The position numbers and the translations under genes were made by a program. From Candidatus Bathyarchaeota archaeon (GTDB lineage: Archaea > Thermoproteota > Bathyarchaeia > Bathyarchaeales > Bathycorpusculaceae), in the NCBI GenBank assembly GCA_026014735.1, contig JAOZHT010000003.1, positions 248,001-312,000 of the forward strand: a stretch of DNA of 64,000 nt, given 5' to 3'. Below the pieces are notes generated by a model, which saw nothing but the letters and a program-made list of their open reading frames with translations, was not told the DNA's origin and ran no database searches. Position 1 is the first letter of the stretch; each line of letters starts with the position of its first letter. Shown here piece after piece: positions 1-64,000 of this stretch.

Positions 1-63
1 ACAGCGGGTAAGCATTGCCTTAACAGATAGGCCACGGACAACAATGCCTGCATCCGCCCACGG

Positions 64-450
64 CTAAGGGTTCTTTTTTGCCAGCGTCGGAGGCTTGCGA
101 CGGGCATCCCAGGCATGATGCAGCGCCAAACCCGGGTGACTGAGCAGCATACGGGGTCCAGCGTACCGCATGACGGTCCGGGCTTTCTGCTTCATGTCGG
201 GTCGATAGCAGTGGATGGTGCATTTGCCGCAGGTGGTTTTTTTCTCTTGGAAGGGGCACTTGTCGAGGCGCATAAAGGCGTATTCTTTGAATTGCTGGCA
301 CTCCATGCAGAGGGCGCCGTTTTGGGTGCCGTGGTGGTTTTTGCAGTAGATTTCCACCATGTAGCCTATGGTTTTCTTTTCGCGTCGCATGCGTTTATGG
401 GTGGGGTTTGGGCGTTGAGGCTGCATATGCATCAGATTATAGGTGGGCAT
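64..450 (-). CDS. YgbA-like (nitrous oxide-stimulated promoter) family protein
   Basis: Small cysteine-rich protein (128 aa) matching the YgbA/PF11756 pattern: an EIYCKNHHG segment, then LCMECQ, CPFQEKKTTCGKCTIHCY, and the RYAGPRMLLSHP tail that defines the family. The spaced cysteines suggest a metal or Fe-S site. In enterobacteria the gene responds to nitrosative stress (family knowledge); its exact reaction is unknown. ATG at 450 is the longest start, but an AT-rich stretch (TTAAAACTTA, about 461-472) lies so close that an internal ATG at 432, 426 or 390 (MRREKKT) may be the true one. It diverges from metG across a region holding a repeated RNA-like element. The same window carries hcp, another nitrosative-stress gene. 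Confidence 0.85.
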   Translation of the reverse strand: MPTYNLMHMQPQRPNPTHKRMRREKKTIGYMVEIYCKNHHGTQNGALCMECQQFKEYAFMRLDKCPFQEKKTTCGKCTIHCYRPDMKQKARTVMRYAGPRMLLSHPGLALHHAWDARRKPPTLAKKNP

Positions 451-513
451 GAACCCACATAAGTTTTAACCCTAATAGCTAAGGGGTTTTCTGGCAGTTC
501 AATTCTGTGCAGG

Positions 514-652
514 CTGTTTTTGTTTAGTTGTTGTTGTGGCGGATCCGCCTTTATTCAACAACAACCCGCGGATTGTGCAAAGCAATGCTTCTTAGCAACA
601 GGCGCCGGGGCGCATTGCAGGCTGGTTGTGCAATCAGCCACAAGCAGAACAA
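514..652 (+). ncRNA. Candidate structured RNA element, copy A
   Basis: About 139 nt of non-coding sequence that recurs at 30715-30853 with roughly 80 percent identity by eye and one single-base gap. A 10-bp stem GTTGTTGTTG/CAACAACAAC encloses a GGCG/CGCC hairpin, and the other copy has GGGG/CCCC there. A second hairpin, GCT-TCTT-AGC, is GCC-TTTT-GGC in the other copy. These paired changes favour a conserved RNA fold over a coding or purely DNA-level repeat. The 3' half (GCATTGCAG ... GGTTGTGCAATC ... CCACAAGCAGAAC) is nearly invariant. It lies about 140 nt upstream of metG, but copy B has no gene downstream on its strand, so a cis leader role is doubtful. Orientation is inferred. Confidence 0.55.
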
Positions 653-789
653 CAAATTGATCTGCTAAGAGGGGCATCCTCTGCTTGCCGTACGCTTCTG
701 CATAAAACCAGGCTCCAAAGCATCTCTATGATGAGCCACATAGCAATTTTAAATAGGGCGAACCTCAACGTTTGGTTGGAGAATCCACT

Positions 790-2484
790 TTGCCCCAGAA
801 AGTTCTCGTAACATCCGCTTGGCCATACATAAACGCCATCCCCCACCTAGGCAACTTAGTCGGCTCCGTCCTATCCGCCGACGTAACCGCCCGCTACTAC
901 CGGCTCAAAGGCGCAGACACATTGATGGTCAGCGGCTCCGACACACACGGCACCCCCATGGAAGTCGCCGCCCTAAAAGAAGGCATAACGCCAAGGGCGC
1001 TAACCCAGCGCAACCACGCAAAAGTGGCTGAGCTGTTCCAGCGGTGGGACGCCAGCTTTGACAATTACACCAGCACCGAAAGCCCCGTGCATAAGGAATT
1101 TGTGCAGAAGACGCTTTTGGAAATTCAGAGGAACGGCTATATCTTCGCGCAGGACACGCAGATGCTTTACTGTGAGCGTGACCAGCGTTTCTTGCCTGAC
1201 CGCTTCGTTGAGGGTAAATGTCCTTTCTGCGGCTGCGAGAAGGCGCGGGGCGACCAATGCGATAGCTGCGGCAAACTGCTTGAGCCCACAGCGTTGATTG
1301 AGCCGTACTGTACCATATGCAAAACCAAGCCAGTTGTGAAGAACACGCGGCACTGGTATATTGACCTCTCCAAACTCGAAAAGCAGCTGATAGAATACAT
1401 AGAAAATAATCCTCAGCTTCCCTCTAACGTAAAATGCTTCAGCCTAAACTGGATTAAAGAGGGCCTTAAACCCCGCGCCGTCACCCGCGACGTCGAATGG
1501 GGCATACCTGCACCGTTTGAAGGCGCCGAGGGCAAAACCATCTATGTCTGGGTGGAAGCCGTGATGGGCTACATATCCGCCACCATCGAGCACAGCCAGC
1601 GTCTGGGGCAGCCTGAGAAGTGGCGCGAATACTGGCTCAACAAGGAAGCGAAAACCCTCTACTTTGTCGGCAAAGACAACATCCCATTCCACACCATCAT
1701 CCTACCCGCGCTGCTTTTAGCTTCGGGTCAAGGCTACAACCTCCCATACAACGTTTCCGCCACCGAGTTTCTCCAGTTCCGCGGACAAAAAGCCTCCAAA
1801 AGCCAGCGGGTAGGCATCTGGATAGACGAAGCCTTAGAGATGTACCCGGTGGATTACTGGCGCTTCTTCCTCATCGCCACGCGCCCCGAAAGCAAAGACA
1901 CCAACTTCACCTGGGAAGCCTTCCGAGAAAAAATCAACGCCGACCTCAACGACACATTTGGCAACTTCATCCACCGCACCCTCTCATTCATAAACAGCAA
2001 ATTCGAGGCAACCATCCCCGCGCCTGCCAAGATGGAGCCCGAGGACCAGGCGGTTCTTGACTGCATCAAAGTGCGGGTTGAGGAGGCAGCTAAGCAAATC
2101 GAGGACGGCTGGCTCCAATCCGCCGCCAACACCCTTATCACGATAAGCCGCACCGGCAACCAGTACCTAAACACCAACGAGCCCTGGAACCTCATGAAGA
2201 CCGACAAAGAGAAGGCAGGCACGATTTTCTATGTGGCGGCACAGGTGGTGAAGGCGATTTCGGTGGTTTCCGCTTCGTTTATGCCCCAGACCGCTCAGCA
2301 GCTCTGGCAGATACTGAATTTAGAGGGCAAAGTGGAGCAGCGGTGCTGGAGCGATGCGTTGGTGCCGCTTGAGGCGGGGCACAGAATACAGAAGCCGCAG
2401 CCGCTGTTTAAGAAAATCGATCTTGACGATGACAAACTCGACGAGCAGCTGGCGCAGATCAGGGGGAAAAAAGCAGCAAAATGA
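790..2484 (+). CDS. metG: Methionyl-tRNA synthetase
   Basis: Class I aminoacyl-tRNA synthetase charging tRNA-Met and initiator tRNA with methionine. The N-terminus VTSAWPYINAIPHLGN carries the HIGH-type motif (PHLGN). A four-cysteine zinc knuckle (CPFC...CDSC) and a second pair (CTIC) sit in the connective domain, and KASKS near residue 334 is the KMSKS loop. No C-terminal EMAP-like tRNA-binding domain is visible, so this is the short form. TTG at 790 is preferred over TTG at 772 because GGAG (778-781) is 8 nt upstream and the protein then starts MPQKVLVTSAWPY. The stop TGA overlaps the ATG of a 52-aa ORF, suggesting co-translation. Confidence 0.96.
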   Translation: MPQKVLVTSAWPYINAIPHLGNLVGSVLSADVTARYYRLKGADTLMVSGSDTHGTPMEVAALKEGITPRALTQRNHAKVAELFQRWDASFDNYTSTESPVHKEFVQKTLLEIQRNGYIFAQDTQMLYCERDQRFLPDRFVEGKCPFCGCEKARGDQCDSCGKLLEPTALIEPYCTICKTKPVVKNTRHWYIDLSKLEKQLIEYIENNPQLPSNVKCFSLNWIKEGLKPRAVTRDVEWGIPAPFEGAEGKTIYVWVEAVMGYISATIEHSQRLGQPEKWREYWLNKEAKTLYFVGKDNIPFHTIILPALLLASGQGYNLPYNVSATEFLQFRGQKASKSQRVGIWIDEALEMYPVDYWRFFLIATRPESKDTNFTWEAFREKINADLNDTFGNFIHRTLSFINSKFEATIPAPAKMEPEDQAVLDCIKVRVEEAAKQIEDGWLQSAANTLITISRTGNQYLNTNEPWNLMKTDKEKAGTIFYVAAQVVKAISVVSASFMPQTAQQLWQILNLEGKVEQRCWSDALVPLEAGHRIQKPQPLFKKIDLDDDKLDEQLAQIRGKKAAK

Positions 2485-2639
2485 GGGAACGTTTTGCGAA
2501 GCACAAAGCTTCAACGAAAATTTCTCAGTTAGCGGGGATAGACCAACAATTATTTGAAAACAGAGATCCCTCGAAAGAATTGACAAGCATGCGAAAAGAG
2601 TGGTCAGAGGAATTTGATAAAAGAGTCAATAATTTTTAG
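2481..2639 (+). CDS. Small 52-aa protein overlapping the metG stop
   Basis: The ATG overlaps the metG stop as ATGA and the frame runs to TAG at 2637-2639. The product is charged and probably helical (starts MRERFAKHKASTKISQLAG, ends EEFDKRVNNF). No domain is recognised. The overlap and lack of a gap argue for translational coupling, and the composition resembles small antitoxin-type or adaptor peptides, but no toxin is adjacent. It could also be a remnant. The codon pattern is acceptable for a gene, but the evidence is modest. Confidence 0.45.
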   Translation: MRERFAKHKASTKISQLAGIDQQLFENRDPSKELTSMRKEWSEEFDKRVNNF

Positions 2640-2669
2640 TTGGCGAATGATTGTTGCGGAGCTGTTTTT

Positions 2670-3341
2670 ATGACTATCAAAACCCTCGCCGACCTTCATG
2701 TCCACACCACCTACTCCAACGACAGTCTAATCACGCCTAAAAACCTCGTTTTCTACGCTAAAAAGCGGGGGCTCAACGCGGTCGCCGTCACCGACCACAA
2801 CAGCCTAGATGGCGCCTACAAAATCGCCAAAGAAACTGACTTCCTCATCATCCCCGGCATGGAGGTTTCCAGCGCCGACGGACACATCGTTGCCTTAAAC
2901 GTTAAAGAGCTTATTCCACGCGGCTTTAGCGCTCTTGAAACCGTTAAGCTGATCCATAAAGCAGGCGGCGTCGCCATTGCCTGTCACCCCTACGTTTACT
3001 TCAAAGGTTGCCTGCGCGAAAACGTCTGTGATGCTTTCGACGCCATTGAAGTCATTAACGCCCGGGCCTTCCCTTTTAAGGATAGCATAGCGAAAGCTGA
3101 GGCCGCGGCGCAGCGTTTTGGGCTGTCGAGGGTGGCGGGAACCGATGCGCATTATGGACCCCAAATCGGCTACGGCTACACCGAAATCATAGCTGAGGCT
3201 CCCACAGTGGATGCTATCATGGAGGCTATCGTTGCAGGGAAATGTAGTCCCCACGGATGCGCTGTGCCCTATTTTTTGAATGCCCAACAGCAAGTGCTTA
3301 GGATTAGACGGATGCTAAAGAAACTTGCAGCCCGCGCCTAA
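2670..3341 (+). CDS. PHP-domain metal-dependent phosphoesterase
   Basis: Compact 223-aa protein that is a single PHP domain. LHVHTTYSND gives the HxH metal motif, VTDHNS the second metal motif, PGMEVSS a third ligand region, and CHPY and GTDAH the C-terminal ligands. Family members are Mn/Zn-dependent phosphatases or nucleases; stand-alone archaeal versions are usually assigned as phosphatases without a proven substrate. ATG 2670 is chosen over TTG 2640 because GGAG (2658-2661) lies 8 nt upstream. It follows the metG unit on the same strand but has its own ribosome site. Confidence 0.9.
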   Translation: MTIKTLADLHVHTTYSNDSLITPKNLVFYAKKRGLNAVAVTDHNSLDGAYKIAKETDFLIIPGMEVSSADGHIVALNVKELIPRGFSALETVKLIHKAGGVAIACHPYVYFKGCLRENVCDAFDAIEVINARAFPFKDSIAKAEAAAQRFGLSRVAGTDAHYGPQIGYGYTEIIAEAPTVDAIMEAIVAGKCSPHGCAVPYFLNAQQQVLRIRRMLKKLAARA

Positions 3342-3502
3342 CAGCGGTTGAAAATTTGTGGATTTTTTAGGCTGCGCGGCAGGTGACTTGTTTTTCATTC
3401 TTTTCCCTATGTCTGGGGCACTGCATGGCAGCCTTCTTTGGGGTATCTTCCGCATAATCAATATATTTATGGATTCGACTAACTTTGCAACCGGTGCTTT
3501 GC

Positions 3503-4084
3503 ATGAAGATAAAAATTGTTGTTTCCGCAATCGTTATCGTTGCTGCCTTAATAGGTGCAGTTTTTGCAGGCGTCTACTTTTCCACCTACAATAACTTGGT
3601 GACGTTAAATGCTTCTGCCGATGAGAAGTGGGCGCAGGTTGAGCAGGAGCTCCAGCGCAGATACGACCTCATACCCAACGTGGTTAAAGCCGCCGAAGCC
3701 TACATCACCTATGAAGGCTCCATCTTGGAGAATGTCACGGGGCTGCGTAATCAATGGCTGGCTGCAAAGCGAAGTGGCAACTTGGATGCTATAGACAACG
3801 CCACCGCCCAGTTGGAATCAGGCATCTCCAGTTTGGTGGTGACTTTCGAAGCTTACCCTACCCTCCAAGCCTCCGATGTTGTTCAATCCTTAATGATTAC
3901 GTTGGAAGGCACCGAAAACCGCATCTCCACCGAGCGCATGCGCTTTAACGAAGCCGTCCGAGACTACAACACAGCCATAGCGGTTTTCCCTGCGAATCTG
4001 TGGGTAGCAGGCTGGGGCTTTGAAGCCAAAACTTACTTCCAGGCGCAGATAGGCGCAACCGAGGTTCCCCAAGTTGACCTGTAG
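3503..4084 (+). CDS. LemA family membrane protein
   Basis: A 193-aa protein with one N-terminal membrane segment (residues 4-25) and an extracytoplasmic helical LemA domain: NNLVTLNASADEKWAQVEQ followed by RRYDLIPNVVKA is the family signature. The role is not biochemically defined; LemA proteins commonly pair with TPM-domain proteins, as here, where a TPM gene starts 17 bp after the stop. ATG 3503 is preferred over TTG 3485, with GGTG (3493-3496) as ribosome site. The two genes probably form an envelope-stress or protein quality-control unit (inference from the pairing). Confidence 0.92.
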   Translation: MKIKIVVSAIVIVAALIGAVFAGVYFSTYNNLVTLNASADEKWAQVEQELQRRYDLIPNVVKAAEAYITYEGSILENVTGLRNQWLAAKRSGNLDAIDNATAQLESGISSLVVTFEAYPTLQASDVVQSLMITLEGTENRISTERMRFNEAVRDYNTAIAVFPANLWVAGWGFEAKTYFQAQIGATEVPQVDL

Positions 4085-4101
4085 GTTGAGGTATAGACTG
4101 C

Positions 4102-4836
4102 TTGGTTAGCAAACGCTTTGTGGCATTAACTGCTGTTTTGCTTTTACTGTCCTCATCGTTTATGCTCCCGCTGTGCAGCGCCCAAATTGTTGATTCAGAA
4201 TGGGCTGATGCGATAGATGCCTACTGCTATGAAGTTGATTATGACACGTCAGCGGAGATTGTGGTGTGTGTTTTTCCTTCGCTTACTGGACATGGCATAA
4301 CCGATGGTTCCGGCAAAGAAATCACCGATATAGTGAAGCTGGGCGTTTACGTCTTTAACGATTTGCCGCTTGATGTTGCTGACGGAACCCAAACGGGGAT
4401 TGGCAAGAAGGGCAAAGACAACGGCGTATTGGTGCTGGTGGCCCTTGAGGAGCGGCAGTGGCGCATCGAAGTGGGCTACGGCCTAGAAGCAGACATAACC
4501 GACATCGAAAGCAACCTGATTGCTCAGCAGTATCTGGTCCCCGCGTTTAAAAGCGCCGACTACGGTGAAGGCTTATACGACACCGTTGTGGCATTGGGGG
4601 CGCAGATTCCAGTCACAAATCAAACCCTCACTGACCCCCTCCGCGGCTACTACTTCTACGAAAGCACCGACACCCCAGCGTCGACGCCTACGCCCTTTTG
4701 GCTCCTTGACATCTACGGATTGCCCCTGTGGCTGGTAATCGTGCTCTTGGTGCTCGGTGTGGCCCTCCCCGTGTTTGGTGGACGCGCCAGAGGCGGCGGA
4801 CGCTCAGGCGGCGGGGGAGCAGGCGGAAAATGGTAA
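4102..4836 (+). CDS. TPM-domain membrane protein (YgcG-like)
   Basis: Secreted/membrane protein of 244 aa: a signal peptide (residues 1-28), then a TPM domain with the GKKGKDNGVLVLVALEERQW core and VGYGLEADI, then a C-terminal transmembrane helix (about 207-224) and a Gly/Arg/Ser-rich tail typical of the family. TPM domains are phosphatase- or chaperone-like modules; the substrate is unknown. The start is TTG 4102 with GAGGT about 10 nt upstream. It is co-directional with lemA and likely co-transcribed. It converges on the glycosyltransferase gene with only 4 bp between. Confidence 0.9.
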   Translation: MVSKRFVALTAVLLLLSSSFMLPLCSAQIVDSEWADAIDAYCYEVDYDTSAEIVVCVFPSLTGHGITDGSGKEITDIVKLGVYVFNDLPLDVADGTQTGIGKKGKDNGVLVLVALEERQWRIEVGYGLEADITDIESNLIAQQYLVPAFKSADYGEGLYDTVVALGAQIPVTNQTLTDPLRGYYFYESTDTPASTPTPFWLLDIYGLPLWLVIVLLVLGVALPVFGGRARGGGRSGGGGAGGKW

Positions 4837-4840
4837 AAGG

Positions 4841-5575
4841 CTAGGGGTTTAGGCGGAAAGACAGCATATCCATACCGATTTTTTTGCCGTCCCGCATCGG
4901 ATTCACTTTTGAGCCGCCCCTGTTTCTCTCGCGCCAACAAACCGGAACCTCAGTGACGGGGTAGCCGAGTTGTTTGCATCGCACAATCATTTCGGTGTCA
5001 AAGAAGTAGCCGTCGGTTTTTGATTGACTCAGCACGGCTTGGGCGAGGCTGCGGTTCATGGTTTTAAAGCCGCATTGATGATCATGAATGCCGTCTAGGA
5101 AGAGCAGCCGCACAAACATGTTATATGTTAAGCTAAAGAGGGTGCGTGAGGCTCGGCGTTCCACCTGGGAGCCGGTGACGTGTCGTGACCCGATTGCCAT
5201 GCCGCCTTTGCGCTTCACTACCTCGTAGAGTTTGGGTAAGCAGGCTAAGTCGGTGGCTAAATCCACATCCATGAAGGCTACGATTTTGCCGTTTGAGGCT
5301 TTTACGGCGTTTTTGATGGCTTTGCCCTTGCCTAGTCGGGTGGGTGAATGCAGCAGCCTAAGTGAGGGGTTATGCTGGGACATTTTGGCGACGATTTCGT
5401 CGGTGCCATCCGTGCTGCCGTCTTCGGAAACGATGATTTCGTAGGAGCTGCAGAATTTTTTTAGCGCCGCCTCCACTTCTCCTATGCACCGCTCAATCTG
5501 GACTGCCTCGTTGTAGGCGGGCAGCAGGATCGAGAGTTCCTTGTGGGGCGGTTGTTTCTTCAAGCGTGTGTACAC
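4841..5575 (-). CDS. Family 2 glycosyltransferase (dolichyl-phosphate sugar synthase-like)
   Basis: Cytoplasmic GT-A enzyme of 244 aa with the GT2 elements: ILLPAYNEA at the N-terminus, VSEDGSTDGT (nucleotide-sugar binding), FMDVDLATD (DxD-type metal site) and a QCGFK/W-R catalytic region (HDHQCGFKTM, CWRERNRGGSK). It most resembles dolichyl-phosphate mannose/glucose synthases that build lipid-linked sugar donors for surface glycosylation. The divergently placed gene at 5795 is a GT-C membrane glycosyltransferase, the class that uses such lipid donors, so the pair may act together. It lacks a C-terminal membrane domain. Confidence 0.92.
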   Translation of the reverse strand: MYTRLKKQPPHKELSILLPAYNEAVQIERCIGEVEAALKKFCSSYEIIVSEDGSTDGTDEIVAKMSQHNPSLRLLHSPTRLGKGKAIKNAVKASNGKIVAFMDVDLATDLACLPKLYEVVKRKGGMAIGSRHVTGSQVERRASRTLFSLTYNMFVRLLFLDGIHDHQCGFKTMNRSLAQAVLSQSKTDGYFFDTEMIVRCKQLGYPVTEVPVCWRERNRGGSKVNPMRDGKKIGMDMLSFRLNP

Positions 5576-5710
5576 CTGCGAGCTTAAAAAAGAAATGTGT
5601 CTTAGCCATAAATCACTTGCGTATATCTACGATTAAACCGCGGAGGCGTACATATCGCAAACTCTTTTTAGAGCCATACAATTATTCTCAACCTGAAAGA
5701 GGGGTCGCAA

Positions 5711-7354
5711 ATCATCACTGAATCAGCCAGCATTAGCCTGCAGCCTAAAAGCCCCAGCAGCCGCTTTGTTGCCGCTCACAAGTACCGCCTCGCGTTGCTG
5801 GTGTTTCTGCTGGTTTTTGTTGTGGCTGCGTCGTATGGTTTGGGTTACATGTCGGTTCAGTGGGATGAGATGCCGCATCTCTTCGGAGGCACCCTGCTGA
5901 GCCGCGGGCAAACCTGGGAGTACATGACTACCTACGGCTACTACCCGCCCATCTTTGACATAGTCACCATGGGCTACTTCCATATGTTGGGCGTCAACGA
6001 GGTAGCGGGGCGGCTGGTGGCAGTGACGTTTGCGGCGCTCTCGATTTGGCTGCTTTTCGAATTCGCCAAGCGCAGTTACGGCCAAAAACAAGCCCTCATC
6101 GCAAGCGTGCTCTTGGGGACCATGCCGGGGTTCTTCTGGCTTAGCCGAGTCACCATGCTGGAAACCATGCTCATATTCTTCTTCACACTGGTCATGTTCA
6201 GCTTCTATGTTTGGCTAAGCAAACAGGGCAGCTACCGCGCGCTGGTATTCAGCGGACTCGCGCTGGGCATCGGCGTGTTGGCGAAGTACCAGATCATCGT
6301 TGCCGCCCTCGCTATGCTGCTTAGCATCCTGTTTCTGGCGCGCAAGCAGCTTAAGCTGAACATAGCCAAGTTTCTTCTCATCGTAGTCATTGTGGTGTTG
6401 GTTGCGGCGCCCTGGTTTGCGCTGATTTACCACTACAACGGCATGACCAAATTCGAAACCCTCCAGTACGTGATGAGCGAGGGCGGACAGGACCGACCTG
6501 CCTACAGCAACCGCTTCCAGCCCCTGCCCGTCTACTACCTCGTCGAGATGGCTTGGCCCTTCAACGACATCCCCGTGCACCCCATCACGCTGCCCATCTT
6601 TATCTTGGGGCTCTGCGGCCTTGGTATGTTTGCTTATCGGCGAAGCCGACAGGACATCTTCTTTTTGACCTGGTTTGTGGTGGTGTACGTGTTCTTTACG
6701 CTGATTCCTAATCGGCAATGGCGCTACGTGACGCCTCTTTTCCCGATTTTAGCCATTGCGGCGGCATGTTTTGTGATGTTTCTCTACGGCAAAGTCAAGG
6801 GTTGGCAGCCCCAGTTGCCCAGCCTCAAAGCGGAGCGGGCAAAGAAAGCTGCTGCCATCGCCTTCATCGCATTAATCGCCTCGGCGGTTGCTTACAGCGG
6901 CTATGAAGCCTACCGGATGACGGAGCGCGACCAAATCCACATCCCCGTGCAGGAAGCCACCCGCTACCTTGCATCCCATCTGGGCCCTAATGAGTCAGCT
7001 GCTTTGGTTTGCTCCTTTAACCTGCTTAGCCAGGATATGTTCCGCTTCTATTTGCCCGACAACATGAGCAGCTACCAGATTTGGCAGTACCCCGCGCTTG
7101 CCGTGGACGCCTTTAAACCCGATTTTGACATAGACGAGTTCGTGCAGCTCTGCGTGGACCGACGCGTAAAATACATTATCCTCTTCGACTATGGCATCAA
7201 CACCAAATTCTTCAACACCACCCTCGACTACACTCAGGTGGAAATGATGATTTACAGCACCGGACGCTTCGGCGACCCCAACGACCAGCCGTTTTGGGGC
7301 GACTTCTACGGCAACATGGGCTACCGCATCTTCCTAGTGCGTTTCCTAGGCTAG
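5711..7354 (+). CDS. GT39-type membrane glycosyltransferase
   Basis: Polytopic GT-C family protein (519 aa from TTG 5795). The first loop holds the acidic catalytic motif (VQWDEMPH), followed by about ten hydrophobic segments and an extracytoplasmic C-terminal domain (after residue about 370). It is related to ArnT/PMT enzymes that move a sugar from a lipid phosphate carrier to protein or lipid. The frame stays open upstream of TTG 5795 to at least 5681, with a purine-rich AAAGAGGGG at 5696-5704 but no ATG, GTG or TTG in that stretch. Either TTG 5795 (inside the first membrane helix) is the start, or a rare codon such as ATC 5711 is used. Its stop shares the CTAG tetramer with the convergent PPC gene. 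Confidence 0.85.
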   Translation: MITESASISLQPKSPSSRFVAAHKYRLALLVFLLVFVVAASYGLGYMSVQWDEMPHLFGGTLLSRGQTWEYMTTYGYYPPIFDIVTMGYFHMLGVNEVAGRLVAVTFAALSIWLLFEFAKRSYGQKQALIASVLLGTMPGFFWLSRVTMLETMLIFFFTLVMFSFYVWLSKQGSYRALVFSGLALGIGVLAKYQIIVAALAMLLSILFLARKQLKLNIAKFLLIVVIVVLVAAPWFALIYHYNGMTKFETLQYVMSEGGQDRPAYSNRFQPLPVYYLVEMAWPFNDIPVHPITLPIFILGLCGLGMFAYRRSRQDIFFLTWFVVVYVFFTLIPNRQWRYVTPLFPILAIAAACFVMFLYGKVKGWQPQLPSLKAERAKKAAAIAFIALIASAVAYSGYEAYRMTERDQIHIPVQEATRYLASHLGPNESAALVCSFNLLSQDMFRFYLPDNMSSYQIWQYPALAVDAFKPDFDIDEFVQLCVDRRVKYIILFDYGINTKFFNTTLDYTQVEMMIYSTGRFGDPNDQPFWGDFYGNMGYRIFLVRFLG

Positions 7355-7794
7355 CACTCTAAAAATTCAAAGCCCGTTTGCGTGTTCTTCTCGCGCCGTG
7401 CGGAGCCGCCTGCAAGTTCCAAGATGACGACTTCGCCGATTTGCCACACATCCACGCCCATCCGCACACAGCCCGTAATCGCGTTGTCGTTTCTGCCAAA
7501 ACTCGCATGCATATGCAGCTTAGCGGCGCCTGATTCGTCGCGGAAAAGGGTGCCTACGCCGACGCCTTCATGTACGCCCCGCAGAAGCGTAACCATAGCC
7601 TGCGGCGGCATCGCTTTGCCGTCTTTGGGGCCAACCACCACTTTGCTTTGGTCTTCGGCTCCGCCTAGAAAGAAGCATAGGGCGCTTTGGATTTGTTTGT
7701 CGCTGGCGAATTTTTCGATGACTTCGTGGATGCGTTCGCCTTGGTGGAGGCGGAGTATGAAGATTCTTCCAAGGGTTGCCTCTGTGTAGTCCAT
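7351..7794 (-). CDS. PPC (DUF296) domain protein
   Basis: A 147-aa single-domain protein of the PPC/DUF296 family. It has RIFILRLHQGERI at the N-terminus, and KLHMHASFGRND with its histidines plus TGCVRMGVDVWQIGEVVI, the conserved core around the trimer metal site. In plants the domain occurs in AT-hook proteins; in prokaryotes the function is unproven and DNA binding should not be assumed. A TATA-like TTCTTTTATAG (minus strand, about 7830-7841) is about 40 nt upstream of the ATG. It is convergent with the GT39 gene, sharing CTAG at the stops. Confidence 0.88.
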   Translation of the reverse strand: MDYTEATLGRIFILRLHQGERIHEVIEKFASDKQIQSALCFFLGGAEDQSKVVVGPKDGKAMPPQAMVTLLRGVHEGVGVGTLFRDESGAAKLHMHASFGRNDNAITGCVRMGVDVWQIGEVVILELAGGSARREKNTQTGFEFLEC

Positions 7795-7983
7795 GGTGTT
7801 CAGCTCTGGCTAAATTGATGGGTGGTGGACTATAAAAGAATTCAAGCCCCAACCGATGGTTTCCGGGCAACGGCTGATGGCGGATCTGAGCTGTGCCTCT
7901 ATAGGCTTGTGGATAGAACCGCTATTGTGGGCTAATATGCGGCAAGTAAAGTATGGGAAGGACGAGTAAAGAAGGATTTCCGT

Positions 7984-8240
7984 TTAGATTCGTGCTATGT
8001 AGAGTAAATCTTCCTGTTCAGCGCAGACGAATTCCAGCCCGGATGCTTCTACATCGGTTTTTTGGGGAGTTGGGCGGCGCTTTGAAGTTTTTTTCGGGGA
8101 CATATTTTTCGACCTCGTAAAGAGCCAACAGAGTATCAGAGTTGCCTAATAAACGTTGTCCCGTTTTTAAAACAGTCTTGCAGCCGCTTATTGCGTTGCA
8201 AACCAGATTCAGAATCCATATCTGGGTTTGGATTGCAAAC
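7984..8240 (-). pseudogene. Frameshifted short coding remnant
   Basis: On the minus strand a frame stays open from the TAG near 8240 to about 8060 (contains GQRLLGNSDTLLALYEVEKY). After a homopolymer TTTTTTGGGG (8058-8067, plus strand) a second frame continues in a coding-like way to TAA at 7984-7986 (KTDVEASGLEFVCAEQEDLL, then YIARI). No ATG, GTG or TTG opens the first part. It may be a small gene broken by a one-base indel, a sequencing error, or programmed slippage. The product is not recognised. Apart from this, 7795-8242 holds only the PPC promoter. Confidence 0.35.
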
Positions 8241-8242
8241 CA

Positions 8243-8836
8243 CTACACCTCATGCCGGAAGCGGTCGTTTCGCCACACATCCGCACTGTCACTATACCCC
8301 CGCTTCTCCCAGAAGCCCAGCATCTTGACCCTCGTAAAATGCAGCGCCACCACCCAAAGCGCACTCTTATAGGCATACTTGCTGGGCACCACCAGCCGCA
8401 CAGGGAAACCGTAGCCCTCCTCGAGGGATTCGCCGTTGAGTCGATGAGCCAAAAGCACATCTTTGCCTTCCAGCTCGGTTCGGTACAGCGAGGTGGTGTA
8501 GCCGTCGGCGCACTCAAACGTCACCGCCTGCGCGGCGTCGTGTGGTTTGACGAGGTCTTCTATGTCGCGGACGCGCACGCCCTCCCAGCGGCAATCCAGC
8601 ACGCTCCAGCCCTCCACGCAATGAAAATCGCTGACAGAGATGGTTTGGGGCAACGCCAAAAAATCCTTCCAGCCCAGCTTGACAGGTTTTTCTACTTCTC
8701 CGTCCACGGTAAGAGTGTAGGTGTCCAGGTTAAGCTGCGGGTTAGCCGCTGTGATGCCGGGGTGCTCGATGCCCCAGCGCAGAATATGGTCAGTGACATA
8801 TTGATCAGGCGGCAGCCGCCCAGCTTGTTTTGCCAA
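8243..8836 (-). CDS. Molybdopterin-dependent oxidoreductase, cytoplasmic (sulfite oxidase fold)
   Basis: 197 aa covering the SUOX/YedY molybdopterin domain: GRLPPDQYVT at the N-terminus, WKDFLALPQ, then DFHCVEGWSV with the conserved Mo-ligand cysteine, LLAHRLNGESL, GFPVRLVVPSKYAYKSALWV and the GFWEKRGYS end. No signal peptide or anchor is seen, so it is probably cytoplasmic, unlike the second family member at 30899. Substrate unknown; relatives reduce sulfoxides or oxidise sulfite. The TTG start at 8836 has GGGA upstream. The same frame is open back to the dinB stop without another usual start. Probably co-transcribed with dinB. Confidence 0.9.
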   Translation of the reverse strand: MAKQAGRLPPDQYVTDHILRWGIEHPGITAANPQLNLDTYTLTVDGEVEKPVKLGWKDFLALPQTISVSDFHCVEGWSVLDCRWEGVRVRDIEDLVKPHDAAQAVTFECADGYTTSLYRTELEGKDVLLAHRLNGESLEEGYGFPVRLVVPSKYAYKSALWVVALHFTRVKMLGFWEKRGYSDSADVWRNDRFRHEV

Positions 8837-8884
8837 AAGTCTTCCCGAAAATAGATGTCGCTTGAACCAGAAAAAGTTTACCCA

Positions 8885-9988
8885 TTAAGATGAGCCAAAG
8901 AAACTCATCAGCGATTTCTGCTTATTTTCCTCTCTGCTAAAGCCTGAGACTTTGACACCGACGCGGCGGATTTCCAGCGGCGACTCAGCCAGAAACTTCT
9001 CAAACAGCGCCCGTACGTTGCGGCTGATGGTTTCTTTGTCTTTGGCGGGCTGCTCAAGGGTGACGCTGCGGGTTTTGCTTGACAAATCCACATTCACCAC
9101 ATAGATGGAGACGGTGCGGTAACTGTAGCCCTTCTCGTTGACTTCGCCGTAGACGATGTCTGTTAGCTCAGTGCACTTCTGCATGATGAACTCTAAGTCA
9201 TGGGTGTCCTGCTTTAGGGTGCCGATTTTGCTGATGGATTCAGCCTCGCCCTGCTCGCGGACGGGTTCGTTGTCGACTGCGTTGGCAGCGTTGTGGAAGT
9301 AGATGCCTAAGGCTTTGCCGAAGACCTCGACGAGGCGCTGGCAATCAAAACGGGCAAGCTCACCGATGGTTCTGATGCCCATCTGCTCCATGCGCACCGT
9401 GGTTTTCTTGCCCACGCCCAAAAGGCGGTCCACGGGAAGCGGCGCCAAAAACGCTTCTGCCTCCTGGGGGCGCACGATGGTGAGGCCGTCGGGTTTTTGG
9501 CTGTCACAGGCTATTTTAGCCACCAGCTTGTTGGGTCCCACGCCGATTGTGAAGGATATGCCCACCTGCGTCTTCACGTCAGCTTTGATTTTATATGCGT
9601 ATTCCGCTGCCCTCTCGTAGCTGCCTCCGACCTGCTCGGTGACGTCGAGGTATGCCTCGTCTACGCTGACCTGCTCGAGGCTGCTGGCGTAGCCGCGGAA
9701 TATCTCCATGATGCGGCTGCTGATTTGCTCGTAGTACTCGTGGTCTACGTGGTAGAAGACGGCGTCGGTGCCTTCGAGTTTGCGTTTTGCCATAAACAGG
9801 GGTAGCCCCGATTTGACTCCGTAGCCGCGGGCGATGTAGTTGCTTGTGCTCACTGCGCCGCTTTCTTCGGTGCGTCCCGAGTAGACGCCGACCACGATGG
9901 GTTTATCCTTGATTTCGGGGTGCCGCAGTTCCTCGCATTGCGCAAAGAAGTAATCGAAGTCCGCAAGGAAAACTACCCGAGCTTGCAT
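8885..9988 (-). CDS. dinB: DNA polymerase IV (Y-family)
   Basis: Translesion polymerase of 367 aa. Palm motifs: LADFDYFFAQCEE (first catalytic Asp), YIARGYGVKSG (steric/nucleotide pocket), SVDEAYLDV (catalytic Asp-Glu), and a helix-hairpin-helix region (LLGVGKKT). The C-terminal little-finger domain ends in QKSLMSFF, a good match to the PIP box that docks on the PCNA clamp. The ATG overlaps the stop of the upstream radical SAM gene by 16 nt, so the two are probably translated together as a DNA-damage unit. Confidence 0.96.
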   Translation of the reverse strand: MQARVVFLADFDYFFAQCEELRHPEIKDKPIVVGVYSGRTEESGAVSTSNYIARGYGVKSGLPLFMAKRKLEGTDAVFYHVDHEYYEQISSRIMEIFRGYASSLEQVSVDEAYLDVTEQVGGSYERAAEYAYKIKADVKTQVGISFTIGVGPNKLVAKIACDSQKPDGLTIVRPQEAEAFLAPLPVDRLLGVGKKTTVRMEQMGIRTIGELARFDCQRLVEVFGKALGIYFHNAANAVDNEPVREQGEAESISKIGTLKQDTHDLEFIMQKCTELTDIVYGEVNEKGYSYRTVSIYVVNVDLSSKTRSVTLEQPAKDKETISRNVRALFEKFLAESPLEIRRVGVKVSGFSREENKQKSLMSFFGSS

Positions 9989-10995
9989 TGGTGGTCCTCC
10001 CGAGTTTTAGGCAGCATCCATGAGCCATCACACGCCGCCGTATTCAGTTGCGCTAGTCCTTCGCGGCAGACCCCAAACGCCATGCCCTCCGCAACCACCA
10101 TATCCCGCACCTCATTAAGCAGTTTGAAGCGGTAATCTTTTGGCAACAGCACGCTGCCGCCGACACGCTCACCCAACTGGAAGTACTGGGGTTTTAGCGT
10201 TTCCATCAAGGCGGGGTACGCCGCCGAGAGCCGTTTCCAGCTGTCGGGTTTGGCTTTATACGTTGAGGCGGTTACGTGTTTGACGCCGATGGCGGCGAGG
10301 GTTTTGATGAGTTTTTGGGGTTGACTGTTAAGGTGGGGGATGAGGGGGTCGATGCGGACTGAGACGGGGACGCCAGCTTTTACTAAGTCCTGTGCGGCTC
10401 GGATGCGCTCCGACGGCGTGGGCGCGTTAGCCTCGATTTTTCTGGCAACCTCCGCGTCCTCTGTGGTTATGGTCAGCGCCACGGTAGCGGCTGCCTTGGC
10501 GAGGAGATCGTCGTCGCGGGTGACAAGGTTGCTTTTGGTTATGATTTGGATTCTGCAGTCGCAGTCCACCAGCACCTCAAGACATCGCCGCGTCAAACCC
10601 TCAGTTGCCTCAAGACGCGGGTAAGGGTCAGAGCTGTTGCATAGCGAGATGATTTCGCCATTTAGCTTGGATGCTTCTCGCCGCAGCTGGGGCAGGAGGT
10701 CTTTTTTGGGGTGGCAGTCACCGAAGTTGGGGATGTAGCTTGTGGCGTAGCAGTAGAGGCAGCCGTGGTTGCAGCCCGTGTAGGGGTTAAAGGTGAGTTT
10801 GGCTGGGCAGGTGCAGAGGCCGGAATGCCAGGGGTCAAAGCTTGAAATCAGCGGCACAGTTGTCCCTGAAGTAATATGGATGGGTTGGAAACAAAAAGCA
10901 TTCGCTTCAACGGGGCGGGTTTGCCAAGCCAAGTTTGCATCAGCCACCACAGGATTAGTCAAGGTTTCTTGACGAAAACCCTTTAAAACAACCAT
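9973..10995 (-). CDS. SPL-family radical SAM protein
   Basis: Radical SAM enzyme (340 aa from ATG 10995) of the spore photoproduct lyase-like group (Rv2578c type). PYTGCNHGCLYCYA gives the CxxxCxxC [4Fe-4S] motif, TKSNLVTRD and VSVRIDPLIP are conserved barrel strands. Members are assumed to act on DNA or nucleotide damage, but most are uncharacterised. It overlaps dinB, which supports a repair role. A promoter for the opposite gene (GTCAAG palindrome and TATA, 10958-10990) lies inside the first codons, so a GTG start near 10950 (PVVADANLAW region) is possible. Confidence 0.88.
   Translation of the reverse strand: MVVLKGFRQETLTNPVVADANLAWQTRPVEANAFCFQPIHITSGTTVPLISSFDPWHSGLCTCPAKLTFNPYTGCNHGCLYCYATSYIPNFGDCHPKKDLLPQLRREASKLNGEIISLCNSSDPYPRLEATEGLTRRCLEVLVDCDCRIQIITKSNLVTRDDDLLAKAAATVALTITTEDAEVARKIEANAPTPSERIRAAQDLVKAGVPVSVRIDPLIPHLNSQPQKLIKTLAAIGVKHVTASTYKAKPDSWKRLSAAYPALMETLKPQYFQLGERVGGSVLLPKDYRFKLLNEVRDMVVAEGMAFGVCREGLAQLNTAACDGSWMLPKTREDHQCKLG
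10955..10990 (+). promoter_or_regulatory. Operator and TATA box of the NosD-like gene (P1)
   Basis: Perfect inverted repeat GTCAAG-GTTT-CTTGAC at 10958-10973, a 7-nt spacer GAAAACC, then the TATA-like CTTTAAAA at 10981-10988. The NosD-like gene starts 31 nt downstream (11019). The same arrangement occurs at 12323-12360, 16060-16095 and 49936-49974. A site abutting the upstream side of BRE/TATA usually belongs to an activator in archaea (inference). Confidence 0.7.
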
Positions 10996-11018
10996 TAGCT
11001 AGGGCGTGGGGATATGCC

Positions 11019-12302
11019 ATGAAGTCAAAAGCGGTAGTTGCCTTATCACTTGCGGTGTCTGCTTTGATTTTAGCCCAAAGCCTCCTCTGTGCGGTGGCGA
11101 ATTTTACTCCTCTGCCCGAGTTGCCCGCGCCCATCTTCATCCGAGCGGACGGCACCGTGGAGCCAGCGTCAGCGCCCATCCAGCGAGACGAAGACACCTA
11201 CACGTTAACTGGCGACGTCAACAATACCATAGAGATTCAGTGCCCAAACATAGTGCTTGACGGCGGCGGCTTTAAAGTAACTCGACCCGACGTTAACACG
11301 GTGGGGCTTATGATGCCTGTGGGGTGGCTCCCCGGCGTCCACGTGGAGGGAACAAGCAACGTTAAGATTACAAATGTAGTTTTTGATGGCTGCGTGACCG
11401 GGGTAAGCATCGAGAACGCCACCGACGTCACAGTTAGCCAAAACACCATGAGGAACTGCAATAGCGGCGTGGTGGTGTTGTCCTCGTCGCAGGTTGATAT
11501 AGTGGGCAACAGAATCCGCATACCCAACGAGTCTTTTGCCGTGGGAATCAACCTGCTGCCCCTAAACCCCGACTCATCCAACCCCAATCGCATAAGAATC
11601 ATAGGCAACCAAATCGTCGGCTCCCTCACCGCGGCACCTGTACCGCCTGTTCCCCAACCTGACCAGCATGGCATCTGGGGCACCTACAGTGACTCGCAGA
11701 TAACCTCAAACAGCCTAACACGCATCGACGGCATCGCACTCTACAACATGGCCTCAAACAACCTCGTCGCCGACAACAACTTTAGCGAAAACAACGAAGC
11801 CGTACTGGTGAACATAGATCCCGCGGGCTTTTTTGGCAACACATTCTGCGGCAACAACTTCGACCGCAACCTCGTCAACGTGAATATCCCCTACATCCGA
11901 AACTACGGCGCCGAAAGCAACCGCTGGGATAACGGTTCAGTAGGCAACTACTGGAGCGACTATACTGGCGGCGACGGCAACCTCGACGGCGTAGGCGACA
12001 CCCCCTATCTGCTGCAAACCACCTACCCCGACTATGAGCAGCAGACAAACGTGACTGTGCTGGAGGGACAAGACAACTACCCCGCCATGGCGCCCTTTAA
12101 CCTCTCAGGCATCCCTGATCAATCAGCGGGTCCAGTCGGCACAACAGCGGAGCCGTTTCCCCTGGTGCTTGCCGCAGTGGTCTTGGCTGCGTTGATTTTG
12201 GCGGGGGCAGGTTTGGCTGTTTACTTGAGAAAACGCCGCAAACCCGCATCTTCTGCTTCTGAAGTTGATTTTGGGTTAGTCCAGAAACCTTGTGTAAGTT
12301 AG
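11019..12302 (+). CDS. NosD-like secreted beta-helix protein
   Basis: A 427-aa surface protein: signal peptide (1-27), a right-handed parallel beta-helix (NosD/CASH type, roughly 60-330) with repeated short coils such as NITNVVFDGC-like and SQNTMRNCNSG, then DNGSVGNYWSDYTGGDG and DGVGDTPY, the hallmark of this archaeal group. It ends in a transmembrane anchor (about 380-402) and a basic tail. Beta-helix proteins of this kind bind carbohydrate or assist copper-site assembly in Nos systems; the role here is unknown. It is expressed from P1. Its last codons and stop lie inside a tandem operator array serving the next small gene. Confidence 0.88.
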   Translation: MKSKAVVALSLAVSALILAQSLLCAVANFTPLPELPAPIFIRADGTVEPASAPIQRDEDTYTLTGDVNNTIEIQCPNIVLDGGGFKVTRPDVNTVGLMMPVGWLPGVHVEGTSNVKITNVVFDGCVTGVSIENATDVTVSQNTMRNCNSGVVVLSSSQVDIVGNRIRIPNESFAVGINLLPLNPDSSNPNRIRIIGNQIVGSLTAAPVPPVPQPDQHGIWGTYSDSQITSNSLTRIDGIALYNMASNNLVADNNFSENNEAVLVNIDPAGFFGNTFCGNNFDRNLVNVNIPYIRNYGAESNRWDNGSVGNYWSDYTGGDGNLDGVGDTPYLLQTTYPDYEQQTNVTVLEGQDNYPAMAPFNLSGIPDQSAGPVGTTAEPFPLVLAAVVLAALILAGAGLAVYLRKRRKPASSASEVDFGLVQKPCVS

Positions 12303-12360
12303 TCAAGAAACCTTGACTAAGCTTAGTCAACAAACCTTGACAAAAACGCTTTTACTACAT
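12276..12360 (+). promoter_or_regulatory. Tandem operator array and TATA (P2)
   Basis: Three 23-24-bp direct repeats beginning at 12276, 12299 and 12323. The middle unit TTAGTCAAGAAACCTTGAC (then TAAG) is the best palindrome; the first is degenerate; the third, GTCAAC-AAAC-CTTGAC, is followed by the 7-nt AAAAACG and TATA-like CTTTTAC. The first two units overlap the NosD stop codon. The small zinc-finger gene starts at 12390. Confidence 0.7.
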
Positions 12361-12389
12361 AAACGGCAAGCAACTTTCAGTGAAAAAGT

Positions 12390-12560
12390 ATGCCTACAAA
12401 CCACTATGTGATCAACCATAGACTTATCTTGAGAATACAAAAGAAAGGGCGCATTCTCTGCTTGATCTGTCACAAACCCATCCTTGAAGGGCAGCGGGTT
12501 GCCTGCCGCAAAGCCACCGCGGTTAGACATGAAGAATGCTACGAGCGGTCATTCATCTAG
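12390..12560 (+). CDS. Small zinc-finger protein (56 aa)
   Basis: ATG 12390 to TAG 12558-12560. The protein begins MPTNHYVINHRLILRIQKKG and then shows CLICHKPI, CRKATAVRHEEC and a short tail: a CxxC ... C/H ... HxxC pattern of a tiny treble-clef or zinc-ribbon domain. Basic residues before the finger suggest nucleic-acid or protein contact. It is the only ORF downstream of the triple operator P2, which argues that it is real and regulated with the surface genes around it. It could be a transcription cofactor of the regulon (inference). No named family is recognised. Confidence 0.6.
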   Translation: MPTNHYVINHRLILRIQKKGRILCLICHKPILEGQRVACRKATAVRHEECYERSFI

Positions 12561-12648
12561 ACCCCTCACCTTTTTTCTTTGGAAAACCAAATTCTATCCT
12601 CTTCTATTGTGCTTTGAACTGAAATAACTTGAATGAACCGAAGATGAC

Positions 12649-12725
12649 TGGTGGGCCCGGCCGGATTTGAACCAGCGATCAACAGATTATGAGTCTGGCG
12701 CTCTACCTAGCTGAGCTACGGGCCC
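12649..12725 (-). tRNA. tRNA with CAU anticodon (elongator Met, or Ile2)
   Basis: Cloverleaf on the minus strand: acceptor GGGCCCG pairs with CGGGCCC, anticodon stem-loop CCAGA-CTCATAA-TCTGT, T-arm GCTGG-TTCAAAT-CCGGC, discriminator A and encoded CCA (12651-12649). Anticodon CAU. The ACTCATAAT loop is commonest in elongator tRNA-Met, but an Ile2 tRNA with modified C34 has the same anticodon and cannot be excluded. No intron. Confidence 0.93.
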
Positions 12726-12890
12726 AAAGCATGCACTCTAATATTGCTATCCCAGATTGGATTTAAACATTTTCAGGAAAACATCACGACGGCAAGCAAT
12801 TAACCGCAATTTTAACCACAAAGCGCCAGAAAACAAACGGAGCAAATGCGTAAATTAAATTAAGTCCCCTGCCCGCGGTAAAGGAAATCA

Positions 12891-14300
12891 ATGGGAAGGG
12901 TATCTGTGAAACGGAAAATCATGTTGGCGGCGGCGATAGCGCTCCTAATCATTGTGGCAGCGGCATTATTTGTTACAACCGGATTGTTTAACGCGGAAGA
13001 CGACGGGTTCTATGTGGGAGTAACGTTTGGCGGCGACCAGGTTTCTGATGCAAAACAGTTAATCGACAAAGTTAAAGGCTACACCAACCTCTTTGTGTTG
13101 CTATCAGGAGAAATGCAGGACAACATAACCGCAATCGATGAGGTCGGCGACTACGCGGTTAATTCAGGCCTGCATTTTATAGTGTATTTCGGCACAGACA
13201 AAGCATACCTGCTGAAGACGTGGCTTGAAGCTTACGATGGGCGTTGGAACCAAAGCTTTTTGGGATTTTATTATGGGGATGAGTTGTGTGGGAAAATGCT
13301 GGATGGGGAACGGCAGTTCTATGGTGAACCCGACAAAGGGGAGTCCTTCATGAAATATGCAGACGGCAAAATCTCCGGTTATCAGCTAATCACGACTTCT
13401 GGCACGGCATCTCTTACTTACTTCCCTGATGGGGCCATAAACGCACGGAATCTGAGTGCGCCCCAATCATTCGACGGGGAAACCTTTGCCACGTATTATC
13501 CCAACGGAACAGTCACCTCTACGACCGTAACATATGGTGAAAAATCGAGAACGGTGCCCTATGGACCAAACGTTCCCTACACTTACGAGCAACTATGGAG
13601 CGCCCGCCCCCTCCAGAGCTCCGATGAAGCCGCCCAAAAAATTGTATCTTCAACCAATCATATCCTGAACAGCTATCCCAAAGCCAACTACACCTATCTA
13701 ACATCGGATTATGCTCTGCACTGGTTTGACTACCTTGGAGGCTACGACGCCGTGTTGGCACAGTTAGGTTGGAACCAAACGGTAGAAAAGGACATTGGGC
13801 TTGTCCGCGGCGCAGCAAACATGCAAAACAGAAGCTGGGGAACCATCATAACTTGGAAATACACCCAAGCCCCCTACTTAGCTGGAGGCCAAGAAGTTTA
13901 TGACCAGATGCGTACCTCCTATGAATGCGGCGCTAAATACGTGGTTGTTTTTAACTACGCCGAAAACATGACTGGCCCCTATGGAACCCTGCAGGAAGAG
14001 CACTTTGGGGCGTTGGAGCGTTTCTGGCGCGATGTGGTGCAGAACCCGCTTGTTGGGTATGGCAGCGTTAAGGCTGAGGCCGCGTTTGTTTTGCCCAAAA
14101 ACTGCGGGTGGGGGCTACGGAACATCGACGATACCGTTTGGGGTCTATGGACGCCCTCAGAGGAGTACCGGCAGTTTTGGCCTCGTCTGCAAGATGCACT
14201 TGCAAAGCATGGGGGAAGGCTCGACATAATCTACGACGACCCCGCATATCCATTTACCGATAAGTACTCGCAGGTTTACTTTTGGAATCAGACAGGGTAG
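12891..14300 (+). CDS. Secreted protein, paralogue 1 of tandem pair
   Basis: A 469-aa exported protein: N-terminal signal/anchor (about 8-30), then one large domain beginning DDGFYVGVTFGGDQVSDAKQ. It shares the whole architecture with the next gene: VSDAKQLIDKVK-YTNLFVL, FLG-YY-DE--GKMLDGE, a Tyr/Trp-rich middle, GAAN...WG-IITWKY--APYL and a C-terminal WGLW region. The alternating strand/helix pattern with acidic residues at strand ends suggests a TIM-barrel glycosidase-like fold, but no family is recognised. YYGDELCGKM and YGPNVPYTYE are possible active-site segments. Unlike its paralogue it has no C-terminal anchor. GGTAAAGG lies upstream of the ATG. Confidence 0.8.
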   Translation: MGRVSVKRKIMLAAAIALLIIVAAALFVTTGLFNAEDDGFYVGVTFGGDQVSDAKQLIDKVKGYTNLFVLLSGEMQDNITAIDEVGDYAVNSGLHFIVYFGTDKAYLLKTWLEAYDGRWNQSFLGFYYGDELCGKMLDGERQFYGEPDKGESFMKYADGKISGYQLITTSGTASLTYFPDGAINARNLSAPQSFDGETFATYYPNGTVTSTTVTYGEKSRTVPYGPNVPYTYEQLWSARPLQSSDEAAQKIVSSTNHILNSYPKANYTYLTSDYALHWFDYLGGYDAVLAQLGWNQTVEKDIGLVRGAANMQNRSWGTIITWKYTQAPYLAGGQEVYDQMRTSYECGAKYVVVFNYAENMTGPYGTLQEEHFGALERFWRDVVQNPLVGYGSVKAEAAFVLPKNCGWGLRNIDDTVWGLWTPSEEYRQFWPRLQDALAKHGGRLDIIYDDPAYPFTDKYSQVYFWNQTG

Positions 14301-14370
14301 GCGGATTTGGGAAAATGCAAATATCCAGTCGGTACATGTCTGTATCTGCGGTTGATGGGAGAGATAACCT

Positions 14371-15882
14371 TTGAAGAGAAACCTGATAGTTGCCTTCTCA
14401 GTTGCGCTTTTGGCGTTGATTGCCTCATCCACGCTATGCATCTTCCAGAGAGCCGACGCTCAAGCTGGCAGCGGCGATGACGACGCCTTCTACGTCGGCG
14501 TAACATACTGTGGCGACAGCGTCTCGGACGCCAAGCAGCTAATAGACAAAGTCAAAGACTACACAAACCTCTTTGTTTTGCAATCGGGCTCTCTTCAGAA
14601 CAGCAACAGCTCAATCTATGCAATAGGAGACTACGCTGTTAGCTGCAACATGAGCTACATTGTCTATTTGGGCATAAACAACATTGCGCTGGCTGACAAT
14701 TGGCTATCAGGTTACGACGACCGCTGGGGAAACCACTTCTTGGGGATATACGCTATCGATGAGCCGGGAGGGAAAATGCTGGATGGAGAAATGACTCTCT
14801 ACAGAGGTGAGACTGACCCCTGGCTGAATAAGAGGGCGGATGGAAGCATTAATGGCAACGTGAAAGAATTTGGTTTTTCTGTAACCTACATGCGGAATGG
14901 CACCGTAAGCATAGACAACTATGACAGCACGTTACCATTTAACTACATAATTTACTATCCAAACGGAACCGTGGCTGGCAGCGCCTATGACAAAAATTTC
15001 AATTTCAACATCTCAGTTCTCAACGACACATCAAAGCTCCAATACACCTACGACGAATTATGGGCCGCTTATCCCCTCCAAACACAAAAAGACGCAAGGC
15101 AATACTATACCGGTTTTATTGGCACCGAAGTAAACCAGACCCGCCACTTCCAGAACACGACCCTAAACGTGATAACATCAGACTATGGGCTCCACTGGTA
15201 CGATTATCAAAGCGGCTACGACGCCGTTTTAGCCCAGTTCTGCTGGAACGAAAGCACCACACAGGCCATAGCCTCCGTTAGGGGCGCTGCAAACTGCTAC
15301 GGCAAAGACTGGGGCGCAATAATAACTTGGAAATACACAGAAGCGCCGTATCTGGCAAGCGGCGAGGAAATCTACCAGCAAATGAGCGCAGCCTACAGAA
15401 ACGGCGCCAAATACGTTGTCCTCTTTAACTATGCCCCCGACATGAAGGGCGCCTATGGCACGCTACAAGAGGAGCATTTCGATGTGCTGGAGCAATTCTG
15501 GACTGATACCGTAAACAATGCCAGCGTAATCCGCGGGCAAGTCAAGGCTGAAGCCGCGTTCGTTTTGCCGCAGGATTTCGGTTCGGGGTTACGCAGACAG
15601 GACGATGTTGTCTGGGGGCTTTGGGAACCCACCGAGGGTGAGCAACAGGTCTGGCTGCAACTCCAAAACGCCATAGCAGAGTATGGAGAAAAACTAGACA
15701 TAGTCTACAACGACACCGCTTATCCAGCAGTTGGGAAATACTCAGAGTTAATTTATCCGTCACAGGCGCTGCTTTCAGGTTGGCTTGTGATTACATTGAT
15801 AATTGCTACTACGGCGGGTGTTTTGGTGGTTTTAATGGTTGCTAAACGAGTAAGAAAAAGAGGCAGCTTAGTCAAGCTTTAG
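14371..15882 (+). CDS. Secreted membrane-anchored protein, paralogue 2 of tandem pair
   Basis: A 503-aa homologue of the preceding gene, 70 bp downstream. It has a signal peptide (1-30), the same core (VSDAKQLIDKVKDYTNLFVL, LGIYAIDEPGGKMLDGE, WGAIITWKYTEAPYL, VVWGLWEPTEG) and in addition a C-terminal transmembrane helix (about 468-490) with a basic tail, so it stays on the membrane. YAIDEPGG is a plausible catalytic-acid segment of a glycosidase-like barrel (inference). Start TTG 14371 has GGGAGA (14357-14362) 8 nt upstream. One free/one anchored paralogue suggests shared substrate processing at the cell surface. Confidence 0.8.
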   Translation: MKRNLIVAFSVALLALIASSTLCIFQRADAQAGSGDDDAFYVGVTYCGDSVSDAKQLIDKVKDYTNLFVLQSGSLQNSNSSIYAIGDYAVSCNMSYIVYLGINNIALADNWLSGYDDRWGNHFLGIYAIDEPGGKMLDGEMTLYRGETDPWLNKRADGSINGNVKEFGFSVTYMRNGTVSIDNYDSTLPFNYIIYYPNGTVAGSAYDKNFNFNISVLNDTSKLQYTYDELWAAYPLQTQKDARQYYTGFIGTEVNQTRHFQNTTLNVITSDYGLHWYDYQSGYDAVLAQFCWNESTTQAIASVRGAANCYGKDWGAIITWKYTEAPYLASGEEIYQQMSAAYRNGAKYVVLFNYAPDMKGAYGTLQEEHFDVLEQFWTDTVNNASVIRGQVKAEAAFVLPQDFGSGLRRQDDVVWGLWEPTEGEQQVWLQLQNAIAEYGEKLDIVYNDTAYPAVGKYSELIYPSQALLSGWLVITLIIATTAGVLVVLMVAKRVRKRGSLVKL

Positions 15883-16043
15883 TTTTAAGTTGATTTTACA
15901 GCAAAGAATAGTGCACTGCATAGCTGAGTTACAGTTCAAGTTGCATAGGTAAATATGCTGGCAAATTGGAGTTTTGGCCTTAACACAGTAGTGTCTAAAT
16001 CACCTTGTGGCTGGTTAGTTTTTGCAGGGAGGTTGGTTCAGAA

Positions 16044-16095
16044 AATTAGACTAAGCTTTGTCAAGAAAATTATACAAAAAATCTTTTATTATAAA
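16044..16095 (+). promoter_or_regulatory. Operator and TATA of the beta-propeller gene (P3)
   Basis: TTAGACTAAGC followed by TTTGTCAAG (16058-16066), a degenerate right half TTATAC, a 7-nt AAAAAAT and then CTTTTATTATAAAA as TATA box (16083-16095). Spacing matches P1 and P2 although the right half-site is poor. ATG 16118 follows at the distance expected for a short leader. Confidence 0.6.
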
Positions 16096-16117
16096 ACGAC
16101 GCCCACCTAAAGTAGCG

Positions 16118-17530
16118 ATGAAGCAACTGAAATATGCAACTGCGTTCTGCATCGTCCTGCTTTGCAGCGGTTTCTATGTTGCCTACGTCGAGGCCGACTG
16201 GATAATGCCGCATGGAGACCCAACTAACAGCGGAGCAACTGATTTTGACCCAGTGTTAACGCCTTTTCAACTCTGGAACTACTCCACCCCCGGCGACCCC
16301 GTGAGTAATTCACCTGTTGTCGCTAACGGCGTTCTCTACATCGGATTGGAGGATGGCCTCTACGCGTTCAACGCGGCCAGCGGCGCAATTCTGTGGAAAA
16401 ACAGGGACTACCAGATTTTTTCTACACCCGCCGTGGTTGACGGAGTAGTTTATCTTAACTCAAATTTCTCAACTAACGCTTTTAACGCTGCAAATGGGCA
16501 GTTGCTTTGGAAGGTCCAGCAAAATTCCCGCATTTACGCTGCCCCCACTGTTGTAGACGGGGTTGTATACAGTGGCTGCACAGGCTTTGATGACGCCGTG
16601 AATACACACTTTTTGGCTTTAAACGCATCCAACGGCAACCAGATTTGGAATTTGACTATTCAAAGTGAAGTCGAGGGGTCTCCGGCTGTTTACAACGGGA
16701 TAGTTTACCTGAACGCGGGCTTCAGCGGATTATACGCTATGAATGCAAGTACAGGTGAAGAGTTTTGGACCTACAAAATAGAGGGCGCGGGGTCACCCGC
16801 AGTTGCAGAGGGGATAGTGTACGCTGGCAGCGTTGATTGTAACTTTTATGCTTTTAATTCCACCAGCGGCCAGATTATTTGGAGTTATAACACAACTGGC
16901 ACCGATACGGGATGGAAAATCAGCGGAAGTTCCCCCTCCATCAAGTCGGGAGTAGTCTATATTTGCTCAGCTAACAATAACGTGTATGCCTTGAATGCCT
17001 CCACTGGCGCTAAAATATGGAACTACTCAACACAAGATGACATTATTGCATCTCCCGCAATAGCTAGAGATGTTATCTATATCGGCTCAGAAGATGGTAA
17101 CCTTTACGCCCTAAACGCCACCGACGGCTCTAAACTCTGGAACTTTACCGCCCCTCGGTACCGCGACAATGGCTGGATCATCCAATCCACGCCGGCGGTG
17201 GACAATGGAAAAGTTTTCATTGGCTCATTTTACGGGTGCCTCTATGCTTTTGGCAACTCGCCGCCGCCACCTGACCCCACCAGTACCCCGAGCCCTACTC
17301 AGACAATTACAGCCACCCCAACACCGGAGCCAACAGCAGCGCCTACTGCTACGCCTGAGCCGTCACCCACGCCAAACTCAACAGCTACACCTATCCCTAT
17401 TGCAAAAGATACACCCAAAGACGTAATCCAGCTGCTAAGGGATAATCAAGCGTTGATTGTGGTGCTGGTTGTTGTGGGCTTGGTAGTGTTTGGCGGCTTA
17501 GTGGTCGTCAAAGATAAGAGAAAAAATTAG
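16118..17530 (+). CDS. Secreted PQQ-type beta-propeller protein with C-terminal anchor
   Basis: A 470-aa surface protein. Signal peptide (1-27), then seven or so PQQ-like blades with the repeating pattern SPVVANGVLYIG-EDG-LYAFNAASG--LW, a Pro/Thr/Ser-rich stalk (TPSPTQ..., TPTPEPTAAPT) of about 45 residues, a transmembrane helix (about 445-465) and a basic end. Such propellers bind proteins or cell-wall polymers; the residues for true PQQ cofactor binding are not evident. ATG 16118 is chosen because the upstream TTG (16058) lies inside the operator/TATA region. Regulated by P3, so part of the GTCAAG regulon. Confidence 0.88.
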   Translation: MKQLKYATAFCIVLLCSGFYVAYVEADWIMPHGDPTNSGATDFDPVLTPFQLWNYSTPGDPVSNSPVVANGVLYIGLEDGLYAFNAASGAILWKNRDYQIFSTPAVVDGVVYLNSNFSTNAFNAANGQLLWKVQQNSRIYAAPTVVDGVVYSGCTGFDDAVNTHFLALNASNGNQIWNLTIQSEVEGSPAVYNGIVYLNAGFSGLYAMNASTGEEFWTYKIEGAGSPAVAEGIVYAGSVDCNFYAFNSTSGQIIWSYNTTGTDTGWKISGSSPSIKSGVVYICSANNNVYALNASTGAKIWNYSTQDDIIASPAIARDVIYIGSEDGNLYALNATDGSKLWNFTAPRYRDNGWIIQSTPAVDNGKVFIGSFYGCLYAFGNSPPPPDPTSTPSPTQTITATPTPEPTAAPTATPEPSPTPNSTATPIPIAKDTPKDVIQLLRDNQALIVVLVVVGLVVFGGLVVVKDKRKN

Positions 17531-18007
17531 TTAGTTTAGTTTGGGGTTCGGGTTTTGGTTGCTTTCGGGTTTGTTGCGTCGCCAGAGCAGGTAGCCTTCA
17601 CCCAAAAACAGCCCCGCTGAGCCCGCCGTAATCGGCACCAAATACATAACCGCTAAACTAGGTGTTTGTCCTTGGAAGAGGAACTGGATTAGCAGGATGG
17701 CGACTTCTACGCTTAGGATGCCAAAGAAAAAGAGGGAGTAACAGAGTAGGCGGGGCACGAGGTTTTTGCCGACCCACACATGCCCGCTAACGCTGGCTTT
17801 CTCCTTTAAGACGTATGCGCCGTAGCTGTTCTTCTCGATTAAGCCGAGGTTTTCAAGCTTCTGCAGTTGCCGATAGGCGGTGCTTGGGCTGGAGAGGTTG
17901 GCGCCACGCATAACTTCTCGTGGACCCACAGGTTTGCCCTCTTTAACTACGAAAGCGTAGACGCTAAGGGTGTTGCCTTCGAGTTCTCCAGATTCCAAGT
18001 TCGCCAT
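17531..18007 (-). CDS. Membrane-bound winged-helix regulator
   Basis: 158 aa: an N-terminal winged-helix domain (residues about 15-70; GPREVMRGANLSSPSTAYRQ is the recognition region, then LENLGLIEKNSYGAYVL), followed by two transmembrane segments (about 85-107 and 118-140). Membrane-tethered one-component regulators of this type are common in this archaeal group. It begins 6 nt after the secreted-protein gene stop, so they form an operon and the regulator may sense that protein (inference). Convergent with the beta-propeller gene with no gap. Confidence 0.78.
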   Translation of the reverse strand: MANLESGELEGNTLSVYAFVVKEGKPVGPREVMRGANLSSPSTAYRQLQKLENLGLIEKNSYGAYVLKEKASVSGHVWVGKNLVPRLLCYSLFFFGILSVEVAILLIQFLFQGQTPSLAVMYLVPITAGSAGLFLGEGYLLWRRNKPESNQNPNPKLN

Positions 18008-18013
18008 GACCTT

Positions 18014-19144
18014 TTAGCTCTCCTGGTTGAGTAATACTTCGCCGTATTGGTCTGTCTGGAATGTTTGGCTGCCGCTTAAGAGGTTGCAGTATCTGTAGTT
18101 GCCGTCCGATGTTTCTGTCAGGTGAACTGCTGTGAGGCTGGTTGACATTTTAGAGGTGTCATAGAATACGCCATTTATGGGTTGGTCATAGTCGTAGACG
18201 TAGCTGTATGCTGCAGCGTAGAGGTTAATTTTTTCTGAGGAGACGAGGTTTTGGATTTCGTTGCTGCCGACGTATAGGGTTCCCTTTACCTGTATTAGCC
18301 GTGACTGATGTGGCATCCAAGTGTTGTTAAAGTCGCCGTCTCCGCTCCAGATTACGAAGTTTTGGCTGTTGGTGCTGTTGGATAAGGTGCCGATTGAGGT
18401 GCCGCGTGGCCAGAACATGGTTGAAGTCTGAAGTAAAGTGCCGAATGATAGCACGCTTGTTTTGGGGTCTTCGATGCGTATTCTGCCTGTTACGTTTACC
18501 CAGGTGCCGTTTGCGTAGATTGTATCGTAGAATGTTAGCTTGTTTTCTGTGCTGTTGAAGTATTGGTACTGTTTGATTGGTACGCCTTCGATCCAGTAAC
18601 CGTTTTCAGAAGCGTTCTCTGGAAGGTTAGGAATTGCCGTTGGTAAGCTGCTTACGTAGCTGACTGTGGCTCCTGAACCCCAGGGTGGAGTCATCACTTT
18701 GCCTAAGCCTTCAGGATGTGTTCCCGGTATCCAGGTGACGTTTAGCCATTTGCCGTCAAGCCAGAGTCCTTCGATTCGGCCTCCGAAAGAGTTGCTGCCG
18801 CTTCCTCCGCCCGATGAACTCGAGGTGCCCCCCTCCATTGCGCCTCTGATGAGGGTAATGTTTTGGGCTGCCGCAAAGTTCACCATGCCGAGTTTTGCTT
18901 CTATATCTGCCAGGCTTGTCACGTTAAGAACCACATTGTAATCCATTTGTTGCCTGCCGTATTCGTCAGGTTGACCTGTCACTTGGAAGTCTGCGTAGGC
19001 TACGTCAACGCCAAAGTCTGCGGTTGGTCCCTGTGGGATTCTGGGGAAAGGTATGATTTCGGTTGCTAATAGGGGAGTTGCGACTGCTACACCTATGCAT
19101 AAAGAGAGGATTGCTGCTGCGAGGAATTTTGATGCGATTTTCAT
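18014..19144 (-). CDS. Secreted protein of unknown function
   Basis: A 376-aa exported protein with a signal peptide (1-28) and no C-terminal anchor. It is rich in Asn, Ser, Thr and Tyr with many NxS/T sequons and a low-complexity SSSSGGGSGSNSFGG stretch, giving an all-beta, glycosylated appearance. No domain is recognised. It heads an operon with the membrane winged-helix gene. Its 5' region (19145-19310) contains TATA-like elements and a GTTCCA-CTC-TGGAAC palindrome plus TGTTCTGTCAGCAGAGCTAA, which resembles the leader of the gene at 22072. Confidence 0.7.
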   Translation of the reverse strand: MKIASKFLAAAILSLCIGVAVATPLLATEIIPFPRIPQGPTADFGVDVAYADFQVTGQPDEYGRQQMDYNVVLNVTSLADIEAKLGMVNFAAAQNITLIRGAMEGGTSSSSGGGSGSNSFGGRIEGLWLDGKWLNVTWIPGTHPEGLGKVMTPPWGSGATVSYVSSLPTAIPNLPENASENGYWIEGVPIKQYQYFNSTENKLTFYDTIYANGTWVNVTGRIRIEDPKTSVLSFGTLLQTSTMFWPRGTSIGTLSNSTNSQNFVIWSGDGDFNNTWMPHQSRLIQVKGTLYVGSNEIQNLVSSEKINLYAAAYSYVYDYDQPINGVFYDTSKMSTSLTAVHLTETSDGNYRYCNLLSGSQTFQTDQYGEVLLNQES

Positions 19145-19178
19145 GTTTTTTCACTGCCTCCCCAATGGCGGAAGCGGG

Positions 19179-19220
19179 ATTTAGCTCTGCTGACAGAACA
19201 AACCCGTTCCAGAGTGGAAC
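19179..19220 (-). promoter_or_regulatory. Conserved leader element, copy 1
   Basis: Minus-strand order: GTTCCACTCTGGAAC (6-bp arms, 3-nt loop), a 5-nt gap, then TGTTCTGTCAGCAGAGCTAA. The same two blocks in the same order and spacing occur at 22000-22043 upstream of another secreted-protein gene. It lies 35-75 nt upstream of the ATG at 19144. It could be an RNA leader or protein operator. Confidence 0.45.
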
Positions 19221-19407
19221 ACCAAACAAAAAGCCGCTTACAGAACAGAGAGGCTGCTATTGCCTCGTGGATTAAGAAAAGGAATAAACTTTTTGCCTTT
19301 ATTTAAGGGCCCGCTTCTGCTGCTCCTAAGGGAAAGCTAAGAGCTCGTGGGGCGGTAAATTGTTCCACCTTTAGTGGGTTCAGGAGTGTACTTGAAAATG
19401 TAGCGGT

Positions 19408-19620
19408 TCAAAAGATAAGCTCATCCGCCAACTGAATGTACTCGATCTCTATTTGGCTGGGTTTTAACTTGGGGTTTTTCTTAAGCGCCTTTTGGAGGGC
19501 TTCAGCAGAGTTTTGACCCGCAGCAACAATTTTGCCCTTGTAGATGGCAACATTTTTGCCCCTATATTTCTCATATTCCTCGGCGCTGATAGCTGGAGCT
19601 TTCACGGTGACCTCACCCAT
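19408..19620 (-). CDS. DUF5678-like small protein
   Basis: 70 aa with a YEKYRGKNVAIYKGKIVAAG core followed by a helical Ala/Lys region and an EIEYIQLADELIF end, matching the DUF5678 pattern found in small archaeal and bacterial proteins of unknown role, often near toxin-antitoxin or stress genes. The ATG at 19620 has GAGGTG about 15 nt upstream and an AT-rich AATAAAGTTAAG box (about 19663-19674). It is monocistronic. Confidence 0.7.
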   Translation of the reverse strand: MGEVTVKAPAISAEEYEKYRGKNVAIYKGKIVAAGQNSAEALQKALKKNPKLKPSQIEIEYIQLADELIF

Positions 19621-20127
19621 AAACAGTACACCTCACAGAAGAAATACTGCAGATAGGGGCTCTTAACTTTATTGCAAAAACAAAAAACGCAACAACCCGT
19701 CCCTGCAACAACAGAAACCAAAGCAGCTATCAAGCCAACTGCTGCTGCACCCACAGACCTACCCCCCTCTATAAATAGAAACCACACCCACACACAAAAA
19801 AACCAAAAACCCCCACACACGCCAAGAAACCGCCTGCCCTGCTGAGCACATGCTGAAATGGAACTGGTTTTCTATGGGCATCTGCCGCTGCTATGCATTG
19901 GAAAGGGCAGAACAGACGCCGATGAAGACGCACCTAAAGGGGCGGGTAGCCCGATTAGCCGAATGCCACAGACAACAAAAGGCGGGTTACAACCAACACA
20001 CCAGCCAATTTATTGCCGTAATGAACAGAAAGGTAACTGGCTGGAAGAATGCCCAAAAAAGAAAAGTGCAGTTACGGGGCAGTCACCAATGAATAAATCC
20101 ATTTACTTTTTTATTGGGCAAAACTAG
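19621..20127 (+). other. Intergenic region with degraded sequence and repeat copy
   Basis: No convincing intact gene. It holds a CA-rich tract (19780-19830), a minus-strand TTTATAGAGGGGGGTAG stretch (about 19758-19774) resembling the promoter-linked element at 50150/58389, and two overlapping plus-strand frames (from 19850 and 19858) of poor composition. One frame reads KAGYNQHTS over 19979-20005, the same peptide as the remnant at 22793, so this may be a decayed gene edge. The first 27-bp direct repeat of the island is here. Confidence 0.5.
19978..20004 (+). repeat. 27-bp direct repeat, left copy
   Basis: AAAGGCGGGTTACAACCAAC then ACACCAG; the copy at 22807-22833 differs at one base. The pair brackets the low-GC segment with AbiV and its neighbours, as expected for an insertion or duplication boundary. 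Confidence 0.7.
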
Positions 20128-21045
20128 TTAGTAACCAGTTAAAGAAATGTTATGTAATTCTTTTAGCATTTCATCTGTAATTACTTTGATATTGCAATCC
20201 CACAATCGAAGAAACCCTGAAAAGGGTCTGCTTCTATTGAAGTTTTTGAACCAAGCGTTAGCATAAACACCCCAGAACTCATTCTTTTCAGGCTTCACTT
20301 CCTCTGTGTTTTCTGGATAGTCCAAATCAATTTTGGGGGATAGAGAAAGCTCGGCTTTTATTGGAATTCTTTTTCTCTCAAGCAAAATAATGGGTCGTCC
20401 TGTCATGTAAGCACTCTTTGCCAAGATCATTAAGCCTCTGTCCTTTTGAAAGGTTAAGAATGGGGCATTTTGAAATGCCGACCCACGAATAGCTAATTTT
20501 GAATTTCCTAAATTAGATTTTAATCTGACACCTGTGGAAACTTCAACAGGTCTAACACCGCTCCATTTATGGCTTAATCGAAAGTTTTTACCCTGTTTTG
20601 TAATGTTAACCATTTCTAATGAGGAAGTCCTAATCACTGGATTAACACCTAGCAAAGACATGTGAGCACCCATTTGATAATAGGCTTCGATTCTTTGGGA
20701 CTCTTCTTTATTTAGGCTTTCTTTTTTGTCGTTCTCCACAGCAATATTCCAGAAAGGTATATCACCTATCCAGACAATTCTTGCTCCACGATCTAAAAAC
20801 TGTCTAACCAAACAATTTGCATCGGTGCTATCCATTATAGTATATGGCGCCTTATCCATAGCAAAGACAACAACGGGATTGATTACTTCTCCTTTCAAAG
20901 TAGAGACCATTAGGTCTTTCAGTTGAACTGCATTGACAATAGTAAAGCCTTTACCTGATAGGTAGTTAGCAATTTCTTTGGCAACAGATAGATTAACCCA
21001 ACCTGACTCGAATAATTCATCATAATAGACAACTTTATGAATCAT
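20128..21045 (-). CDS. Unknown protein in the AbiV island
   Basis: 305 aa from ATG 21045 (a GTG at 21057 adds four residues). AT-rich compared with the flanks. The first 110 residues look like a Rossmann or class I amidotransferase-like fold with alternating strands: KVVYYDELF, INPVVVFAMD, CLVRQFLDRGARIVWIGDIPFW. The rest has no recognised domain. No signal peptide or membrane helices. It lies head-to-tail with AbiV, 156 bp downstream, on the same strand, so it may be part of a defence unit, but this is inference from position only. Confidence 0.65.
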   Translation of the reverse strand: MIHKVVYYDELFESGWVNLSVAKEIANYLSGKGFTIVNAVQLKDLMVSTLKGEVINPVVVFAMDKAPYTIMDSTDANCLVRQFLDRGARIVWIGDIPFWNIAVENDKKESLNKEESQRIEAYYQMGAHMSLLGVNPVIRTSSLEMVNITKQGKNFRLSHKWSGVRPVEVSTGVRLKSNLGNSKLAIRGSAFQNAPFLTFQKDRGLMILAKSAYMTGRPIILLERKRIPIKAELSLSPKIDLDYPENTEEVKPEKNEFWGVYANAWFKNFNRSRPFSGFLRLWDCNIKVITDEMLKELHNISLTGY

Positions 21046-21212
21046 ACCTGAAACCACTAACTTAATCTAATTATTTTTTGAAGCTTTTAGGCTTTAGGGT
21101 AGCTATAGCCCACCTGTACGCGGAAGTAATAGACATCGCACTCGGCATTTCTTAGAAAATGAAGCAAGAAATTTGGGATACCGAACAACTTCAATTCTTT
21201 AACGTTAAGAGT

Positions 21213-21782
21213 TCAAGTTTCGCCTTTTTGGGCAACCAGTTCATCAAGAGTTATTCCCTTTTCAGATGGATAAAGTGTTTCAAGCATATGCTCGATATAC
21301 GTTATTAGGTGAACGAGTCGCTCTCTGTCAATTTTATGACCATTAATCCAATTGCCCTCTCTAAAATCAACAAACACACAATCTAACCGTGTTTGAGGGC
21401 TTGCTTCTGTAGTTGGTTCAGAATACGCTGGAAAACCATAGGGCATGTCACTCACATCTTCATCAAAACCTTCATTAATTATTCTTGCCCACGGACTAAT
21501 TTTTGTCCAAGCCTTTTCAGTCTTAAACTCGTGATTTTTAAAAATCTTATTATTAACAGATATATTTCCAGAGTCACAGTTTTCAACAGCTTCTTTTAAT
21601 GCAATTATTTTTCCAAACTCTTCAAGTCCAAATTGAACAAGAACATAGGCGTTCTGAAGACTTCCGTTACGCATTAGCGCCTTGGCATCATCTAGAAAAA
21701 TAGCGATATTTCTTCTGCATAAATCTATTCCTTCCTGTACTTTTGCTGTTGGTATACTTGTGAACTCTTGCTTTCTTGTCAA
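21213..21782 (-). CDS. AbiV-family (HEPN) abortive infection protein
   Basis: HEPN-fold protein of about 189 aa. The segment ALMRNGSLQNAYVLVQFGLEEFGKIIALKE (in parts) carries the conserved pattern of AbiV: paired helices with Ala/Tyr and GLEEFGK. Bacterial AbiV blocks phage protein synthesis (family knowledge). The TTG start at 21782 is preferred over ATG 21809: AGGGGGG lies 5 nt before it, and an AAAAATAAAAAGC box at about 21818-21830 would place transcription start close to 21800. AT-rich, flanked by other accessory genes and within a pair of direct repeats. Confidence 0.75.
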   Translation of the reverse strand: MTRKQEFTSIPTAKVQEGIDLCRRNIAIFLDDAKALMRNGSLQNAYVLVQFGLEEFGKIIALKEAVENCDSGNISVNNKIFKNHEFKTEKAWTKISPWARIINEGFDEDVSDMPYGFPAYSEPTTEASPQTRLDCVFVDFREGNWINGHKIDRERLVHLITYIEHMLETLYPSEKGITLDELVAQKGET

Positions 21783-21999
21783 GTCAACCCCCCTAGTTAA
21801 CGAATACATATTTGCTTTTTATTTTTTCGTAAAGAAAAGATGAAGAATCTCCCAAAAGGCAAATAAACCTAAGCCGGTAGAAAATGATGCCACTACGGAC
21901 GCTTAGAGAAAGTGGGAAGCGACAACCACAAGTGTTGCCGTCAACTTCCTTTTGTAAAGGGTATCTTTTTACGGGAAGGAAATTTTATAAAATAAACCT

Positions 22000-22043
22000 G
22001 TTCCTTTAGCGGAACACCCTGTTCTTTGAGGAGAGCTAAATGA
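22000..22043 (+). promoter_or_regulatory. Conserved leader element, copy 2
   Basis: GTTCC-TTTAGC-GGAAC (22000-22015), a short gap, TGTTCTTTGAGGAGAGCTAA and ATG 22040. A TATA box (TTTTATAAAATAA, about 21983-21995) lies just upstream, so the first hairpin falls near the transcription start. GAGGAG (22028-22033) is a strong ribosome site for an 8-codon frame MKGKQLLY ending in TGA 22064-22066. Confidence 0.5.
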
Positions 22044-22071
22044 AAGGTAAACAATTACTTTATTGAGCAAA

Positions 22072-22716
22072 ATGAGAAGGCATACCTTTGCAGTGACTGC
22101 TACTTTAGCCTTGTTAGCTTTCTCCATAGCTTCAATTTCATTTGTCAGCGGTGAACAACCGCCTTTCAATTTTGTTACACCTTGGGTTTGGGAAAACCCG
22201 CCGAAGCTCATCGTAGAATCGCCGATTAATGAGACATATACCGAAAAAGTCTTACTGAATTTTACTGTCGAAGCACCTAATAATTGGTTTAATAACCAAA
22301 GTGAAAAGTGGAAAATCTTCAATTTATATAATACCGCAATAGAACAAAAACTAATATCAGTAACTTACATTCTGGATGGCTGTTCCACCACAATCCCCCT
22401 TGATAACAACCTCGGTTCACCCTTTAAGGGCTCAATCGAATTAGTCAATCTAACGGAAGGAACACACCAATTAATCATCTCTAGCAATGCTACAGGAGTT
22501 TATCGAAGCTTTCGTGGATTCTTTGCACAAACCCAGATTAACGACCCCAGTAGGACAATCGTCGATTTTGGTTTTATTCCAACACCGACTCCTTCACTCA
22601 CAATTTCGTCTGATAGTCAACTGCCTCAAGTTTTCAATATAGGAATCGCTCTAGTGATAGTCAGTATGGTTATTGGTTCTCTATTGATTATTAGGCGGCA
22701 TCGAAAAATCTGCTGA
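22072..22716 (+). CDS. Secreted protein with C-terminal anchor
   Basis: About 214 aa: signal peptide (1-27), a beta-rich Asn/Thr-containing domain (about 35-165), a TPTPS linker and a terminal transmembrane helix (about 182-204) with an RRHRK tail. The domain type is common in surface proteins of this archaeal group but has no assigned function. ATG 22072 is taken; TTG 22063 overlaps the stop of a leader frame (ATG 22040 - TGA 22066) that has the strong ribosome site. Either coupling or a one-base frameshift at the 5' end could explain this. Confidence 0.65.
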   Translation: MRRHTFAVTATLALLAFSIASISFVSGEQPPFNFVTPWVWENPPKLIVESPINETYTEKVLLNFTVEAPNNWFNNQSEKWKIFNLYNTAIEQKLISVTYILDGCSTTIPLDNNLGSPFKGSIELVNLTEGTHQLIISSNATGVYRSFRGFFAQTQINDPSRTIVDFGFIPTPTPSLTISSDSQLPQVFNIGIALVIVSMVIGSLLIIRRHRKIC

Positions 22717-22792
22717 TATTGGCTGATTTCTAAAACCTTATAGATGGAAGTAAAATAGGGATTTCGGAATTTATGATGAGTGAAAGCGGTAA

Positions 22793-22996
22793 ATAATACT
22801 AAGCCCAAAGGCGGGTTACAACCAATACACCAGTTCAATCAGTAACCCGCCCCGTGAAATAGTCAATAAAACCCAAGAAGCACCAACAGCAATCGAAAAC
22901 ACGGTAAACTATCTTAAAGAAAGGCAAAACACCGAAGAAACAAGAATGCGAGCAAAAAACGCGCTTCTCGACATAGCAACAAATACAGACATTTGA
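22793..22996 (+). pseudogene. Open remnant with KAGYNQYTS peptide
   Basis: A frame without a start codon, open from 22793 to TGA 22994-22996, reading KAGYNQYTSSISNPPREI near its front and a charged helical tail (NYLKERQNTEETRMRAK, then NALLDIA). The composition looks protein-coding. The front repeats the peptide KAGYNQHTS at 19979, so both may derive from one broken gene. Similar GYNQxT/NQYT segments occur in plasmid and phage ParB-like proteins from memory, which is weak support for mobile origin. Confidence 0.35.
22807..22833 (+). repeat. 27-bp direct repeat, right copy
   Basis: One mismatch to 19978-20004. It also forms the left arm of a perfect 10-bp inverted repeat GGCGGGTTAC (22810-22819) / GTAACCCGCC (22842-22851) with a 22-nt loop, which the left copy lacks. 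Confidence 0.7.
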
Positions 22997-23054
22997 TTAT
23001 CACGAAGTTTTACAAAACATCAATTCCCTAAAAAGAAAAGAGGCAATCGCAAAA

Positions 23055-23333
23055 CTAAACGACATCCAGCAGTAAACTCACGCCAATCAAAGGTTGCCGC
23101 GCTGCGGTAGGTGAGGCATGAAGAATGCTCCCAAGGACCAATAAACTCATTCCTCCAAGAATCAGTAAAACTGTTACCATTATACCCCATGATGACAGCA
23201 TTCTTCGAAGATTATAGTCAGTTGACATAACTTCTGATATGAATTCTTTGATGCTAAAACTTTTTTGCTTCAAAAACTCTAGCTTTGCATTAAGGAAAAT
23301 GAGGAAGCTCAGTTGACAGAATGTTGCCTCCAA
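23055..23333 (-). CDS. Small membrane protein
   Basis: 92 aa from ATG 23333, or 57 aa from ATG 23228 (MSTDYNLRRML). One clear transmembrane stretch (GIMVTVLLILGGMSLLVLG) and a second hydrophobic stretch near the end. The longer form overlaps the end of the next small membrane gene by 44 nt, so the short form is plausible. No family recognised. It forms a pair with the 23290 gene in an AT-rich accessory region. Confidence 0.5.
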   Translation of the reverse strand: MEATFCQLSFLIFLNAKLEFLKQKSFSIKEFISEVMSTDYNLRRMLSSWGIMVTVLLILGGMSLLVLGSILHASPTAARQPLIGVSLLLDVV

Positions 23334-23556
23334 ATAAATACAACAGCAAAAAGATAACCAAGGACGCTAACCCAATCGATGCGATTATCCATCCATTGTT
23401 TATTTCAGCAGTTGTCGTTGGGCCAAAATGAACACCGTTGGGATCATTGATTACAATTCCGTTTGTTCCAAGCCAAATGCTTGCCGCGCCAGTGGGAATA
23501 AGAATTACAGCTAACAGAACCAGCAAAATGCCAAGCGAACCGCTCTTGCGTACCAT
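23290..23556 (-). CDS. Small two-helix membrane protein
   Basis: 88 aa, with hydrophobic helices at about 8-30 and 56-76 and a short Asn/Thr-rich external loop between them (GTNGIVINDPNGVHFGP). ATG 23556 is a good start. Function unknown. Orientation and overlap suggest co-expression with the 23055 gene. Confidence 0.6.
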   Translation of the reverse strand: MVRKSGSLGILLVLLAVILIPTGAASIWLGTNGIVINDPNGVHFGPTTTAEINNGWIIASIGLASLVIFLLLYLFGGNILSTELPHFP

Positions 23557-23731
23557 GACCAGACCTTTAGACTCTTCACAGATTTAAGCGTTTTAGACAA
23601 TTGCTATCTCCGAAAAGCTGCGTTGTGTTCCGATTTCATTCTGTCAACGAACAAAGTTGGTGCCTCTTTGTAGATTCCAAATTTGTATTATTTAAAATAT
23701 ACATAAAATTTTTTGAGATGGACCTAAGCAA

Positions 23732-24091
23732 TTATGGTCTGTCTGAGGCTGAATTCTCTCCATTTAATTCTGGCATCAGTTTTTCCTCAAGCGTGTTGAG
23801 TCGGTTTAGTCGTTTTTCCCATGTGCGGAAGAAGCGGTACTGGAAGCTCATCAGATAGATGCTGTAGACCAGCACGCCGGCTAGCACCGCGAGGAGGATG
23901 ATGCCGCTGGCTGCGAAGGCGCGTTGCATGGTTATGTAGGCGACGGCGCCCAAAACAATCAGCATCAGGGCGGAGATGAGGATGCTTATGACTGCGCCGC
24001 GTTTGAAGCGGTTGGTCTCGCGTTCCACTTGATAGAGGAACTCATGCATGGTTCGCACGGGGTAGTCTTGTTGGGTTTCGTTGTCGGTCAT
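23732..24091 (-). CDS. Two-helix membrane protein
   Basis: 119 aa: a charged cytoplasmic N-terminus (MTDNETQQDYPVRTMHEFLY), two adjacent transmembrane helices (about 32-53 and 58-80), then an amphipathic coiled tail (FFRTWEKRLNRLNTLEEKL). Function unknown; similar proteins are widespread in archaeal genomes. GC content is back to the chromosomal level, so the island ends before this gene. Confidence 0.65.
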   Translation of the reverse strand: MTDNETQQDYPVRTMHEFLYQVERETNRFKRGAVISILISALMLIVLGAVAYITMQRAFAASGIILLAVLAGVLVYSIYLMSFQYRFFRTWEKRLNRLNTLEEKLMPELNGENSASDRP

Positions 24092-24143
24092 TGTTTTCTC
24101 ATCCTTTTCTGGTGTTATATAGGTGATTCACCAGTGGTGCAGG

Positions 24144-24401
24144 CTACAGCAGCGAAGGCAAGGCGTCGCGTAGGCTCAGATAGATTCTTCTGCCCTCCGC
24201 CGTCAACGCAACCTGCCCCTCCGCTGACTCATCCAAAAACCCCTTCTCCTTCAGATACAGCAGGTGCTTTAGGAAGTCATCGTAGGAGGCGTCGGTGGCT
24301 CTTCGCCAAACATGGGTGCGCAGCTGGTTTTTGGAGGCAAAGAAGAGGTACTCTAGGATTTCGAAGCGTATCTGCACTGAGCCTCTGCGTTTATCCGCCA
24401 T
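24144..24401 (-). CDS. Winged-helix DNA-binding protein
   Basis: 85 aa starting MADKRRGSVQIRFEILEYLF. The domain is a simple archaeal winged helix: helix 1 (IRFEILEYLFFAS), helices around LRTHVWRRATDASYDDFLKHL, LLYLKEKGFL as the pre-wing helix and VALTAEGRRIYLSL as wing plus last helix. The longer open frame to 24557 overlaps the radical SAM gene and reads non-globular, so ATG 24401 is chosen. Probably a transcription regulator; target unknown. Confidence 0.75.
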   Translation of the reverse strand: MADKRRGSVQIRFEILEYLFFASKNQLRTHVWRRATDASYDDFLKHLLYLKEKGFLDESAEGQVALTAEGRRIYLSLRDALPSLL

Positions 24402-24468
24402 CCACTCACCAAGGGGCTGCCTGCTAAACGCTACCTTGTGGCGCTGTGTCCCTAAAAATTTTGGGGTG

Positions 24469-25839
24469 CTAGCGCATGTGGCGGAAAGCAAAATCCGATA
24501 CACGCTCAAAGGGCGTGCCCACCGCGGGGTAGGCTCGGCCAAGATAGCGCCTGCCATAGAACTGCAGCTGCGCCTTGGCTATGGCGAATTTGAGTTTGCC
24601 CTCGCTAAAGCCCCAGTCCACCAGCAGCTTATGCCGAATCAGCCGGTAGCTTCTGGGCTCCTCCCAATCCTCCACCGCCACGCCCCGCCCCGCCACACGC
24701 TCATACAGAGGCGTCCCCGGAATCGGGTAGGGTAAGGTGAAGGAAAGATAATCCAGCGGCAGCGAAGACGCGAACCGTAGCGTGTCAAGCACGGTTCGGT
24801 CGGTTTCGCCGGGGTACCCCACGATGAAAAACGCGCCCGTGCCGAGTCCCGCGGCTTTGGCTGTGTAAACTGCCTGCTTTGCCTGAGAGGTAGTGATGCG
24901 CTTATTCATCAACTCCAGCACATCATCGTTGCCTGATTCGATGCCAAAGAAAACGCGCACGCAGCCTGAGCGCTTCATCGCAGAGGCCACCTCCCGGTTC
25001 AGGGTGTCTACCCTTGAGAGGCACTCCCACCCCACATCCACGCCCCGACGATGCAGCTCCCCGCACACCGCCAGGAGGTGATCGCGGTTGAGGGTGAAGC
25101 AGTCGTCGGCAAACCAGACCCGCTTATACCCCAACGAGGCAATCTCCTCGACTTCGTCGACGATGTTGGCGGCGGAGCGGCTGCGGATGTCGGAGCCAAA
25201 GATGGGGCGGCTGCAGAAGTCGCAGTTAAAGGGGCAGCCCCGCGAGGTAATCATCGAGGTGGTGGTGTAGCCGAAGCGGCGTTGGTAGTAGCGTTTGTAG
25301 GCATCGTTGTCGAAGAGGCGCCTTGCGGGAAAAGGTAACGTGTTAAGGTCGGAGATGAAGAGTCGGGGCTCGGTGGCAACAACTGAGTCACCGACCCGGT
25401 AAACAAGGCCCTTCACGCCCAGAAGCGGTTTCCCCTCTGCAACCACATCCGCCAACTCAGGCAGCGTCTGCTCGCCCTCGCCCACCGCCACCACATCAAA
25501 AACGCCTAAGAAACCCTGCGGCGACCAGGACGGCAAAGGGCCTCCCACCACCAGAAGGCAGCTGCCTCCGAGGCGGCTTCGAATTTCAGCGGCGAGTTCA
25601 AGGGTGGTTTTCTTCATGGAGAACATGCAGTAGAAACCCACGATTTGCGGCGCTTCACCAGTAACCCGCGCCAGCGCCTCCTCGCGGCTCAGAAAGGTGC
25701 AGTCGACCAGCGACACCTCCACGCCGCGTTGGCGGAGAGCAGCGGCTATGTAGCCTAGGCCCAGGGGTGGGAAACGGAAGATGGATTTGTCGCGGGCGGG
25801 ATGAAAATATGGATAAACCAAAACAACCTTAACTGCCAA
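24469..25839 (-). CDS. B12-binding-domain radical SAM protein
   Basis: 456 aa. An N-terminal cobalamin-binding-type Rossmann domain (residues 4-140, LVYPYFHP...PLGLGYIAAALR...VVGGPLPSW, VAVGEGE) is followed by the radical SAM barrel with SRGCPFNCDFCSRP (CxxxCxxC) near residue 205, then FADDCFTLN, FGIESGND and a GYPGETD segment. Members are methyltransferases or mutase-like enzymes acting on lipids, hopanoids or antibiotics; the substrate here cannot be told. The usual B12 DxHxxG histidine motif is not evident, so the N-terminal domain may not hold cobalamin. Confidence 0.9.
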   Translation of the reverse strand: MAVKVVLVYPYFHPARDKSIFRFPPLGLGYIAAALRQRGVEVSLVDCTFLSREEALARVTGEAPQIVGFYCMFSMKKTTLELAAEIRSRLGGSCLLVVGGPLPSWSPQGFLGVFDVVAVGEGEQTLPELADVVAEGKPLLGVKGLVYRVGDSVVATEPRLFISDLNTLPFPARRLFDNDAYKRYYQRRFGYTTTSMITSRGCPFNCDFCSRPIFGSDIRSRSAANIVDEVEEIASLGYKRVWFADDCFTLNRDHLLAVCGELHRRGVDVGWECLSRVDTLNREVASAMKRSGCVRVFFGIESGNDDVLELMNKRITTSQAKQAVYTAKAAGLGTGAFFIVGYPGETDRTVLDTLRFASSLPLDYLSFTLPYPIPGTPLYERVAGRGVAVEDWEEPRSYRLIRHKLLVDWGFSEGKLKFAIAKAQLQFYGRRYLGRAYPAVGTPFERVSDFAFRHMR

Positions 25840-25936
25840 AAAAGGATGCCTCAGAAGATGCTGAGAAACTACTCTTCTGATTACTTAAAAACGCTTGCGT
25901 TCTGGGGCGGCTGAAAACTAAAAGGGGGAGGGGGTG

Positions 25937-26734
25937 TTAGGCTGCTTGGATTTTGGGGGCTTCGCTGGTTAGGATGTTGTCTTTGCTCCAGAGCCAATTG
26001 GTTTTCTTAAGCACACTTAGCAGTGGAACAGCAACAAGCATCACAATCACCGCCTGAATTATCCTGACGGCGGGGTAGAGGAAGGGGCTGGCGATGAGTC
26101 CAACTTGGACGGCTTCAAGAGACATGCCGAAGACGCCGCTGTAAACGGGGGGCGTCACATACATGAGTGTGCCGAACATGTTGTCTGCTTCGTTGCCGAT
26201 GAATCCCAATATGAAGAAGAAGGCGCTGCCGTAGGCAATGGACATTTTCTTTCCGAAAAACGCTAAGGGCAAAATTAACAGTATAGCGATGACTTTGTCA
26301 AAAAGCGTTGCGGCGGCCATGAACCAGTTATTGACTGCTAACCCGCCTAGAACGGTTTGCCCCGTGATTGGGCTGACGGGTGGAGTGAAGAGGAACGCAG
26401 TTACCATAACCGCAAAGGTTACCAGGGCATATTTCCATTTTTTGTAGAAAATCAAACCCACAATTAAGGCGTTAAACATTGGCGCAAGTATGAAGGGGGC
26501 ACCGTAGGGGGACATGCCCGTTAAGGCCCAGGTTACGGAGGATCCTAAGAGGGCTGCTGCGGCGCCGAGGTAGGGGCCAAGGATTATGCCGAAAACTGAT
26601 GCGATTAATGCTGCGAAGCCTATTTCTATTGTTCCGATGCCGGTGGGGATTCTTATCGGGGCGATTAAGGATAGTACGTAAAATAGGGCTGCGAATACCG
26701 CCATCAAGGCGACTTGTTGGGTTTTTATCTTCAT
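25937..26734 (-). CDS. ECF transporter S component
   Basis: Membrane substrate-binding subunit (S component) of an energy-coupling-factor vitamin importer, about 265 aa from ATG 26734 (MKIKTQQVALMAVFAAL). Six hydrophobic helices; the Ala-rich first helix and PIRIPTGIGTIEIGFAALI are typical of the group. No A/A'/T genes are in the window, so it would use a shared ECF module. Substrate not evident; the divergent neighbour is a pterin-binding protein, which hints at a pterin or other vitamin. Two ATGTAAA-type palindromes flank its TATA box. Confidence 0.82.
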   Translation of the reverse strand: MKIKTQQVALMAVFAALFYVLSLIAPIRIPTGIGTIEIGFAALIASVFGIILGPYLGAAAALLGSSVTWALTGMSPYGAPFILAPMFNALIVGLIFYKKWKYALVTFAVMVTAFLFTPPVSPITGQTVLGGLAVNNWFMAAATLFDKVIAILLILPLAFFGKKMSIAYGSAFFFILGFIGNEADNMFGTLMYVTPPVYSGVFGMSLEAVQVGLIASPFLYPAVRIIQAVIVMLVAVPLLSVLKKTNWLWSKDNILTSEAPKIQAA

Positions 26735-26765
26735 TTCCCGGGGACTCCTGTATTTCTTTTCAACG

Positions 26766-26817
26766 TTATGTAAAATTTTACATAGCGTCACCATATAAAA
26801 GATTTACGATGTAAAAT
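26766..26817 (-). promoter_or_regulatory. ECF promoter: TATA box between two palindromic operators
   Basis: ATGTAAAATTTTACAT (26768-26783) is a perfect 16-bp palindrome; TTTACGATGTAAA (26803-26815) is a second copy. Between them on the minus strand is CTTTTATATGG (26801-26792), a TATA box about 60 nt before ATG 26734. The downstream site would cover the transcription start, as for a repressor. A related TTTACATGTAAA is at 28460-28471. Confidence 0.65.
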
Positions 26818-26890
26818 ACTCCATAACAACCACTAACCTGCCCCACAAAAAACAAATACCCCCACCCAAAACAACACACAGGCAACAACC

Positions 26891-28444
26891 ATGACCATCC
26901 TACTAATCACCGGAACCCTCGCCGAAGCAACCGTCAAACAATACGCCCAACAAAGCCAGACCCCCACAGAAGTCCTCGCCCTAAACGTACAAGTCGCAGC
27001 CTTCCTCACCCCCACCCTCATCGCCAAATCACTCCAAAAAACCAGCCTCCAAGGCATCACCGCCATCCTCACCCCCGGGCAAATCCTCGGCGACACCCAA
27101 ACCATAACCGACGCCACCCACATCCCCGCCTACAAAGGCCCCCGCTACGCCGCCGACCTCCCAACCATCATGGACTGCATAGGCCAAATTGAACTCTCAA
27201 CCACCCAACCCGCCGACGACCTCCTAAGAGAACGCCTACAACAGAATGCCCTCCAAGAGCTTGAACGCGTCGAGGCAAACCGCTCTGCCCTGCTGGCAAA
27301 CCCCCGAAACCTCCTCGTGGGCGATGTGGCGGTCGGCAGGGATTTTCCGATGCGGGTTCTGGCGGAAATCGTGGATGCACCGCTGCTGGAGACGGCTGAG
27401 ATTGCGCGGCTGGCAAAACGCTTCGTTGCCGGGGGCGCCAATATCATCGATGTGGGCATGGTGGCTGGGCAGTGCCTCCCAGCGGAAGCAAAACGCGCGG
27501 TCGCCGCCGTCAAAGCCGCCGTTGATGTGCCAGTAAGCATCGATAGCCTGAACCCTGTGGAAATCAAAGCCGCAGTTGAGGCAGGCGTAGATTTGATTTT
27601 AAGCGCCGACGCAGGCAACCTCAAAGCCATCGCACCCTACGCCCAGGACACCGCAGTCGTGGTTATTCCCACTAACCAGCGCCGAGGCATCTTCCCCACA
27701 ACCCCCGCTGCCCGCGTGCACATGCTCGAGCGGCTCATAAAGCAGGCAAAGCAGCTTGGGTTTAAAAGAATCATCGGCGACCTAATCCTTGCACCCACAA
27801 ACATCCTGGACTCCTACGTTGCCTTCCAGCAGTTCAGCGGCAGAAACCCCGATGTGCCCCTGCTGATCGGCATCGCAAACGTGGTGGAGCTCTTCGACGC
27901 GGACTCCGTGGGCCTCAACGCCCTGCTTGCGCGGCTGGCCAGCGAAGTGAACGTGGGGGTTTTGTTGGTTACTGAGGCTACTCCTAAAGCCAGGGGAAGC
28001 GTGGCTGAGGCGGCAGCGGCGTCGAAGATGATGTTTCTGGCTAAACAGCGCAGCTCGGTGCCCCGGGACCTCGGCGTAGACCTGCTTATCCTGAAAGAGA
28101 AAACCAACCCAGACACGGCCCCGCCAGTGGACATCTCAAAGGTGCCCCTCACCCAGAACCCCACGCCTGCAACGGTCACAGTTGACCCCTGCGGCGTTTT
28201 CCGGATTATGGTTGACCGCGACGGCGGCAGCGTTGTCGCACTGCATTATGCCTCGGTTGATGCGCCGGAGCCGTTGCATGTGGTTAGGGGCGCGGATGGG
28301 GCGGTGGTGCTGGCTGAGTTGCTGCGGAGGGGGTGGGTTTCGCGGCTGGAGCATGCGGGGTATTTGGGTTTGGAGTTGGCTAAGGCTGAGGTTGCGCTTC
28401 GGGTTGGCCGGGGGTACGTTCAGGACGCGGCTTTATTCAAATAA
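26891..28444 (+). CDS. Dihydropteroate synthase-like pterin-binding protein
   Basis: 517 aa, the archaeal two-part form: an N-terminal alpha/beta domain (LLITGTLAEATVKQYA..., DUF6513-like) and a C-terminal pterin-binding TIM barrel (about 150-400) with NLLVGDVAVGRDFPMRVLAE, GANIIDVGMVAG, VPVSIDSLNPVEIKAAVEAG and ILSADAGN. This family (MJ0107 type) is proposed to act in tetrahydromethanopterin or folate formation in archaea lacking classical FolP; direct proof is limited. Codon usage at the start is strongly C-rich. Divergent from the ECF S gene. Confidence 0.88.
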   Translation: MTILLITGTLAEATVKQYAQQSQTPTEVLALNVQVAAFLTPTLIAKSLQKTSLQGITAILTPGQILGDTQTITDATHIPAYKGPRYAADLPTIMDCIGQIELSTTQPADDLLRERLQQNALQELERVEANRSALLANPRNLLVGDVAVGRDFPMRVLAEIVDAPLLETAEIARLAKRFVAGGANIIDVGMVAGQCLPAEAKRAVAAVKAAVDVPVSIDSLNPVEIKAAVEAGVDLILSADAGNLKAIAPYAQDTAVVVIPTNQRRGIFPTTPAARVHMLERLIKQAKQLGFKRIIGDLILAPTNILDSYVAFQQFSGRNPDVPLLIGIANVVELFDADSVGLNALLARLASEVNVGVLLVTEATPKARGSVAEAAAASKMMFLAKQRSSVPRDLGVDLLILKEKTNPDTAPPVDISKVPLTQNPTPATVTVDPCGVFRIMVDRDGGSVVALHYASVDAPEPLHVVRGADGAVVLAELLRRGWVSRLEHAGYLGLELAKAEVALRVGRGYVQDAALFK

Positions 28445-28459
28445 CGCATGCCGCAATTT

Positions 28460-28471
28460 TTTACATGTAAA
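28460..28471. promoter_or_regulatory. TTTACATGTAAA palindrome
   Basis: Perfect 12-bp palindrome 15 bp after the dihydropteroate-synthase-like gene. Half-sites match those of the ECF operators. It may act on the next gene (28652) or be a chance AT-rich palindrome. Confidence 0.35.
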
Positions 28472-28651
28472 TGTATAATTTGCAGCCAATGCATGCGCAT
28501 GGAGAAAAACCAAATTTTACCGCCTGATTTTTAAGCTATTTTGATTATAGCGCCTTTTTTTGAGTCTTTTTGTCTGTCGGGGCAGGCGCCTTAGGTATTA
28601 GCAAATTTTAAATAATATTTGGGTTGATAAATTAATTTTGAGGTTAATAGC

Positions 28652-28702
28652 GTGCCTAAAGCAGCCAAAAAAACCGCGGCAAAGGGTAAAAAGAAGAAAT
28701 AA
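28652..28702 (+). CDS. 16-aa lysine-rich peptide
   Basis: GTG start with GAGGT (28640-28644) 7 nt upstream, frame MPKAAKKTAAKGKKKK then TAA. An AT-rich TATA-like TTTTAAATAATATT (28607-28620) precedes it at the right distance and a hairpin terminator follows. The sequence looks like a histone-tail or ribosomal-protein tail and could bind nucleic acid. The complete transcription unit (promoter, ribosome site, ORF, terminator) within about 130 bp is the main support. Confidence 0.5.
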   Translation: MPKAAKKTAAKGKKKK

Positions 28703-28737
28703 AGCCTAAACAGGACGGCTTTCCCCTCACTTTTCTT
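28701..28737 (+). terminator. Hairpin plus T-rich terminator
   Basis: AAAGCC (28701-28706) / GGCTTT (28717-28722) stem, then TTTTCTTT at 28731-28738. Follows the 16-aa peptide gene directly. Confidence 0.5.
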
Positions 28738-28854
28738 TGGCCACCGCAAGGTATCACCCCACAAGAGGAATTGACATAAAAAACGCAAAGCCCGCATTGC
28801 TTTGGCATAAAACGTGGAACGAACCTTTATCTTCCAAGACGCAATAAACCTAGA

Positions 28855-29790
28855 ATGAAGGGTGAAGATTATTTGGAAAGCAACCTGTTGAGCACAAGCC
28901 TCGCTGGACTGCAACTGCCCAACCCCACCATGCTGGCCTCAGGCATCATGGGCTACTCCGCTCAATCCATGAAGCGCATAGTAAAAGGTGGCGCAGGCGC
29001 AGTAGTCACAAAATCCGTCGGCGCACAGCCCAGATTCGGCTACAGCAACCCCACCATCGTGCAGGCAGAAGCAGGCTTAATCAACGCTATGGGTTTACCG
29101 AACCCAGGCATCGATGTTTTCAAAGAAGAAATCGAGTTCTCAAAAAAAGTGCTCCATGTCCCCCTCATAGTCAGCGTCTTCGGCTACTCCGCAGAGGAAT
29201 ACGCGGCGGTGGCAGCAAAAGCCACGAAGGCTGGTGCAGACGCAATCGAGCTAAACGTTTCTTGCCCGCATGTAAAGCAGACAGGCGCAGAAATCGGGCA
29301 GAGCCCCAAATTCCTCTCGGAGGTAGTGCAGCAGGTTAAAGCCGCCATAAATGTGCCCCTCATCGTTAAGCTCTCACCTAACGTCGCCGACATAACTGTG
29401 CTTGCGCAATCAGCCATCGAGGCGGGCGCGGACGCGTTAACGGCGGTTAACACCCTTAAAGCCATCGCTATAGACGCAGAAACCACCCTGCCTATCCTAA
29501 GCAACGTAAAAGGCGGGTTATCTGGGGCTGCCATGAAACCGGTTGCGCTGCGCTGTGTCTATGATATCGCTGAGCAATTTCAGGTGCCTATCATCGGCTG
29601 CGGCGGCGTCATGAACTGGCGGGATGCAGTGGAGTTCTTTTTAGCTGGGGCGTCGGCGGTGCAGATTGGCACGGCAGTGGCTGACGACATAGAAGTTTTC
29701 CAGCAGGTAAACAAGGGAGTTGAAACGTATTTGAGAAAGAAACATGCAAGGAGCGTAAAGGATATTGTCGGGCTTGCCCACCGCAAATAA
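28855..29790 (+). CDS. pyrD: Dihydroorotate dehydrogenase, class 1B catalytic subunit
   Basis: FMN enzyme of pyrimidine synthesis, 311 aa, oxidising dihydroorotate to orotate. LELNVSCPHVK-type segment (IELNVSCPHVKQTG) carries the catalytic cysteine of class 1; LIVKLSPNVADI, NTLKAIAIDAET and IIGCGGVMNWRDAVEF (FMN phosphate site) are all present. Followed 4 bp later by pyrK, the Fe-S/FAD subunit, making the NAD-linked class 1B heterotetramer. The start ATG 28855 follows an AATAAACC region. Confidence 0.96.
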   Translation: MKGEDYLESNLLSTSLAGLQLPNPTMLASGIMGYSAQSMKRIVKGGAGAVVTKSVGAQPRFGYSNPTIVQAEAGLINAMGLPNPGIDVFKEEIEFSKKVLHVPLIVSVFGYSAEEYAAVAAKATKAGADAIELNVSCPHVKQTGAEIGQSPKFLSEVVQQVKAAINVPLIVKLSPNVADITVLAQSAIEAGADALTAVNTLKAIAIDAETTLPILSNVKGGLSGAAMKPVALRCVYDIAEQFQVPIIGCGGVMNWRDAVEFFLAGASAVQIGTAVADDIEVFQQVNKGVETYLRKKHARSVKDIVGLAHRK

Positions 29791-29794
29791 CACG

Positions 29795-30583
29795 ATGCGC
29801 ACAACCCAGATTGTGCAGATACGCACGGAAAGTCCCTCAGTGAAAACCTTCGTGCTGCCGGATAGGCTATGCTGCAAAGCTAAACCCGGGCAGTTTCTGA
29901 TGCTCTGGATACCGGGCATAGATGAGATTCCGCTTAGCATAATGGATGCTTCTAACGGGTTAGTTTCGGTTTCTGTAAAAGCCGTCGGAGACGCCACACG
30001 TCACATGCATCAACTTGAGGCAGGCGCAACCGTGGGGGTTCGCGGACCCTTCGGCACCTGCTTTACGGAGAGCCGAGGCAAAGTGCTTCTGGTCGGCGGC
30101 GGAACAGGGACTGCGCCGTTGCTTTTCCTTGCTAAGCAGCTTGCAGCCAAAACCGAGCGGTTATCCTTTGTGGAGGGAGCCAAAACCAAAGACGAATTAC
30201 TCTTTGTCCGCGAACTCGGCCGCGTCTGCCAAGAAAAGAACATCATAACAACCACCGAAGATGGCACCGCTGGTCTGCAGTGCCTTGTCACTCAGCCCCT
30301 CGCAGAACTCCTCAACAAGGAACACTTTGACATGATTTACACCTGCGGCCCCGAAGTGATGGTGAAGAAGATCTTTGAGTTAACTGAGGCGCGTAAGCTG
30401 CCTTTGGAAGCAAGTCTGGAGCGGCTGATGCGCTGCGGGATTGGCTTGTGCGGTAGCTGCGTTATCGGGAAGTATCGGGTTTGCCGTGATGGCCCCGTGT
30501 TTACGGCGGCGCAGCTTCGCGAGGTGAGCGGGGAACTTGGGATTTCAAAGATGGGCTTTGACGGCTCACGCATCCCGGTTTAG
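29795..30583 (+). CDS. pyrK: Dihydroorotate dehydrogenase electron-transfer subunit
   Basis: 262-aa ferredoxin-reductase-type protein: FAD-binding barrel (FLMLWIPGIDEIPLSI), NAD-binding half (VLLVGGGTGTAPLLFLA) and a C-terminal [2Fe-2S] site RCGIGLCGSC...VC. It passes electrons from PyrD FMN to NAD. ATG 29795 is chosen because TTG 29765 would overlap pyrD. Forms an operon with pyrD. Confidence 0.95.
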   Translation: MRTTQIVQIRTESPSVKTFVLPDRLCCKAKPGQFLMLWIPGIDEIPLSIMDASNGLVSVSVKAVGDATRHMHQLEAGATVGVRGPFGTCFTESRGKVLLVGGGTGTAPLLFLAKQLAAKTERLSFVEGAKTKDELLFVRELGRVCQEKNIITTTEDGTAGLQCLVTQPLAELLNKEHFDMIYTCGPEVMVKKIFELTEARKLPLEASLERLMRCGIGLCGSCVIGKYRVCRDGPVFTAAQLREVSGELGISKMGFDGSRIPV

Positions 30584-30714
30584 CGTCCGCCAATTCGGCA
30601 CTTTTTGGTCTGCTACAGATGACGCTGCGTGGATCTCGGCTTATGGAAGGCACTGGGGTAGCTGAACTATATGCGGCAGTCTACCTGTCAGTACATCAGA
30701 AAATCTGGCGTTAA

Positions 30715-30853
30715 CTGTTTTTTCTATAGTTGTTGTTGTGGGGGACCCCTCTTTACACAACAACAACCCGCGGCTTGAGCAAAACAACGCCTTTTGGCAG
30801 CAGGCGTTTTGACGCATTGCAGACTGGTTGTGCAATCTGCCACAAGCAGAACA
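30715..30853 (+). ncRNA. Candidate structured RNA element, copy B
   Basis: Second copy of the element at 514-652, of equal length, between the convergent genes pyrK and the molybdopterin oxidoreductase. GTTGTTGTTGTG pairs with CACAACAACAAC, enclosing GGGG/CCCC; then GCC-TTTT-GGC; then the invariant GCATTGCAG and GGTTGTGCAATC blocks ending CCACAAGCAGAAC. As no gene follows on this strand for several kb, it is likely a stand-alone transcript or a mobile repeat. Strand is inferred from copy A. Confidence 0.55.
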
Positions 30854-30898
30854 GACGAAAATTTGGTGCGGGTAATGGGGAGATGTTGGCAGAGGAGT

Positions 30899-31573
30899 TT
30901 AGCGGAGGGTGGCGTTGTTGGGGTAGCCGCGGCTTTCCCAGTAGCCCAGATAGTTGGGGTTGTCGGTTACTTCGATTGTGGTTACCCACTTTATCCACTT
31001 ATACCCGTATTGGCTCTCGGCGACAAGCTGGAAGGGATAGCCCCGCTCCGGCGGCAGCACCAACCCATTCATCTTGTAGGCGATTAAGATATTGTGGCTT
31101 GTCAAGTAATCCAGGGGCAACTCGGTGGAGTAGCCGTCGTATGCATAAAAGATGACGCCTACCGCATCCGATTTAACGCCGGCATCCCTGAGCAGGTCAT
31201 TTACCAAAAAGCCCTCCCACAGAATCGTAACTGACCAGCCCTCCACACAATGCAGGGTGGTGGCTTTCTGGTAGCTCTTGAATTTAGATAAAATCTCCTC
31301 GTAGCTGTACTCGAGGGTCTGATTCACCAGCCCAGTTATCTTTAGGCGATAGGTGGATTCGTTAACATACTGGGGACCTTTAATGGAGTTTTCTCTGAAG
31401 TCAGCGATGGAGGAGAGGTCTGCTCCCTGGTACTCCCGGATTTCCTCAGGATAGAGCTTGGGGGGCTGATTGTTCTGGGAGTTGAAGGCAGCGATGCCCA
31501 CGATGACTAAAAACATTATGACTAAAGAAGCCGCGATAATCTGCACAACACGCTTCCGATTTTTTATCTCCAT
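30899..31573 (-). CDS. Membrane-anchored molybdopterin oxidoreductase (sulfite oxidase fold)
   Basis: 224 aa with an N-terminal transmembrane anchor (about 9-29) placing the catalytic domain outside. Core: TYRLKITGLVNQTLEYSYEE, TLHCVEGWSV with the Mo-ligand cysteine, WEGFLVNDLL, GYSTELPLDYL, LAYKMNGLVLPPE-like and YGYKWIKWV, ending GYWESRGYP. Same family as the cytoplasmic protein at 8243 but with low identity. Redox partner unknown; YedY-type enzymes use membrane haem partners, none of which is adjacent. A TTTATTTATAGG TATA box lies about 40 nt before the ATG. Confidence 0.9.
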   Translation of the reverse strand: MEIKNRKRVVQIIAASLVIMFLVIVGIAAFNSQNNQPPKLYPEEIREYQGADLSSIADFRENSIKGPQYVNESTYRLKITGLVNQTLEYSYEEILSKFKSYQKATTLHCVEGWSVTILWEGFLVNDLLRDAGVKSDAVGVIFYAYDGYSTELPLDYLTSHNILIAYKMNGLVLPPERGYPFQLVAESQYGYKWIKWVTTIEVTDNPNYLGYWESRGYPNNATLR

Positions 31574-31679
31574 TATTCCTCAAAAACGGAAGGGGAAAAG
31601 CTGGTTTTAAATATGCCTATAAATAAACGAAGGAAACACCTGAAAACGCTTGAGCAGGAAATACCAAATGCCATTAAAG

Positions 31680-32093
31680 TTAGAGGGCGGCCTTCTGCTG
31701 TGCCGTAGCTAAATACCCCGGTAAACTCTCGATGCACTGCACATCCCGCCCTACAAGCCCATGCAGCTCCCGCCAAAAACGAACATTCACTTTCACGTGG
31801 GCACGCTCCAAATCCTGCTGCAGCCGCTTTGTGGCTTCTCTGCCTCGCCGATCATAATCCATAAGCAAAACAACCTCGCCGACGCCAAGCGCCTCAATCT
31901 CCCCGGCTGCCTCAAGAAAAGATTTGCCTCCGGTTTTGAGGGTGAGGATTGCGCCGTTGATGCCGAGTTCGGCGAGGGCGTGGGCGTCCTTTTTGCCCTC
32001 CACCACTATGGGTTTGCCCTTGGCGGCTTCCGAGGCGAGTTTAGCTATGAGCTCATGGATTTTTTCTAAGCGGTCCTTTAGGTGCGTGGACAA
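31680..32093 (-). CDS. TOPRIM-domain protein (UPF0292/RnmV-like)
   Basis: 137 aa. KPIVVEGKKDAHAL holds the conserved Glu, VVLLMDYDRRG the DxD motif of the TOPRIM fold, and a helical C-terminus follows. Archaeal stand-alone TOPRIM proteins related to primase/M5 nuclease are thought to cut or bind RNA. It begins 5 bp after tyrS and is probably co-transcribed with it, which fits an RNA-maturation role (inference). Confidence 0.88.
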   Translation of the reverse strand: MSTHLKDRLEKIHELIAKLASEAAKGKPIVVEGKKDAHALAELGINGAILTLKTGGKSFLEAAGEIEALGVGEVVLLMDYDRRGREATKRLQQDLERAHVKVNVRFWRELHGLVGRDVQCIESLPGYLATAQQKAAL

Positions 32094-32098
32094 GGCAG

Positions 32099-33271
32099 CT
32101 ACCTTGTGATTTTGGCTTGCCGCACCGTCTCAAGGCAGTCTTTGGCTTCCATGTTGTTGGCGAAGTAGCGGCGCACAGGCTCTAGTATGTTGCCGAGTTC
32201 GGCGGCGACGCCGTTTTTAAGGTCCATCGGATGCAGTTTGCCCTCAAGGTAGGCTGCTTCAAGCTGACCGAAGCCTTCGAAGCTGATGTTTCCGCCGAAT
32301 TTGGAGGGGCGCTCGATGGTGAAAACCTCTTTTTCACGGTAGATAATGTAGCGGCAGATGTCCATAATGGGGTTATGCTTAACGGTGCGTTCGGGACAGA
32401 AGGCTTTGGACATTTTCTTTTTTATTTCCTCAGGGGTATCGTAGATGAAGATGCAGGTGTCTGGTTTGCTTTTAGACATCTTGGCGGAGGCTATGGCTTC
32501 TCGTTCCTGCCCCTCGGGAATCGGCCAAACAGCGGGTTTAGCTAAGCCCTGCAGAAGGTGATGATGAACAGAAACGGGTTTCCAGTAACCGATTTTCTCG
32601 CCGATTTCCCGCGCAACCATATTGGCTTTACGTTGATCCAAGCCAAGCTGGCAGATTTTCACGTTTAACTGGTAGATGTCGGCGACCTGCATGGGCGTGT
32701 AGAGGTAGTCAGAGACGTAGTGGGCTTCGCCTTCCTTGCGCCCCGCAATCTCCAGGGTGCGGGTGGTGCGGGCGATGGTGAGTTCCTTGGCGATCCGCAC
32801 GGTTTTGGCCCAGTAATCGATGTCCTTGTAGAGTTCATCACTATAGATGAATTCGACTTTGTCGCCGGGGACGCCCAGCGCTAACCAGCTGTGGCGGAAC
32901 AGTTCTGCGGCTTTGCGGATGAGTTCCCGGTCGCCGCCAAGCTTGTTGTTTAGCCAAGCATGCCAAGTAGCCAGAAAAGCCTTGAAATGCACGCCTGCCT
33001 CTGCGAAATCCTTCATTTTGTAAGCGCAGATAACACCTGTGCCCAGATGCGCCAGACCCGAGGGTTCCCAGCCGTTGTAGGCGATGGGGTGCTCCTCGGC
33101 TTCCAGTAGGGCTCGGAGGTCTTCGGGGGTTACGACTTCCTCGGTGGGAGGTCTGCAAATTAGCTCAATTTTTCGTTCAATATCCACATGCTTCAGCTCT
33201 GTCTCTTGATAGCTTAGTGTTATTGGTGATTTAAGAATTCGCTCGGATATTAAAACTAATTCGAGACTCAA
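32099..33271 (-). CDS. tyrS: Tyrosyl-tRNA synthetase
   Basis: Class I enzyme attaching tyrosine to tRNA-Tyr. PSGLAHLGTG is the HIGH-type motif, SAKMSKSKPDT the KMSKS loop near residue 264, and QLGLDQRKANMVARE the tyrosine/adenylate region. 390 aa; the archaeal/eukaryal form without the bacterial S4 domain. The N-terminal 30 residues are longer than usual, so an internal start such as the one before VDIERKIELI is possible. Operon with the TOPRIM gene. Confidence 0.95.
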   Translation of the reverse strand: MSLELVLISERILKSPITLSYQETELKHVDIERKIELICRPPTEEVVTPEDLRALLEAEEHPIAYNGWEPSGLAHLGTGVICAYKMKDFAEAGVHFKAFLATWHAWLNNKLGGDRELIRKAAELFRHSWLALGVPGDKVEFIYSDELYKDIDYWAKTVRIAKELTIARTTRTLEIAGRKEGEAHYVSDYLYTPMQVADIYQLNVKICQLGLDQRKANMVAREIGEKIGYWKPVSVHHHLLQGLAKPAVWPIPEGQEREAIASAKMSKSKPDTCIFIYDTPEEIKKKMSKAFCPERTVKHNPIMDICRYIIYREKEVFTIERPSKFGGNISFEGFGQLEAAYLEGKLHPMDLKNGVAAELGNILEPVRRYFANNMEAKDCLETVRQAKITR

Positions 33272-33283
33272 CGGCGCGGTGCA

Positions 33284-33673
33284 TCAGAGCCATTGCGTTT
33301 TGATTTCTTTTATCTGCTGAAAATGGGGGTCATCTGAAATGCAGACCGCCTTTAGAACAAACGCTGTTGCAGCAATCATGCTGTCTCCCATCGGTAGGTC
33401 GTATTTGTGTCTAAATTCAGCTGAAACTTGGGCGATTTGATCGTCAACGGGTATCAATTCAAAGTCCCGCTTTACGTATTCGATTTTGAGTTTGGCGATT
33501 TCTCGTCCTTCATTAGCTAAAGTGAGTTTATAGAGTTCATGTATAACCACAGTTGAAACATATTTTTCGTTTCGGTTTTTTTCTGTTTGAATTTTCTTCT
33601 TCAACGCCTCATTGCGTGAGTTATATAATGTGTCAAAGAATCGTGTGTCATATACTGCTTTATTCATCTTCAT
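33284..33673 (-). CDS. vapC: PIN-domain toxin (VapC-type)
   Basis: 129-aa PIN nuclease: VYDTRFFDTLY (first Asp), a conserved Glu in VVIHELYKL, and LPMGDSMIAATA plus ISDDPHF (acidic metal site). As a VapC-type toxin it would cleave tRNA or rRNA. Its start overlaps the antitoxin stop by 14 nt, a typical toxin-antitoxin layout. Confidence 0.9.
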   Translation of the reverse strand: MKMNKAVYDTRFFDTLYNSRNEALKKKIQTEKNRNEKYVSTVVIHELYKLTLANEGREIAKLKIEYVKRDFELIPVDDQIAQVSAEFRHKYDLPMGDSMIAATAFVLKAVCISDDPHFQQIKEIKTQWL

Positions 33674-33914
33674 GCCTGAGTTTGTCTAGTTGTTTGTTTA
33701 ATTCTTCGGCGGTTACGTAGTCTGCGTATGCACCTATCATGTCCCATATTGACTTTTTAGGCTTCAAAAGTATGCCATCTTCAGTGTCAAGTACTGCCAG
33801 CTTGGTGCCTTTTTCTATTTTGTACTTTTTTCTCAGGCTAATGGGGATAGTTGTCTGGCCTTTCTCTGTCACTGTCACTTCGCTTTCCAACTCGAAACTC
33901 GCCTTACTTAGCAT
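33660..33914 (-). CDS. vapB: AbrB/SpoVT-type antitoxin (VapB-type)
   Basis: 84 aa. The swapped-hairpin AbrB domain (VTVTEKGQTTIPISLRKKY, KGTKLAVLDTEDGILLKP) at residues 12-55 binds DNA at the operon promoter; the C-terminal helix (WDMIGAYADYVTAEELNKQ) would wrap the PIN toxin. Upstream gene of the pair, autoregulated in this family. Confidence 0.9.
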   Translation of the reverse strand: MLSKASFELESEVTVTEKGQTTIPISLRKKYKIEKGTKLAVLDTEDGILLKPKKSIWDMIGAYADYVTAEELNKQLDKLRHEDE

Positions 33915-33984
33915 TAATTCTTACTTTCTTAAAAATCTTACATTAAGGAAGGCGAACTTGAACAAAATTTTTTCGCGGGCGTTT

Positions 33985-34165
33985 GTCTCCCAGCGTAACC
34001 TAACACTTCACCTCACAGCTGAGCGTCGCTTTAAGCTTGGTGAAGCTCTCTCGGCGTGGGAAGTTATGCCCGGCCCACCGTGTCCCTTGTTTGGGTGAAC
34101 CCTTCGTCACCGCTATGCAAGCGTATAAGCTTGCAACTCTGTTGGGTCCGTCGTCAAGGGTGGAT
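33985..34165 (+). other. Intergenic region with nested hairpins
   Basis: No gene between vapB and the YdeI-like gene (33915-34302). The segment has nested complementarity: TCCCA (33992-33996 region)/TGGGA, CTTCACC/GGTGAAG, an inner AGCG-TC-GCT with flanking AGCT/AAGCT, then GGTGA/TCACC and GCAAGC-GTATAA-GCTTGC. This is consistent with a structured RNA of about 180 nt, but no known RNA family signature was found. Confidence 0.3.
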
Positions 34166-34302
34166 TTAACCAGTGGGAGAATGTAATAAAATTAAACTGG
34201 AAAGTTAAGTATTCCTATCCAAAACCGACTGATTAGCTTGGAGGGAGCAGAAAGGTCAGCAATTATTTAATTAGGCAAAACCGCGAATTCAACACGATAA
34301 AC

Positions 34303-34866
34303 ATGAACATCGGCAAAACCGTCTACTTTCCAGACAGACAGAAATGGCGTGATTGGCTAAAAGAGAACTATGCTAAAGAAAAGGAAATCTGGCTGGTTTT
34401 CCCCAAAAAAGCAAGCGGCCAACCCCGCATCCTCTACAACGACGCAGTTGAGGAAGCGCTCTGTTTTGGCTGGATAGACAGCACCGCCAAACGCATCGAC
34501 GAGGTCAGTTATGCCCAGCGTTTTTCGCCAAGAAACCCCAAAACGCCCTATTCAGAATCAAACAAGCAGCGGCTACGTAAACTTGTCAAAGAAGGCAAAG
34601 TGCTTCCCTCCATAGAAGCCTCGATGCGAGAAATCCTCGCGGAAGAGTTTGCTGTGCCGCAGGATATTTTGGAAGCCATCAAAAGCAACCAAGCGGCATG
34701 GATTAATTTCGAAAATTTCTCCCTCGAATACAAGCGAATCCGCATCGGCTACATCCAAGCAGCAAGAAACCGCCCTGACGAATTTAAGAAGCGGCTAAAC
34801 AATTTCATAAAGCAGACAGCGAAAAACAAGCAGCTCGGCTTCGGAGGCATCGAAAAGCACTATTAA
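34303..34866 (+). CDS. YdeI/OmpD-associated family protein
   Basis: 187 aa. The N-terminal YdeI domain shows FPDRQKWRDWL, EIWLVFPKKASG, YNDAVEEALCFGWIDS and QRFSPRNPKTPYSESN, and the C-terminus the associated helical region (AARNRPDEFKKRLNNFI) that gives the OmdA name. Function unknown; members are linked to peptide resistance or stress in bacteria. Starts ATG 34303 (a second in-frame ATG would be two codons shorter than usual). Confidence 0.9.
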   Translation: MNIGKTVYFPDRQKWRDWLKENYAKEKEIWLVFPKKASGQPRILYNDAVEEALCFGWIDSTAKRIDEVSYAQRFSPRNPKTPYSESNKQRLRKLVKEGKVLPSIEASMREILAEEFAVPQDILEAIKSNQAAWINFENFSLEYKRIRIGYIQAARNRPDEFKKRLNNFIKQTAKNKQLGFGGIEKHY

Positions 34867-34872
34867 CAGGGA

Positions 34873-34948
34873 TGGGGCCGGGGCAGGGATTTGAACCCTG
34901 GCGAAAGGCTCCACAGGCCTCTATGCTGCCAAGCTACATCACCCCGGC
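34873..34948 (-). tRNA. tRNA-His (GTG)
   Basis: Acceptor GCCGGGG/CCCCGGC, anticodon stem-loop GAGGC-CTGTGGA-GCCTT (anticodon GUG), T-arm CAGGG-TTCAAAT-CCCTG. Discriminator C73, encoded CCA (34875-34873), and a G at position 34949 on the gene strand supplies the G-1 identity base. No intron. Confidence 0.95.
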
Positions 34949-35170
34949 CGCGTTTTTTTTAGCCTGCTTTGCCAAGTTTGACAGCTTCTTTTAAGAATTG
35001 ACAGACTCGATAATAAATGTGCCTCTGAATGAACCGCCGATTATGCACCTGTCAATCGGCAGGGTGGCTTTGGGGCCTGAATTGTATGTGCGTGCAACGT
35101 TTCAGCATTAACTGGCTCCGCAGACAAGCGTTAAATATTAAGTATCGATACAGATGCGATTGGAGATTTT

Positions 35171-35431
35171 ATGAGCGACAAAGGATACGATGAACAGAGA
35201 AAACAGGAAAAATTAGTCACAAAACAGCTGGCGCTAAGCGACCTGCGTGAATGGAAAAACAAGCTTCCTAAAGACAAACTCACCCAGCCCGCCATAGTTG
35301 TGGGAACCAAAACCTTCACCCCCCAAGAAATCGAGAAAGAAGTCGAAGAGGACACCGAATACGGCCAAGCCTTCGCTAAGATACTGGCAAAATCCAAACT
35401 TGAATTGACCAAAGGAGGCAAAAACCAATGA
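35171..35431 (+). CDS. Small charged partner of the caspase-like protein
   Basis: 86 aa, highly charged: KGYDEQRKQEKLVTKQLALS, then KLTQPAIVVGTKTFTPQEI and a helical EVEEDTEYGQAFAKILAKSK. The TFTPQEIEKEVEEDTEYGQAF region resembles short helical modules seen in diverse archaeal accessory proteins. GGAG 9 nt upstream and a TTAAATATTAAG box about 40 nt upstream support the start. It overlaps the next gene by ATGA. It may be a substrate, inhibitor or folding partner of that protein (inference). Confidence 0.7.
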   Translation: MSDKGYDEQRKQEKLVTKQLALSDLREWKNKLPKDKLTQPAIVVGTKTFTPQEIEKEVEEDTEYGQAFAKILAKSKLELTKGGKNQ

Positions 35432-36213
35432 TCAATGTAGCGGACAACTCAAAGCTGCTGCTTGACAAGCTCTCCTACGCCAACTTGATTAAGAAGTGGC
35501 GCCTGACAACCTCCAAAAAACTCGTCATCATCCGACCTAACGTGCCAGGCGACAACTACACCGCCATGTTCTCCTATAACGCCGCGGGGCTCGTGAAGGC
35601 AAAAGCAGTCAGTGAAGGCTGGACCGTAACGGATCTACAGGCAAACAGCGCCAGCCGCGCCAACATCGAGGCAACCATAAACAGCGTCAAACCCGACTTC
35701 ATCATCCACTACGACCACGGCAGCTCCTACACGCTTTACGGCCAAAACAACAACAGCATCACAGCGGCCATTGACTCAGCTAACGTGGATTTGCTTGCCC
35801 AACGAGCAGTAAGCACGGTATCCTGTGAAAGCGCAATCGGGCTTGGCCCCCTCGCTGTAAGCTCCGCTGAAACCAAAGCGTACCTTGGCTATGATGAGTT
35901 GCATTGGGTGCATTTGTGGTACCTGGATAAGTTCATGGAAGCCTCCAACGCCGCCAACTATGCGTTGCTTGAAGGCAAAACATACCAGCAAGCCTACGAC
36001 CTTGCCATCCAGAAATACACCGAAAAATACAATGAGCTAGCAGCAGTTGACGCCACCGCAGCCGGATTGATGCTGCATGACCGCGATCACCTGCAGCTGC
36101 TAGGCAACGCCAGCGCCAAGGCCTCCGGGATCATCATATCCACGATAACAACCGCCGCGGCGATACCGAAAATTCAGCCAGCGGTGAATATTCCGATCCG
36201 CAAAATAGGTTAA
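35428..36213 (+). CDS. Caspase/gingipain-fold (clan CD) cysteine peptidase-like protein
   Basis: 261 aa. KLVIIRPNVPGDNYTAMFSY opens an alpha/beta fold; DFIIHYDHGSSY places His97-Gly98 after a beta strand; RAVSTVSCESAIGLG places Cys133 after the next, 36 residues later. That hydrophobic-HG / hydrophobic-C order is the catalytic signature of clan CD (caspase, gingipain, CHAT). No signal peptide, so cytoplasmic. The second half (AYLGYDELHWVHLW...) is not recognised. Translationally coupled to the 86-aa gene. Proteases of this clan serve in defence and cell death, but the role here is unproven. Confidence 0.6.
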   Translation: MINVADNSKLLLDKLSYANLIKKWRLTTSKKLVIIRPNVPGDNYTAMFSYNAAGLVKAKAVSEGWTVTDLQANSASRANIEATINSVKPDFIIHYDHGSSYTLYGQNNNSITAAIDSANVDLLAQRAVSTVSCESAIGLGPLAVSSAETKAYLGYDELHWVHLWYLDKFMEASNAANYALLEGKTYQQAYDLAIQKYTEKYNELAAVDATAAGLMLHDRDHLQLLGNASAKASGIIISTITTAAAIPKIQPAVNIPIRKIG

Positions 36214-36251
36214 AGCCGCGTAGAGTACGGCTGATCTATTTTCTTTTTTTT
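36214..36251 (+). terminator. Hairpin terminator after the caspase-like gene
   Basis: AGCCG (36214-36218) / CGGCT (36228-36232), followed by ATTTTCTTTTTTTT to about 36251. Its position right after the stop fits transcription termination. Confidence 0.5.
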
Positions 36252-36484
36252 GGTTAGCGCTTTCTATATGCTTGGGGGTTAACACGCGGCAAATTGTTTG
36301 GCCATCCTTAGAATCTGACGATGCTGCCCTTTTTTCAGATGTCATTTGGGCAACCAGCCTCTCAACTGTAAACTGGGTTATCGCTGTTTTAGTTGCCAGC
36401 TCCGTCTTTATCGGCGACGAAGTACGCAAGGCAATATGGCAAAAGTTAAAGCCTCACCCATCAATGGTACAGTAAGGGGTAATC

Positions 36485-37378
36485 TTGGATAAAACCGACC
36501 TAATCCTGTGTCAGCTGCTGCTGTATAACTCCCGGATTTCTTACCGTGAACTGGCAGAGAAACTCGGTTTATCCGTGACCGCCGTGCATAACCGCATCCA
36601 AGCCCTCATCGACCAAAGAGTAATCCGCAAATTCACCGCGGGACTAAGCATCCTAGCCCAGAACGCCATCCACATTTTCATCTATGGCGCCAGCAAAACC
36701 ACCTCATTTCCCGGCCTCAAAGGCAAACTTGAGAAGCACGGCTCCATCTACTGGATGGCTGTTGCAGGCGGAAACATACTCTATGTGGGGGCTTATCTTA
36801 GAAACATCTCGGAGCTGGATGGGCTGGTGAGGTTTATTCGAGAAAACGCTGAGGTGCCTGAACCCACAGTCGCCATTACGGGTTCACCGATACCAGCGGG
36901 GGTTGATAGCCTTAAGCTGCAGACTAAACTCTGCGAGTTAGACTACAAGATCATAGGCTCCATGAAGGATAACTCGAGAAAACCCATCGCGGATATAGCC
37001 AAGGACACGGGGGTTTCAGCTAAAACCGTTCGCCGCAGACTCAACTACATGCGCAGGAACTTTCTAATCCAGCTATCCATTGAGTGGTTCCCCGACGAAT
37101 CAAACGATATCATCAGCATATTCCATGTCCGCTTCAAAGACGACGCCAACCCCAACGCAGCCAACCTCATTCTGCAGAAATATTATCCCAACACGCTCTT
37201 CTACTGGAGCTTCACCAACCTCCCCTGCAGCTACGTGTTTATGGTTTGGACCCCGACCAGCAAGGAACTGCGGGAAATCCGCGAGAGCTTCGAGGCTGAA
37301 CCCCAAATCCAATCTGTCTCGCCTAACGTCATCTATACAGGCTACATAATTCCAAGCTGGCGGGACACAATCCCCTAA
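36485..37378 (+). CDS. Lrp/AsnC-type regulator with two winged helices
   Basis: 297 aa in two similar halves, each beginning with an AsnC-type helix-turn-helix: LILCQLLLYNSRISYRELAE/LGLSVTAVHNRIQAL (1-50) and IIGSMKDNSRKPIADIA/TGVSAKTVRRRLNYM (about 155-205). An effector-like alpha/beta module follows each. Tandem fusions of this type are common in this archaeal group. Start TTG 36485 with GGGGTAA just upstream. Target genes unknown. A 67-codon frame ending 10 bp upstream is doubtful. Confidence 0.85.
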   Translation: MDKTDLILCQLLLYNSRISYRELAEKLGLSVTAVHNRIQALIDQRVIRKFTAGLSILAQNAIHIFIYGASKTTSFPGLKGKLEKHGSIYWMAVAGGNILYVGAYLRNISELDGLVRFIRENAEVPEPTVAITGSPIPAGVDSLKLQTKLCELDYKIIGSMKDNSRKPIADIAKDTGVSAKTVRRRLNYMRRNFLIQLSIEWFPDESNDIISIFHVRFKDDANPNAANLILQKYYPNTLFYWSFTNLPCSYVFMVWTPTSKELREIRESFEAEPQIQSVSPNVIYTGYIIPSWRDTIP

Positions 37379-37395
37379 CCCGAAAAAGGCACCTG

Positions 37396-38136
37396 CTATG
37401 GAGTGTAGTATTGCAGTTTTATGGTGCCGGTTCCGGTTGCAAGCGAAAGGTTAAGGGTGCCTTCCCCCGCTGCGGTGGCGCCCTGCAGCCGCGTTGCACT
37501 CTGAACGGATGTATCCAGCGTGATGCCTTGGTAGTCGATTGCTCCGGTTCCCACGCTCGCAGTAACGTTGAACAGGGTGCCTTGGGCTAAACTGATTTTG
37601 ATGTTGCCGGTCATGCTGGTGGCACCAATTTCTGAGGCGGCGCCGCCGTCGATTAATGTGATGTCCCCGTTTAGGGTGGATACGGCGACTTTGGATTCGT
37701 TAAGCTGGGGCTTGGTTATGTTCCCATTTACGGTTACAAGGGTCAGGTTGTACTGGCTAGTAGTGGGCAGCTTGAGTGTGAGGTCGGCGGCGTAGTATGT
37801 TGAGGTGGTGTCGCCTAGGTTTTTGGCGCTTGTTGTGAGGGTGGTTTGGTTTTGGCTTTTGGCTTCGTTGTTGCTGATTTTTACGCTGTCGAGGTGTCCG
37901 CTGGGCGCTTTGATAGTGTAGGTTACGGTGATTTGGCTGTCTGATGTAGGCTCGATGTCTATGTTTCCGTTGAAAGTGGAGGCTTCAATCACCACGTTCT
38001 GGTTAGCCATGTAGGAAACCGTGTCTTGCCTCTGCTCCAAGGTGGGGGGAATATAGAACACGCCTGATTCCAGCAGTATGATTCCTACGGTTAGGATGAT
38101 TACGATTACTATGGCGACCTTCGCGGATGTCTGCAT
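37396..38136 (-). CDS. DUF4097-type membrane-anchored beta-helix protein
   Basis: 246 aa with an N-terminal transmembrane anchor (6-27) and an external domain of repeated short strands: VVIEASTFNGNIDIEPTS, VNGNITKPQL, LNGDITLIDG, MTGNIKISLA - the DUF4097 adhesin-like repeat. Function unknown; in bacteria such proteins sit near stress regulators. It converges on the Lrp-type regulator. Confidence 0.85.
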   Translation of the reverse strand: MQTSAKVAIVIVIILTVGIILLESGVFYIPPTLEQRQDTVSYMANQNVVIEASTFNGNIDIEPTSDSQITVTYTIKAPSGHLDSVKISNNEAKSQNQTTLTTSAKNLGDTTSTYYAADLTLKLPTTSQYNLTLVTVNGNITKPQLNESKVAVSTLNGDITLIDGGAASEIGATSMTGNIKISLAQGTLFNVTASVGTGAIDYQGITLDTSVQSATRLQGATAAGEGTLNLSLATGTGTIKLQYYTP

Positions 38137-38409
38137 TATCTCACTCTTTGTTTGCCTTTGTCCACCGCATGGATTGCTTTAAAATTTTCCGCTGCAACCA
38201 ACGAAAATGTGCCTGTCCAATTCCTTAACCACTCCATTAAAGAATAGGACATCGCAGGGTTCAATGGGGCTTTTTTCTCAATTAAACCCTAAACATGAAA
38301 CTAAATGCCCAAACGTCCTCTTACGTTTGAGGTACGTAACTATGTTTCGTGGTTACTTAAATCCAAAATCAACCTTAACAGAAACCCGTCAAAAAAGGGA
38401 GAATCAAAC

Positions 38410-39156
38410 ATGAAGGAATCAGCCATAACAATAACCAACCTAACCAAGAAATTCGAGGATAAGACCGCACTCGAAAACTTAAACCTTGAAGTCCAAAAGG
38501 GCGAACTCTTTGGGCTACTGGGCCCCAACGGCGCAGGCAAAACCACCACCATCAGCATCATCTGCGGTCTCCTCAAACCGACAAGCGGAACCGCACAAAT
38601 CCTCGGCTACGACATCCAAAAAGATACACAAAAAGTCAAAGAGCAAATCGGCGTCTGCATCCAAGAAACCGCCATCTACCCCTACCTTACCGGAAAAGAA
38701 AACCTTGAGCTTTTCGGCAACCTCTACGGCATGAACAAGAAGGCAATTAATGAAAGAAGCAAGATGCTGCTGGGCAAAGTCGGCTTGACTGAAGATGCAA
38801 AACGCGTCACTGCCAAATACAGCGGCGGCATGAAGCGGCGGCTTAGCTTGGCGCTGGCGCTTATCCATGACCCCCAAATCGCGTTCCTCGATGAACCAAC
38901 CGTCGCCATGGACCCCCAGAGCCGCCATGCCGTATGGGACTTCATTAAAGCTCAAAAGCAGCAGGGTAAAACCATCATCTTAACCACCCACTACATGGAG
39001 GAAGCACAGGAACTCTGCGACCGCGTCGGCATCATTGACCACGGCAAACTCATCGCGCTGGGCACCCCCAAAGAACTCATCGCTAAAAACGGCGGGGGAA
39101 ACCTCGAAGACGTCTTCATACAGTTAACGGGCAGAAACATGCGGGAGGAAATCTAA
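38410..39156 (+). CDS. ABC transporter ATP-binding protein
   Basis: 248-aa ATPase of an ABC-2 exporter. Walker A GPNGAGKTT, Q-loop ICIQET-like (VCIQETAIYP), signature YSGGMKRRLSLALAL, Walker B QIAFLDEP, switch His in LTTHYMEEA. ATG 38410 (GGGAG upstream) rather than 38305. It shares a junction (stop/ATG spaced by 0 nt) with the permease gene, forming an export operon for a drug, lipid or peptide of unknown identity. Confidence 0.93.
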   Translation: MKESAITITNLTKKFEDKTALENLNLEVQKGELFGLLGPNGAGKTTTISIICGLLKPTSGTAQILGYDIQKDTQKVKEQIGVCIQETAIYPYLTGKENLELFGNLYGMNKKAINERSKMLLGKVGLTEDAKRVTAKYSGGMKRRLSLALALIHDPQIAFLDEPTVAMDPQSRHAVWDFIKAQKQQGKTIILTTHYMEEAQELCDRVGIIDHGKLIALGTPKELIAKNGGGNLEDVFIQLTGRNMREEI

Positions 39157-40311
39157 ATGAACCTGCAACGAGTCGCAGCCCTAACCCGAAAGGAGCTTAA
39201 AAAAACCATCCGTGAACCCGCCGTGCTATTCATGATATTCCTCTTCCCAATCGTGTTCGTATTCGCGTTTGGGGCATCATTCGGGGGCTTTGGCGGCAAC
39301 ACAGCAGCCACCTACCAAGTAGGCGTCGTCAACCTAGACGGCACCGACGGACACGCACAGGCATTCATCGAAGGGTTAACCGCTACAGAAATTGTCAAGG
39401 TCAGCATATTCACTGATAATGCCACGGCGCAGGCAGATTTGGCGCAGGGCAAAATGCAGGCGCTAATAATCGTCCCTGAGAGCTTCGGCAGCAGCATTCA
39501 AAGCTATATCAACGCACCCTTGGATGCAAGCCAGTGGGTTAACAGCACAGTCGCACTTTACCTTGACAAGGGCTCACTGGTCGCCACACAGGCAGTGCCG
39601 CCCATCATCTCGCAGACATTGGCAGCCACAGTAAACCCAACCAAGCAGGCAGCAGTCAGCCCCATCCAGCTACAAACCGCCTCGCTGGTGGAGGTTAAGC
39701 AATCCTCCGCCCTTGACTTCATCGCCCCCGGCATGTTCACCTTCGCCTCCATCTTCCTCATCATGATGGTGGCGTAGAGCTTCACATCGGACCGAGAAAA
39801 CGGCATGATGAAACGCATCCGCATCTCCCCGGTAACCCCCACTGAATTCATGACTGCGCAAGTCGGCGCCTACATGGTCATCGCCCTCATCCAAGCCGCA
39901 TTGGTCTTCGCAATGACCTACGCCATGGGCTTCCAACCCGCCGTCGGAGCCCAAAGCTACCTCTTCGCCTTTGTGCTGGTGCTGGTGTTCAGCGTCTCCA
40001 ACGTGGGCTTCGGCTTAATCACCGCAACCATCGCAAAATCCTCCGGCGCCGCCACGGGATTGAGCTTCCTCTTCGTGCTCCCCCAGCTGTTCCTAGGCAC
40101 TTTCGTAGGCGCATCGCTGTCGGGCGCAGCGCAAACCGCAGGCAAACTGGTCCCAAGCTACTATGTCACCGACGCCCTCACATCTGTGTTCCTCCGCGGC
40201 GCAGCCATCTCAAGCGCAACGGTGCTACTGGACCTGGCAGTGGTGACAGCCTCATGCATCGCCATCCTGGCAGTGGGCATCGTGCTCTACGGCAAATACT
40301 ACAAAATCTAA
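39157..40311 (+). pseudogene. ABC-2 permease interrupted by an in-frame TAG
   Basis: Two ORFs (39157-39777 and 39805-40311) lie in one frame, separated only by TAG 39775-39777. Joined, they give a normal ABC-2 permease of about 384 aa: N-terminal helix (FMIFLFPIVFVFAFG), external domain, FTFASIFLIMMVA, then amber, SFTSDRENGMMKRIRISPVTP and five further helices. The conserved ERE-G-xxRI-xxP loop directly follows the stop, so the break removes the core. Gln is often found at this position in relatives, so CAG to TAG is the simplest explanation: a nonsense mutation, sequencing error or readthrough. The rest of the frame is intact, suggesting a recent or suppressed event. Confidence 0.75.
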
Positions 40312-40380
40312 GCCCCCTCGCCCTCTTTCTTTTTTCTCTTTAAGCAACCGTAATTAGGCTGCAAACGCATCTTCTCCTCA

Positions 40381-41016
40381 GTGATTAGCTTGGTTGATGC
40401 CTGGCGGGAACCCTACCACATCGTAATCGAAGTCGAGAACAAAGAATGCCGCATGGTCGGCAAACTCGATGCCTTGGGCTTTAAACACCTCAAAGTCGTG
40501 GATGTACGTAGCAGCAGAGGCGGCTGCGTGCGGCACCTCATGGACCTCGGTGAGGAGCAAGCCAAAAAAGTCCCCAAGGAACTCGCCGCAAAAGGCCACG
40601 CGGAAGGCAAATCCGCGGTTTGGCTGGAAAGCGAAGGCTGCGGCGTCTGCAACACGATTTTGGCGCATGACGCTTTTTTGGTTTCGGGCAAAAGCATGCA
40701 GGACAGCATCATCAGCTACAGTTTCATGGTGCCAACCCATGAATCTTTTAGAGGCATAGTGGCTGACCTTGAAAAAGCCGGGCATAAAGTCACCGTGCGC
40801 AAAGTCGGCAAATTCGAGCAGCAAATTGACGTTTTAACGGAGAATCAGGAACGCATTTTTTGGCTGGCGCTTAAAAGCGGCTTTTTTGATTATCCCCGCA
40901 AAATCGGGATGGCGGAGTTGGCATCTAAGCTGGGCATCAGCGCCGCGACGCTTTCGGAGATTATGCGGCGAGGAACCCGGCGGCTTTTGGAGCATTATTT
41001 CCAGCGGGAGCTCTAA
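40381..41016 (+). CDS. Bat-type helix-turn-helix regulator
   Basis: 211 aa starting at GTG 40381. The C-terminus holds the bacterio-opsin-activator HTH (HTH_10): ENQERIFWLALKSGFFDYPRKIGMAELASKLGISAATLSEIMRRG, shown here in parts as WLALKSGFFDYPRK and LGISAATLSEIMRRG. The N-terminal 150 residues form a ligand-type domain with several cysteines (GGCVRHL, SEGCGVCNTI), which could bind a metal or sense redox. Target unknown. Confidence 0.88.
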   Translation: MISLVDAWREPYHIVIEVENKECRMVGKLDALGFKHLKVVDVRSSRGGCVRHLMDLGEEQAKKVPKELAAKGHAEGKSAVWLESEGCGVCNTILAHDAFLVSGKSMQDSIISYSFMVPTHESFRGIVADLEKAGHKVTVRKVGKFEQQIDVLTENQERIFWLALKSGFFDYPRKIGMAELASKLGISAATLSEIMRRGTRRLLEHYFQREL

Positions 41017-41049
41017 GCTGCCTTTAAGGAGAAAAAAAGAAATTGGGGG

Positions 41050-41283
41050 TTAGATGTCTTCTTTACGGAGTGACCAATAGCTAATACCGAAAAGGAGAGC
41101 AGCTCCGCCCAGTGACGGAATGAAGAAGGCGAGATTATGGGCGTCTTGGTTGCTTAGCCAGAAGAAGGCGGAGAACGCGGGGTTTGCAAAGAAGTCTGAT
41201 TCTACGCCGACACTCCAGAAGAGGGTTACTGCGGCTACGGCTAGGAGAAGTATGGCTAGGGTGCCTTTTTTCGTTTTAATCAT
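41050..41283 (-). CDS. Small two-helix membrane protein
   Basis: 77 aa with helices at about 8-26 and 53-71 and a short external loop (ESDFFANPAFSAFFWLSNQD). ATG 41283; a TATA box ACATTTATATACTG (minus, about 41315-41328) lies 35-45 nt upstream. It is divergent from hcp. Function unknown. Confidence 0.65.
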   Translation of the reverse strand: MIKTKKGTLAILLLAVAAVTLFWSVGVESDFFANPAFSAFFWLSNQDAHNLAFFIPSLGGAALLFGISYWSLRKEDI

Positions 41284-41445
41284 CCTCGCTTCGTTGATTA
41301 GCTGATATCATAGCGCTCAGTATATAAATGTATCCAAATAAGTGTCGTTTTGTCTGCCATAAGCCAAACACTGCCCCGCTAACCCCTTAAACATAAGGGG
41401 AAATATCTATCTAAAGACTCCGCCATAATCCTAACAGTGAATATC

Positions 41446-43062
41446 ATGAGTCAAAACCAAATGTTCTGTTATCAATGTGAACAAACAGCCAAAGGATCAG
41501 GCTGCACAGTCATGGGTGTCTGCGGCAAAAACCCCCAGGTCGCCGCCCTCCAGGACCTTCTTGTTTTCAAACTCCGCGAACTCAGCCAGCATGCCCTCCA
41601 AGCAAGAAAAGCCGGCTGGCAAGACGAACAAGTCGACGCCTTTACTGCAGAGGCGCTTTTCGTCACCTTAACCAACGTCAACTTCGACCCCGACGCAATC
41701 ATAGAATACATAAAAAAGGCATCCCAGCTTCATGAGCAACTCCACAGACAAACCAACATTTCTACGCCGCATATGCCCCTTGAAACCAGTCAAGAAGGCT
41801 TAGTTGCACAGGGTAAACAGCATGGAATAAACAGTAAGCCGATAACCAATGCGGACTTACATTCGCTTCAGTGGCTGCTTACCTATGGGCTTAAAGGAGT
41901 CGCAGCCTACGCCTACCACGCCTATCTGCTGGGCAAAAAGGACCCAAAAGTCTTCGGCTTCATCTACGAAGGCCTCGCCGCGCCACTCGACCAAAGCTTA
42001 GGCGTCAACGAATTCGTCGGACTAGTTTTCAAATGCGGCGAAATCAACATCCGCGCCATGGAGCTACTTGACGCAGGCAACACCGAAACCTACGGTCACC
42101 CCGTCCCCACCAAGGTGCCGCTTGGCCACAAAAAAGGCAAAGCCATCCTCGTCTCGGGACATGACCTAATCGATTTAGAGCACATATTAAAGCAGACACA
42201 GGGCAGCGGCATCACCGTCTACACCCACGGCGAGATGCTTCCCACCCACGGATACCCCAAACTCAAAGCCTACCCCAACTTCTACGGGCACTACGGCACC
42301 GCATGGCAAAACCAGCAACGCGAATTCGCAGCGTTCCCCGGCGCCATCGTGATGACAACTAACTGCATCCAGAAACCCATGGAAACCTACAGCAAAAACA
42401 TCTTCACGGCAGGACCCGTCGGGTTTCCCGGCGTAGCACACATCGAAAACCACGATTACTCACAGGTAATTAAGAAAGCACAGGAGCTCCCCGGCTTCGC
42501 AGACGACGTCGAGGGCAAATCGGTGCTGGTGGGCTTTGGCAGAAACGCAGTGCTCTCCGTCGCTGGCAAAGTCATCGAATCCGTCAAAGCAGGCCACATT
42601 AAACGCTTCATCCTAGTCGGCGGATGCGACGGCGCCAAACCTGGACGCAGCTACTACACTGAATTCGTCGAGAAAGCACCTTCAAACACCATTATCCTCA
42701 CGCTTGCCTGCGGTAAATTCCGCTTCTTCGACAAGGAACTCGGAACCATCGATGAAATTCCGCGGCTCCTCGACATCGGACAATGCAACGACGCCTACAG
42801 CGCAGTAAAAATTGCTTTGGCACTTGCCGACGCCTTCGAAGTGGGAGTTAACGAGTTGCCGCTTTCGCTTGTGCTGTCATGGTATGAGCAGAAGGCCGTG
42901 GCGATTCTGCTGTCGCTTCTGTACTTGGGCATCAAAGACATCCGCATCGGACCCAGCCTGCCCGCGTTTATCACCCCAGGCATCCTAAACGTGCTAGTGG
43001 AGAAATTCAACATCATGCCCATCAAAACGGCGGACGAAGACCTTAAAGCCATCATGGGGTAA
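41446..43062 (+). CDS. hcp: Hydroxylamine reductase / hybrid cluster protein
   Basis: 538-aa Fe-S enzyme. The N-terminus carries the class III cysteine set C8, C11, C20, C26 (MFCYQCEQTAKGSGCTVMGVCG, in short CYQC...GC...VC), and the C-terminal half the hybrid-cluster ligands (e.g. GGCDGAKPGRSYYTEF, ILTLACGKFRFFDKEL, DIGQCNDAYSAVK). It reduces hydroxylamine and, physiologically, NO. ATG 41446 is preferred; GTG 41437 is an alternative. A CCCCTT-AAACAT-AAGGGG inverted repeat (about 41384-41401) lies upstream. Its last 24 codons are duplicated at 46458-46529. Confidence 0.96.
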   Translation: MSQNQMFCYQCEQTAKGSGCTVMGVCGKNPQVAALQDLLVFKLRELSQHALQARKAGWQDEQVDAFTAEALFVTLTNVNFDPDAIIEYIKKASQLHEQLHRQTNISTPHMPLETSQEGLVAQGKQHGINSKPITNADLHSLQWLLTYGLKGVAAYAYHAYLLGKKDPKVFGFIYEGLAAPLDQSLGVNEFVGLVFKCGEINIRAMELLDAGNTETYGHPVPTKVPLGHKKGKAILVSGHDLIDLEHILKQTQGSGITVYTHGEMLPTHGYPKLKAYPNFYGHYGTAWQNQQREFAAFPGAIVMTTNCIQKPMETYSKNIFTAGPVGFPGVAHIENHDYSQVIKKAQELPGFADDVEGKSVLVGFGRNAVLSVAGKVIESVKAGHIKRFILVGGCDGAKPGRSYYTEFVEKAPSNTIILTLACGKFRFFDKELGTIDEIPRLLDIGQCNDAYSAVKIALALADAFEVGVNELPLSLVLSWYEQKAVAILLSLLYLGIKDIRIGPSLPAFITPGILNVLVEKFNIMPIKTADEDLKAIMG

Positions 43063-43063
43063 G
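42991..43063 (+). repeat. hcp 3'-end repeat, intact copy
   Basis: 73 bp at the end of hcp matched by 46458-46530 with about 85 percent identity and an uninterrupted 29-bp identical core (43000-43028 and 46467-46495). Candidate left boundary of an inserted segment. Confidence 0.65.
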
Positions 43064-44023
43064 AGGAATTTCCTTTTTTAGCCATTTTTTGTTTGTATCA
43101 CTTTTTTCTTTATTTTTAGGTAAACGCTTAAGTTTCAATTGCAACTGGACAGTTTTTTGTTAATACACAAAAATTGCTTTTATTGAGCTTTAGAAACTAT
43201 AGGCGTCTTTCGATGACTTCGTTCACCCCAAGGCTCCAAATTGAAACCCTGAATTAATATCTATAATCTGTGCTTCTTCTAAGCATGTCGCCTTCAGGTT
43301 TATCTGTGGTCGTTCTTTAAACAAGAAATATTATAGTTCCTCTAGGGTTGAAACATGGTACTGCAGATTTTAGCTGACTCAATGCTTCAAGAAATACTTT
43401 GCTCGGCGGGTCCTCTCTGTCCTTTTCAATGTTAATTTGTCAAGGGGTATCTGGCTCTTCGGCCCATTCTTGCCTAGCAGTCTTGCTTCGCCCTACGTCT
43501 GGCGATACTGCTCTAAGAAGTACGTCGAGTTTTAAGAGTCATTATTATTTTCTCAGTCTGCACCAGACATAAAGGTCTCTGGAAATAGTTTCACCAAGGT
43601 ACAGGTTCTGGGTCTATTTCCACCCCTTTAAGTTTCAAGCATTTCAAGAGGAAATGGCAATGGCTCTTTTGGCTCAGTATCTAGTGCTTTGCTCGCGAAT
43701 CTTCTCCTTGAGGACATCAAATAATTCCTCAAGCGACCTCTACTGCCTACTTCAAATTTTTTATTTAGCGCCATTACCTTTGTGCTCTTTTCTGCCGCTT
43801 TCGCTCTTTGCTTACGCTTTTCCAACTGCCAATAATCACACACTTCAATCGAATGCTTGAAGCTCGTACAGTTGTCCATGATAATAGCTGTTTTAGTTGA
43901 ACCAATTTAAATCGGAACAATAGTTGTAAGAGTTACCCCGAAGTGCTTAGCTAATGCCCAATCTAAGCAACAATTTTATAAGTACTTTAATCTCAACTAT
44001 CCTAATGCCGAGTAAGGGAAAGA
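43063..44023. other. Gene-poor accessory stretch after hcp
   Basis: About 960 bp with no intact gene. AGGAA-TTTCCT plus a T-run right after hcp looks like a terminator. On the minus strand short open fragments remain around 43390-43540 (for example RSKTARQEWAEEPDTLDKLT), which look like pieces of a decayed protein gene. A low-quality minus-strand ORF at 43628-43879 is not convincing. Base composition is AT-rich and unlike hcp, in keeping with foreign DNA. Confidence 0.45.
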
Positions 44024-46201
44024 ATGCAGATAATTCAAACACTTGTTCCTTCACAAATTAAGGGAGGATTTCTGGACATACTTACCCAGGCAAAACCGCA
44101 TTTCCCTAAGATACAAGACTCGTTAAAGATTCCAATACTATTTGATAACATAGAAAGCCCCGAATATGTGAACTTAACCGGGTGGAAATGGGACACTCCT
44201 ATGTTAACAGGACTCAAAGAATGGTTCGTGAGACACCAAGCGCAAGCAGGAGACAAGGTTTTAATTGAGATTCGAACCAGCAACCTTGAGATAAATAACG
44301 AATATCGCTTACGATTTCTTAAATCAAACGAAGCTATCCCCGCTGAAGTAGAAAGCGAGGACGTAGGGTGCTTTAACAATGTTGCTTGGTATACAACTTG
44401 GCTTCAAAAAGGAATAGAGCTTAGTGAAAAAGGAAGATTTGAAGAGGCTCTTAAAGCACTCGACATGGCCAATAGAACTTGCTCCTACTTAGAAGAACAC
44501 TGGATCTTAAGCGGCAAAATAATGAGGAATCTGGGTCGACTTGAGGAAGCAATCAAATGTTTTGATATAGCGCTTTCCTTGAATCCAAAAAGTGGAGAAG
44601 CACAAAATATTAAAGCTGTTGTATTAACACAACAATCACAAGCAAACCTAACTTACGCTCCTATTCCTACTAAGAACGAAGAGCGCACACATTTTCTCAT
44701 CTTAAAGGGTCGTAATACTATTGAGATATGGAACGAAAAAAGACTACCCTTTGAGCCAAAAGATTGGCTTTTGACTTTTAGAAACGAAATTCGCTCAGCA
44801 CTAACAAGCCTAAACTGCGATACAACTGAAGTCCTGCATGCAATTTACATTTCTCCTGAAAGAGAACCAAGCGATATTGACAATATTCTATTTTACAACG
44901 TAGGTACTCAATATTTTCAACAAACTAAATATGCAGGATTATGCTTCGAACGCTCGTTTTCAAAGACTCCACCACTGCCTAACGCATCAAACCTTAGATC
45001 GGTGGAACATTATGAGCGCTATGAATCACAACTGAAAAACAGCGGGTTCGATTTTTGGATACCCACTCGAACGCTGATAAAATGGGATTCTAAGTTGGCG
45101 ACTGACTTTATGGTGAGATTAAAGAAAACTAAGAATCCAGCACTCATTTGGTTTGCCATAAAGTCAGGGTCGATTAATCCTGTTGCCGAATTTCAAGGCG
45201 TTCCATCTCAATTCGGTCTACGTTTGAAGATTACCGTCCCCATATGGATTACTTGTAGCTTTATGGACTTAGTTAAGCCTCTTATAGATGGCTCAGTGAG
45301 TGCTTTTCACCAGCATAACGGAGCCAACGAAGAGGCAGTTGCAGAACACTTAACGTCTACCCTTGAAGTGAGAGCACAAGACATCATCAATTACTTGCGC
45401 GATAGTACATATGCAGTGCTTGGTCAACGGAATCTTTTCTGGCTCCGCCAAAATGGAATCCAATGGAACCCCTCCGACCAAGATTGCATAGCAGTAGAAT
45501 TATTATTTGGTTCCTCAAATGAAGCCATGGTCGAATTTCAAGGTGAACTTTTTGAAGTAATTCCAAAAATGATTCACCTTCAAGCAGACGAAGATTTACC
45601 CAGATATTTTCATCATGAACTAATTCTCAATAACACAGAAGCAACAAATTGCACTCGACCCCCGGGAGTATCGCATTTAGATTGGTCCGGTTGCAAAACA
45701 TGCTTCAACTGGATATGTGGGCACTCGACCTGCATGCACCCGGCTAAAGAGGAAAAAGTAATTGAAGGAGGTGCTCTTTGCCCGTATGAGCACTGTATTG
45801 AAAATATGCCGGTAATGATAGACCCCCAAAATGGATGCAGATTGTTTGGGCATCTCTGCCCTGCAGGAGAACGAACGCAAAAAGAGTGCTTAAAAGTCGC
45901 GCAAGCTTGGCAACAGAAACGGTTGCAAGAGCGCTATGACAAAAGCAGCGGTTTTGAAAGGTTAAGCTTAGATGAATTCCAAAAAAGACATTCAAACAAA
46001 GGCAAATTCACCAAGCAAGACATGAAATTCTGCCACGCTGTTTTCGCTTGCTTCGGTCATGAGCATATGTGGGTAGTTATTACTCAGATTAATGATGATG
46101 GTGTTGAAGGGTGGGTTAACAATGAACCAAGAAACGCTGGCTCTCCAAAATATGGAGAACATGTATTCATTCGCTATGGAAAAATAGAAGACATCTCATA
46201 A
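44024..46201 (+). CDS. Large multidomain accessory protein (TPR, Cys/His cluster, DUF2314-like end)
   Basis: 725 aa, AT-rich, with long-branch codon usage relative to its neighbours. The N-terminal ~105 residues (IPILFDN...YVNLTGWKWD...LKEWFVRHQAQAGDKVLIEI) resemble a B3/EcoRII-N-like barrel used for DNA recognition. Residues about 125-205 are two or three TPR repeats (WILSGKIMRNLGRLEEAIKC). The middle 300 residues are unassigned. Around 550-620 is a cysteine/histidine cluster (CKTCFNWICGHSTCMHP, CPYEHC, CRLFGHLCPAGE). The C-terminus (HMWVVITQI...GWVNNEPRNAG...GEHVFIRYGKIEDIS) resembles DUF2314. No exact family known; position and composition suggest a defence or mobile-element protein. Confidence 0.6.
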   Translation: MQIIQTLVPSQIKGGFLDILTQAKPHFPKIQDSLKIPILFDNIESPEYVNLTGWKWDTPMLTGLKEWFVRHQAQAGDKVLIEIRTSNLEINNEYRLRFLKSNEAIPAEVESEDVGCFNNVAWYTTWLQKGIELSEKGRFEEALKALDMANRTCSYLEEHWILSGKIMRNLGRLEEAIKCFDIALSLNPKSGEAQNIKAVVLTQQSQANLTYAPIPTKNEERTHFLILKGRNTIEIWNEKRLPFEPKDWLLTFRNEIRSALTSLNCDTTEVLHAIYISPEREPSDIDNILFYNVGTQYFQQTKYAGLCFERSFSKTPPLPNASNLRSVEHYERYESQLKNSGFDFWIPTRTLIKWDSKLATDFMVRLKKTKNPALIWFAIKSGSINPVAEFQGVPSQFGLRLKITVPIWITCSFMDLVKPLIDGSVSAFHQHNGANEEAVAEHLTSTLEVRAQDIINYLRDSTYAVLGQRNLFWLRQNGIQWNPSDQDCIAVELLFGSSNEAMVEFQGELFEVIPKMIHLQADEDLPRYFHHELILNNTEATNCTRPPGVSHLDWSGCKTCFNWICGHSTCMHPAKEEKVIEGGALCPYEHCIENMPVMIDPQNGCRLFGHLCPAGERTQKECLKVAQAWQQKRLQERYDKSSGFERLSLDEFQKRHSNKGKFTKQDMKFCHAVFACFGHEHMWVVITQINDDGVEGWVNNEPRNAGSPKYGEHVFIRYGKIEDIS

Positions 46202-46403
46202 ACTGGTGAGCGCGCGACAGAAAAATTGGATTTCGTTTACTATTTTAAGATGCTGTTCTTGCTTACAGATTCTTTAAAAAAAGACTAAAGCGCGATTGAT
46301 TTTATTAAAATTATCAGGTTCGAGACTTTTAATTCGTTGAAGTCCGTAACGTAGCAGCAATTCCAGTTTTTCTTTTAAGTAATGCTATCATCCACCAATA
46401 AAA

Positions 46404-46529
46404 CTTGGAAGCTTACGCTTAACCTTGCCAGCGTTCATAACACTCAATTTCCTCAAGGTGCTGATTGAGAAATTCAACATCATGCCCATCAAAACCGCAG
46501 ACGAAGACCTCGCAGCCATCATGAAATAA
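46404..46529 (+). pseudogene. hcp 3'-end fragment
   Basis: Encodes the last ~40 residues of an Hcp: LTLPAFIT, then VLIEKFNIMPIKTADEDL and AAIMK stop, against SLPAFIT...VLVEKFNIMPIKTADEDL...AIMG in the intact gene. Most differences are synonymous or conservative, so this was part of a functional gene. No upstream part is present. A CCGCC-TTTT-GGCGG terminator follows, as expected for a genuine gene end. Confidence 0.8.
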
Positions 46530-46530
46530 G
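46458..46530 (+). repeat. hcp 3'-end repeat, displaced copy
   Basis: Partner of 42991-43063. The 29-bp identical core is 46467-46495. Candidate right boundary of the inserted segment. Confidence 0.65.
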
Positions 46531-46537
46531 AAAATCC

Positions 46538-46567
46538 CCGCCTTTTGGCGGTTCTCCTTCTTTTTGT
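46538..46567. terminator. Hairpin terminator between hcp fragment and flavodoxin-like gene
   Basis: CCGCC-TTTT-GGCGG (46538-46551), then TTCTCCTTCTTTTTG. It lies between convergent units and could serve both strands. Confidence 0.6.
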
Positions 46568-47182
46568 TTAGCGTGCGTTGAAAAATGAAGCGTTCGCTTC
46601 GCCCTTAGGCGTATTTAGCTGTTTAAGCAGCCATGCCATGTTCTGGCCCAGCGTCTCCATCGTTTCAAGGCCTTCAGCGTCCTGTTCGACTTCGCCGGGT
46701 GCACGTCCCACGCCTATGTTCCAGTACTGGGAGCCTGGCACAATCATCTGGCTGATGAGGAAAAAGTGGTTAATCCCATCAAAAGTCGTCATGCCGCCTG
46801 CCCGACGCACCGCAACCACGGCGGCTCCGACCTTGCGCCTGAAAAGGTAATCATTATTCATAGCCACATACCCCGCGCGGTCGATGAGGGCTTTAAGTTC
46901 AGGCGTCATCATCCCAAAATAGGTAGGCGACCCCAAAATGACGCCGTCTGCCTCCTCCATCTTTCTGATGTAGGCGTTGACGTTGTCGTTTACGATTTTG
47001 CATTCCTTGTTTTTGAGTTTACGGCAGGTTCCGCATGCGGTGCATCCGTGGATGGGCTGCCCGGCTAACTCGATGAGTTCGGTTCGGATGCCTTCTTTTT
47101 CCAGTTCAGCTAGGACATGGCGGATGAGGACCGCGGTGTTGCCGCCCTTCCTTGCGCTGCCATTAAAAGCTACAACCTTCAT
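46568..47182 (-). CDS. NADPH-dependent FMN reductase / flavodoxin-like protein
   Basis: 204 aa, iron-sulfur flavoprotein type. GSARKGGNT (FMN phosphate loop) at 7-15, CTACGTCRKLKNKEC (cysteine motif of the Isf family, CxxCxxC...C) near 48-62, GSPTYFGMMTPELKALIDR next. It may bind a [4Fe-4S] cluster and move electrons between ferredoxin and an acceptor. ATG 47182 starts MKVVAFNGS; the longer open frame upstream reads as shadow of the next gene. Last gene of the P4 operon. Confidence 0.9.
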   Translation of the reverse strand: MKVVAFNGSARKGGNTAVLIRHVLAELEKEGIRTELIELAGQPIHGCTACGTCRKLKNKECKIVNDNVNAYIRKMEEADGVILGSPTYFGMMTPELKALIDRAGYVAMNNDYLFRRKVGAAVVAVRRAGGMTTFDGINHFFLISQMIVPGSQYWNIGVGRAPGEVEQDAEGLETMETLGQNMAWLLKQLNTPKGEANASFFNAR

Positions 47183-47235
47183 GAAAATCACTTCACCAAA
47201 AAATAAGGGGGCTTGCAGATAAAAGAGTACCGCAG

Positions 47236-48210
47236 CTACCGCTTTCGCCTCAGCAGCCGCAGCGCAACCGTGATAACCGCAGCTAAAGCCACAAACGCCA
47301 CCGAAAAAATAGCCAGCTCCGTGGGGAAAACCGGCGTTTCCTCTTTGGCGGCGGGGACCGGGATTTGAGCTGGTTTCCACATAAGCGGATGGGTGTCCTG
47401 ATTGAGCACGTCCACAACGTAGGGGGTGTCGCCTACTCCGTCGCCGTCTGCGTCGGTGCCATTGTAGTCGCTCCAGAAGTTGCCTTCTTTGCCGTCGTCC
47501 CAGCTGTGTGGGGGTTCGCTGCTGTTGTAGTCTTTGCAGAGGCACCCGTTAAGTTGGATATCGTTGCTTAGAAAGCTGTTGTGGTTGATAACTATGTCCG
47601 AGGGGATGATGTCGCCGTCGGGGTTGTTGAAGCCAAAGAACAGACCGCGCATGTTGTTTTCTATGTGGTTGTAGGTTACGGTGCTGTTTAACCCCGACAG
47701 CAAAATGCCCACAATGTTATCTTGCACACAATTCTGGGTTATAGTATTGTTCTTTGTCCAAACATACATGCCTATGCTGAAGTTTTTGACGTTAAGGTTC
47801 TGGATGGTGATGCCCTCGACGGTTTCAGCACCCAAATCAACGCCGATGGTGTAGGTCGCCACCTGGCTCTGCGGCATCTGATCAGGCCCCTCCCCCACGA
47901 TCCAAACGTTCTCTTTGGTGCCGTTGTAGAGGCCGCTTAGGGTGTAGCCTGCGCCGTCGAGGATTATGTTGCTTTTCTGGATTTTCATGGTTGCCCGAAT
48001 ATCATCGGTTAAGGTGTAGAGGTTGCCGCTGCGCTGGATAGGTGCATCGCTGGGGGAGATGCTGCCGTCGGGTCGGATAAGGATGGTTATTAATGTGTTT
48101 CCCGGCAGGGTACTCTGTGACTGCACCTGTGGCTCAGCGAATATGAAGCCCATCAGCAGCGAAACCGCCACTATCAAAACCGCAATCCCTACCGCTAGTC
48201 GTTTCTGCAT
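47236..48210 (-). CDS. NosD-like secreted beta-helix protein
   Basis: 324 aa, paralogue of the gene at 11019. Signal peptide (1-25), a beta-helix core (NIILDGAGYTLSG, ITIQNLNVKNFSIG, NNTITQNCVQDN, STVTYNHIENN), the EGNFWSDYNGTDADGDGVGDTPYVVD segment (in parts), and a C-terminal transmembrane helix with an RRKR tail. It follows the Fe-S membrane gene by 9 bp. In Nos clusters NosD is a periplasmic factor for copper-site assembly; no NosZ is present, so a different metal or cofactor may be served (inference). Confidence 0.88.
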   Translation of the reverse strand: MQKRLAVGIAVLIVAVSLLMGFIFAEPQVQSQSTLPGNTLITILIRPDGSISPSDAPIQRSGNLYTLTDDIRATMKIQKSNIILDGAGYTLSGLYNGTKENVWIVGEGPDQMPQSQVATYTIGVDLGAETVEGITIQNLNVKNFSIGMYVWTKNNTITQNCVQDNIVGILLSGLNSTVTYNHIENNMRGLFFGFNNPDGDIIPSDIVINHNSFLSNDIQLNGCLCKDYNSSEPPHSWDDGKEGNFWSDYNGTDADGDGVGDTPYVVDVLNQDTHPLMWKPAQIPVPAAKEETPVFPTELAIFSVAFVALAAVITVALRLLRRKR

Positions 48211-48219
48211 TTCCCTCTC

Positions 48220-49845
48220 TCACTCCAACCTTATTGTGTCTGATTTATTTAACCAGTTCCTCGATTTCGCTACCGTCTTTCCCGCCAGCTTAAGCTGCAG
48301 GCAATCTGCATGGGGACACATCTCCACGCATCGCAGGCAGTAAATGCATTGGGAGTTGGCGACGTCGCCGCCTTTCTTCTCGTAAACATCGACGACTTGG
48401 GTGGGGCAGACGCGTTTGCAGATGCCGCATTTGGTGCATTTTTCCTCCACCTTATGCAGCCGCACCCCCGATATCCACTTAAACGGTGGGAAACGGTTAA
48501 ACAGCGCAATCAACGCGCCCAGCGGGCAGATTTGGCACCATGACCGACGGAAAAAGAAGGCTGCCAACGACACAATGGCGAGGATGACTAGGTTTAGTGA
48601 TGTCAAGTAGAAGCCTAACTGTAGAAACTGCCCCGTCGTGCCCTCCACTAACCATTCCGGACGCAGCAACCCAACGCTTGTCTCCGCCAACATGCAAAGC
48701 GGCTTCATGGGGCACACTTGGCAGAACGGCGCTGAATAGTATGTGTAGACGAAACCGCCCTTTTCGGTGCCCGCCACAAGCTCCGTGCCAAACAGGGTTT
48801 GGGAGGCAAACAGGACACAGAGCAGAATAATCACGGCTAGCACAACGTAGCCCAGTTGATGGAGGCGCTCGCTAGACTTGTCTGACAGTTGGCGTTTCCT
48901 GATTTTAAATGCCTTGCGCAGCCGCGTAATCAAATCCATGTATAACCCAAACGGGCATACCCAGCCGCAGAAAATTCTGCCCAGCACCACCGCTCCTAAT
49001 ATGAGCGATCCGAAAACCACTGCTAACCGCGCCAGCCCCGAAGCGTCATAATGTACACCCCAGCCTCCGCCGGCGTTGAAGAAGGGGTAAATGTAGGTTT
49101 GAAGTTCCCAGAGCGCACAGGTCACGGTTTTTCCGCAGGGATAGTAGCAGGCAAAAAAGGGCACTGGGAGACCATCTGGCATGCCCACGCCCAGTACGTT
49201 GTCGGCGATTAGGACTTCGTGGGGCGCTATCTGCTCGGCGGGAACCGGCATGTTGAAGTGATCGATGAATATGCCGAAGAAAATCAAAAACACAAAGCCT
49301 ATCTGCACCATGGTTCGAATCGCAGTTATTTTGCGGGTCTGGTTACGTGTACCAAAGTAAGTTATGACTGCACCTATGCTTAGCAAGGTTGCGCTGACGC
49401 CAATAACCAAGTAATTCGGTTTATAGTTGAGTTCAACCGCGAGGGGAACCGGAGTTGCATCGGGATGGGCGGGGTCGGTGACTTGGGCGAAGAGGCGGTC
49501 GCAGATGTGGCCGTCGATGACAAAGATGTTCCAGTAACCCGCCATGTCCAGTTGCTGGGTGGTTGTGAAGTTGCCGGTTTGGGGGTCAGTTAGGCAGTAC
49601 TGTTCGATGAAGGTATAGTCGGGGCGTGTGAAGGCGATGCGGATGGTTTTGTTGTCGCCGACGGGGCAGACTTGGCCCGAGACAGTGATGGTTTCGTTAA
49701 GGTTAACTTCGGTGCGGTCAACGTCGCCAGTTATGTGGGGTCCATAGCAGGCGCTGGCAGGTTGCACATACTGCGCGTTATAGAGGTAAACGGCGAATAA
49801 GGCAACAACTACCAAGCAGAGTAAGGTTCGCTGTTTAATCCCCAA
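48220..49845 (-). CDS. NapH/NosR-like iron-sulfur membrane protein
   Basis: 541 aa. N-terminal signal-anchor, an extracytoplasmic Ig-like beta domain (about 35-135), then five to six membrane helices interleaved with cysteine motifs: GRIFCGWVCPFGLY, FCQVCPMKPLC and SWCQICPLGAL, and a C-terminal cytoplasmic ferredoxin domain with two [4Fe-4S] sites (KCTKCGICKRVCPT, CIYCLRCVEMCPH). The layout matches NapH/NosR/RnfB-type electron-transfer proteins that carry electrons across the membrane. Start ATG 49845, about 95 nt after promoter P4. Heads an operon with NosD-like and flavodoxin-like genes. Confidence 0.9.
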   Translation of the reverse strand: MGIKQRTLLCLVVVALFAVYLYNAQYVQPASACYGPHITGDVDRTEVNLNETITVSGQVCPVGDNKTIRIAFTRPDYTFIEQYCLTDPQTGNFTTTQQLDMAGYWNIFVIDGHICDRLFAQVTDPAHPDATPVPLAVELNYKPNYLVIGVSATLLSIGAVITYFGTRNQTRKITAIRTMVQIGFVFLIFFGIFIDHFNMPVPAEQIAPHEVLIADNVLGVGMPDGLPVPFFACYYPCGKTVTCALWELQTYIYPFFNAGGGWGVHYDASGLARLAVVFGSLILGAVVLGRIFCGWVCPFGLYMDLITRLRKAFKIRKRQLSDKSSERLHQLGYVVLAVIILLCVLFASQTLFGTELVAGTEKGGFVYTYYSAPFCQVCPMKPLCMLAETSVGLLRPEWLVEGTTGQFLQLGFYLTSLNLVILAIVSLAAFFFRRSWCQICPLGALIALFNRFPPFKWISGVRLHKVEEKCTKCGICKRVCPTQVVDVYEKKGGDVANSQCIYCLRCVEMCPHADCLQLKLAGKTVAKSRNWLNKSDTIRLE

Positions 49846-49935
49846 TCACCCGCACATCCATAGCAGCTAATCACTCATATATTTTTGCAGACAACCCCTC
49901 AGATTGCGGCTTATCCACTGCTGACATGCCTCATC

Positions 49936-50012
49936 CGCCTATGAAATAAAGCCTTTTTTGTCAAGAAACCTTGAGCAGCCACCAAAGCTTCAGTCAAGAA
50001 AACTTGACTAAC
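49936..50012 (-). promoter_or_regulatory. Double operator and TATA (P4)
   Basis: On the minus strand: AGTCAAGTTTTCTTGACT (50009-49992), 17 nt, TCAAG-GTTT-CTTGAC (49974-49960), 8 nt AAAAAAGG and TATA-like CTTTATTTCAT (about 49951-49941). The two palindromes are about three helical turns apart. Drives the Fe-S/NosD/flavodoxin operon. Confidence 0.7.
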
Positions 50013-50117
50013 CAGTGCTGCGGTTTTGAGGCGTTGCTTTCTTGTGGATGCTTCGGCAAACTCGATGCCCGCACCTTCTTGTTGCAGCACTGAGTTTTGG
50101 TCTATAGGAGGAGAGGA

Positions 50118-50215
50118 AGCGGTGGAGCAGCAGTCGTCTGCGCTATGTTGCTATAAATAGAGGGGGATAGACGTGGCAGAGCAAGCGAGAGCCTATTGCG
50201 TCAACATCTTCTAAA
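50118..50215 (+). promoter_or_regulatory. Promoter-linked repeated element, copy 1
   Basis: GCTATAAATAGAGGGGGATA then GACGTGGCAGAGCAAGCGAG and AGCCT: 40 of 45 bases match 58389-58345 on the minus strand. It includes a TATA box and a G-run. Weaker similarity extends upstream (CGGTGGA...GTCTGCG) and downstream (CAACATCT..AAAGA). A frame GTG GCA GAG CAA GC- AGA GCC is shared but is only 13 codons here. Candidate small RNA gene or conserved regulatory unit; the rest of 49846-50346 is otherwise non-coding. Confidence 0.45.
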
Positions 50216-50358
50216 GAGCCACAGTCAGCCAGCAGGGACACGTCAAGTAAAAATTTCCCATGAGTTTAATGAGCGTGCCGTGTTATGCTGCTCGATGAGG
50301 CAAAATACTATATTCTAGCAGTCTGTTTTGTTTATGTCGTGAAGGGTTGGTTTGCTTG

Positions 50359-50985
50359 TTGATTGAAACCTTTACCGTCGGCATGTTATCAACTAACTGC
50401 TATGTCGCAAGCTGTCACGACACCAAAGAAGCCATCATCATCGACCCCGGCGTAGACTATGAAGCTGAAGCCCAGCAGATAACAGAGTACATCGAGGGGG
50501 CACAGCTGAAAATAAAATACATCATAAACACGCATGGACACGGCGACCACATCAAAGGCGACAGGTTTTTGCAGGAAAAATACTGCGTGCCCATCCTCAT
50601 CCATAAACTCGACGCCTACTTCATCGAAGGCCTACCCGCCGCCAACGCACCGCCAAACGTGCTCCTCGAGGAAGGCAGCATCATAACATTCGGCAAAGAA
50701 ACCCTCAAAGTCCTCCATACACCCGGTCACACACGCGGCTGCATATGCCTGCTAGGCGAGCACCTCATCTTCACAGGCGACACCCTGTTTGCAGGCGGAA
50801 TCGGCAGAACAGACTTCCCTGAAGGCTCCATGAGCGACATGAACCGTTCGCTGCAGCGCCTCGACGAGTTACCCGATGGATTGCTGGTGTATCCGGGGCA
50901 CGGCGAAGTCACGATGATCGGCGAGGAAAAACGGGTGAATCCCTTCCTTAACCATCATCATCCCGATTTAAGCTTCAGGTTTTAG
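50359..50985 (+). CDS. MBL-fold metallo-hydrolase (glyoxalase II-like)
   Basis: About 208 aa. NTHGHGDHIKGD is the HxHxDH zinc motif, HTPGHTRGCICLL the next metal His, FTGDTLFAGGIGRTD the bridging Asp, and YPGHGEVT the final His: a complete glyoxalase II-type site with two metals. Substrate could be a thioester or persulfide. TTG 50359 is assumed; TTG 50347/50356 are close alternatives. Convergent overlap of 4 nt with htpX. Confidence 0.92.
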   Translation: MIETFTVGMLSTNCYVASCHDTKEAIIIDPGVDYEAEAQQITEYIEGAQLKIKYIINTHGHGDHIKGDRFLQEKYCVPILIHKLDAYFIEGLPAANAPPNVLLEEGSIITFGKETLKVLHTPGHTRGCICLLGEHLIFTGDTLFAGGIGRTDFPEGSMSDMNRSLQRLDELPDGLLVYPGHGEVTMIGEEKRVNPFLNHHHPDLSFRF

Positions 50986-51977
50986 GCAGGGGGATTCTCT
51001 TTCAGTTCCTGTAATGCACGCAACCGCTTGATGAGGTTAGGGTGCGTCGAGAAGATTTCGCTAAACCTATCCGCAGAGGTTGGTTCTCTAGATAGGGTTT
51101 CGCGTAGCAGTTGCTCTTTGTTCGCATATGAGCTGCTGTTGCCGTGAAGCTCAGCGGAGTCGACGGCGGCGCGGTCGGGGTCAGCGATGAAAAGTGCTTT
51201 GTAGGAACCGTTGGTTTTAGGCTGCTGTTGTCCCTTTTGGGGGCGCATGTTACGTTTGCTTTCCTCCACAATGGTCACAAGGCCAGTGGAGAGTTTCTGG
51301 GCTCCGTTTTCCACGATTTGGACGCTGTGGCGGTCCGCATAGTATTCGCGTATGCGACTCAAATACAGCGTAAATAGCGTGAGCACCCAGGAAAACGCCA
51401 TAAACGCGATGCCAATCAACGCATTGTTGCCGCCTTCACTTTTGCGTTCGCCGCCAAACATCCCTTGAAGCAGCATCACATAACCGATATAATAGAACAG
51501 CGCAGGCAAAAACGAAACCGCCATCATAACCTGTACATCCCGATGTTTTAGGTGCCCCAGTTCATGCCCAATTACCGCTTCGACTTCGCCGTCGTCAAGG
51601 TTGCTAAGCAGCCCCTGCGTGACTGCAACCCGGTTTCCCGTTAACGGCGACCCATATGCGAAGGCGTTAGGCAGGGGAATCTGCGCCAGCATCAGTTTGG
51701 GCTTGGAGATTCGGCTTTTTATGCTTAAGTCCGTGACCATCTGGTGGAGTTTGGGGTTGTCGCCTTCTTTTAGTTCTTTAGCGCGATAGATGGCGCCGAC
51801 GAGGTAGGGTGAAAGCAGCCACTGCACAACGTTTAATCCTAAAACAAGTGCGGCGATGGCGTAGAGGCTCAAGCCAAAACCTGCCCAGGTTAACACGACC
51901 GCAAAAACCAGCGTGGTTAACCCGAAGATGGCTGCTAAGGTGGCAACCATTGAAAAGCGAAGCTTCCAAGCGTTCAT
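50982..51977 (-). CDS. htpX: Zinc metalloprotease HtpX
   Basis: Membrane-bound M48 protease, 331 aa: two N-terminal membrane helices (about 11-60), VIGHELGHLKHRDVQ (HExxH zinc motif), two further helices and a C-terminal Glu-containing segment (REYYADRHSV, the third zinc ligand). It degrades misfolded membrane proteins. The end FSTHPNLIKRLRALQEL is the usual family finish. Divergent from the next gene cluster. Confidence 0.95.
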   Translation of the reverse strand: MNAWKLRFSMVATLAAIFGLTTLVFAVVLTWAGFGLSLYAIAALVLGLNVVQWLLSPYLVGAIYRAKELKEGDNPKLHQMVTDLSIKSRISKPKLMLAQIPLPNAFAYGSPLTGNRVAVTQGLLSNLDDGEVEAVIGHELGHLKHRDVQVMMAVSFLPALFYYIGYVMLLQGMFGGERKSEGGNNALIGIAFMAFSWVLTLFTLYLSRIREYYADRHSVQIVENGAQKLSTGLVTIVEESKRNMRPQKGQQQPKTNGSYKALFIADPDRAAVDSAELHGNSSSYANKEQLLRETLSREPTSADRFSEIFSTHPNLIKRLRALQELKENPPA

Positions 51978-52052
51978 GAATTACACCAAATCAACACTCA
52001 ATTCGGCAACTTATAACTTTTATGCGATAAACCAAGAATTGAGCCTGAAAAC

Positions 52053-52859
52053 TCACTTCCCAGCCGAGAGCAGAATCAAGCGGGAGGAATCCGCACCCCA
52101 AAGCTCCATCCCGTAGCCTCCCCAAGTTTTCTGCACGGCAAAACCCGCCTCCTCAAGCATTTCCTCCAACTCGCCAAGCCCATACAGGTGTACCCTGTGC
52201 CTAAACTTCAGCAGATGCCCACTCGCCAGATCATAAACTACCCAGAAATCGCAGAGCCATCCCCCCTCCTCGCTCACCGTGCGTTTCTGGAGCAGCAGAA
52301 AACTCGGGTACTCGAGCCAACGATAAGCCCAAAAAAGCAGCCGTTTACTGTTGAGTTTCAGCAGCAGAGGCAGCATCAGCCACTTGAGCTGCTTACGGCG
52401 GGGATATCTGCGGATGAGATGTTCGCGGTTAAAAACATCCAAAACAAACCTGCCGCCCCGCTGAAGCACGCGCCGCAGCTCGGTTAGGCTTTGCCGGTCC
52501 GCATCACGGGTGGGCAAATAGCCGAAGCTGGTATCCATACTAACCGCCAAATCAAACGCCCCCGCCCTGAAAGGCAAAGCACGCATATCCCCCAGCACCA
52601 ATGCGGCGCCCTGGCTGCGTTGCCTAGCCAATCCAAGCAGCCTACGTGACGTATCCAAGCCCACAATGTCAAAGCCGGCCCCCGCCAAGGGACCCGTGTG
52701 GCGTCCTGTTCCGCAGGCAACATCCAGCACAGCCCCGCCGACGCCGCAAAGTTGCCCCATGAGGAATTGCAGCTGGCGGCTGGTCTGGTTTTTGTCGGCG
52801 ATCTCCGCCCAGTAAGCGCCCATTTCGTCGAAAACGTCAGCTGTGGCTTGTGGTTTCAT
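52053..52859 (-). CDS. Class I SAM-dependent methyltransferase
   Basis: About 268 aa from ATG 52859 (MKPQATADVFDEMGAYWAEI). AVLDVACGTGRHTGPLA is motif I, GLDTSRRLL the acidic ribose-binding segment, LPFRAGAFDLAVSMDTSFGY the post-motif region. The C-terminal half (YRWLEYPSFLLLQK...DFWVVYDL...HLYGLGELEEMLEEAGF) is typical of the UbiE/DUF-type small-molecule methyltransferases. Substrate unknown. Shares a GCATATTTAAGC AT box with the divergent ribK gene. Confidence 0.88.
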   Translation of the reverse strand: MKPQATADVFDEMGAYWAEIADKNQTSRQLQFLMGQLCGVGGAVLDVACGTGRHTGPLAGAGFDIVGLDTSRRLLGLARQRSQGAALVLGDMRALPFRAGAFDLAVSMDTSFGYLPTRDADRQSLTELRRVLQRGGRFVLDVFNREHLIRRYPRRKQLKWLMLPLLLKLNSKRLLFWAYRWLEYPSFLLLQKRTVSEEGGWLCDFWVVYDLASGHLLKFRHRVHLYGLGELEEMLEEAGFAVQKTWGGYGMELWGADSSRLILLSAGK

Positions 52860-52937
52860 GCAATCTTTACTGTGTTGACGGCTGGATTTAGGCGGTTTGG
52901 TTTCGAGCCGCTTAAATATGCAACCGCCCTCTTCTAA

Positions 52938-53642
52938 ATGCTGGGATTGAGCGTGACAGCAAAGCAGCAGTGGCAGCATCTCTTTATGCTCCTAAAACTC
53001 GCTGAGATGGGCGCTTATAACCGAACCGCCAAGATCTCAACCGAGTACCTAGCTAAGAAGCTAGATATCAGCCAGCAGACTGCATCTCGTTACCTTATAG
53101 AGTTGGAGCGGATGGATTGGATCAGCCGAAACATCACTCCGGATGGCAGCCTCATCGAAATCAAGGAGCAGGGCATATCTGAACTGCAGAAAATTTACTC
53201 CAGCCTTAAACTGCTTATGGAGAAAGCATACCCGCCCTCTGTAACTTTAGAAGGCACAGTGTTCACTGGTTTAGGTGAAGGCGCCTACTACATCTCAAAA
53301 CCCGACTACAAAAAACAAATCGTGGAAAAAATAGGCTTTGAACCCTACCCCGGCACCCTCAACGTAAAGTTAACTTCGGACTATGACATCAAGACTCGAA
53401 CGGAGCTGGAAACTTACCCCGCCGTGGAAGTCATGGGTTTCCAGGGAGAAGACCGAAGCTTCGGCCTTGTCAAATGCTACCCAGCTATAATCGGAGGCAA
53501 AATCGAAGGCGCCTTGGTGACGGCGCTGCGCAGCCACTACGATGCCTCGGTTCTGGAGATAATCGCGCCTGTTTGCCTGCGCAAGCAACTGGGGCTCAAA
53601 GACGGCGCCAAAGTTAAAGTTGAAATCCACACCTCAAAGTGA
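52938..53642 (+). CDS. ribK: CTP-dependent riboflavin kinase
   Basis: Archaeal FMN-forming enzyme (DUF120), 234 aa, using CTP. An N-terminal winged helix (residues 8-80, YLAKKLDISQQTASRYLIEL) is fused to the kinase domain, with VTLEGTVFTGLGEGAYYISK, FEPYPGTLNVKL and EVMGFQGEDRSFG as conserved blocks. The fused HTH suggests it can also act as a flavin-responsive regulator, as in some archaeal RbkR proteins. TATA GCTTAAATATGC (52909-52920) lies about 20-30 nt from ATG 52938, implying a leaderless mRNA. Confidence 0.95.
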   Translation: MLGLSVTAKQQWQHLFMLLKLAEMGAYNRTAKISTEYLAKKLDISQQTASRYLIELERMDWISRNITPDGSLIEIKEQGISELQKIYSSLKLLMEKAYPPSVTLEGTVFTGLGEGAYYISKPDYKKQIVEKIGFEPYPGTLNVKLTSDYDIKTRTELETYPAVEVMGFQGEDRSFGLVKCYPAIIGGKIEGALVTALRSHYDASVLEIIAPVCLRKQLGLKDGAKVKVEIHTSK

Positions 53643-53646
53643 GCTT

Positions 53647-54252
53647 TTAGAAGGGCGTATTTCGGTACTTGAATTCCGCTGAGTACTGCTGGTGGGGTTT
53701 GCGTCTTGAAGCGATGATGTAGCCGAGGACCAAGCCGAAAACTAATCCGCCCAGATGCGCTAGGATGTTGACGTTTTCGCCGATGTTTATGAAGAACAAG
53801 AAGAACGCAAACACCAAGCCGCCAAGTATAGATTGCCTAACTGAGCGTCTATCGTAGATTACGACTGCGCCGAAAAGCGAGAAGATTGCGCCTGAGGCCC
53901 CCACCGAAACAAAGTATGGTCCAAACACCAGCGAGAGCGCGCTGCCCGCTAAACCACCCAGAAGGTAGATGGCTAAGTATTCAGGCAGCGAGAACATTTC
54001 TTCGGCGCGTAAGCCAAAGATGAGTAGAAACAGCAGGTTGCCCACTAAGTGAAAGATGGATGCGTGGATGAACATAGAGGTGAATAATTGCCAGTAGGCA
54101 CCCTCAAACACTAAGGCGTTAACTTGCCCCCATATGTAAACGACGCTGTTGCCTGTGGTTAAGGCGTCGCCGCCTACAATTGCGCCTGCAATGTAGATAG
54201 CCACGTTTAAGGCAATGAGTATGTAGGTGGGTCGATACTTTTGGCAGTCCAT
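53647..54252 (-). CDS. Rhomboid-family intramembrane serine protease
   Basis: 201 aa, six transmembrane helices. GASGAIFSLFG gives the catalytic Ser, and AHLGGLVFGLVLG the catalytic His in the last helix; FTSMFIHASIFHLVGNLLFL is the conserved HxxxN segment. It cleaves membrane-protein helices. Ends with a short cytoplasmic basic tail. Last gene of the dphB-ribL operon (7-bp gap). Confidence 0.93.
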   Translation of the reverse strand: MDCQKYRPTYILIALNVAIYIAGAIVGGDALTTGNSVVYIWGQVNALVFEGAYWQLFTSMFIHASIFHLVGNLLFLLIFGLRAEEMFSLPEYLAIYLLGGLAGSALSLVFGPYFVSVGASGAIFSLFGAVVIYDRRSVRQSILGGLVFAFFLFFINIGENVNILAHLGGLVFGLVLGYIIASRRKPHQQYSAEFKYRNTPF

Positions 54253-54259
54253 GGCGGCA

Positions 54260-54724
54260 TCAATGCTTGGTGAGTTTATCGATTATTTTCTGTTTAATCT
54301 TTGTGGAACTATCTAAAGAGTTCTCCTCAAATTTGCCCACCCGAACAACGTTGATGGGCAGTTTATGCACAGAAAGGTAAGATGCAACTTTTTCCTGCAT
54401 GTCAGCCTGATCCCAGCCTAAAGCAATAATGTCAGGGCTGATTTTTTCTATGACTTCGCCGACATCTAAGCCCTCATATCCCAAAACTGCTTCATCAACA
54501 ACCTTAAGTGACTCAACCAATGCGCGCCGCTGGTCTTCCTGCATGATGGGTTTTTTGCCCTTAAGCTTCTCCGCGGTGCTGTCACGGGCAACAAGCACCA
54601 CCAGCTTAGCGTTTTGGCCCCCTGCTTTTTTTGCGTCTTCCAGAAACCTTACGTGCCCCAGATGAAGCAGGTCAAAGACGCCGGTTGCCAGCACTACTTT
54701 TCGTTGTCTTTCCTTGTCGGCCAT
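54260..54724 (-). CDS. ribL: FAD synthetase (archaeal cytidylyltransferase type)
   Basis: 154 aa, converting FMN to FAD with CTP or ATP. GVFDLLHLGHVRFLEDAKK contains the HxGH nucleotidyltransferase motif and the ENSLDSSTKIKQKI end the (D/S)SST/ISS-type motif. This is the archaeal RibL family, distinct from bacterial RibF. With ribK nearby (opposite strand), flavin synthesis is grouped here. The start overlaps the DUF357 stop by 31 nt. Confidence 0.93.
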   Translation of the reverse strand: MADKERQRKVVLATGVFDLLHLGHVRFLEDAKKAGGQNAKLVVLVARDSTAEKLKGKKPIMQEDQRRALVESLKVVDEAVLGYEGLDVGEVIEKISPDIIALGWDQADMQEKVASYLSVHKLPINVVRVGKFEENSLDSSTKIKQKIIDKLTKH

Positions 54725-54975
54725 TCAAACTTCACTGCACCCATCAGTCGCAAACCATCCAGTAGCCCTTCGCAATAAGCCACCGAGGTTAAGCTGGTTT
54801 CAAGCTTGCCCTGCGCCTTATAATACTTTGCATCCTTAAGGTAATCGCTTGCCCAAGCCAACACCTCTGTCACAGTTTCCTCACTTACCAATAGGGGGGG
54901 CTGGGTGCGTTTTAGTTCCAGGAACACTTTTTCGGCTGAACCAACGTATTTGTTGACTAGAAACTCTAGGCTCAA
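54694..54975 (-). CDS. DUF357 family protein
   Basis: 93 aa, all helical: YVGSAEKVFLEL, VLAWASDYLKDAKYYKAQGK and ALAYCEGLLDGLRLMG-type helix (SVAYCEGLLDGLRLMGAVKF). DUF357 members form helical bundles next to RNA or nucleotide enzymes in many archaea; role unknown. Start overlaps the dphB stop as ATGA; stop overlaps ribL. Confidence 0.9.
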   Translation of the reverse strand: MSLEFLVNKYVGSAEKVFLELKRTQPPLLVSEETVTEVLAWASDYLKDAKYYKAQGKLETSLTSVAYCEGLLDGLRLMGAVKFEWPTRKDNEK

Positions 54976-55769
54976 CGCGATAACCTCTTAAACTCATTTG
55001 GCGCCTCGGCAAAGGCGATGAGGGCATCAACCTCCATGAAATGCAGGCTACCCGGGATAATGAGACTGAAAGGGGGCTCGCCGAAGTCAAAAGCTGCCAG
55101 CTTCCCCGCAAAATCGGCCTTGAGAGCGGGGTTATCGCTGCCGGCCCTTGCAATCCCCAAAGCAGGCGTATCCGATGTCAAAACGCCCTGCCCCCGTTTA
55201 GCTTCAACCTCCAAAAGCAACCGCAAGGCCTCGTTGATTGTTAAGTAACGGTTTTCAGCCGCCCGCAGATCCAAAAGGCACAGCGTATGCAGGCCCAGCT
55301 GGCGGTTCTGCGCAATCACGTTGTAGGGGGTTTCTGAGAAGTTATCTGGGAAGGGCACGGTGACGGTTTTGCCGAATTTGTAGTTATGAAGCCCCGAGAG
55401 GCTCACAATCGCCGACATGATGGATATGCCGTGGACCACGCGGGTGGCGATACCCTGCTTCTGAGCGTCGATGCGCAGTGTGATGTGGGTTGTGGCGATG
55501 AAGGGGTCGCCGGGCACCAGAAACACGGCTTTTCCTGCTTGGGCGGCTTTCAGGATAACTGCGCCGTTTTCCTCTTCAAGGGCACGTCGCTGGATAAGCT
55601 GGATTTTTTTGCCGCACATCGCCTCAAAATGCTCCATCGAGAAGTCGGGCATGCGGCTTGTGTAGGTTTCCATGAATACGGCGTCGGCGCTTCTGGTTTC
55701 CTCTAAGCCCTTAACTGTTATGCCGCATTCATCGTTTAACCCTAACCCCACGAAGACAAGTTCCTTCAA
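54972..55769 (-). CDS. dphB: Diphthine synthase
   Basis: SAM-dependent methyltransferase (tetrapyrrole methylase fold) that methylates the modified histidine of elongation factor 2 in diphthamide formation. About 265 aa. LVFVGLGLNDECGIT, VPGDPFIATTHITL, HGISIMSAI, FPDNFSETPYNVIA and VIARAGSDNP-like (IARAGSDNPAL) are all in place. TTG 55769 with GGGGG upstream is preferred over GTG 55802. Operon with the small gene before it and DUF357, ribL, rhomboid after it. Confidence 0.93.
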   Translation of the reverse strand: MKELVFVGLGLNDECGITVKGLEETRSADAVFMETYTSRMPDFSMEHFEAMCGKKIQLIQRRALEEENGAVILKAAQAGKAVFLVPGDPFIATTHITLRIDAQKQGIATRVVHGISIMSAIVSLSGLHNYKFGKTVTVPFPDNFSETPYNVIAQNRQLGLHTLCLLDLRAAENRYLTINEALRLLLEVEAKRGQGVLTSDTPALGIARAGSDNPALKADFAGKLAAFDFGEPPFSLIIPGSLHFMEVDALIAFAEAPNEFKRLSR

Positions 55770-55809
55770 AGTGAGCCCCCGCAAGTAATCTGTCAAGGGC
55801 ACCTTAAAG

Positions 55810-56058
55810 TTATTTTTCCTCTATTTCGCCCTTCACCACTAACTCCGCATAGAATTTCCTACATGTCTCCATCGAGAGCCCATAGCGTTCGCAGAAAATA
55901 ACCAAAACCTCCTCAACGGGCACGTTGGGGCTTCGCTGTGCAATCATGTCTTTTAATGCTTCACGCGTATGTTTTTCGTCTGCTACTTTCAACTTCTCAG
56001 GTCCTCTGTCTAGTATCATCTGGGCCCAGATGAAAAAGGCTTTTGCAGCCGATACCAA
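55810..56058 (-). CDS. Small helical archaeal protein
   Basis: 82 aa from TTG 56058, or 69 aa from ATG 56019 (MILDRGPEKLKV). Helical throughout; the second half (VEEVLVIFCERYGLSMETCRKFYAELVVKGEIEEK, in parts) looks like a winged-helix or bundle domain. A TATA box CATATAAAGG (minus, about 56090-56081) about 26 nt from TTG 56058 would make that start leaderless. First gene of the dphB operon (7 bp before dphB ORF). Confidence 0.6.
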   Translation of the reverse strand: MVSAAKAFFIWAQMILDRGPEKLKVADEKHTREALKDMIAQRSPNVPVEEVLVIFCERYGLSMETCRKFYAELVVKGEIEEK

Positions 56059-56139
56059 TCAGTTGCAACAGCCAACTAAACCTTTATATGATTACGTGAA
56101 AAAGGAAGCAGTAGTTTAGCGGCGTGCAAAGGGAACACA

Positions 56140-57273
56140 ATGAAGTCTATTGAAAGCTTAGTTAAGGATAATGTAAGACACCTAAAGCCCTGTCCCCACG
56201 GCGCAGAAGTCTACGGTGCAGCACAGCAAACGGGTCGCCGCATCACGGAAATTTTGGATTTCAGCTCCAGCGTCAACCCACTGGGTCCATCCCAAAAAGC
56301 CCTCGACGCCGCCAAGGCAGCGTTTAGCGAAATCGCGGCTTACCCCGATTCAAACTCCAATGCGCTACGAGAGGCAATCGCCAGCCGCTTTGCCGGCATA
56401 ACTAAGGATAACCTTGTCATGGGAAACGGCTCCACCGAGCTCATGTACCTCTTCGCTGAAGCCTTCCTTAAACCCGGCGAAAAAGCCCTGATGTCCGCGC
56501 CGACGTTTGGCGAATACGAGGCGGCGGTGCACAAAACTGGGCAACAGGTCAAATTCGTCAAATTATCCAGTAGCTTGCAGGTTGACGCGGAAGCATTCAA
56601 GCGGGAACTGGCAGATGCAAAAATCGCGTTTCTCTGCAACCCCAACAACCCCACAAGCAAACTCATCCCCCAGCCAGTCCTCACCGATGTACTTGAAACC
56701 GCCTTGCAGCGGGATGTCTTGGTGTTCCTCGACGAGGATTTCTTGGAATTCATCGACGACGAAAAAGAACGCTCCATGATCTATCACCTTGACAGGTATC
56801 CTAACCTGTTTGTGCTGCGGTCCTTCACCAAAATCTTCGGCTTAACAGGCCTACGCGTCGGCTACGGAGTAACCAGCAAGGAAATCGCTAATGTTCTGCT
56901 CTGCGCCAAGATTCCCTGGAACATCAACTGTCTGGGCCAGGCGGCTGCGGCTGCCTCGCTTGCCGACGAGGAGCATTTGGCGGTGACAAAGGCTCTTATC
57001 CAAAAAGAAAAGGCGTACCTTGCAGAGCAGCTATCAAAGTTCCAAGGGTTCAAATTCGAGTTCCCCGACGCCAACTTCTTCTTCATAGACATCCATGAGG
57101 CAGGCGTAACGGCGGCTGCGTTAAAGCAGAAGATGCTCTCAGAGGGCATTTTGATTCGGGACTGTGCCTCCTTTAGGGGGCTTGACGAGTTCTACATCAG
57201 GGTAGCGGTGAAAACTCACTTGGAGAATACACATTTAATCGAGGCGTTCAAGAGGGCTTTAAAGTCGGTTTGA
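56140..57273 (+). CDS. cobD: PLP-dependent aminotransferase-fold enzyme, threonine-phosphate decarboxylase (CobD) type
   Basis: 377 aa, fold type I. CPHGAEVYGAA and DFSSSVNPLGP at the N-terminus are typical of CobD-type members; NPNNPTSK and DEDFLEFIDD bind PLP, and SFTKIFGLTGLRVGYG holds the PLP-lysine. It could be either CobD or histidinol-phosphate aminotransferase (HisC), as the two are close relatives; the cbiB gene 7 bp downstream favours CobD, making aminopropanol phosphate for the cobamide nucleotide loop. Confidence 0.85.
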   Translation: MKSIESLVKDNVRHLKPCPHGAEVYGAAQQTGRRITEILDFSSSVNPLGPSQKALDAAKAAFSEIAAYPDSNSNALREAIASRFAGITKDNLVMGNGSTELMYLFAEAFLKPGEKALMSAPTFGEYEAAVHKTGQQVKFVKLSSSLQVDAEAFKRELADAKIAFLCNPNNPTSKLIPQPVLTDVLETALQRDVLVFLDEDFLEFIDDEKERSMIYHLDRYPNLFVLRSFTKIFGLTGLRVGYGVTSKEIANVLLCAKIPWNINCLGQAAAAASLADEEHLAVTKALIQKEKAYLAEQLSKFQGFKFEFPDANFFFIDIHEAGVTAAALKQKMLSEGILIRDCASFRGLDEFYIRVAVKTHLENTHLIEAFKRALKSV

Positions 57274-57280
57274 TTTAGCC

Positions 57281-58270
57281 ATGTTTGCCTTTGATTTCTC
57301 CTGGTTTTTGGATTCCGCGTTGATTTTTGCCTTAGCATTTATTCTCGACTTGACTTTAGGCGAGTACCCAGACCGCATCCACCCCACCATAGCCATCGGG
57401 AAACTGATAACTTTCTTCAAAAAACACGCCAAGCACCCTAACCCGCGTCGGGAGAAAGCCAACGGCGTCTTGATGGCAGTCGCCATAATGCTGATTGCGG
57501 CATCGCCCGTTTTCGTGTTGCTCTATTGGCTCAGAAGCCTGCCGTTCCCCTACGGCGAAGTACTCTACATAGTTGTCGGGGCAGTTCTGTTTAAGGCCAC
57601 CTTCGCCATCTCTGGCATGGGGCAATACACAAAACCCATAGCCGCCGCATTGAAAAACCGGGATATAGATGGCGCACGCAAATGGTTGCCCTACATCGTC
57701 CGCCGGGACCCCAACAGCTTAAACGAGCGCCAAATCATATCTGCAGCCGTCGAATCCATTGCGGAAAGCACCACTGACGGCATCACGGCGCCCTTCTTTT
57801 TCTTCGCGCTCTTCGGTGTCCCCGGCGCCTTTGCTTACCGCGTAATCAACACTTTGGATTCGATGGTGGGCTACAAGAATGAGGAGTTCCGTAACATCGG
57901 CTGGTTTAGCGCAAAAATGGATACTCTCACCAACTGGCTTCCCGCGCGGATAACAGCTTATCTGATGGTGCCTGCGGCGGCGATGCTGCGCCTGAATTGG
58001 CATGAGTCATGGCGAATTCTGCAGCGTGACAAGCACAAGACCGCAAGCCCCAACGCTGGCTTCACGATTTCAGCGATGGCGGGCGCCCTGAACATTCAGC
58101 TTGAAAAGCAGGGATACTACACACTCGGCGACGACCACGGCAGAATTTCCCATCAAGACATCAGCAAGGCGCTTAGGGTGATGACGTTGACGGCGGCGCT
58201 GTTTGGACTGGTGGTTGTTTTGCCGATTTTGGCGCTGCGGGTTTTCCTTCTGAGTTTCCAAGCGGCATAA
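57281..58270 (+). CDS. cbiB: Adenosylcobinamide-phosphate synthase
   Basis: Membrane enzyme, 329 aa, joining aminopropanol phosphate to adenosylcobyric acid. AFILDLTLGEYPDRIHPTIAIG is the family N-terminus, VESIAESTTDGITAPFFF the conserved catalytic region, RVINTLDSMVGYKNEEFRNIG the next, and FTISAMAGALNIQLEK near the end. Operon with the CobD-type gene. Confidence 0.95.
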   Translation: MFAFDFSWFLDSALIFALAFILDLTLGEYPDRIHPTIAIGKLITFFKKHAKHPNPRREKANGVLMAVAIMLIAASPVFVLLYWLRSLPFPYGEVLYIVVGAVLFKATFAISGMGQYTKPIAAALKNRDIDGARKWLPYIVRRDPNSLNERQIISAAVESIAESTTDGITAPFFFFALFGVPGAFAYRVINTLDSMVGYKNEEFRNIGWFSAKMDTLTNWLPARITAYLMVPAAAMLRLNWHESWRILQRDKHKTASPNAGFTISAMAGALNIQLEKQGYYTLGDDHGRISHQDISKALRVMTLTAALFGLVVVLPILALRVFLLSFQAA

Positions 58271-58314
58271 AGGCGGGTTTCCAGGTTGCAGAGGTCCTGC
58301 ATCTTTGCTTCTGT

Positions 58315-58422
58315 GTTCGTTGTCTTTGAGGTTGTTTGCACGCAGGCTCTGGCTTGCTCTGCCACGCCTATCCCCCCTTATATATAGCCACAAAACGCAG
58401 ACGCCTGATGAGCATCCGCCGA
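58315..58422 (-). promoter_or_regulatory. Promoter-linked repeated element, copy 2
   Basis: Minus strand: GCTATATATAAGGGGGGATA then GGCGTGGCAGAGCAAGCCAG and AGCCT (58389-58345), the partner of 50150-50194. The shared GTG frame continues here for about 70 codons into the antisense of cbiB, which makes a protein unlikely. Nothing else of note lies in 58271-58570. Confidence 0.45.
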
Positions 58423-58570
58423 CCCTTCTCTGCATATAGAGATACCTTCGTCAAGGCTTCGCCTAAAAATAGCTTATCTGCAGATTTGAGCTGATTTTGT
58501 TTGGTGGATGCAACGCAGCCGCATTTTTCACCATACATAACTAAACTATGACTGGCGCCAAGCACTACTT

Positions 58571-59737
58571 CTACGTTGCTGGTTCCGGCTCCTTAATCAT
58601 CAGACCCGTTTTCCTAATCCAGGCCCACATCATAAAACTGCCAACCAAGGTAGTGCCCACCATCAGCACCAAATAGGCAGGCAGAAAATCAGGTCCTAAA
58701 ACCCAAACCGAGTTACCTAAAACAGTGGCAATCGTGTTAGGAATCAAAATAGCGGTCCCGATTATGGTGAGGTACGCCACGATTTTTGAGAGACGATTAT
58801 TAAGCAGGGTTAGCTTGTTGTTGGAAACCGTCAACTGGTTGTTTGCTATGGTTAATTGGTTGTTGTAGATTGCCTGGGTGGCCTCGATGCCTGACGCCAG
58901 AACCTCGGACATGTGCTCGGAAAGTGCAATCTGGCTTTTCACCTGCTCAACCATGCCGGTGAACATGTTAACCAGTTTAGGATCATCGGTTAACAATTCA
59001 GCATCGCCAAAGCGGATACCCTGCAGCACATCAACGCTCTCCCATAGCGAATTCAGGTAAACGATGAGGGCATGCTTCATCAAGTAAATCTTTGGGCCCA
59101 AAGTCGATTTATCAACGTCTTTATCCATCAAGTCCTTGTTTAATTCGTCGCCGAATTCCTCAATCATCCGCAAATGCCTAAAGTTACTGTCGTTGTTAGC
59201 TTCCAGAATACGGGACAGCAAAACCGTGAGTTTATCCTCAGGCTTCAAATCCAGGGGGATTTTCCTAAGAAAAGTCTCAGAGTACCGTCTAAGCCTAAGG
59301 AACCGCTTATCCACGAGGCGAACATGGAAAGTGAAAATCAGGTTTTTCTTAATTAATATTACGAGCTGATGGGGGATAACATCGTTTCCCCGGATCTGTA
59401 TAGTGGGAAAAGTGAGCCACATTTCCGTGTCAAAATCGGAGTAATTTAGTTGGTCGCAGCCTGACAGGTTAGTGATGAAGGCTTCGCTAAAACCTAGCTC
59501 CGCAGCAACCATCGGTAAATCCTTAGCTGGGTCGTCGGTGATATAGTCAATCCATGTGACAACTGAGCGGTTAACAATCTCCTGAAAATTGAGGGGTGAT
59601 TCGGATTCTTGCCTAAATGTTTTACCTGACGATTCAAGGCCAGCGCAGAACCACCGTTTAGGCAACAGCTCCAGCGGAGTTGTTGTTGAAGAATTGAATC
59701 TGGTTTGCGTCGTCGCAACCTGTTCCTGTACAGACAT
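58571..59737 (-). CDS. CorA-like divalent-cation channel homologue lacking GMN
   Basis: 388 aa. N-terminal alpha/beta cytoplasmic domain and long helices as in CorA (TTWIDYITDD-type SVVTWIDYITDDP; the willow-helix region RLRRYSETFLRKIPLDL), a coiled region with repeated LTIANNQLTVSNNKL, then two C-terminal membrane helices (about 325-348 and 358-380). The loop between them reads VLGNSVWVLGP and lacks the YGMN selectivity motif, so ion choice or function may differ from Mg/Co transport. TM topology is otherwise standard. Confidence 0.8.
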   Translation of the reverse strand: MSVQEQVATTQTRFNSSTTTPLELLPKRWFCAGLESSGKTFRQESESPLNFQEIVNRSVVTWIDYITDDPAKDLPMVAAELGFSEAFITNLSGCDQLNYSDFDTEMWLTFPTIQIRGNDVIPHQLVILIKKNLIFTFHVRLVDKRFLRLRRYSETFLRKIPLDLKPEDKLTVLLSRILEANNDSNFRHLRMIEEFGDELNKDLMDKDVDKSTLGPKIYLMKHALIVYLNSLWESVDVLQGIRFGDAELLTDDPKLVNMFTGMVEQVKSQIALSEHMSEVLASGIEATQAIYNNQLTIANNQLTVSNNKLTLLNNRLSKIVAYLTIIGTAILIPNTIATVLGNSVWVLGPDFLPAYLVLMVGTTLVGSFMMWAWIRKTGLMIKEPEPAT

Positions 59738-59934
59738 ATTTCCGCCGCTCCATTTAGCTCTTGAATACTTAGCTCATTCGGCAACGTTATGGATAAATAC
59801 CTTTGCTTGCTTTGCGGTTGTTTCCATTTTCATTAAACATTTGTAAGATTATAGAGCCGCTTTGCATCATAACTTCTTGTTGCGCGGCAAGGCACAAGCA
59901 TGCAGCAGCAAAGGTTTGTTGGCGCAGACAGATA

Positions 59935-59982
59935 AAGCGATATAAAGGCAAACCCAGAATATCAAGCATTGAGGCAAAACAG
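59935..59982 (+). promoter_or_regulatory. purC promoter and ribosome site
   Basis: TATA box CGATATAAAGGC (59938-59949); GAGG at 59971-59974, 8 nt before ATG 59983. Rest of 59738-59934 shows no feature. Confidence 0.6.
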
Positions 59983-61041
59983 ATGGGCAGCGTAAAAGAT
60001 CTTCAGGTAATAACCAAACCCGCCCAAGCAGCCATGGGCACGGGCAGATTCCTCTTCAGCGACCGATACAGCGTTTTTGACTGGGGCGAAATGCCTGATC
60101 ACATAGAAGGCAAAGGCGCCGCGCTCTGCCTGATGGGGGCATACTGCTTTGAGCAGCTAGAAAAGCTGGGCGTGAAAACCCACTACCGCGGCCTCGTCAA
60201 CCAAGCCGGCAAAGCGGTCTGCCTCGATGAACTCACGGAAGCCTCTAGCATCATGGAGGTGGCGTTGGTCAACGTTTATCGCCCCAAAATCAGGGTAAAA
60301 GCATGCAGAATAGTTCATGACTACAGCCAATACAGTGCCCAGCTGAAAAACTGCCTTATACCACTGGAAATCATCTACCGCAACGGATTACCCGAGGGCT
60401 CCTCGGTTTTCAAGCGTTTAGCCGCGGGGAAAGTTACTTTAGCGGATTTAGGTCTTGACCATCAGCCCCAGCCCGGCGAAACCCTCCAGAAACCCATCTT
60501 TGACGTGTCCACTAAGCTCGAGGAAACCGACCGCTACGTCACGTGGGCGGAGGCACAGAAAATCTCTGGTTTAACCGACAGTGAACTTTGCGACGTCAAA
60601 ACCGTGTTGCTCAGAGCCGACCAAGTCATAACAGAAGCCGCATCTAACGCGGGATTGAAGAATGAGGACGGTAAAATCGAGTTAGCCTTCAACGATATGC
60701 GGCAGCTCATGGTAGTCGATGTCTTGGGCACTTTGGATGAATGCCGCTTCACCTTTGGCGGTGTGCATGTTAGCAAGGAAATCGCAAGGCAATTCTACAA
60801 GAAAACCGCATGGTACATTGAGGTTGAGCAGGCGAAAAAGGATGCTGAAGCCAGGGGCCTTGCGGATTGGAAGTCGCTGGTGAAGTCGCCTCCGCCTAAA
60901 CTGGACCCCAAACTTAAAAGAATAATAAGCGACATGTACATGGCAGTGGCAAACCAGATGAGCGGCAAACCAATCTTTAAGGTGCCAAGGCTTGCCACTA
61001 TAATTGAGGTTTACAAGGAGTATATGGGTGAGAAAGCATGA
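59983..61041 (+). CDS. purC: SAICAR synthetase
   Basis: Purine-pathway ligase (352 aa, archaeal long form) joining CAIR and aspartate. GTGRFLFSDRYSVFDWGEMPD (GxGxxxFxF/SDRxSVFD), CLIPLEIIYRNGLPEGSS, PIFDVSTKLEETDRYV and DVLGTLDECRF are conserved blocks. ATG 59983 follows GAGG; the upstream TTG frame is in the promoter. The stop overlaps the first purP ATG (ATGA), so purC-purP-purP is one operon. Confidence 0.93.
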   Translation: MGSVKDLQVITKPAQAAMGTGRFLFSDRYSVFDWGEMPDHIEGKGAALCLMGAYCFEQLEKLGVKTHYRGLVNQAGKAVCLDELTEASSIMEVALVNVYRPKIRVKACRIVHDYSQYSAQLKNCLIPLEIIYRNGLPEGSSVFKRLAAGKVTLADLGLDHQPQPGETLQKPIFDVSTKLEETDRYVTWAEAQKISGLTDSELCDVKTVLLRADQVITEAASNAGLKNEDGKIELAFNDMRQLMVVDVLGTLDECRFTFGGVHVSKEIARQFYKKTAWYIEVEQAKKDAEARGLADWKSLVKSPPPKLDPKLKRIISDMYMAVANQMSGKPIFKVPRLATIIEVYKEYMGEKA

Positions 61042-62138
61042 ATATGCAAGAGCAAATCAAGCAGGTAATCGATGGTTATAACCCTGAGAAAATCCGCATT
61101 GGCGTACTTGGCAGCCACTCCGCGCTGGAGATTGCTTCAGGCGCCAAGCAGGAGGGCTTCAAAACCGTCGTGGTCTGCCAGAACGGACGAGAAAAAACCT
61201 ACGCCCGATACTATCGCGAAGTCTTCGACAAGTTCATCTTTTTAGATAACTTTAAGGACATCACCAGCCCCGAAACCGTCAAGGAACTCCAAAACCTAAA
61301 CACGATCTTTGTGCCTAACCGCAGCTTCAGCGTGTACGCCGGCTACGACGCAATTGAGCAGAAATTCGCTGTGCCCCTCATGGGCAGTCGGGCACTGCTG
61401 AAAACCGAGGAACGCACCGCACCTAAGAACCAGCTGTGGCTCCTCAAAGAGGCAGGCATCGCGATACCACGCGCCTTCCAATCACCCAAGGACATTAACT
61501 GCCCCGTCATTGTCAAAGTCGCCGAGAAGGGACGCAGCATCGAACGCGCCTTCTTCTATGCCTCCACGCCAGAGGAATACGAGCGGGAAGCCAAAAAGCG
61601 CATAGACGCAGGCATCATAACCCGCGAGGCATTGGAGGAATCCGTCATCGAGGAATATGTGCTGGGCGCCAAATTCAACGCCAACTACTTCTACTCGCCC
61701 CTAACAGACGACATCGACCTGCTTGGCTTTGACCGCCGCGTCCAAACCGACCTCGACGGCGTCCTAGATCTGCCCGCCCGCGAGCAGCTGGAACTTAACG
61801 TTGCAACCCAGAACATCGAAATCGGCCATATGGGCGTCACGATGAGGGAAAGCCAGCTTGAGAAGGTGTTTGAGGCAGGAGAAAAATGGGTATCCATCTG
61901 CCGCCGCGAGTTCCCACCCGGAATGATTGGGCTCTTTGCGTTGCAGGGCGCCGTCACCAAGGACCTGCAGTTCCGCATATTCGACGTGAGCCCCCGCGTG
62001 CCCGGCTGCCCCTGCGTGGAGCCTACCTCGCCGTATATGAAGTACAAGTACGGCGTCGAGGTTGGTCCAGGCAAACGCGTTGCCATGGAGATTAAGCGTG
62101 CAGTTCGCAAGCATAGATTAGCTGAAGTGGTTACTTAA
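61038..62138 (+). CDS. purP: PurP-family ATP-grasp ligase, paralogue 1
   Basis: 366 aa. PurP uses formate and ATP to make FAICAR from AICAR. RIGVLGSHSALEIASGAKQEGF is the family N-terminus, MGSRALLKTEE and VIVKVAEKGRSIERAFFY are ATP-grasp elements, and EEYVLGAKFNANYFY the substrate lid. The C-terminal catalytic segment reads FDVSPRVPGCPCVEPTSPY, differing from paralogue 2 (FEISARIVAGTNVGIGTSPY) at the metal/substrate loop, so this copy may have a different carboxylate or nucleotide. ATGA overlap with purC. Confidence 0.9.
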   Translation: MNMQEQIKQVIDGYNPEKIRIGVLGSHSALEIASGAKQEGFKTVVVCQNGREKTYARYYREVFDKFIFLDNFKDITSPETVKELQNLNTIFVPNRSFSVYAGYDAIEQKFAVPLMGSRALLKTEERTAPKNQLWLLKEAGIAIPRAFQSPKDINCPVIVKVAEKGRSIERAFFYASTPEEYEREAKKRIDAGIITREALEESVIEEYVLGAKFNANYFYSPLTDDIDLLGFDRRVQTDLDGVLDLPAREQLELNVATQNIEIGHMGVTMRESQLEKVFEAGEKWVSICRREFPPGMIGLFALQGAVTKDLQFRIFDVSPRVPGCPCVEPTSPYMKYKYGVEVGPGKRVAMEIKRAVRKHRLAEVVT

Positions 62139-62139
62139 A

Positions 62140-63225
62140 ATGATTGACAGCGCAGCTATCGGCAAAATCATCGAGAAATATGACCAGCAGAAACTTGCAG
62201 TCGGCACCCTGGGCAGCCATAGCTCGCTCAATATTTTTAAGGGCGCCAAAGAAGAGGGCATGCGCACGGTGTGCATCTGCAAAGAAAAAGACGCCATCAT
62301 GTACCAGAAGTACCCCCTCGTCGACGAACTCATAATCGTTAAAGACTTCACTGAGCTCCTCAGCCCCGCCCTGCAGGAGCGGCTGCGCAAACTAAACGTC
62401 GTATTGATTCCCCACGGCAGCTTCACCGCTTACTTGAGCACCGAGCAACTCACCGACAGCCTCCACGTGCCCATGATGGGAAACCGCCAGCTGCTCCACT
62501 GGGAAGCCAACCGCACATCTCAAGAGGAATGGCTACGACAGGCTGGGCTGCGGCTGCCCGCGGTTTTCAAATCCCCCCAGGACATTGACCGCCTCGTCAT
62601 CGCTAAGCTGCAGGGCGCCAAGGGCGGCAGAGGCTACTTCCTTGCTAACTCCCCCGCGGGCTTCTACAAGAAAGCCGACGAAATGCTCAAACGCGGTATG
62701 CTAACTAAAGCGGACCTTGAAACGGTACATCTGCAGGAATACGCGTTAGGCGTAAACGTGTACCCCAGCTACTTTAGCAGCATCATAAACGATGACGTGG
62801 AACTCCTCGGGATGGATCGCCGCTACGAATCCGCAGTTGATAGCATCGGCAAAATCCCTGCTAGCCAACAGCTTGAAATCGACATAAACCCCACCTACAC
62901 GGTCGTCGGCAACTTCCCCATCGTGCTCCGCGAGTCGCTGCTGCCTGAGGTGATACGGATGGGCGACAACGTCCACAAAAAAGCCAAGGAGCTTGCGCCC
63001 CCCGGCATAATCGGGCCCTTCTGCCTGGAAACCGTCATAACCGACGAGGCAAAAATCTACACCTTCGAAATCTCCGCGCGCATAGTCGCAGGCACCAATG
63101 TGGGCATCGGCACCTCCCCCTATGCGTATCTGCGTTATGGCGAGAACATGTATATGGGCAGGCGTATTGCGGTGGAGCTTAAAGAGGCTGTGAAGCAGAA
63201 GCGGCTAAACGAGGTAGTCGCCTAA
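62140..63225 (+). CDS. purP: PurP-family ATP-grasp ligase, paralogue 2
   Basis: 361 aa. Starts 1 nt after paralogue 1. VGTLGSHSSLNIFKGAKEEG at the front, GNRQLLHWEANRTSQEEW, VIAKLQGAKGGRGYFLA (ATP-grasp Gly loop), EYALGVNVYPSYF and FEISARIVAGTNVGIGTSPY near the end, the arrangement of characterised PurP enzymes. Together with PurC it supplies two late steps of IMP synthesis; the IMP cyclohydrolase gene is not in the window. Confidence 0.92.
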   Translation: MIDSAAIGKIIEKYDQQKLAVGTLGSHSSLNIFKGAKEEGMRTVCICKEKDAIMYQKYPLVDELIIVKDFTELLSPALQERLRKLNVVLIPHGSFTAYLSTEQLTDSLHVPMMGNRQLLHWEANRTSQEEWLRQAGLRLPAVFKSPQDIDRLVIAKLQGAKGGRGYFLANSPAGFYKKADEMLKRGMLTKADLETVHLQEYALGVNVYPSYFSSIINDDVELLGMDRRYESAVDSIGKIPASQQLEIDINPTYTVVGNFPIVLRESLLPEVIRMGDNVHKKAKELAPPGIIGPFCLETVITDEAKIYTFEISARIVAGTNVGIGTSPYAYLRYGENMYMGRRIAVELKEAVKQKRLNEVVA

Positions 63226-64000
63226 CTATTTTCTTTCCTTAAATGTTTTAACAGCTGTCACGATGGCGTGGGTGCCATTTATTTTTGCAACTATTTCGCC
63301 CTTTGAATTCTTAAAATATCGCTCCGTCAACTGCTCGGCGTTGCAGTTATCTTTGAGGCTAAATCCGAATTTGCCGACAAATTGCTCGGCTTCGCCTTCT
63401 TCGAGCCCAAACTGCCAGTTCTCACCCACCTTAGCAACACTGTCAGCCATACCTTCCTCGCCAAAATACTTGTTTTCGCCACGCAGAACCCCCGAGTAGA
63501 TATGATCAAACACTAATATGCTGCCTTCAGCAGAAACCTCCGAGATAAACTGGAAGGTGTCTTCAATGCCGCTTTGAGTTAGATACATGGTTACGCCTTC
63601 AAAAGTGAAAAGCGTCTTTTTGTCGCTTGCAAAGCCGGCTTGCCGCATTTTCTCAGCCAATTGTTCCTTGTCAAAATCAATCGGCACATAAACCAGGCTC
63701 TCAGGAGCCGAGATGCTTCTTTTCTTGAGCCCCATTTGTTTTTCCTGCTGGGTCTTGGGGGCGTCTACTTCGAAAATTCTTGTTAGCTTATTGATTCCGT
63801 TGAAGCGGATTGCTCTGCTGTCGAAACCAGCGCCGAAGACCACAATTTGGTCAAATCCCTGCATCAACGCCTGTTCAAATGCGTTATCGAAGTATTTGGT
63901 TCTGGCTATTACGTATTCATATGAGCCTTTGGCGTAATAACGTCTGCAAAAGGCCTTAAACAGCAGTCTAGATTTGATGATGGATCTTAAAAAGCTGGGG
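63226..64000 (-). CDS. Leucine carboxyl methyltransferase-like (PF04072) SAM methyltransferase, 5' truncated by window edge
   Basis: The frame continues past the first ATG (63867) to the end of the window, with YYAKGSYEYVIARTKYFDNAF upstream of VVFGAGFDSRAIRF (motif I), so the gene is cut by the edge and its start lies beyond 64000. EVDAPKTQQEKQ is the ribose-binding acidic segment, YVPIDFDKEQLAEKM and LFTFEGVTMYLTQ the core (ECVL-like GVTMYL). Members methylate carboxylates on proteins or small molecules. Convergent with purP, 0 nt between stops. Confidence 0.9.
   Translation of the reverse strand, partial: PSFLRSIIKSRLLFKAFCRRYYAKGSYEYVIARTKYFDNAFEQALMQGFDQIVVFGAGFDSRAIRFNGINKLTRIFEVDAPKTQQEKQMGLKKRSISAPESLVYVPIDFDKEQLAEKMRQAGFASDKKTLFTFEGVTMYLTQSGIEDTFQFISEVSAEGSILVFDHIYSGVLRGENKYFGEEGMADSVAKVGENWQFGLEEGEAEQFVGKFGFSLKDNCNAEQLTERYFKNSKGEIVAKINGTHAIVTAVKTFKERK

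Follow-up and report, generated by a model that had tools for sequence, protein, structure and literature searches.

The palindrome GTCAAG-N4-CTTGAC, placed just ahead of a TATA-like box, appears to govern dozens of genes for cell-surface proteins in many Bathyarchaeia. We consider it probable (roughly 0.8) that the palindrome serves a dimeric, sequence-specific regulator as its operator, and the surface-protein regulon of this regulator would comprise roughly 30-40 promoters in the genome studied here. The element is real, conserved and, as far as the literature was searched, undescribed, and as a putative activator-type operator it is notable for its scale, its surface theme and its viral copies. 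Bathyarchaeia are abundant, largely uncultured archaea. The operator comes with spacing rules, its target list would define a coordinated programme for the cell surface that two families have in common, and a 60-bp DNA bait would offer a simple entry point at the bench.

The window, a stretch of 64,000 nt (C3:248001-312000), belongs to genome G000 (2.91 Mb in 10 contigs, 99% complete). A first-pass annotation of the window had reported four promoters, here P1 to P4, that share one palindrome at a near-fixed distance from a TATA-like box. Palindrome and box are present at all four, at the positions claimed, and the gaps between them are indeed 7, 7, 7 and 8 nt at P1, P2, P3 and P4. The claim that the palindrome is the same throughout holds only in part: it is perfect at 10958 (P1), carries one mismatch at 12326 and 49960 and is half-degenerate at 16060. 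Perfect palindromes in the window lie at 10958, 12302 and 49993. The earlier description had overlooked the upstream partner sites, which are found at 12302 and 12279 (steps of 24 and 23 bp), 16036 and 49993-50008.

P1 (plus strand) has a single site, the perfect palindrome GTCAAGGTTTCTTGAC at 10958..10973, with the box CTTTAA 7 nt past it (10981..10986). Its target (11019..12302, plus) encodes a secreted NosD/beta-helix protein with a C-terminal membrane anchor, as judged from the signal and anchor segments and a Pfam NosD match (3e-14). On the minus strand, the longest reading frame of a divergent radical SAM-like gene (9973-10995; CxxxxxxC...CLYCYA) overlaps the P1 operator; the true start of that gene is probably further inside the frame. 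P2 (plus strand) consists of a degenerate third upstream site GTCCAGAAACCTTGTG (12279..12294), a perfect distal palindrome GTCAAGAAACCTTGAC (12302..12317) located 24 bp 5' of the proximal operator, and the proximal operator GTCAACAAACCTTGAC itself (12326..12341, one mismatch), 7 nt past which lies CTTTTA (12349..12354). It precedes the gene of a 56-aa zinc-finger protein (12390..12560, plus), identified by a weak Prok-RING_1 match and by its orthologues. At P3 (plus strand), a weak distal site GTTCAGAAAATTAGAC (16036..16051) lies 24 bp 5' of the proximal operator GTCAAGAAAATTATAC (16060..16075), whose right half is degenerate, and CTTTTA follows after 7 nt (16083..16088). The P3 target is a PQQ-type beta-propeller surface protein with a C-terminal anchor (16118..17530, plus, from an inferred start codon; Pfam PQQ_2, 1e-49). 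P4 lies on the minus strand and combines a perfect distal operator (49993..50008), 33 bp 5' of the proximal site, with the proximal operator CTCAAGGTTTCTTGAC (49960..49975, one mismatch) and the box CTTTAT 8 nt past it (49946..49951). It serves a three-gene operon (46568..49845, minus), assigned by Pfam matches, which encodes a NosR/NapH-like membrane Fe-S protein (48220-49845), a NosD protein (47236-48210) and an FMN reductase/flavodoxin-like protein (46568 to about 47185).

The observation of four promoters is real, and its extent exceeds that first claimed. In the 64-kb window a simple pattern allowing two mismatches was found 7 times against 2.5 expected, which is only mildly unusual; because the enrichment of the simple pattern is mild, the window by itself would not settle the matter. 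A 33-bp matrix was trained on 132 archaeal promoters, none of them from the window, and applied with a score cut-off of 15. Exactly four matches exceeded 15 in the window, at 12323 (P2, 49.4), 10955 (P1, 45.7), 16057 (P3, 31.7) and 49946 on the minus strand (P4, 20.4), and the top scores in 20 shuffled windows were at most 8.6. The window-independent matrix thus returned just the four claimed promoters. The whole genome contains 13 exact and 21 one-mismatch palindromes (0 and 1, respectively, with the pattern reversed as control), and the palindrome together with a TATA-like element occurs 29 times genome-wide, compared to 0 for the reversed pattern. The first-pass annotation had reasoned that matches as common inside genes as upstream of TATA boxes would refute its reading. 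This was not the case: chance-like sites within coding sequence amounted to 2 of 34, both of them atypical.

The consensus derived from 146 archaeal promoters is TTA-GTCAAG-N4-CTTGAC-(A/G)AAAA(C)(G/C)-CTTTTA. The 16-letter operator ends 7 nt before CTTTTA, and a second palindrome upstream is the usual arrangement. The N4 centre (AAAC, GTTT or AAAT) lacks symmetry and can point either way (AAAC 56, GTTT 24), as expected of a symmetric dimer. When sites were chosen blind to TATA, the gap to CTTTWW was 7 nt for 21 sites and 8 nt for 7, with counts of 0-2 elsewhere apart from 3 nt and 28-32 nt. This constrained TATA distance, together with the position of the site just upstream of the BRE, supports the activator-type geometry that had been suggested. 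The minor cluster at 3 nt comprises 7 sites, 5 of which belong to zinc-finger promoters, and the second peak, at 28-32 nt, corresponds to distal sites. Among the 146 promoters, distal spacings of 23-25 bp (n=41), 32-36 bp (n=50) and 41-45 bp (n=16) were found and none of 26-31 or 37-40 bp, where the counts are not independent because they are partly drawn from related promoters. A partner site at 20-39 bp is present in 62% of promoters, compared to 0.6% in shuffles. Spacings within G000 are 23-24 and 33-34, and those in genomes of genus g16 are mostly 34-35 and 44-45. Since the spacings step by about 10 bp, or one helical turn, the sites share one helix face, and we take this as strong evidence that two protein dimers would sit along one face of the DNA. 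The earlier notion of one operator in fixed phase with TATA is hence correct as far as it goes, and it overlooked the tandem helically phased pairs that are the rule.

In order to characterize the targets, we compared genes of at least 100 aa by simple hydropathy rules, not by a trained predictor. An N-terminal signal or transmembrane segment combined with a C-terminal transmembrane segment was assigned on these rules to 23 of the 32 G000 genes behind sites and to 48 of the 277 other genes at these loci (odds ratio 12, p = 4.8e-10). Targets include PQQ-type and kelch propellers, NosD/beta-helix proteins, and Ig-like and lectin-like proteins. The bias towards surface proteins is likewise seen at most loci from public genomes and in g16, where many of the target C-termini read PEFPSW...TM...KK. 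The theme of extracytoplasmic redox or metal-site proteins, which had been put forward from the four promoters, is not supported in that form: surface proteins that are secreted and membrane-anchored make up most of the targets, and redox-related ones form a minority. That minority is conserved and consists of the Fe-S/NosD/flavin operon, a SPASM radical SAM protein and a VGVK-DUF420 membrane protein, the last of which stands behind a site from g1 to g16 and also in operator-poor genomes.

The exact palindrome was found in 26 of 61 related genomes, with 0 to 19 copies each and 0 or 1 for the controls. It is common in the genus of the window (g1, where it is patchy), in g2 and in g16, which belongs to a different family, and in this 61-genome comparison it is absent from g11, of the same family as g16. 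Homologous genes in relatives that lack the site had been named as a further argument against a regulon, but orthologues were found to retain it. The zinc-finger gene has 16 orthologues including the window copy, and a two-site TATA-phased promoter is present in 16 of 16, also where the genome is otherwise poor in sites. Mean pairwise identity among these promoters is 0.88 in the site, 0.79 from there to the end of the TATA box and 0.27-0.34 in the more distant flanks. For the Fe-S gene of P4, 9 of 13 close orthologues have retained the operator, among them those of G048 and G057 from the other family, and in G048 the order of Fe-S gene and NosD gene is conserved along with the operator. In public genomes the same layout was found at 57 archaeal loci, mostly ahead of secreted proteins, and the genomes with matching promoters are labelled as Candidatus Bathyarchaeota or Crenarchaeota MAGs, which suggests that the host of the window is likewise one of the Bathyarchaeia. 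A literature search on the operator sequence or on any Bathyarchaeia regulon returned nothing relevant, which is weak evidence as subscription journals were outside the full-text search. As far as this search reached, the earlier designation as an undescribed regulon is supported.

The genome scan also returned 23 matches in Ruminococcus/Clostridia and similar bacteria, which we rejected as a different element with a centre of mostly TATT or TATC. In rumen Ruminococcus/Clostridia (L068, L073, L079, L083, L095, L108, L115 and others) this is a conserved element like GTCAAGTATTCTTGACAAATTTTCTTTTAAACTTGTCA, where the palindrome coincides with the -35 of an apparent sigma-70 promoter reading the other way. 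The element looks like the -35 region of an oppositely directed promoter, and it is often close to what we take to be a murE-like gene.

Concerning mechanism, one dimer would bind the palindrome 7 nt ahead of CTTTTA, and at most promoters a second dimer would bind the upstream palindrome, two to four helical turns away on the same face, probably in a cooperative manner. The regulator would most likely activate by recruiting TBP/TFB, given that the proximal site is upstream of the BRE and covers neither BRE nor TATA, and that the TATA box is atypical. We infer dimer binding, cooperativity and activation, with the choice between activation and repression resting on geometry. The main rival is a repressor, where the protein bound next to the BRE would hinder recruitment of TFB/TBP or RNA polymerase and a signal would derepress the regulon. 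Cooperatively spaced tandem palindromes are frequent for repressors too, and a 7-nt gap leaves little space for contacts between TFB and BRE. However, the site overlaps neither BRE, TATA nor start, and archaeal promoters that depend on an activator typically have a non-canonical TATA box (PMC5512572), so we regard repression as unlikely. The highly constant TATA spacing and the conserved A-rich stretch in between could also suggest a part of the core promoter, recognized by an alternative TFB or TBP as variant general factor instead of a gene-specific regulator. Dyad symmetry, a centre in both orientations and a helically phased upstream copy are foreign to BRE/TATA, though, and make this very unlikely. 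We give hardly any credence to phase variation, in which the palindromes would serve as sites of recombination or inversion and thereby reshuffle promoters or surface-protein genes. The palindromes do precede variable surface-protein genes and are present with viral cargo genes, but the TATA box is always on the gene side, most promoters are without a matching copy that would close an invertible segment, and neither TATA phasing nor pair spacing would have a role.

The gene-specific activator that we favour has parallels among known systems. The archaeal activators Ptr2, LysM and Ss-LrpB use a dimer site at a constrained position, a few bp ahead of the BRE, with additional sites two or three helical turns upstream (PMC2995911). 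The operator described here has the same position, which is why we prefer activation to repression. It resembles the sites of these Lrp-family proteins in having a palindrome by the BRE at a constrained position with extra sites on the same face, and it differs from them in its GTCAAG-N4-CTTGAC sequence, in that no sampled Lrp gene bears the site, and in its large surface-protein regulon. EarA sites, which occur in multiple copies directly upstream of the BRE of the Methanococcus maripaludis archaellum promoter and are activating (PMC5512572), likewise stand beside the BRE and serve surface-structure genes. They measure 6 bp and lie at the fla operon, whereas here 16-bp dyads are found at dozens of promoters.

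As to the protein that might bind the operator, we considered several candidates. One is a membrane-anchored ArsR-like protein of about 430 aa with a winged helix (HTH_20 and HTH_5 above cut-off), one membrane helix and a PepSY-like outer domain; its model resembles SmtB/CzrA/BigR, with an outer domain that resembles the vibriolysin propeptide. Full-length copies are present in the operator genera g1, g2 and g16 and in none of the operator-free genera; operator-like sites lie upstream of the copies in G007, G029 and G032 and of a related 360-aa protein in G048 and G057; and the outer domain also occurs in regulon targets, e.g. L019_4935. In G000 the ArsR-like domain is encoded at C2:226502-227779 and C4:252252-253532. 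However, the full-length protein is missing in G005 and G013, which bear the operator and are 95-96% complete, its presence tracks phylogeny with only about two independent contrasts, and many copies are without the operator. We regard this protein as the best of the candidates, yet a doubtful one. The PepSY-like outer domain (L019:3922-4935, L269 and L340:11423-12415) was observed in regulon targets, one of them viral, as well as fused to a membrane-anchored winged-helix protein.

A much less likely candidate is A2, a 320-aa double-winged-helix protein that would be autoregulated through the operator. The operator precedes A2 in nine operator-poor genomes (G001, G002, G010, G019, G020, G026, G027, G030 and G031) and in three richer ones (G003, G017 and G022), but in G000 the family is represented by the paralogue A1 alone, behind a palindrome of another kind, and a profile search of G048, G054 and G057 indicated that the whole A family is absent from operator-rich g16. 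Owing to this absence, A2 is more likely a target than the regulator, and as a general regulator it is largely ruled out. Upstream of the A1 gene, most genomes (e.g. L175, L176, L180 and L191) have a different, conserved palindrome pair, TGACGC.TGTCATA-N-TATGACGCGTGTCA, just past TATTTAAATA. The position is repressor-like, the GTCA half-site core is common with the operator, and these palindromes probably serve autoregulation of A1. The Lrp family seems a poor fit as regulator, since no operator was found at about 40 sampled loci and no sampled subgroup follows the operator distribution. Lrp-domain proteins occur in 61 of 61 genomes and are more numerous in many of the operator-rich ones; some Bathyarchaeia have up to 29 Lrp/AsnC-domain matches per genome, and the operator-poor clade of the same genus has 1-5. 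The zinc-finger protein was also rejected, because it is missing from many operator-bearing genomes.

Scanning IMG/VR for the promoter gave two contigs, and a looser scan gave eleven, of which six are genuine viral matches; the other five (L343, L344, L347, L348 and L349) were discarded as chance or in-gene matches. In the six, which are contigs of tailed viruses, surface-protein cargo stands behind the host-type operator and a TATA box, at L340:9999-12415, L341:5286-6515, L342:8630-10015, L345:1270-1989, L346:8271-8936 and L350:1-744. A second site at 24 or 34 bp is present in the cargo promoters of L342, L345 and L350, and one evident site in those of L340, L341 and L346. L342 and L350 have a cargo gene in common. 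In L340 the cargo shares its contig with virion genes for terminase, major head, neck and minor tail proteins (PHROGs). The cargo of L340, L341 and L345 occupies one spot flanked by the same two virion genes, portal-like and connector-like as inferred from position, and is a kelch protein, a PepSY-like-domain protein or another secreted protein. The P1 protein of the window and the NosD-like cargo of L342, which has the same operator, share 47% identity over 338 aa. On the Bathyarchaeota chromosome contig L116 (JAMDCQ010000020.1, about 5600-7500), a kelch gene with the operator, 84-85% identical to the viral kelch genes, lies between short fragments derived from the same two virion genes. This locus looks like a decayed provirus whose surface gene and operator stayed, and it is on these similarities that Bathyarchaeia are the putative hosts of the viral contigs. 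Virus-like genes were also seen close to operator sites in L144, L268 and L275.

We tentatively propose, at somewhat less than even odds, that tailed viruses of Bathyarchaeia carry exchangeable surface genes under the host operator and thereby, once integrated, alter the host surface under host control, and that the regulon grows by cassettes retained after provirus decay. Phage morons are cargo genes with their own promoter. The viral loci described here are like morons in that surface-protein genes with their own promoter stand among virion genes, and unlike them in that the cargo promoter has the operator of a host regulon with its TATA phasing, and in that the viruses are archaeal. A published survey of Bathyarchaeia viruses (PMC10848311) contains the words promoter, moron and kelch nowhere. 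With the viral copies, a link between surface regulation and infection becomes directly testable, including receptor masking or exclusion of other viruses, and the promoter signature could aid host prediction for unassigned archaeal virus contigs. L342 also encodes two related winged-helix proteins (4566-5399 and 6800-7705), the first with a DUF7347/HTH_20 match, which could act on viral or host promoters.
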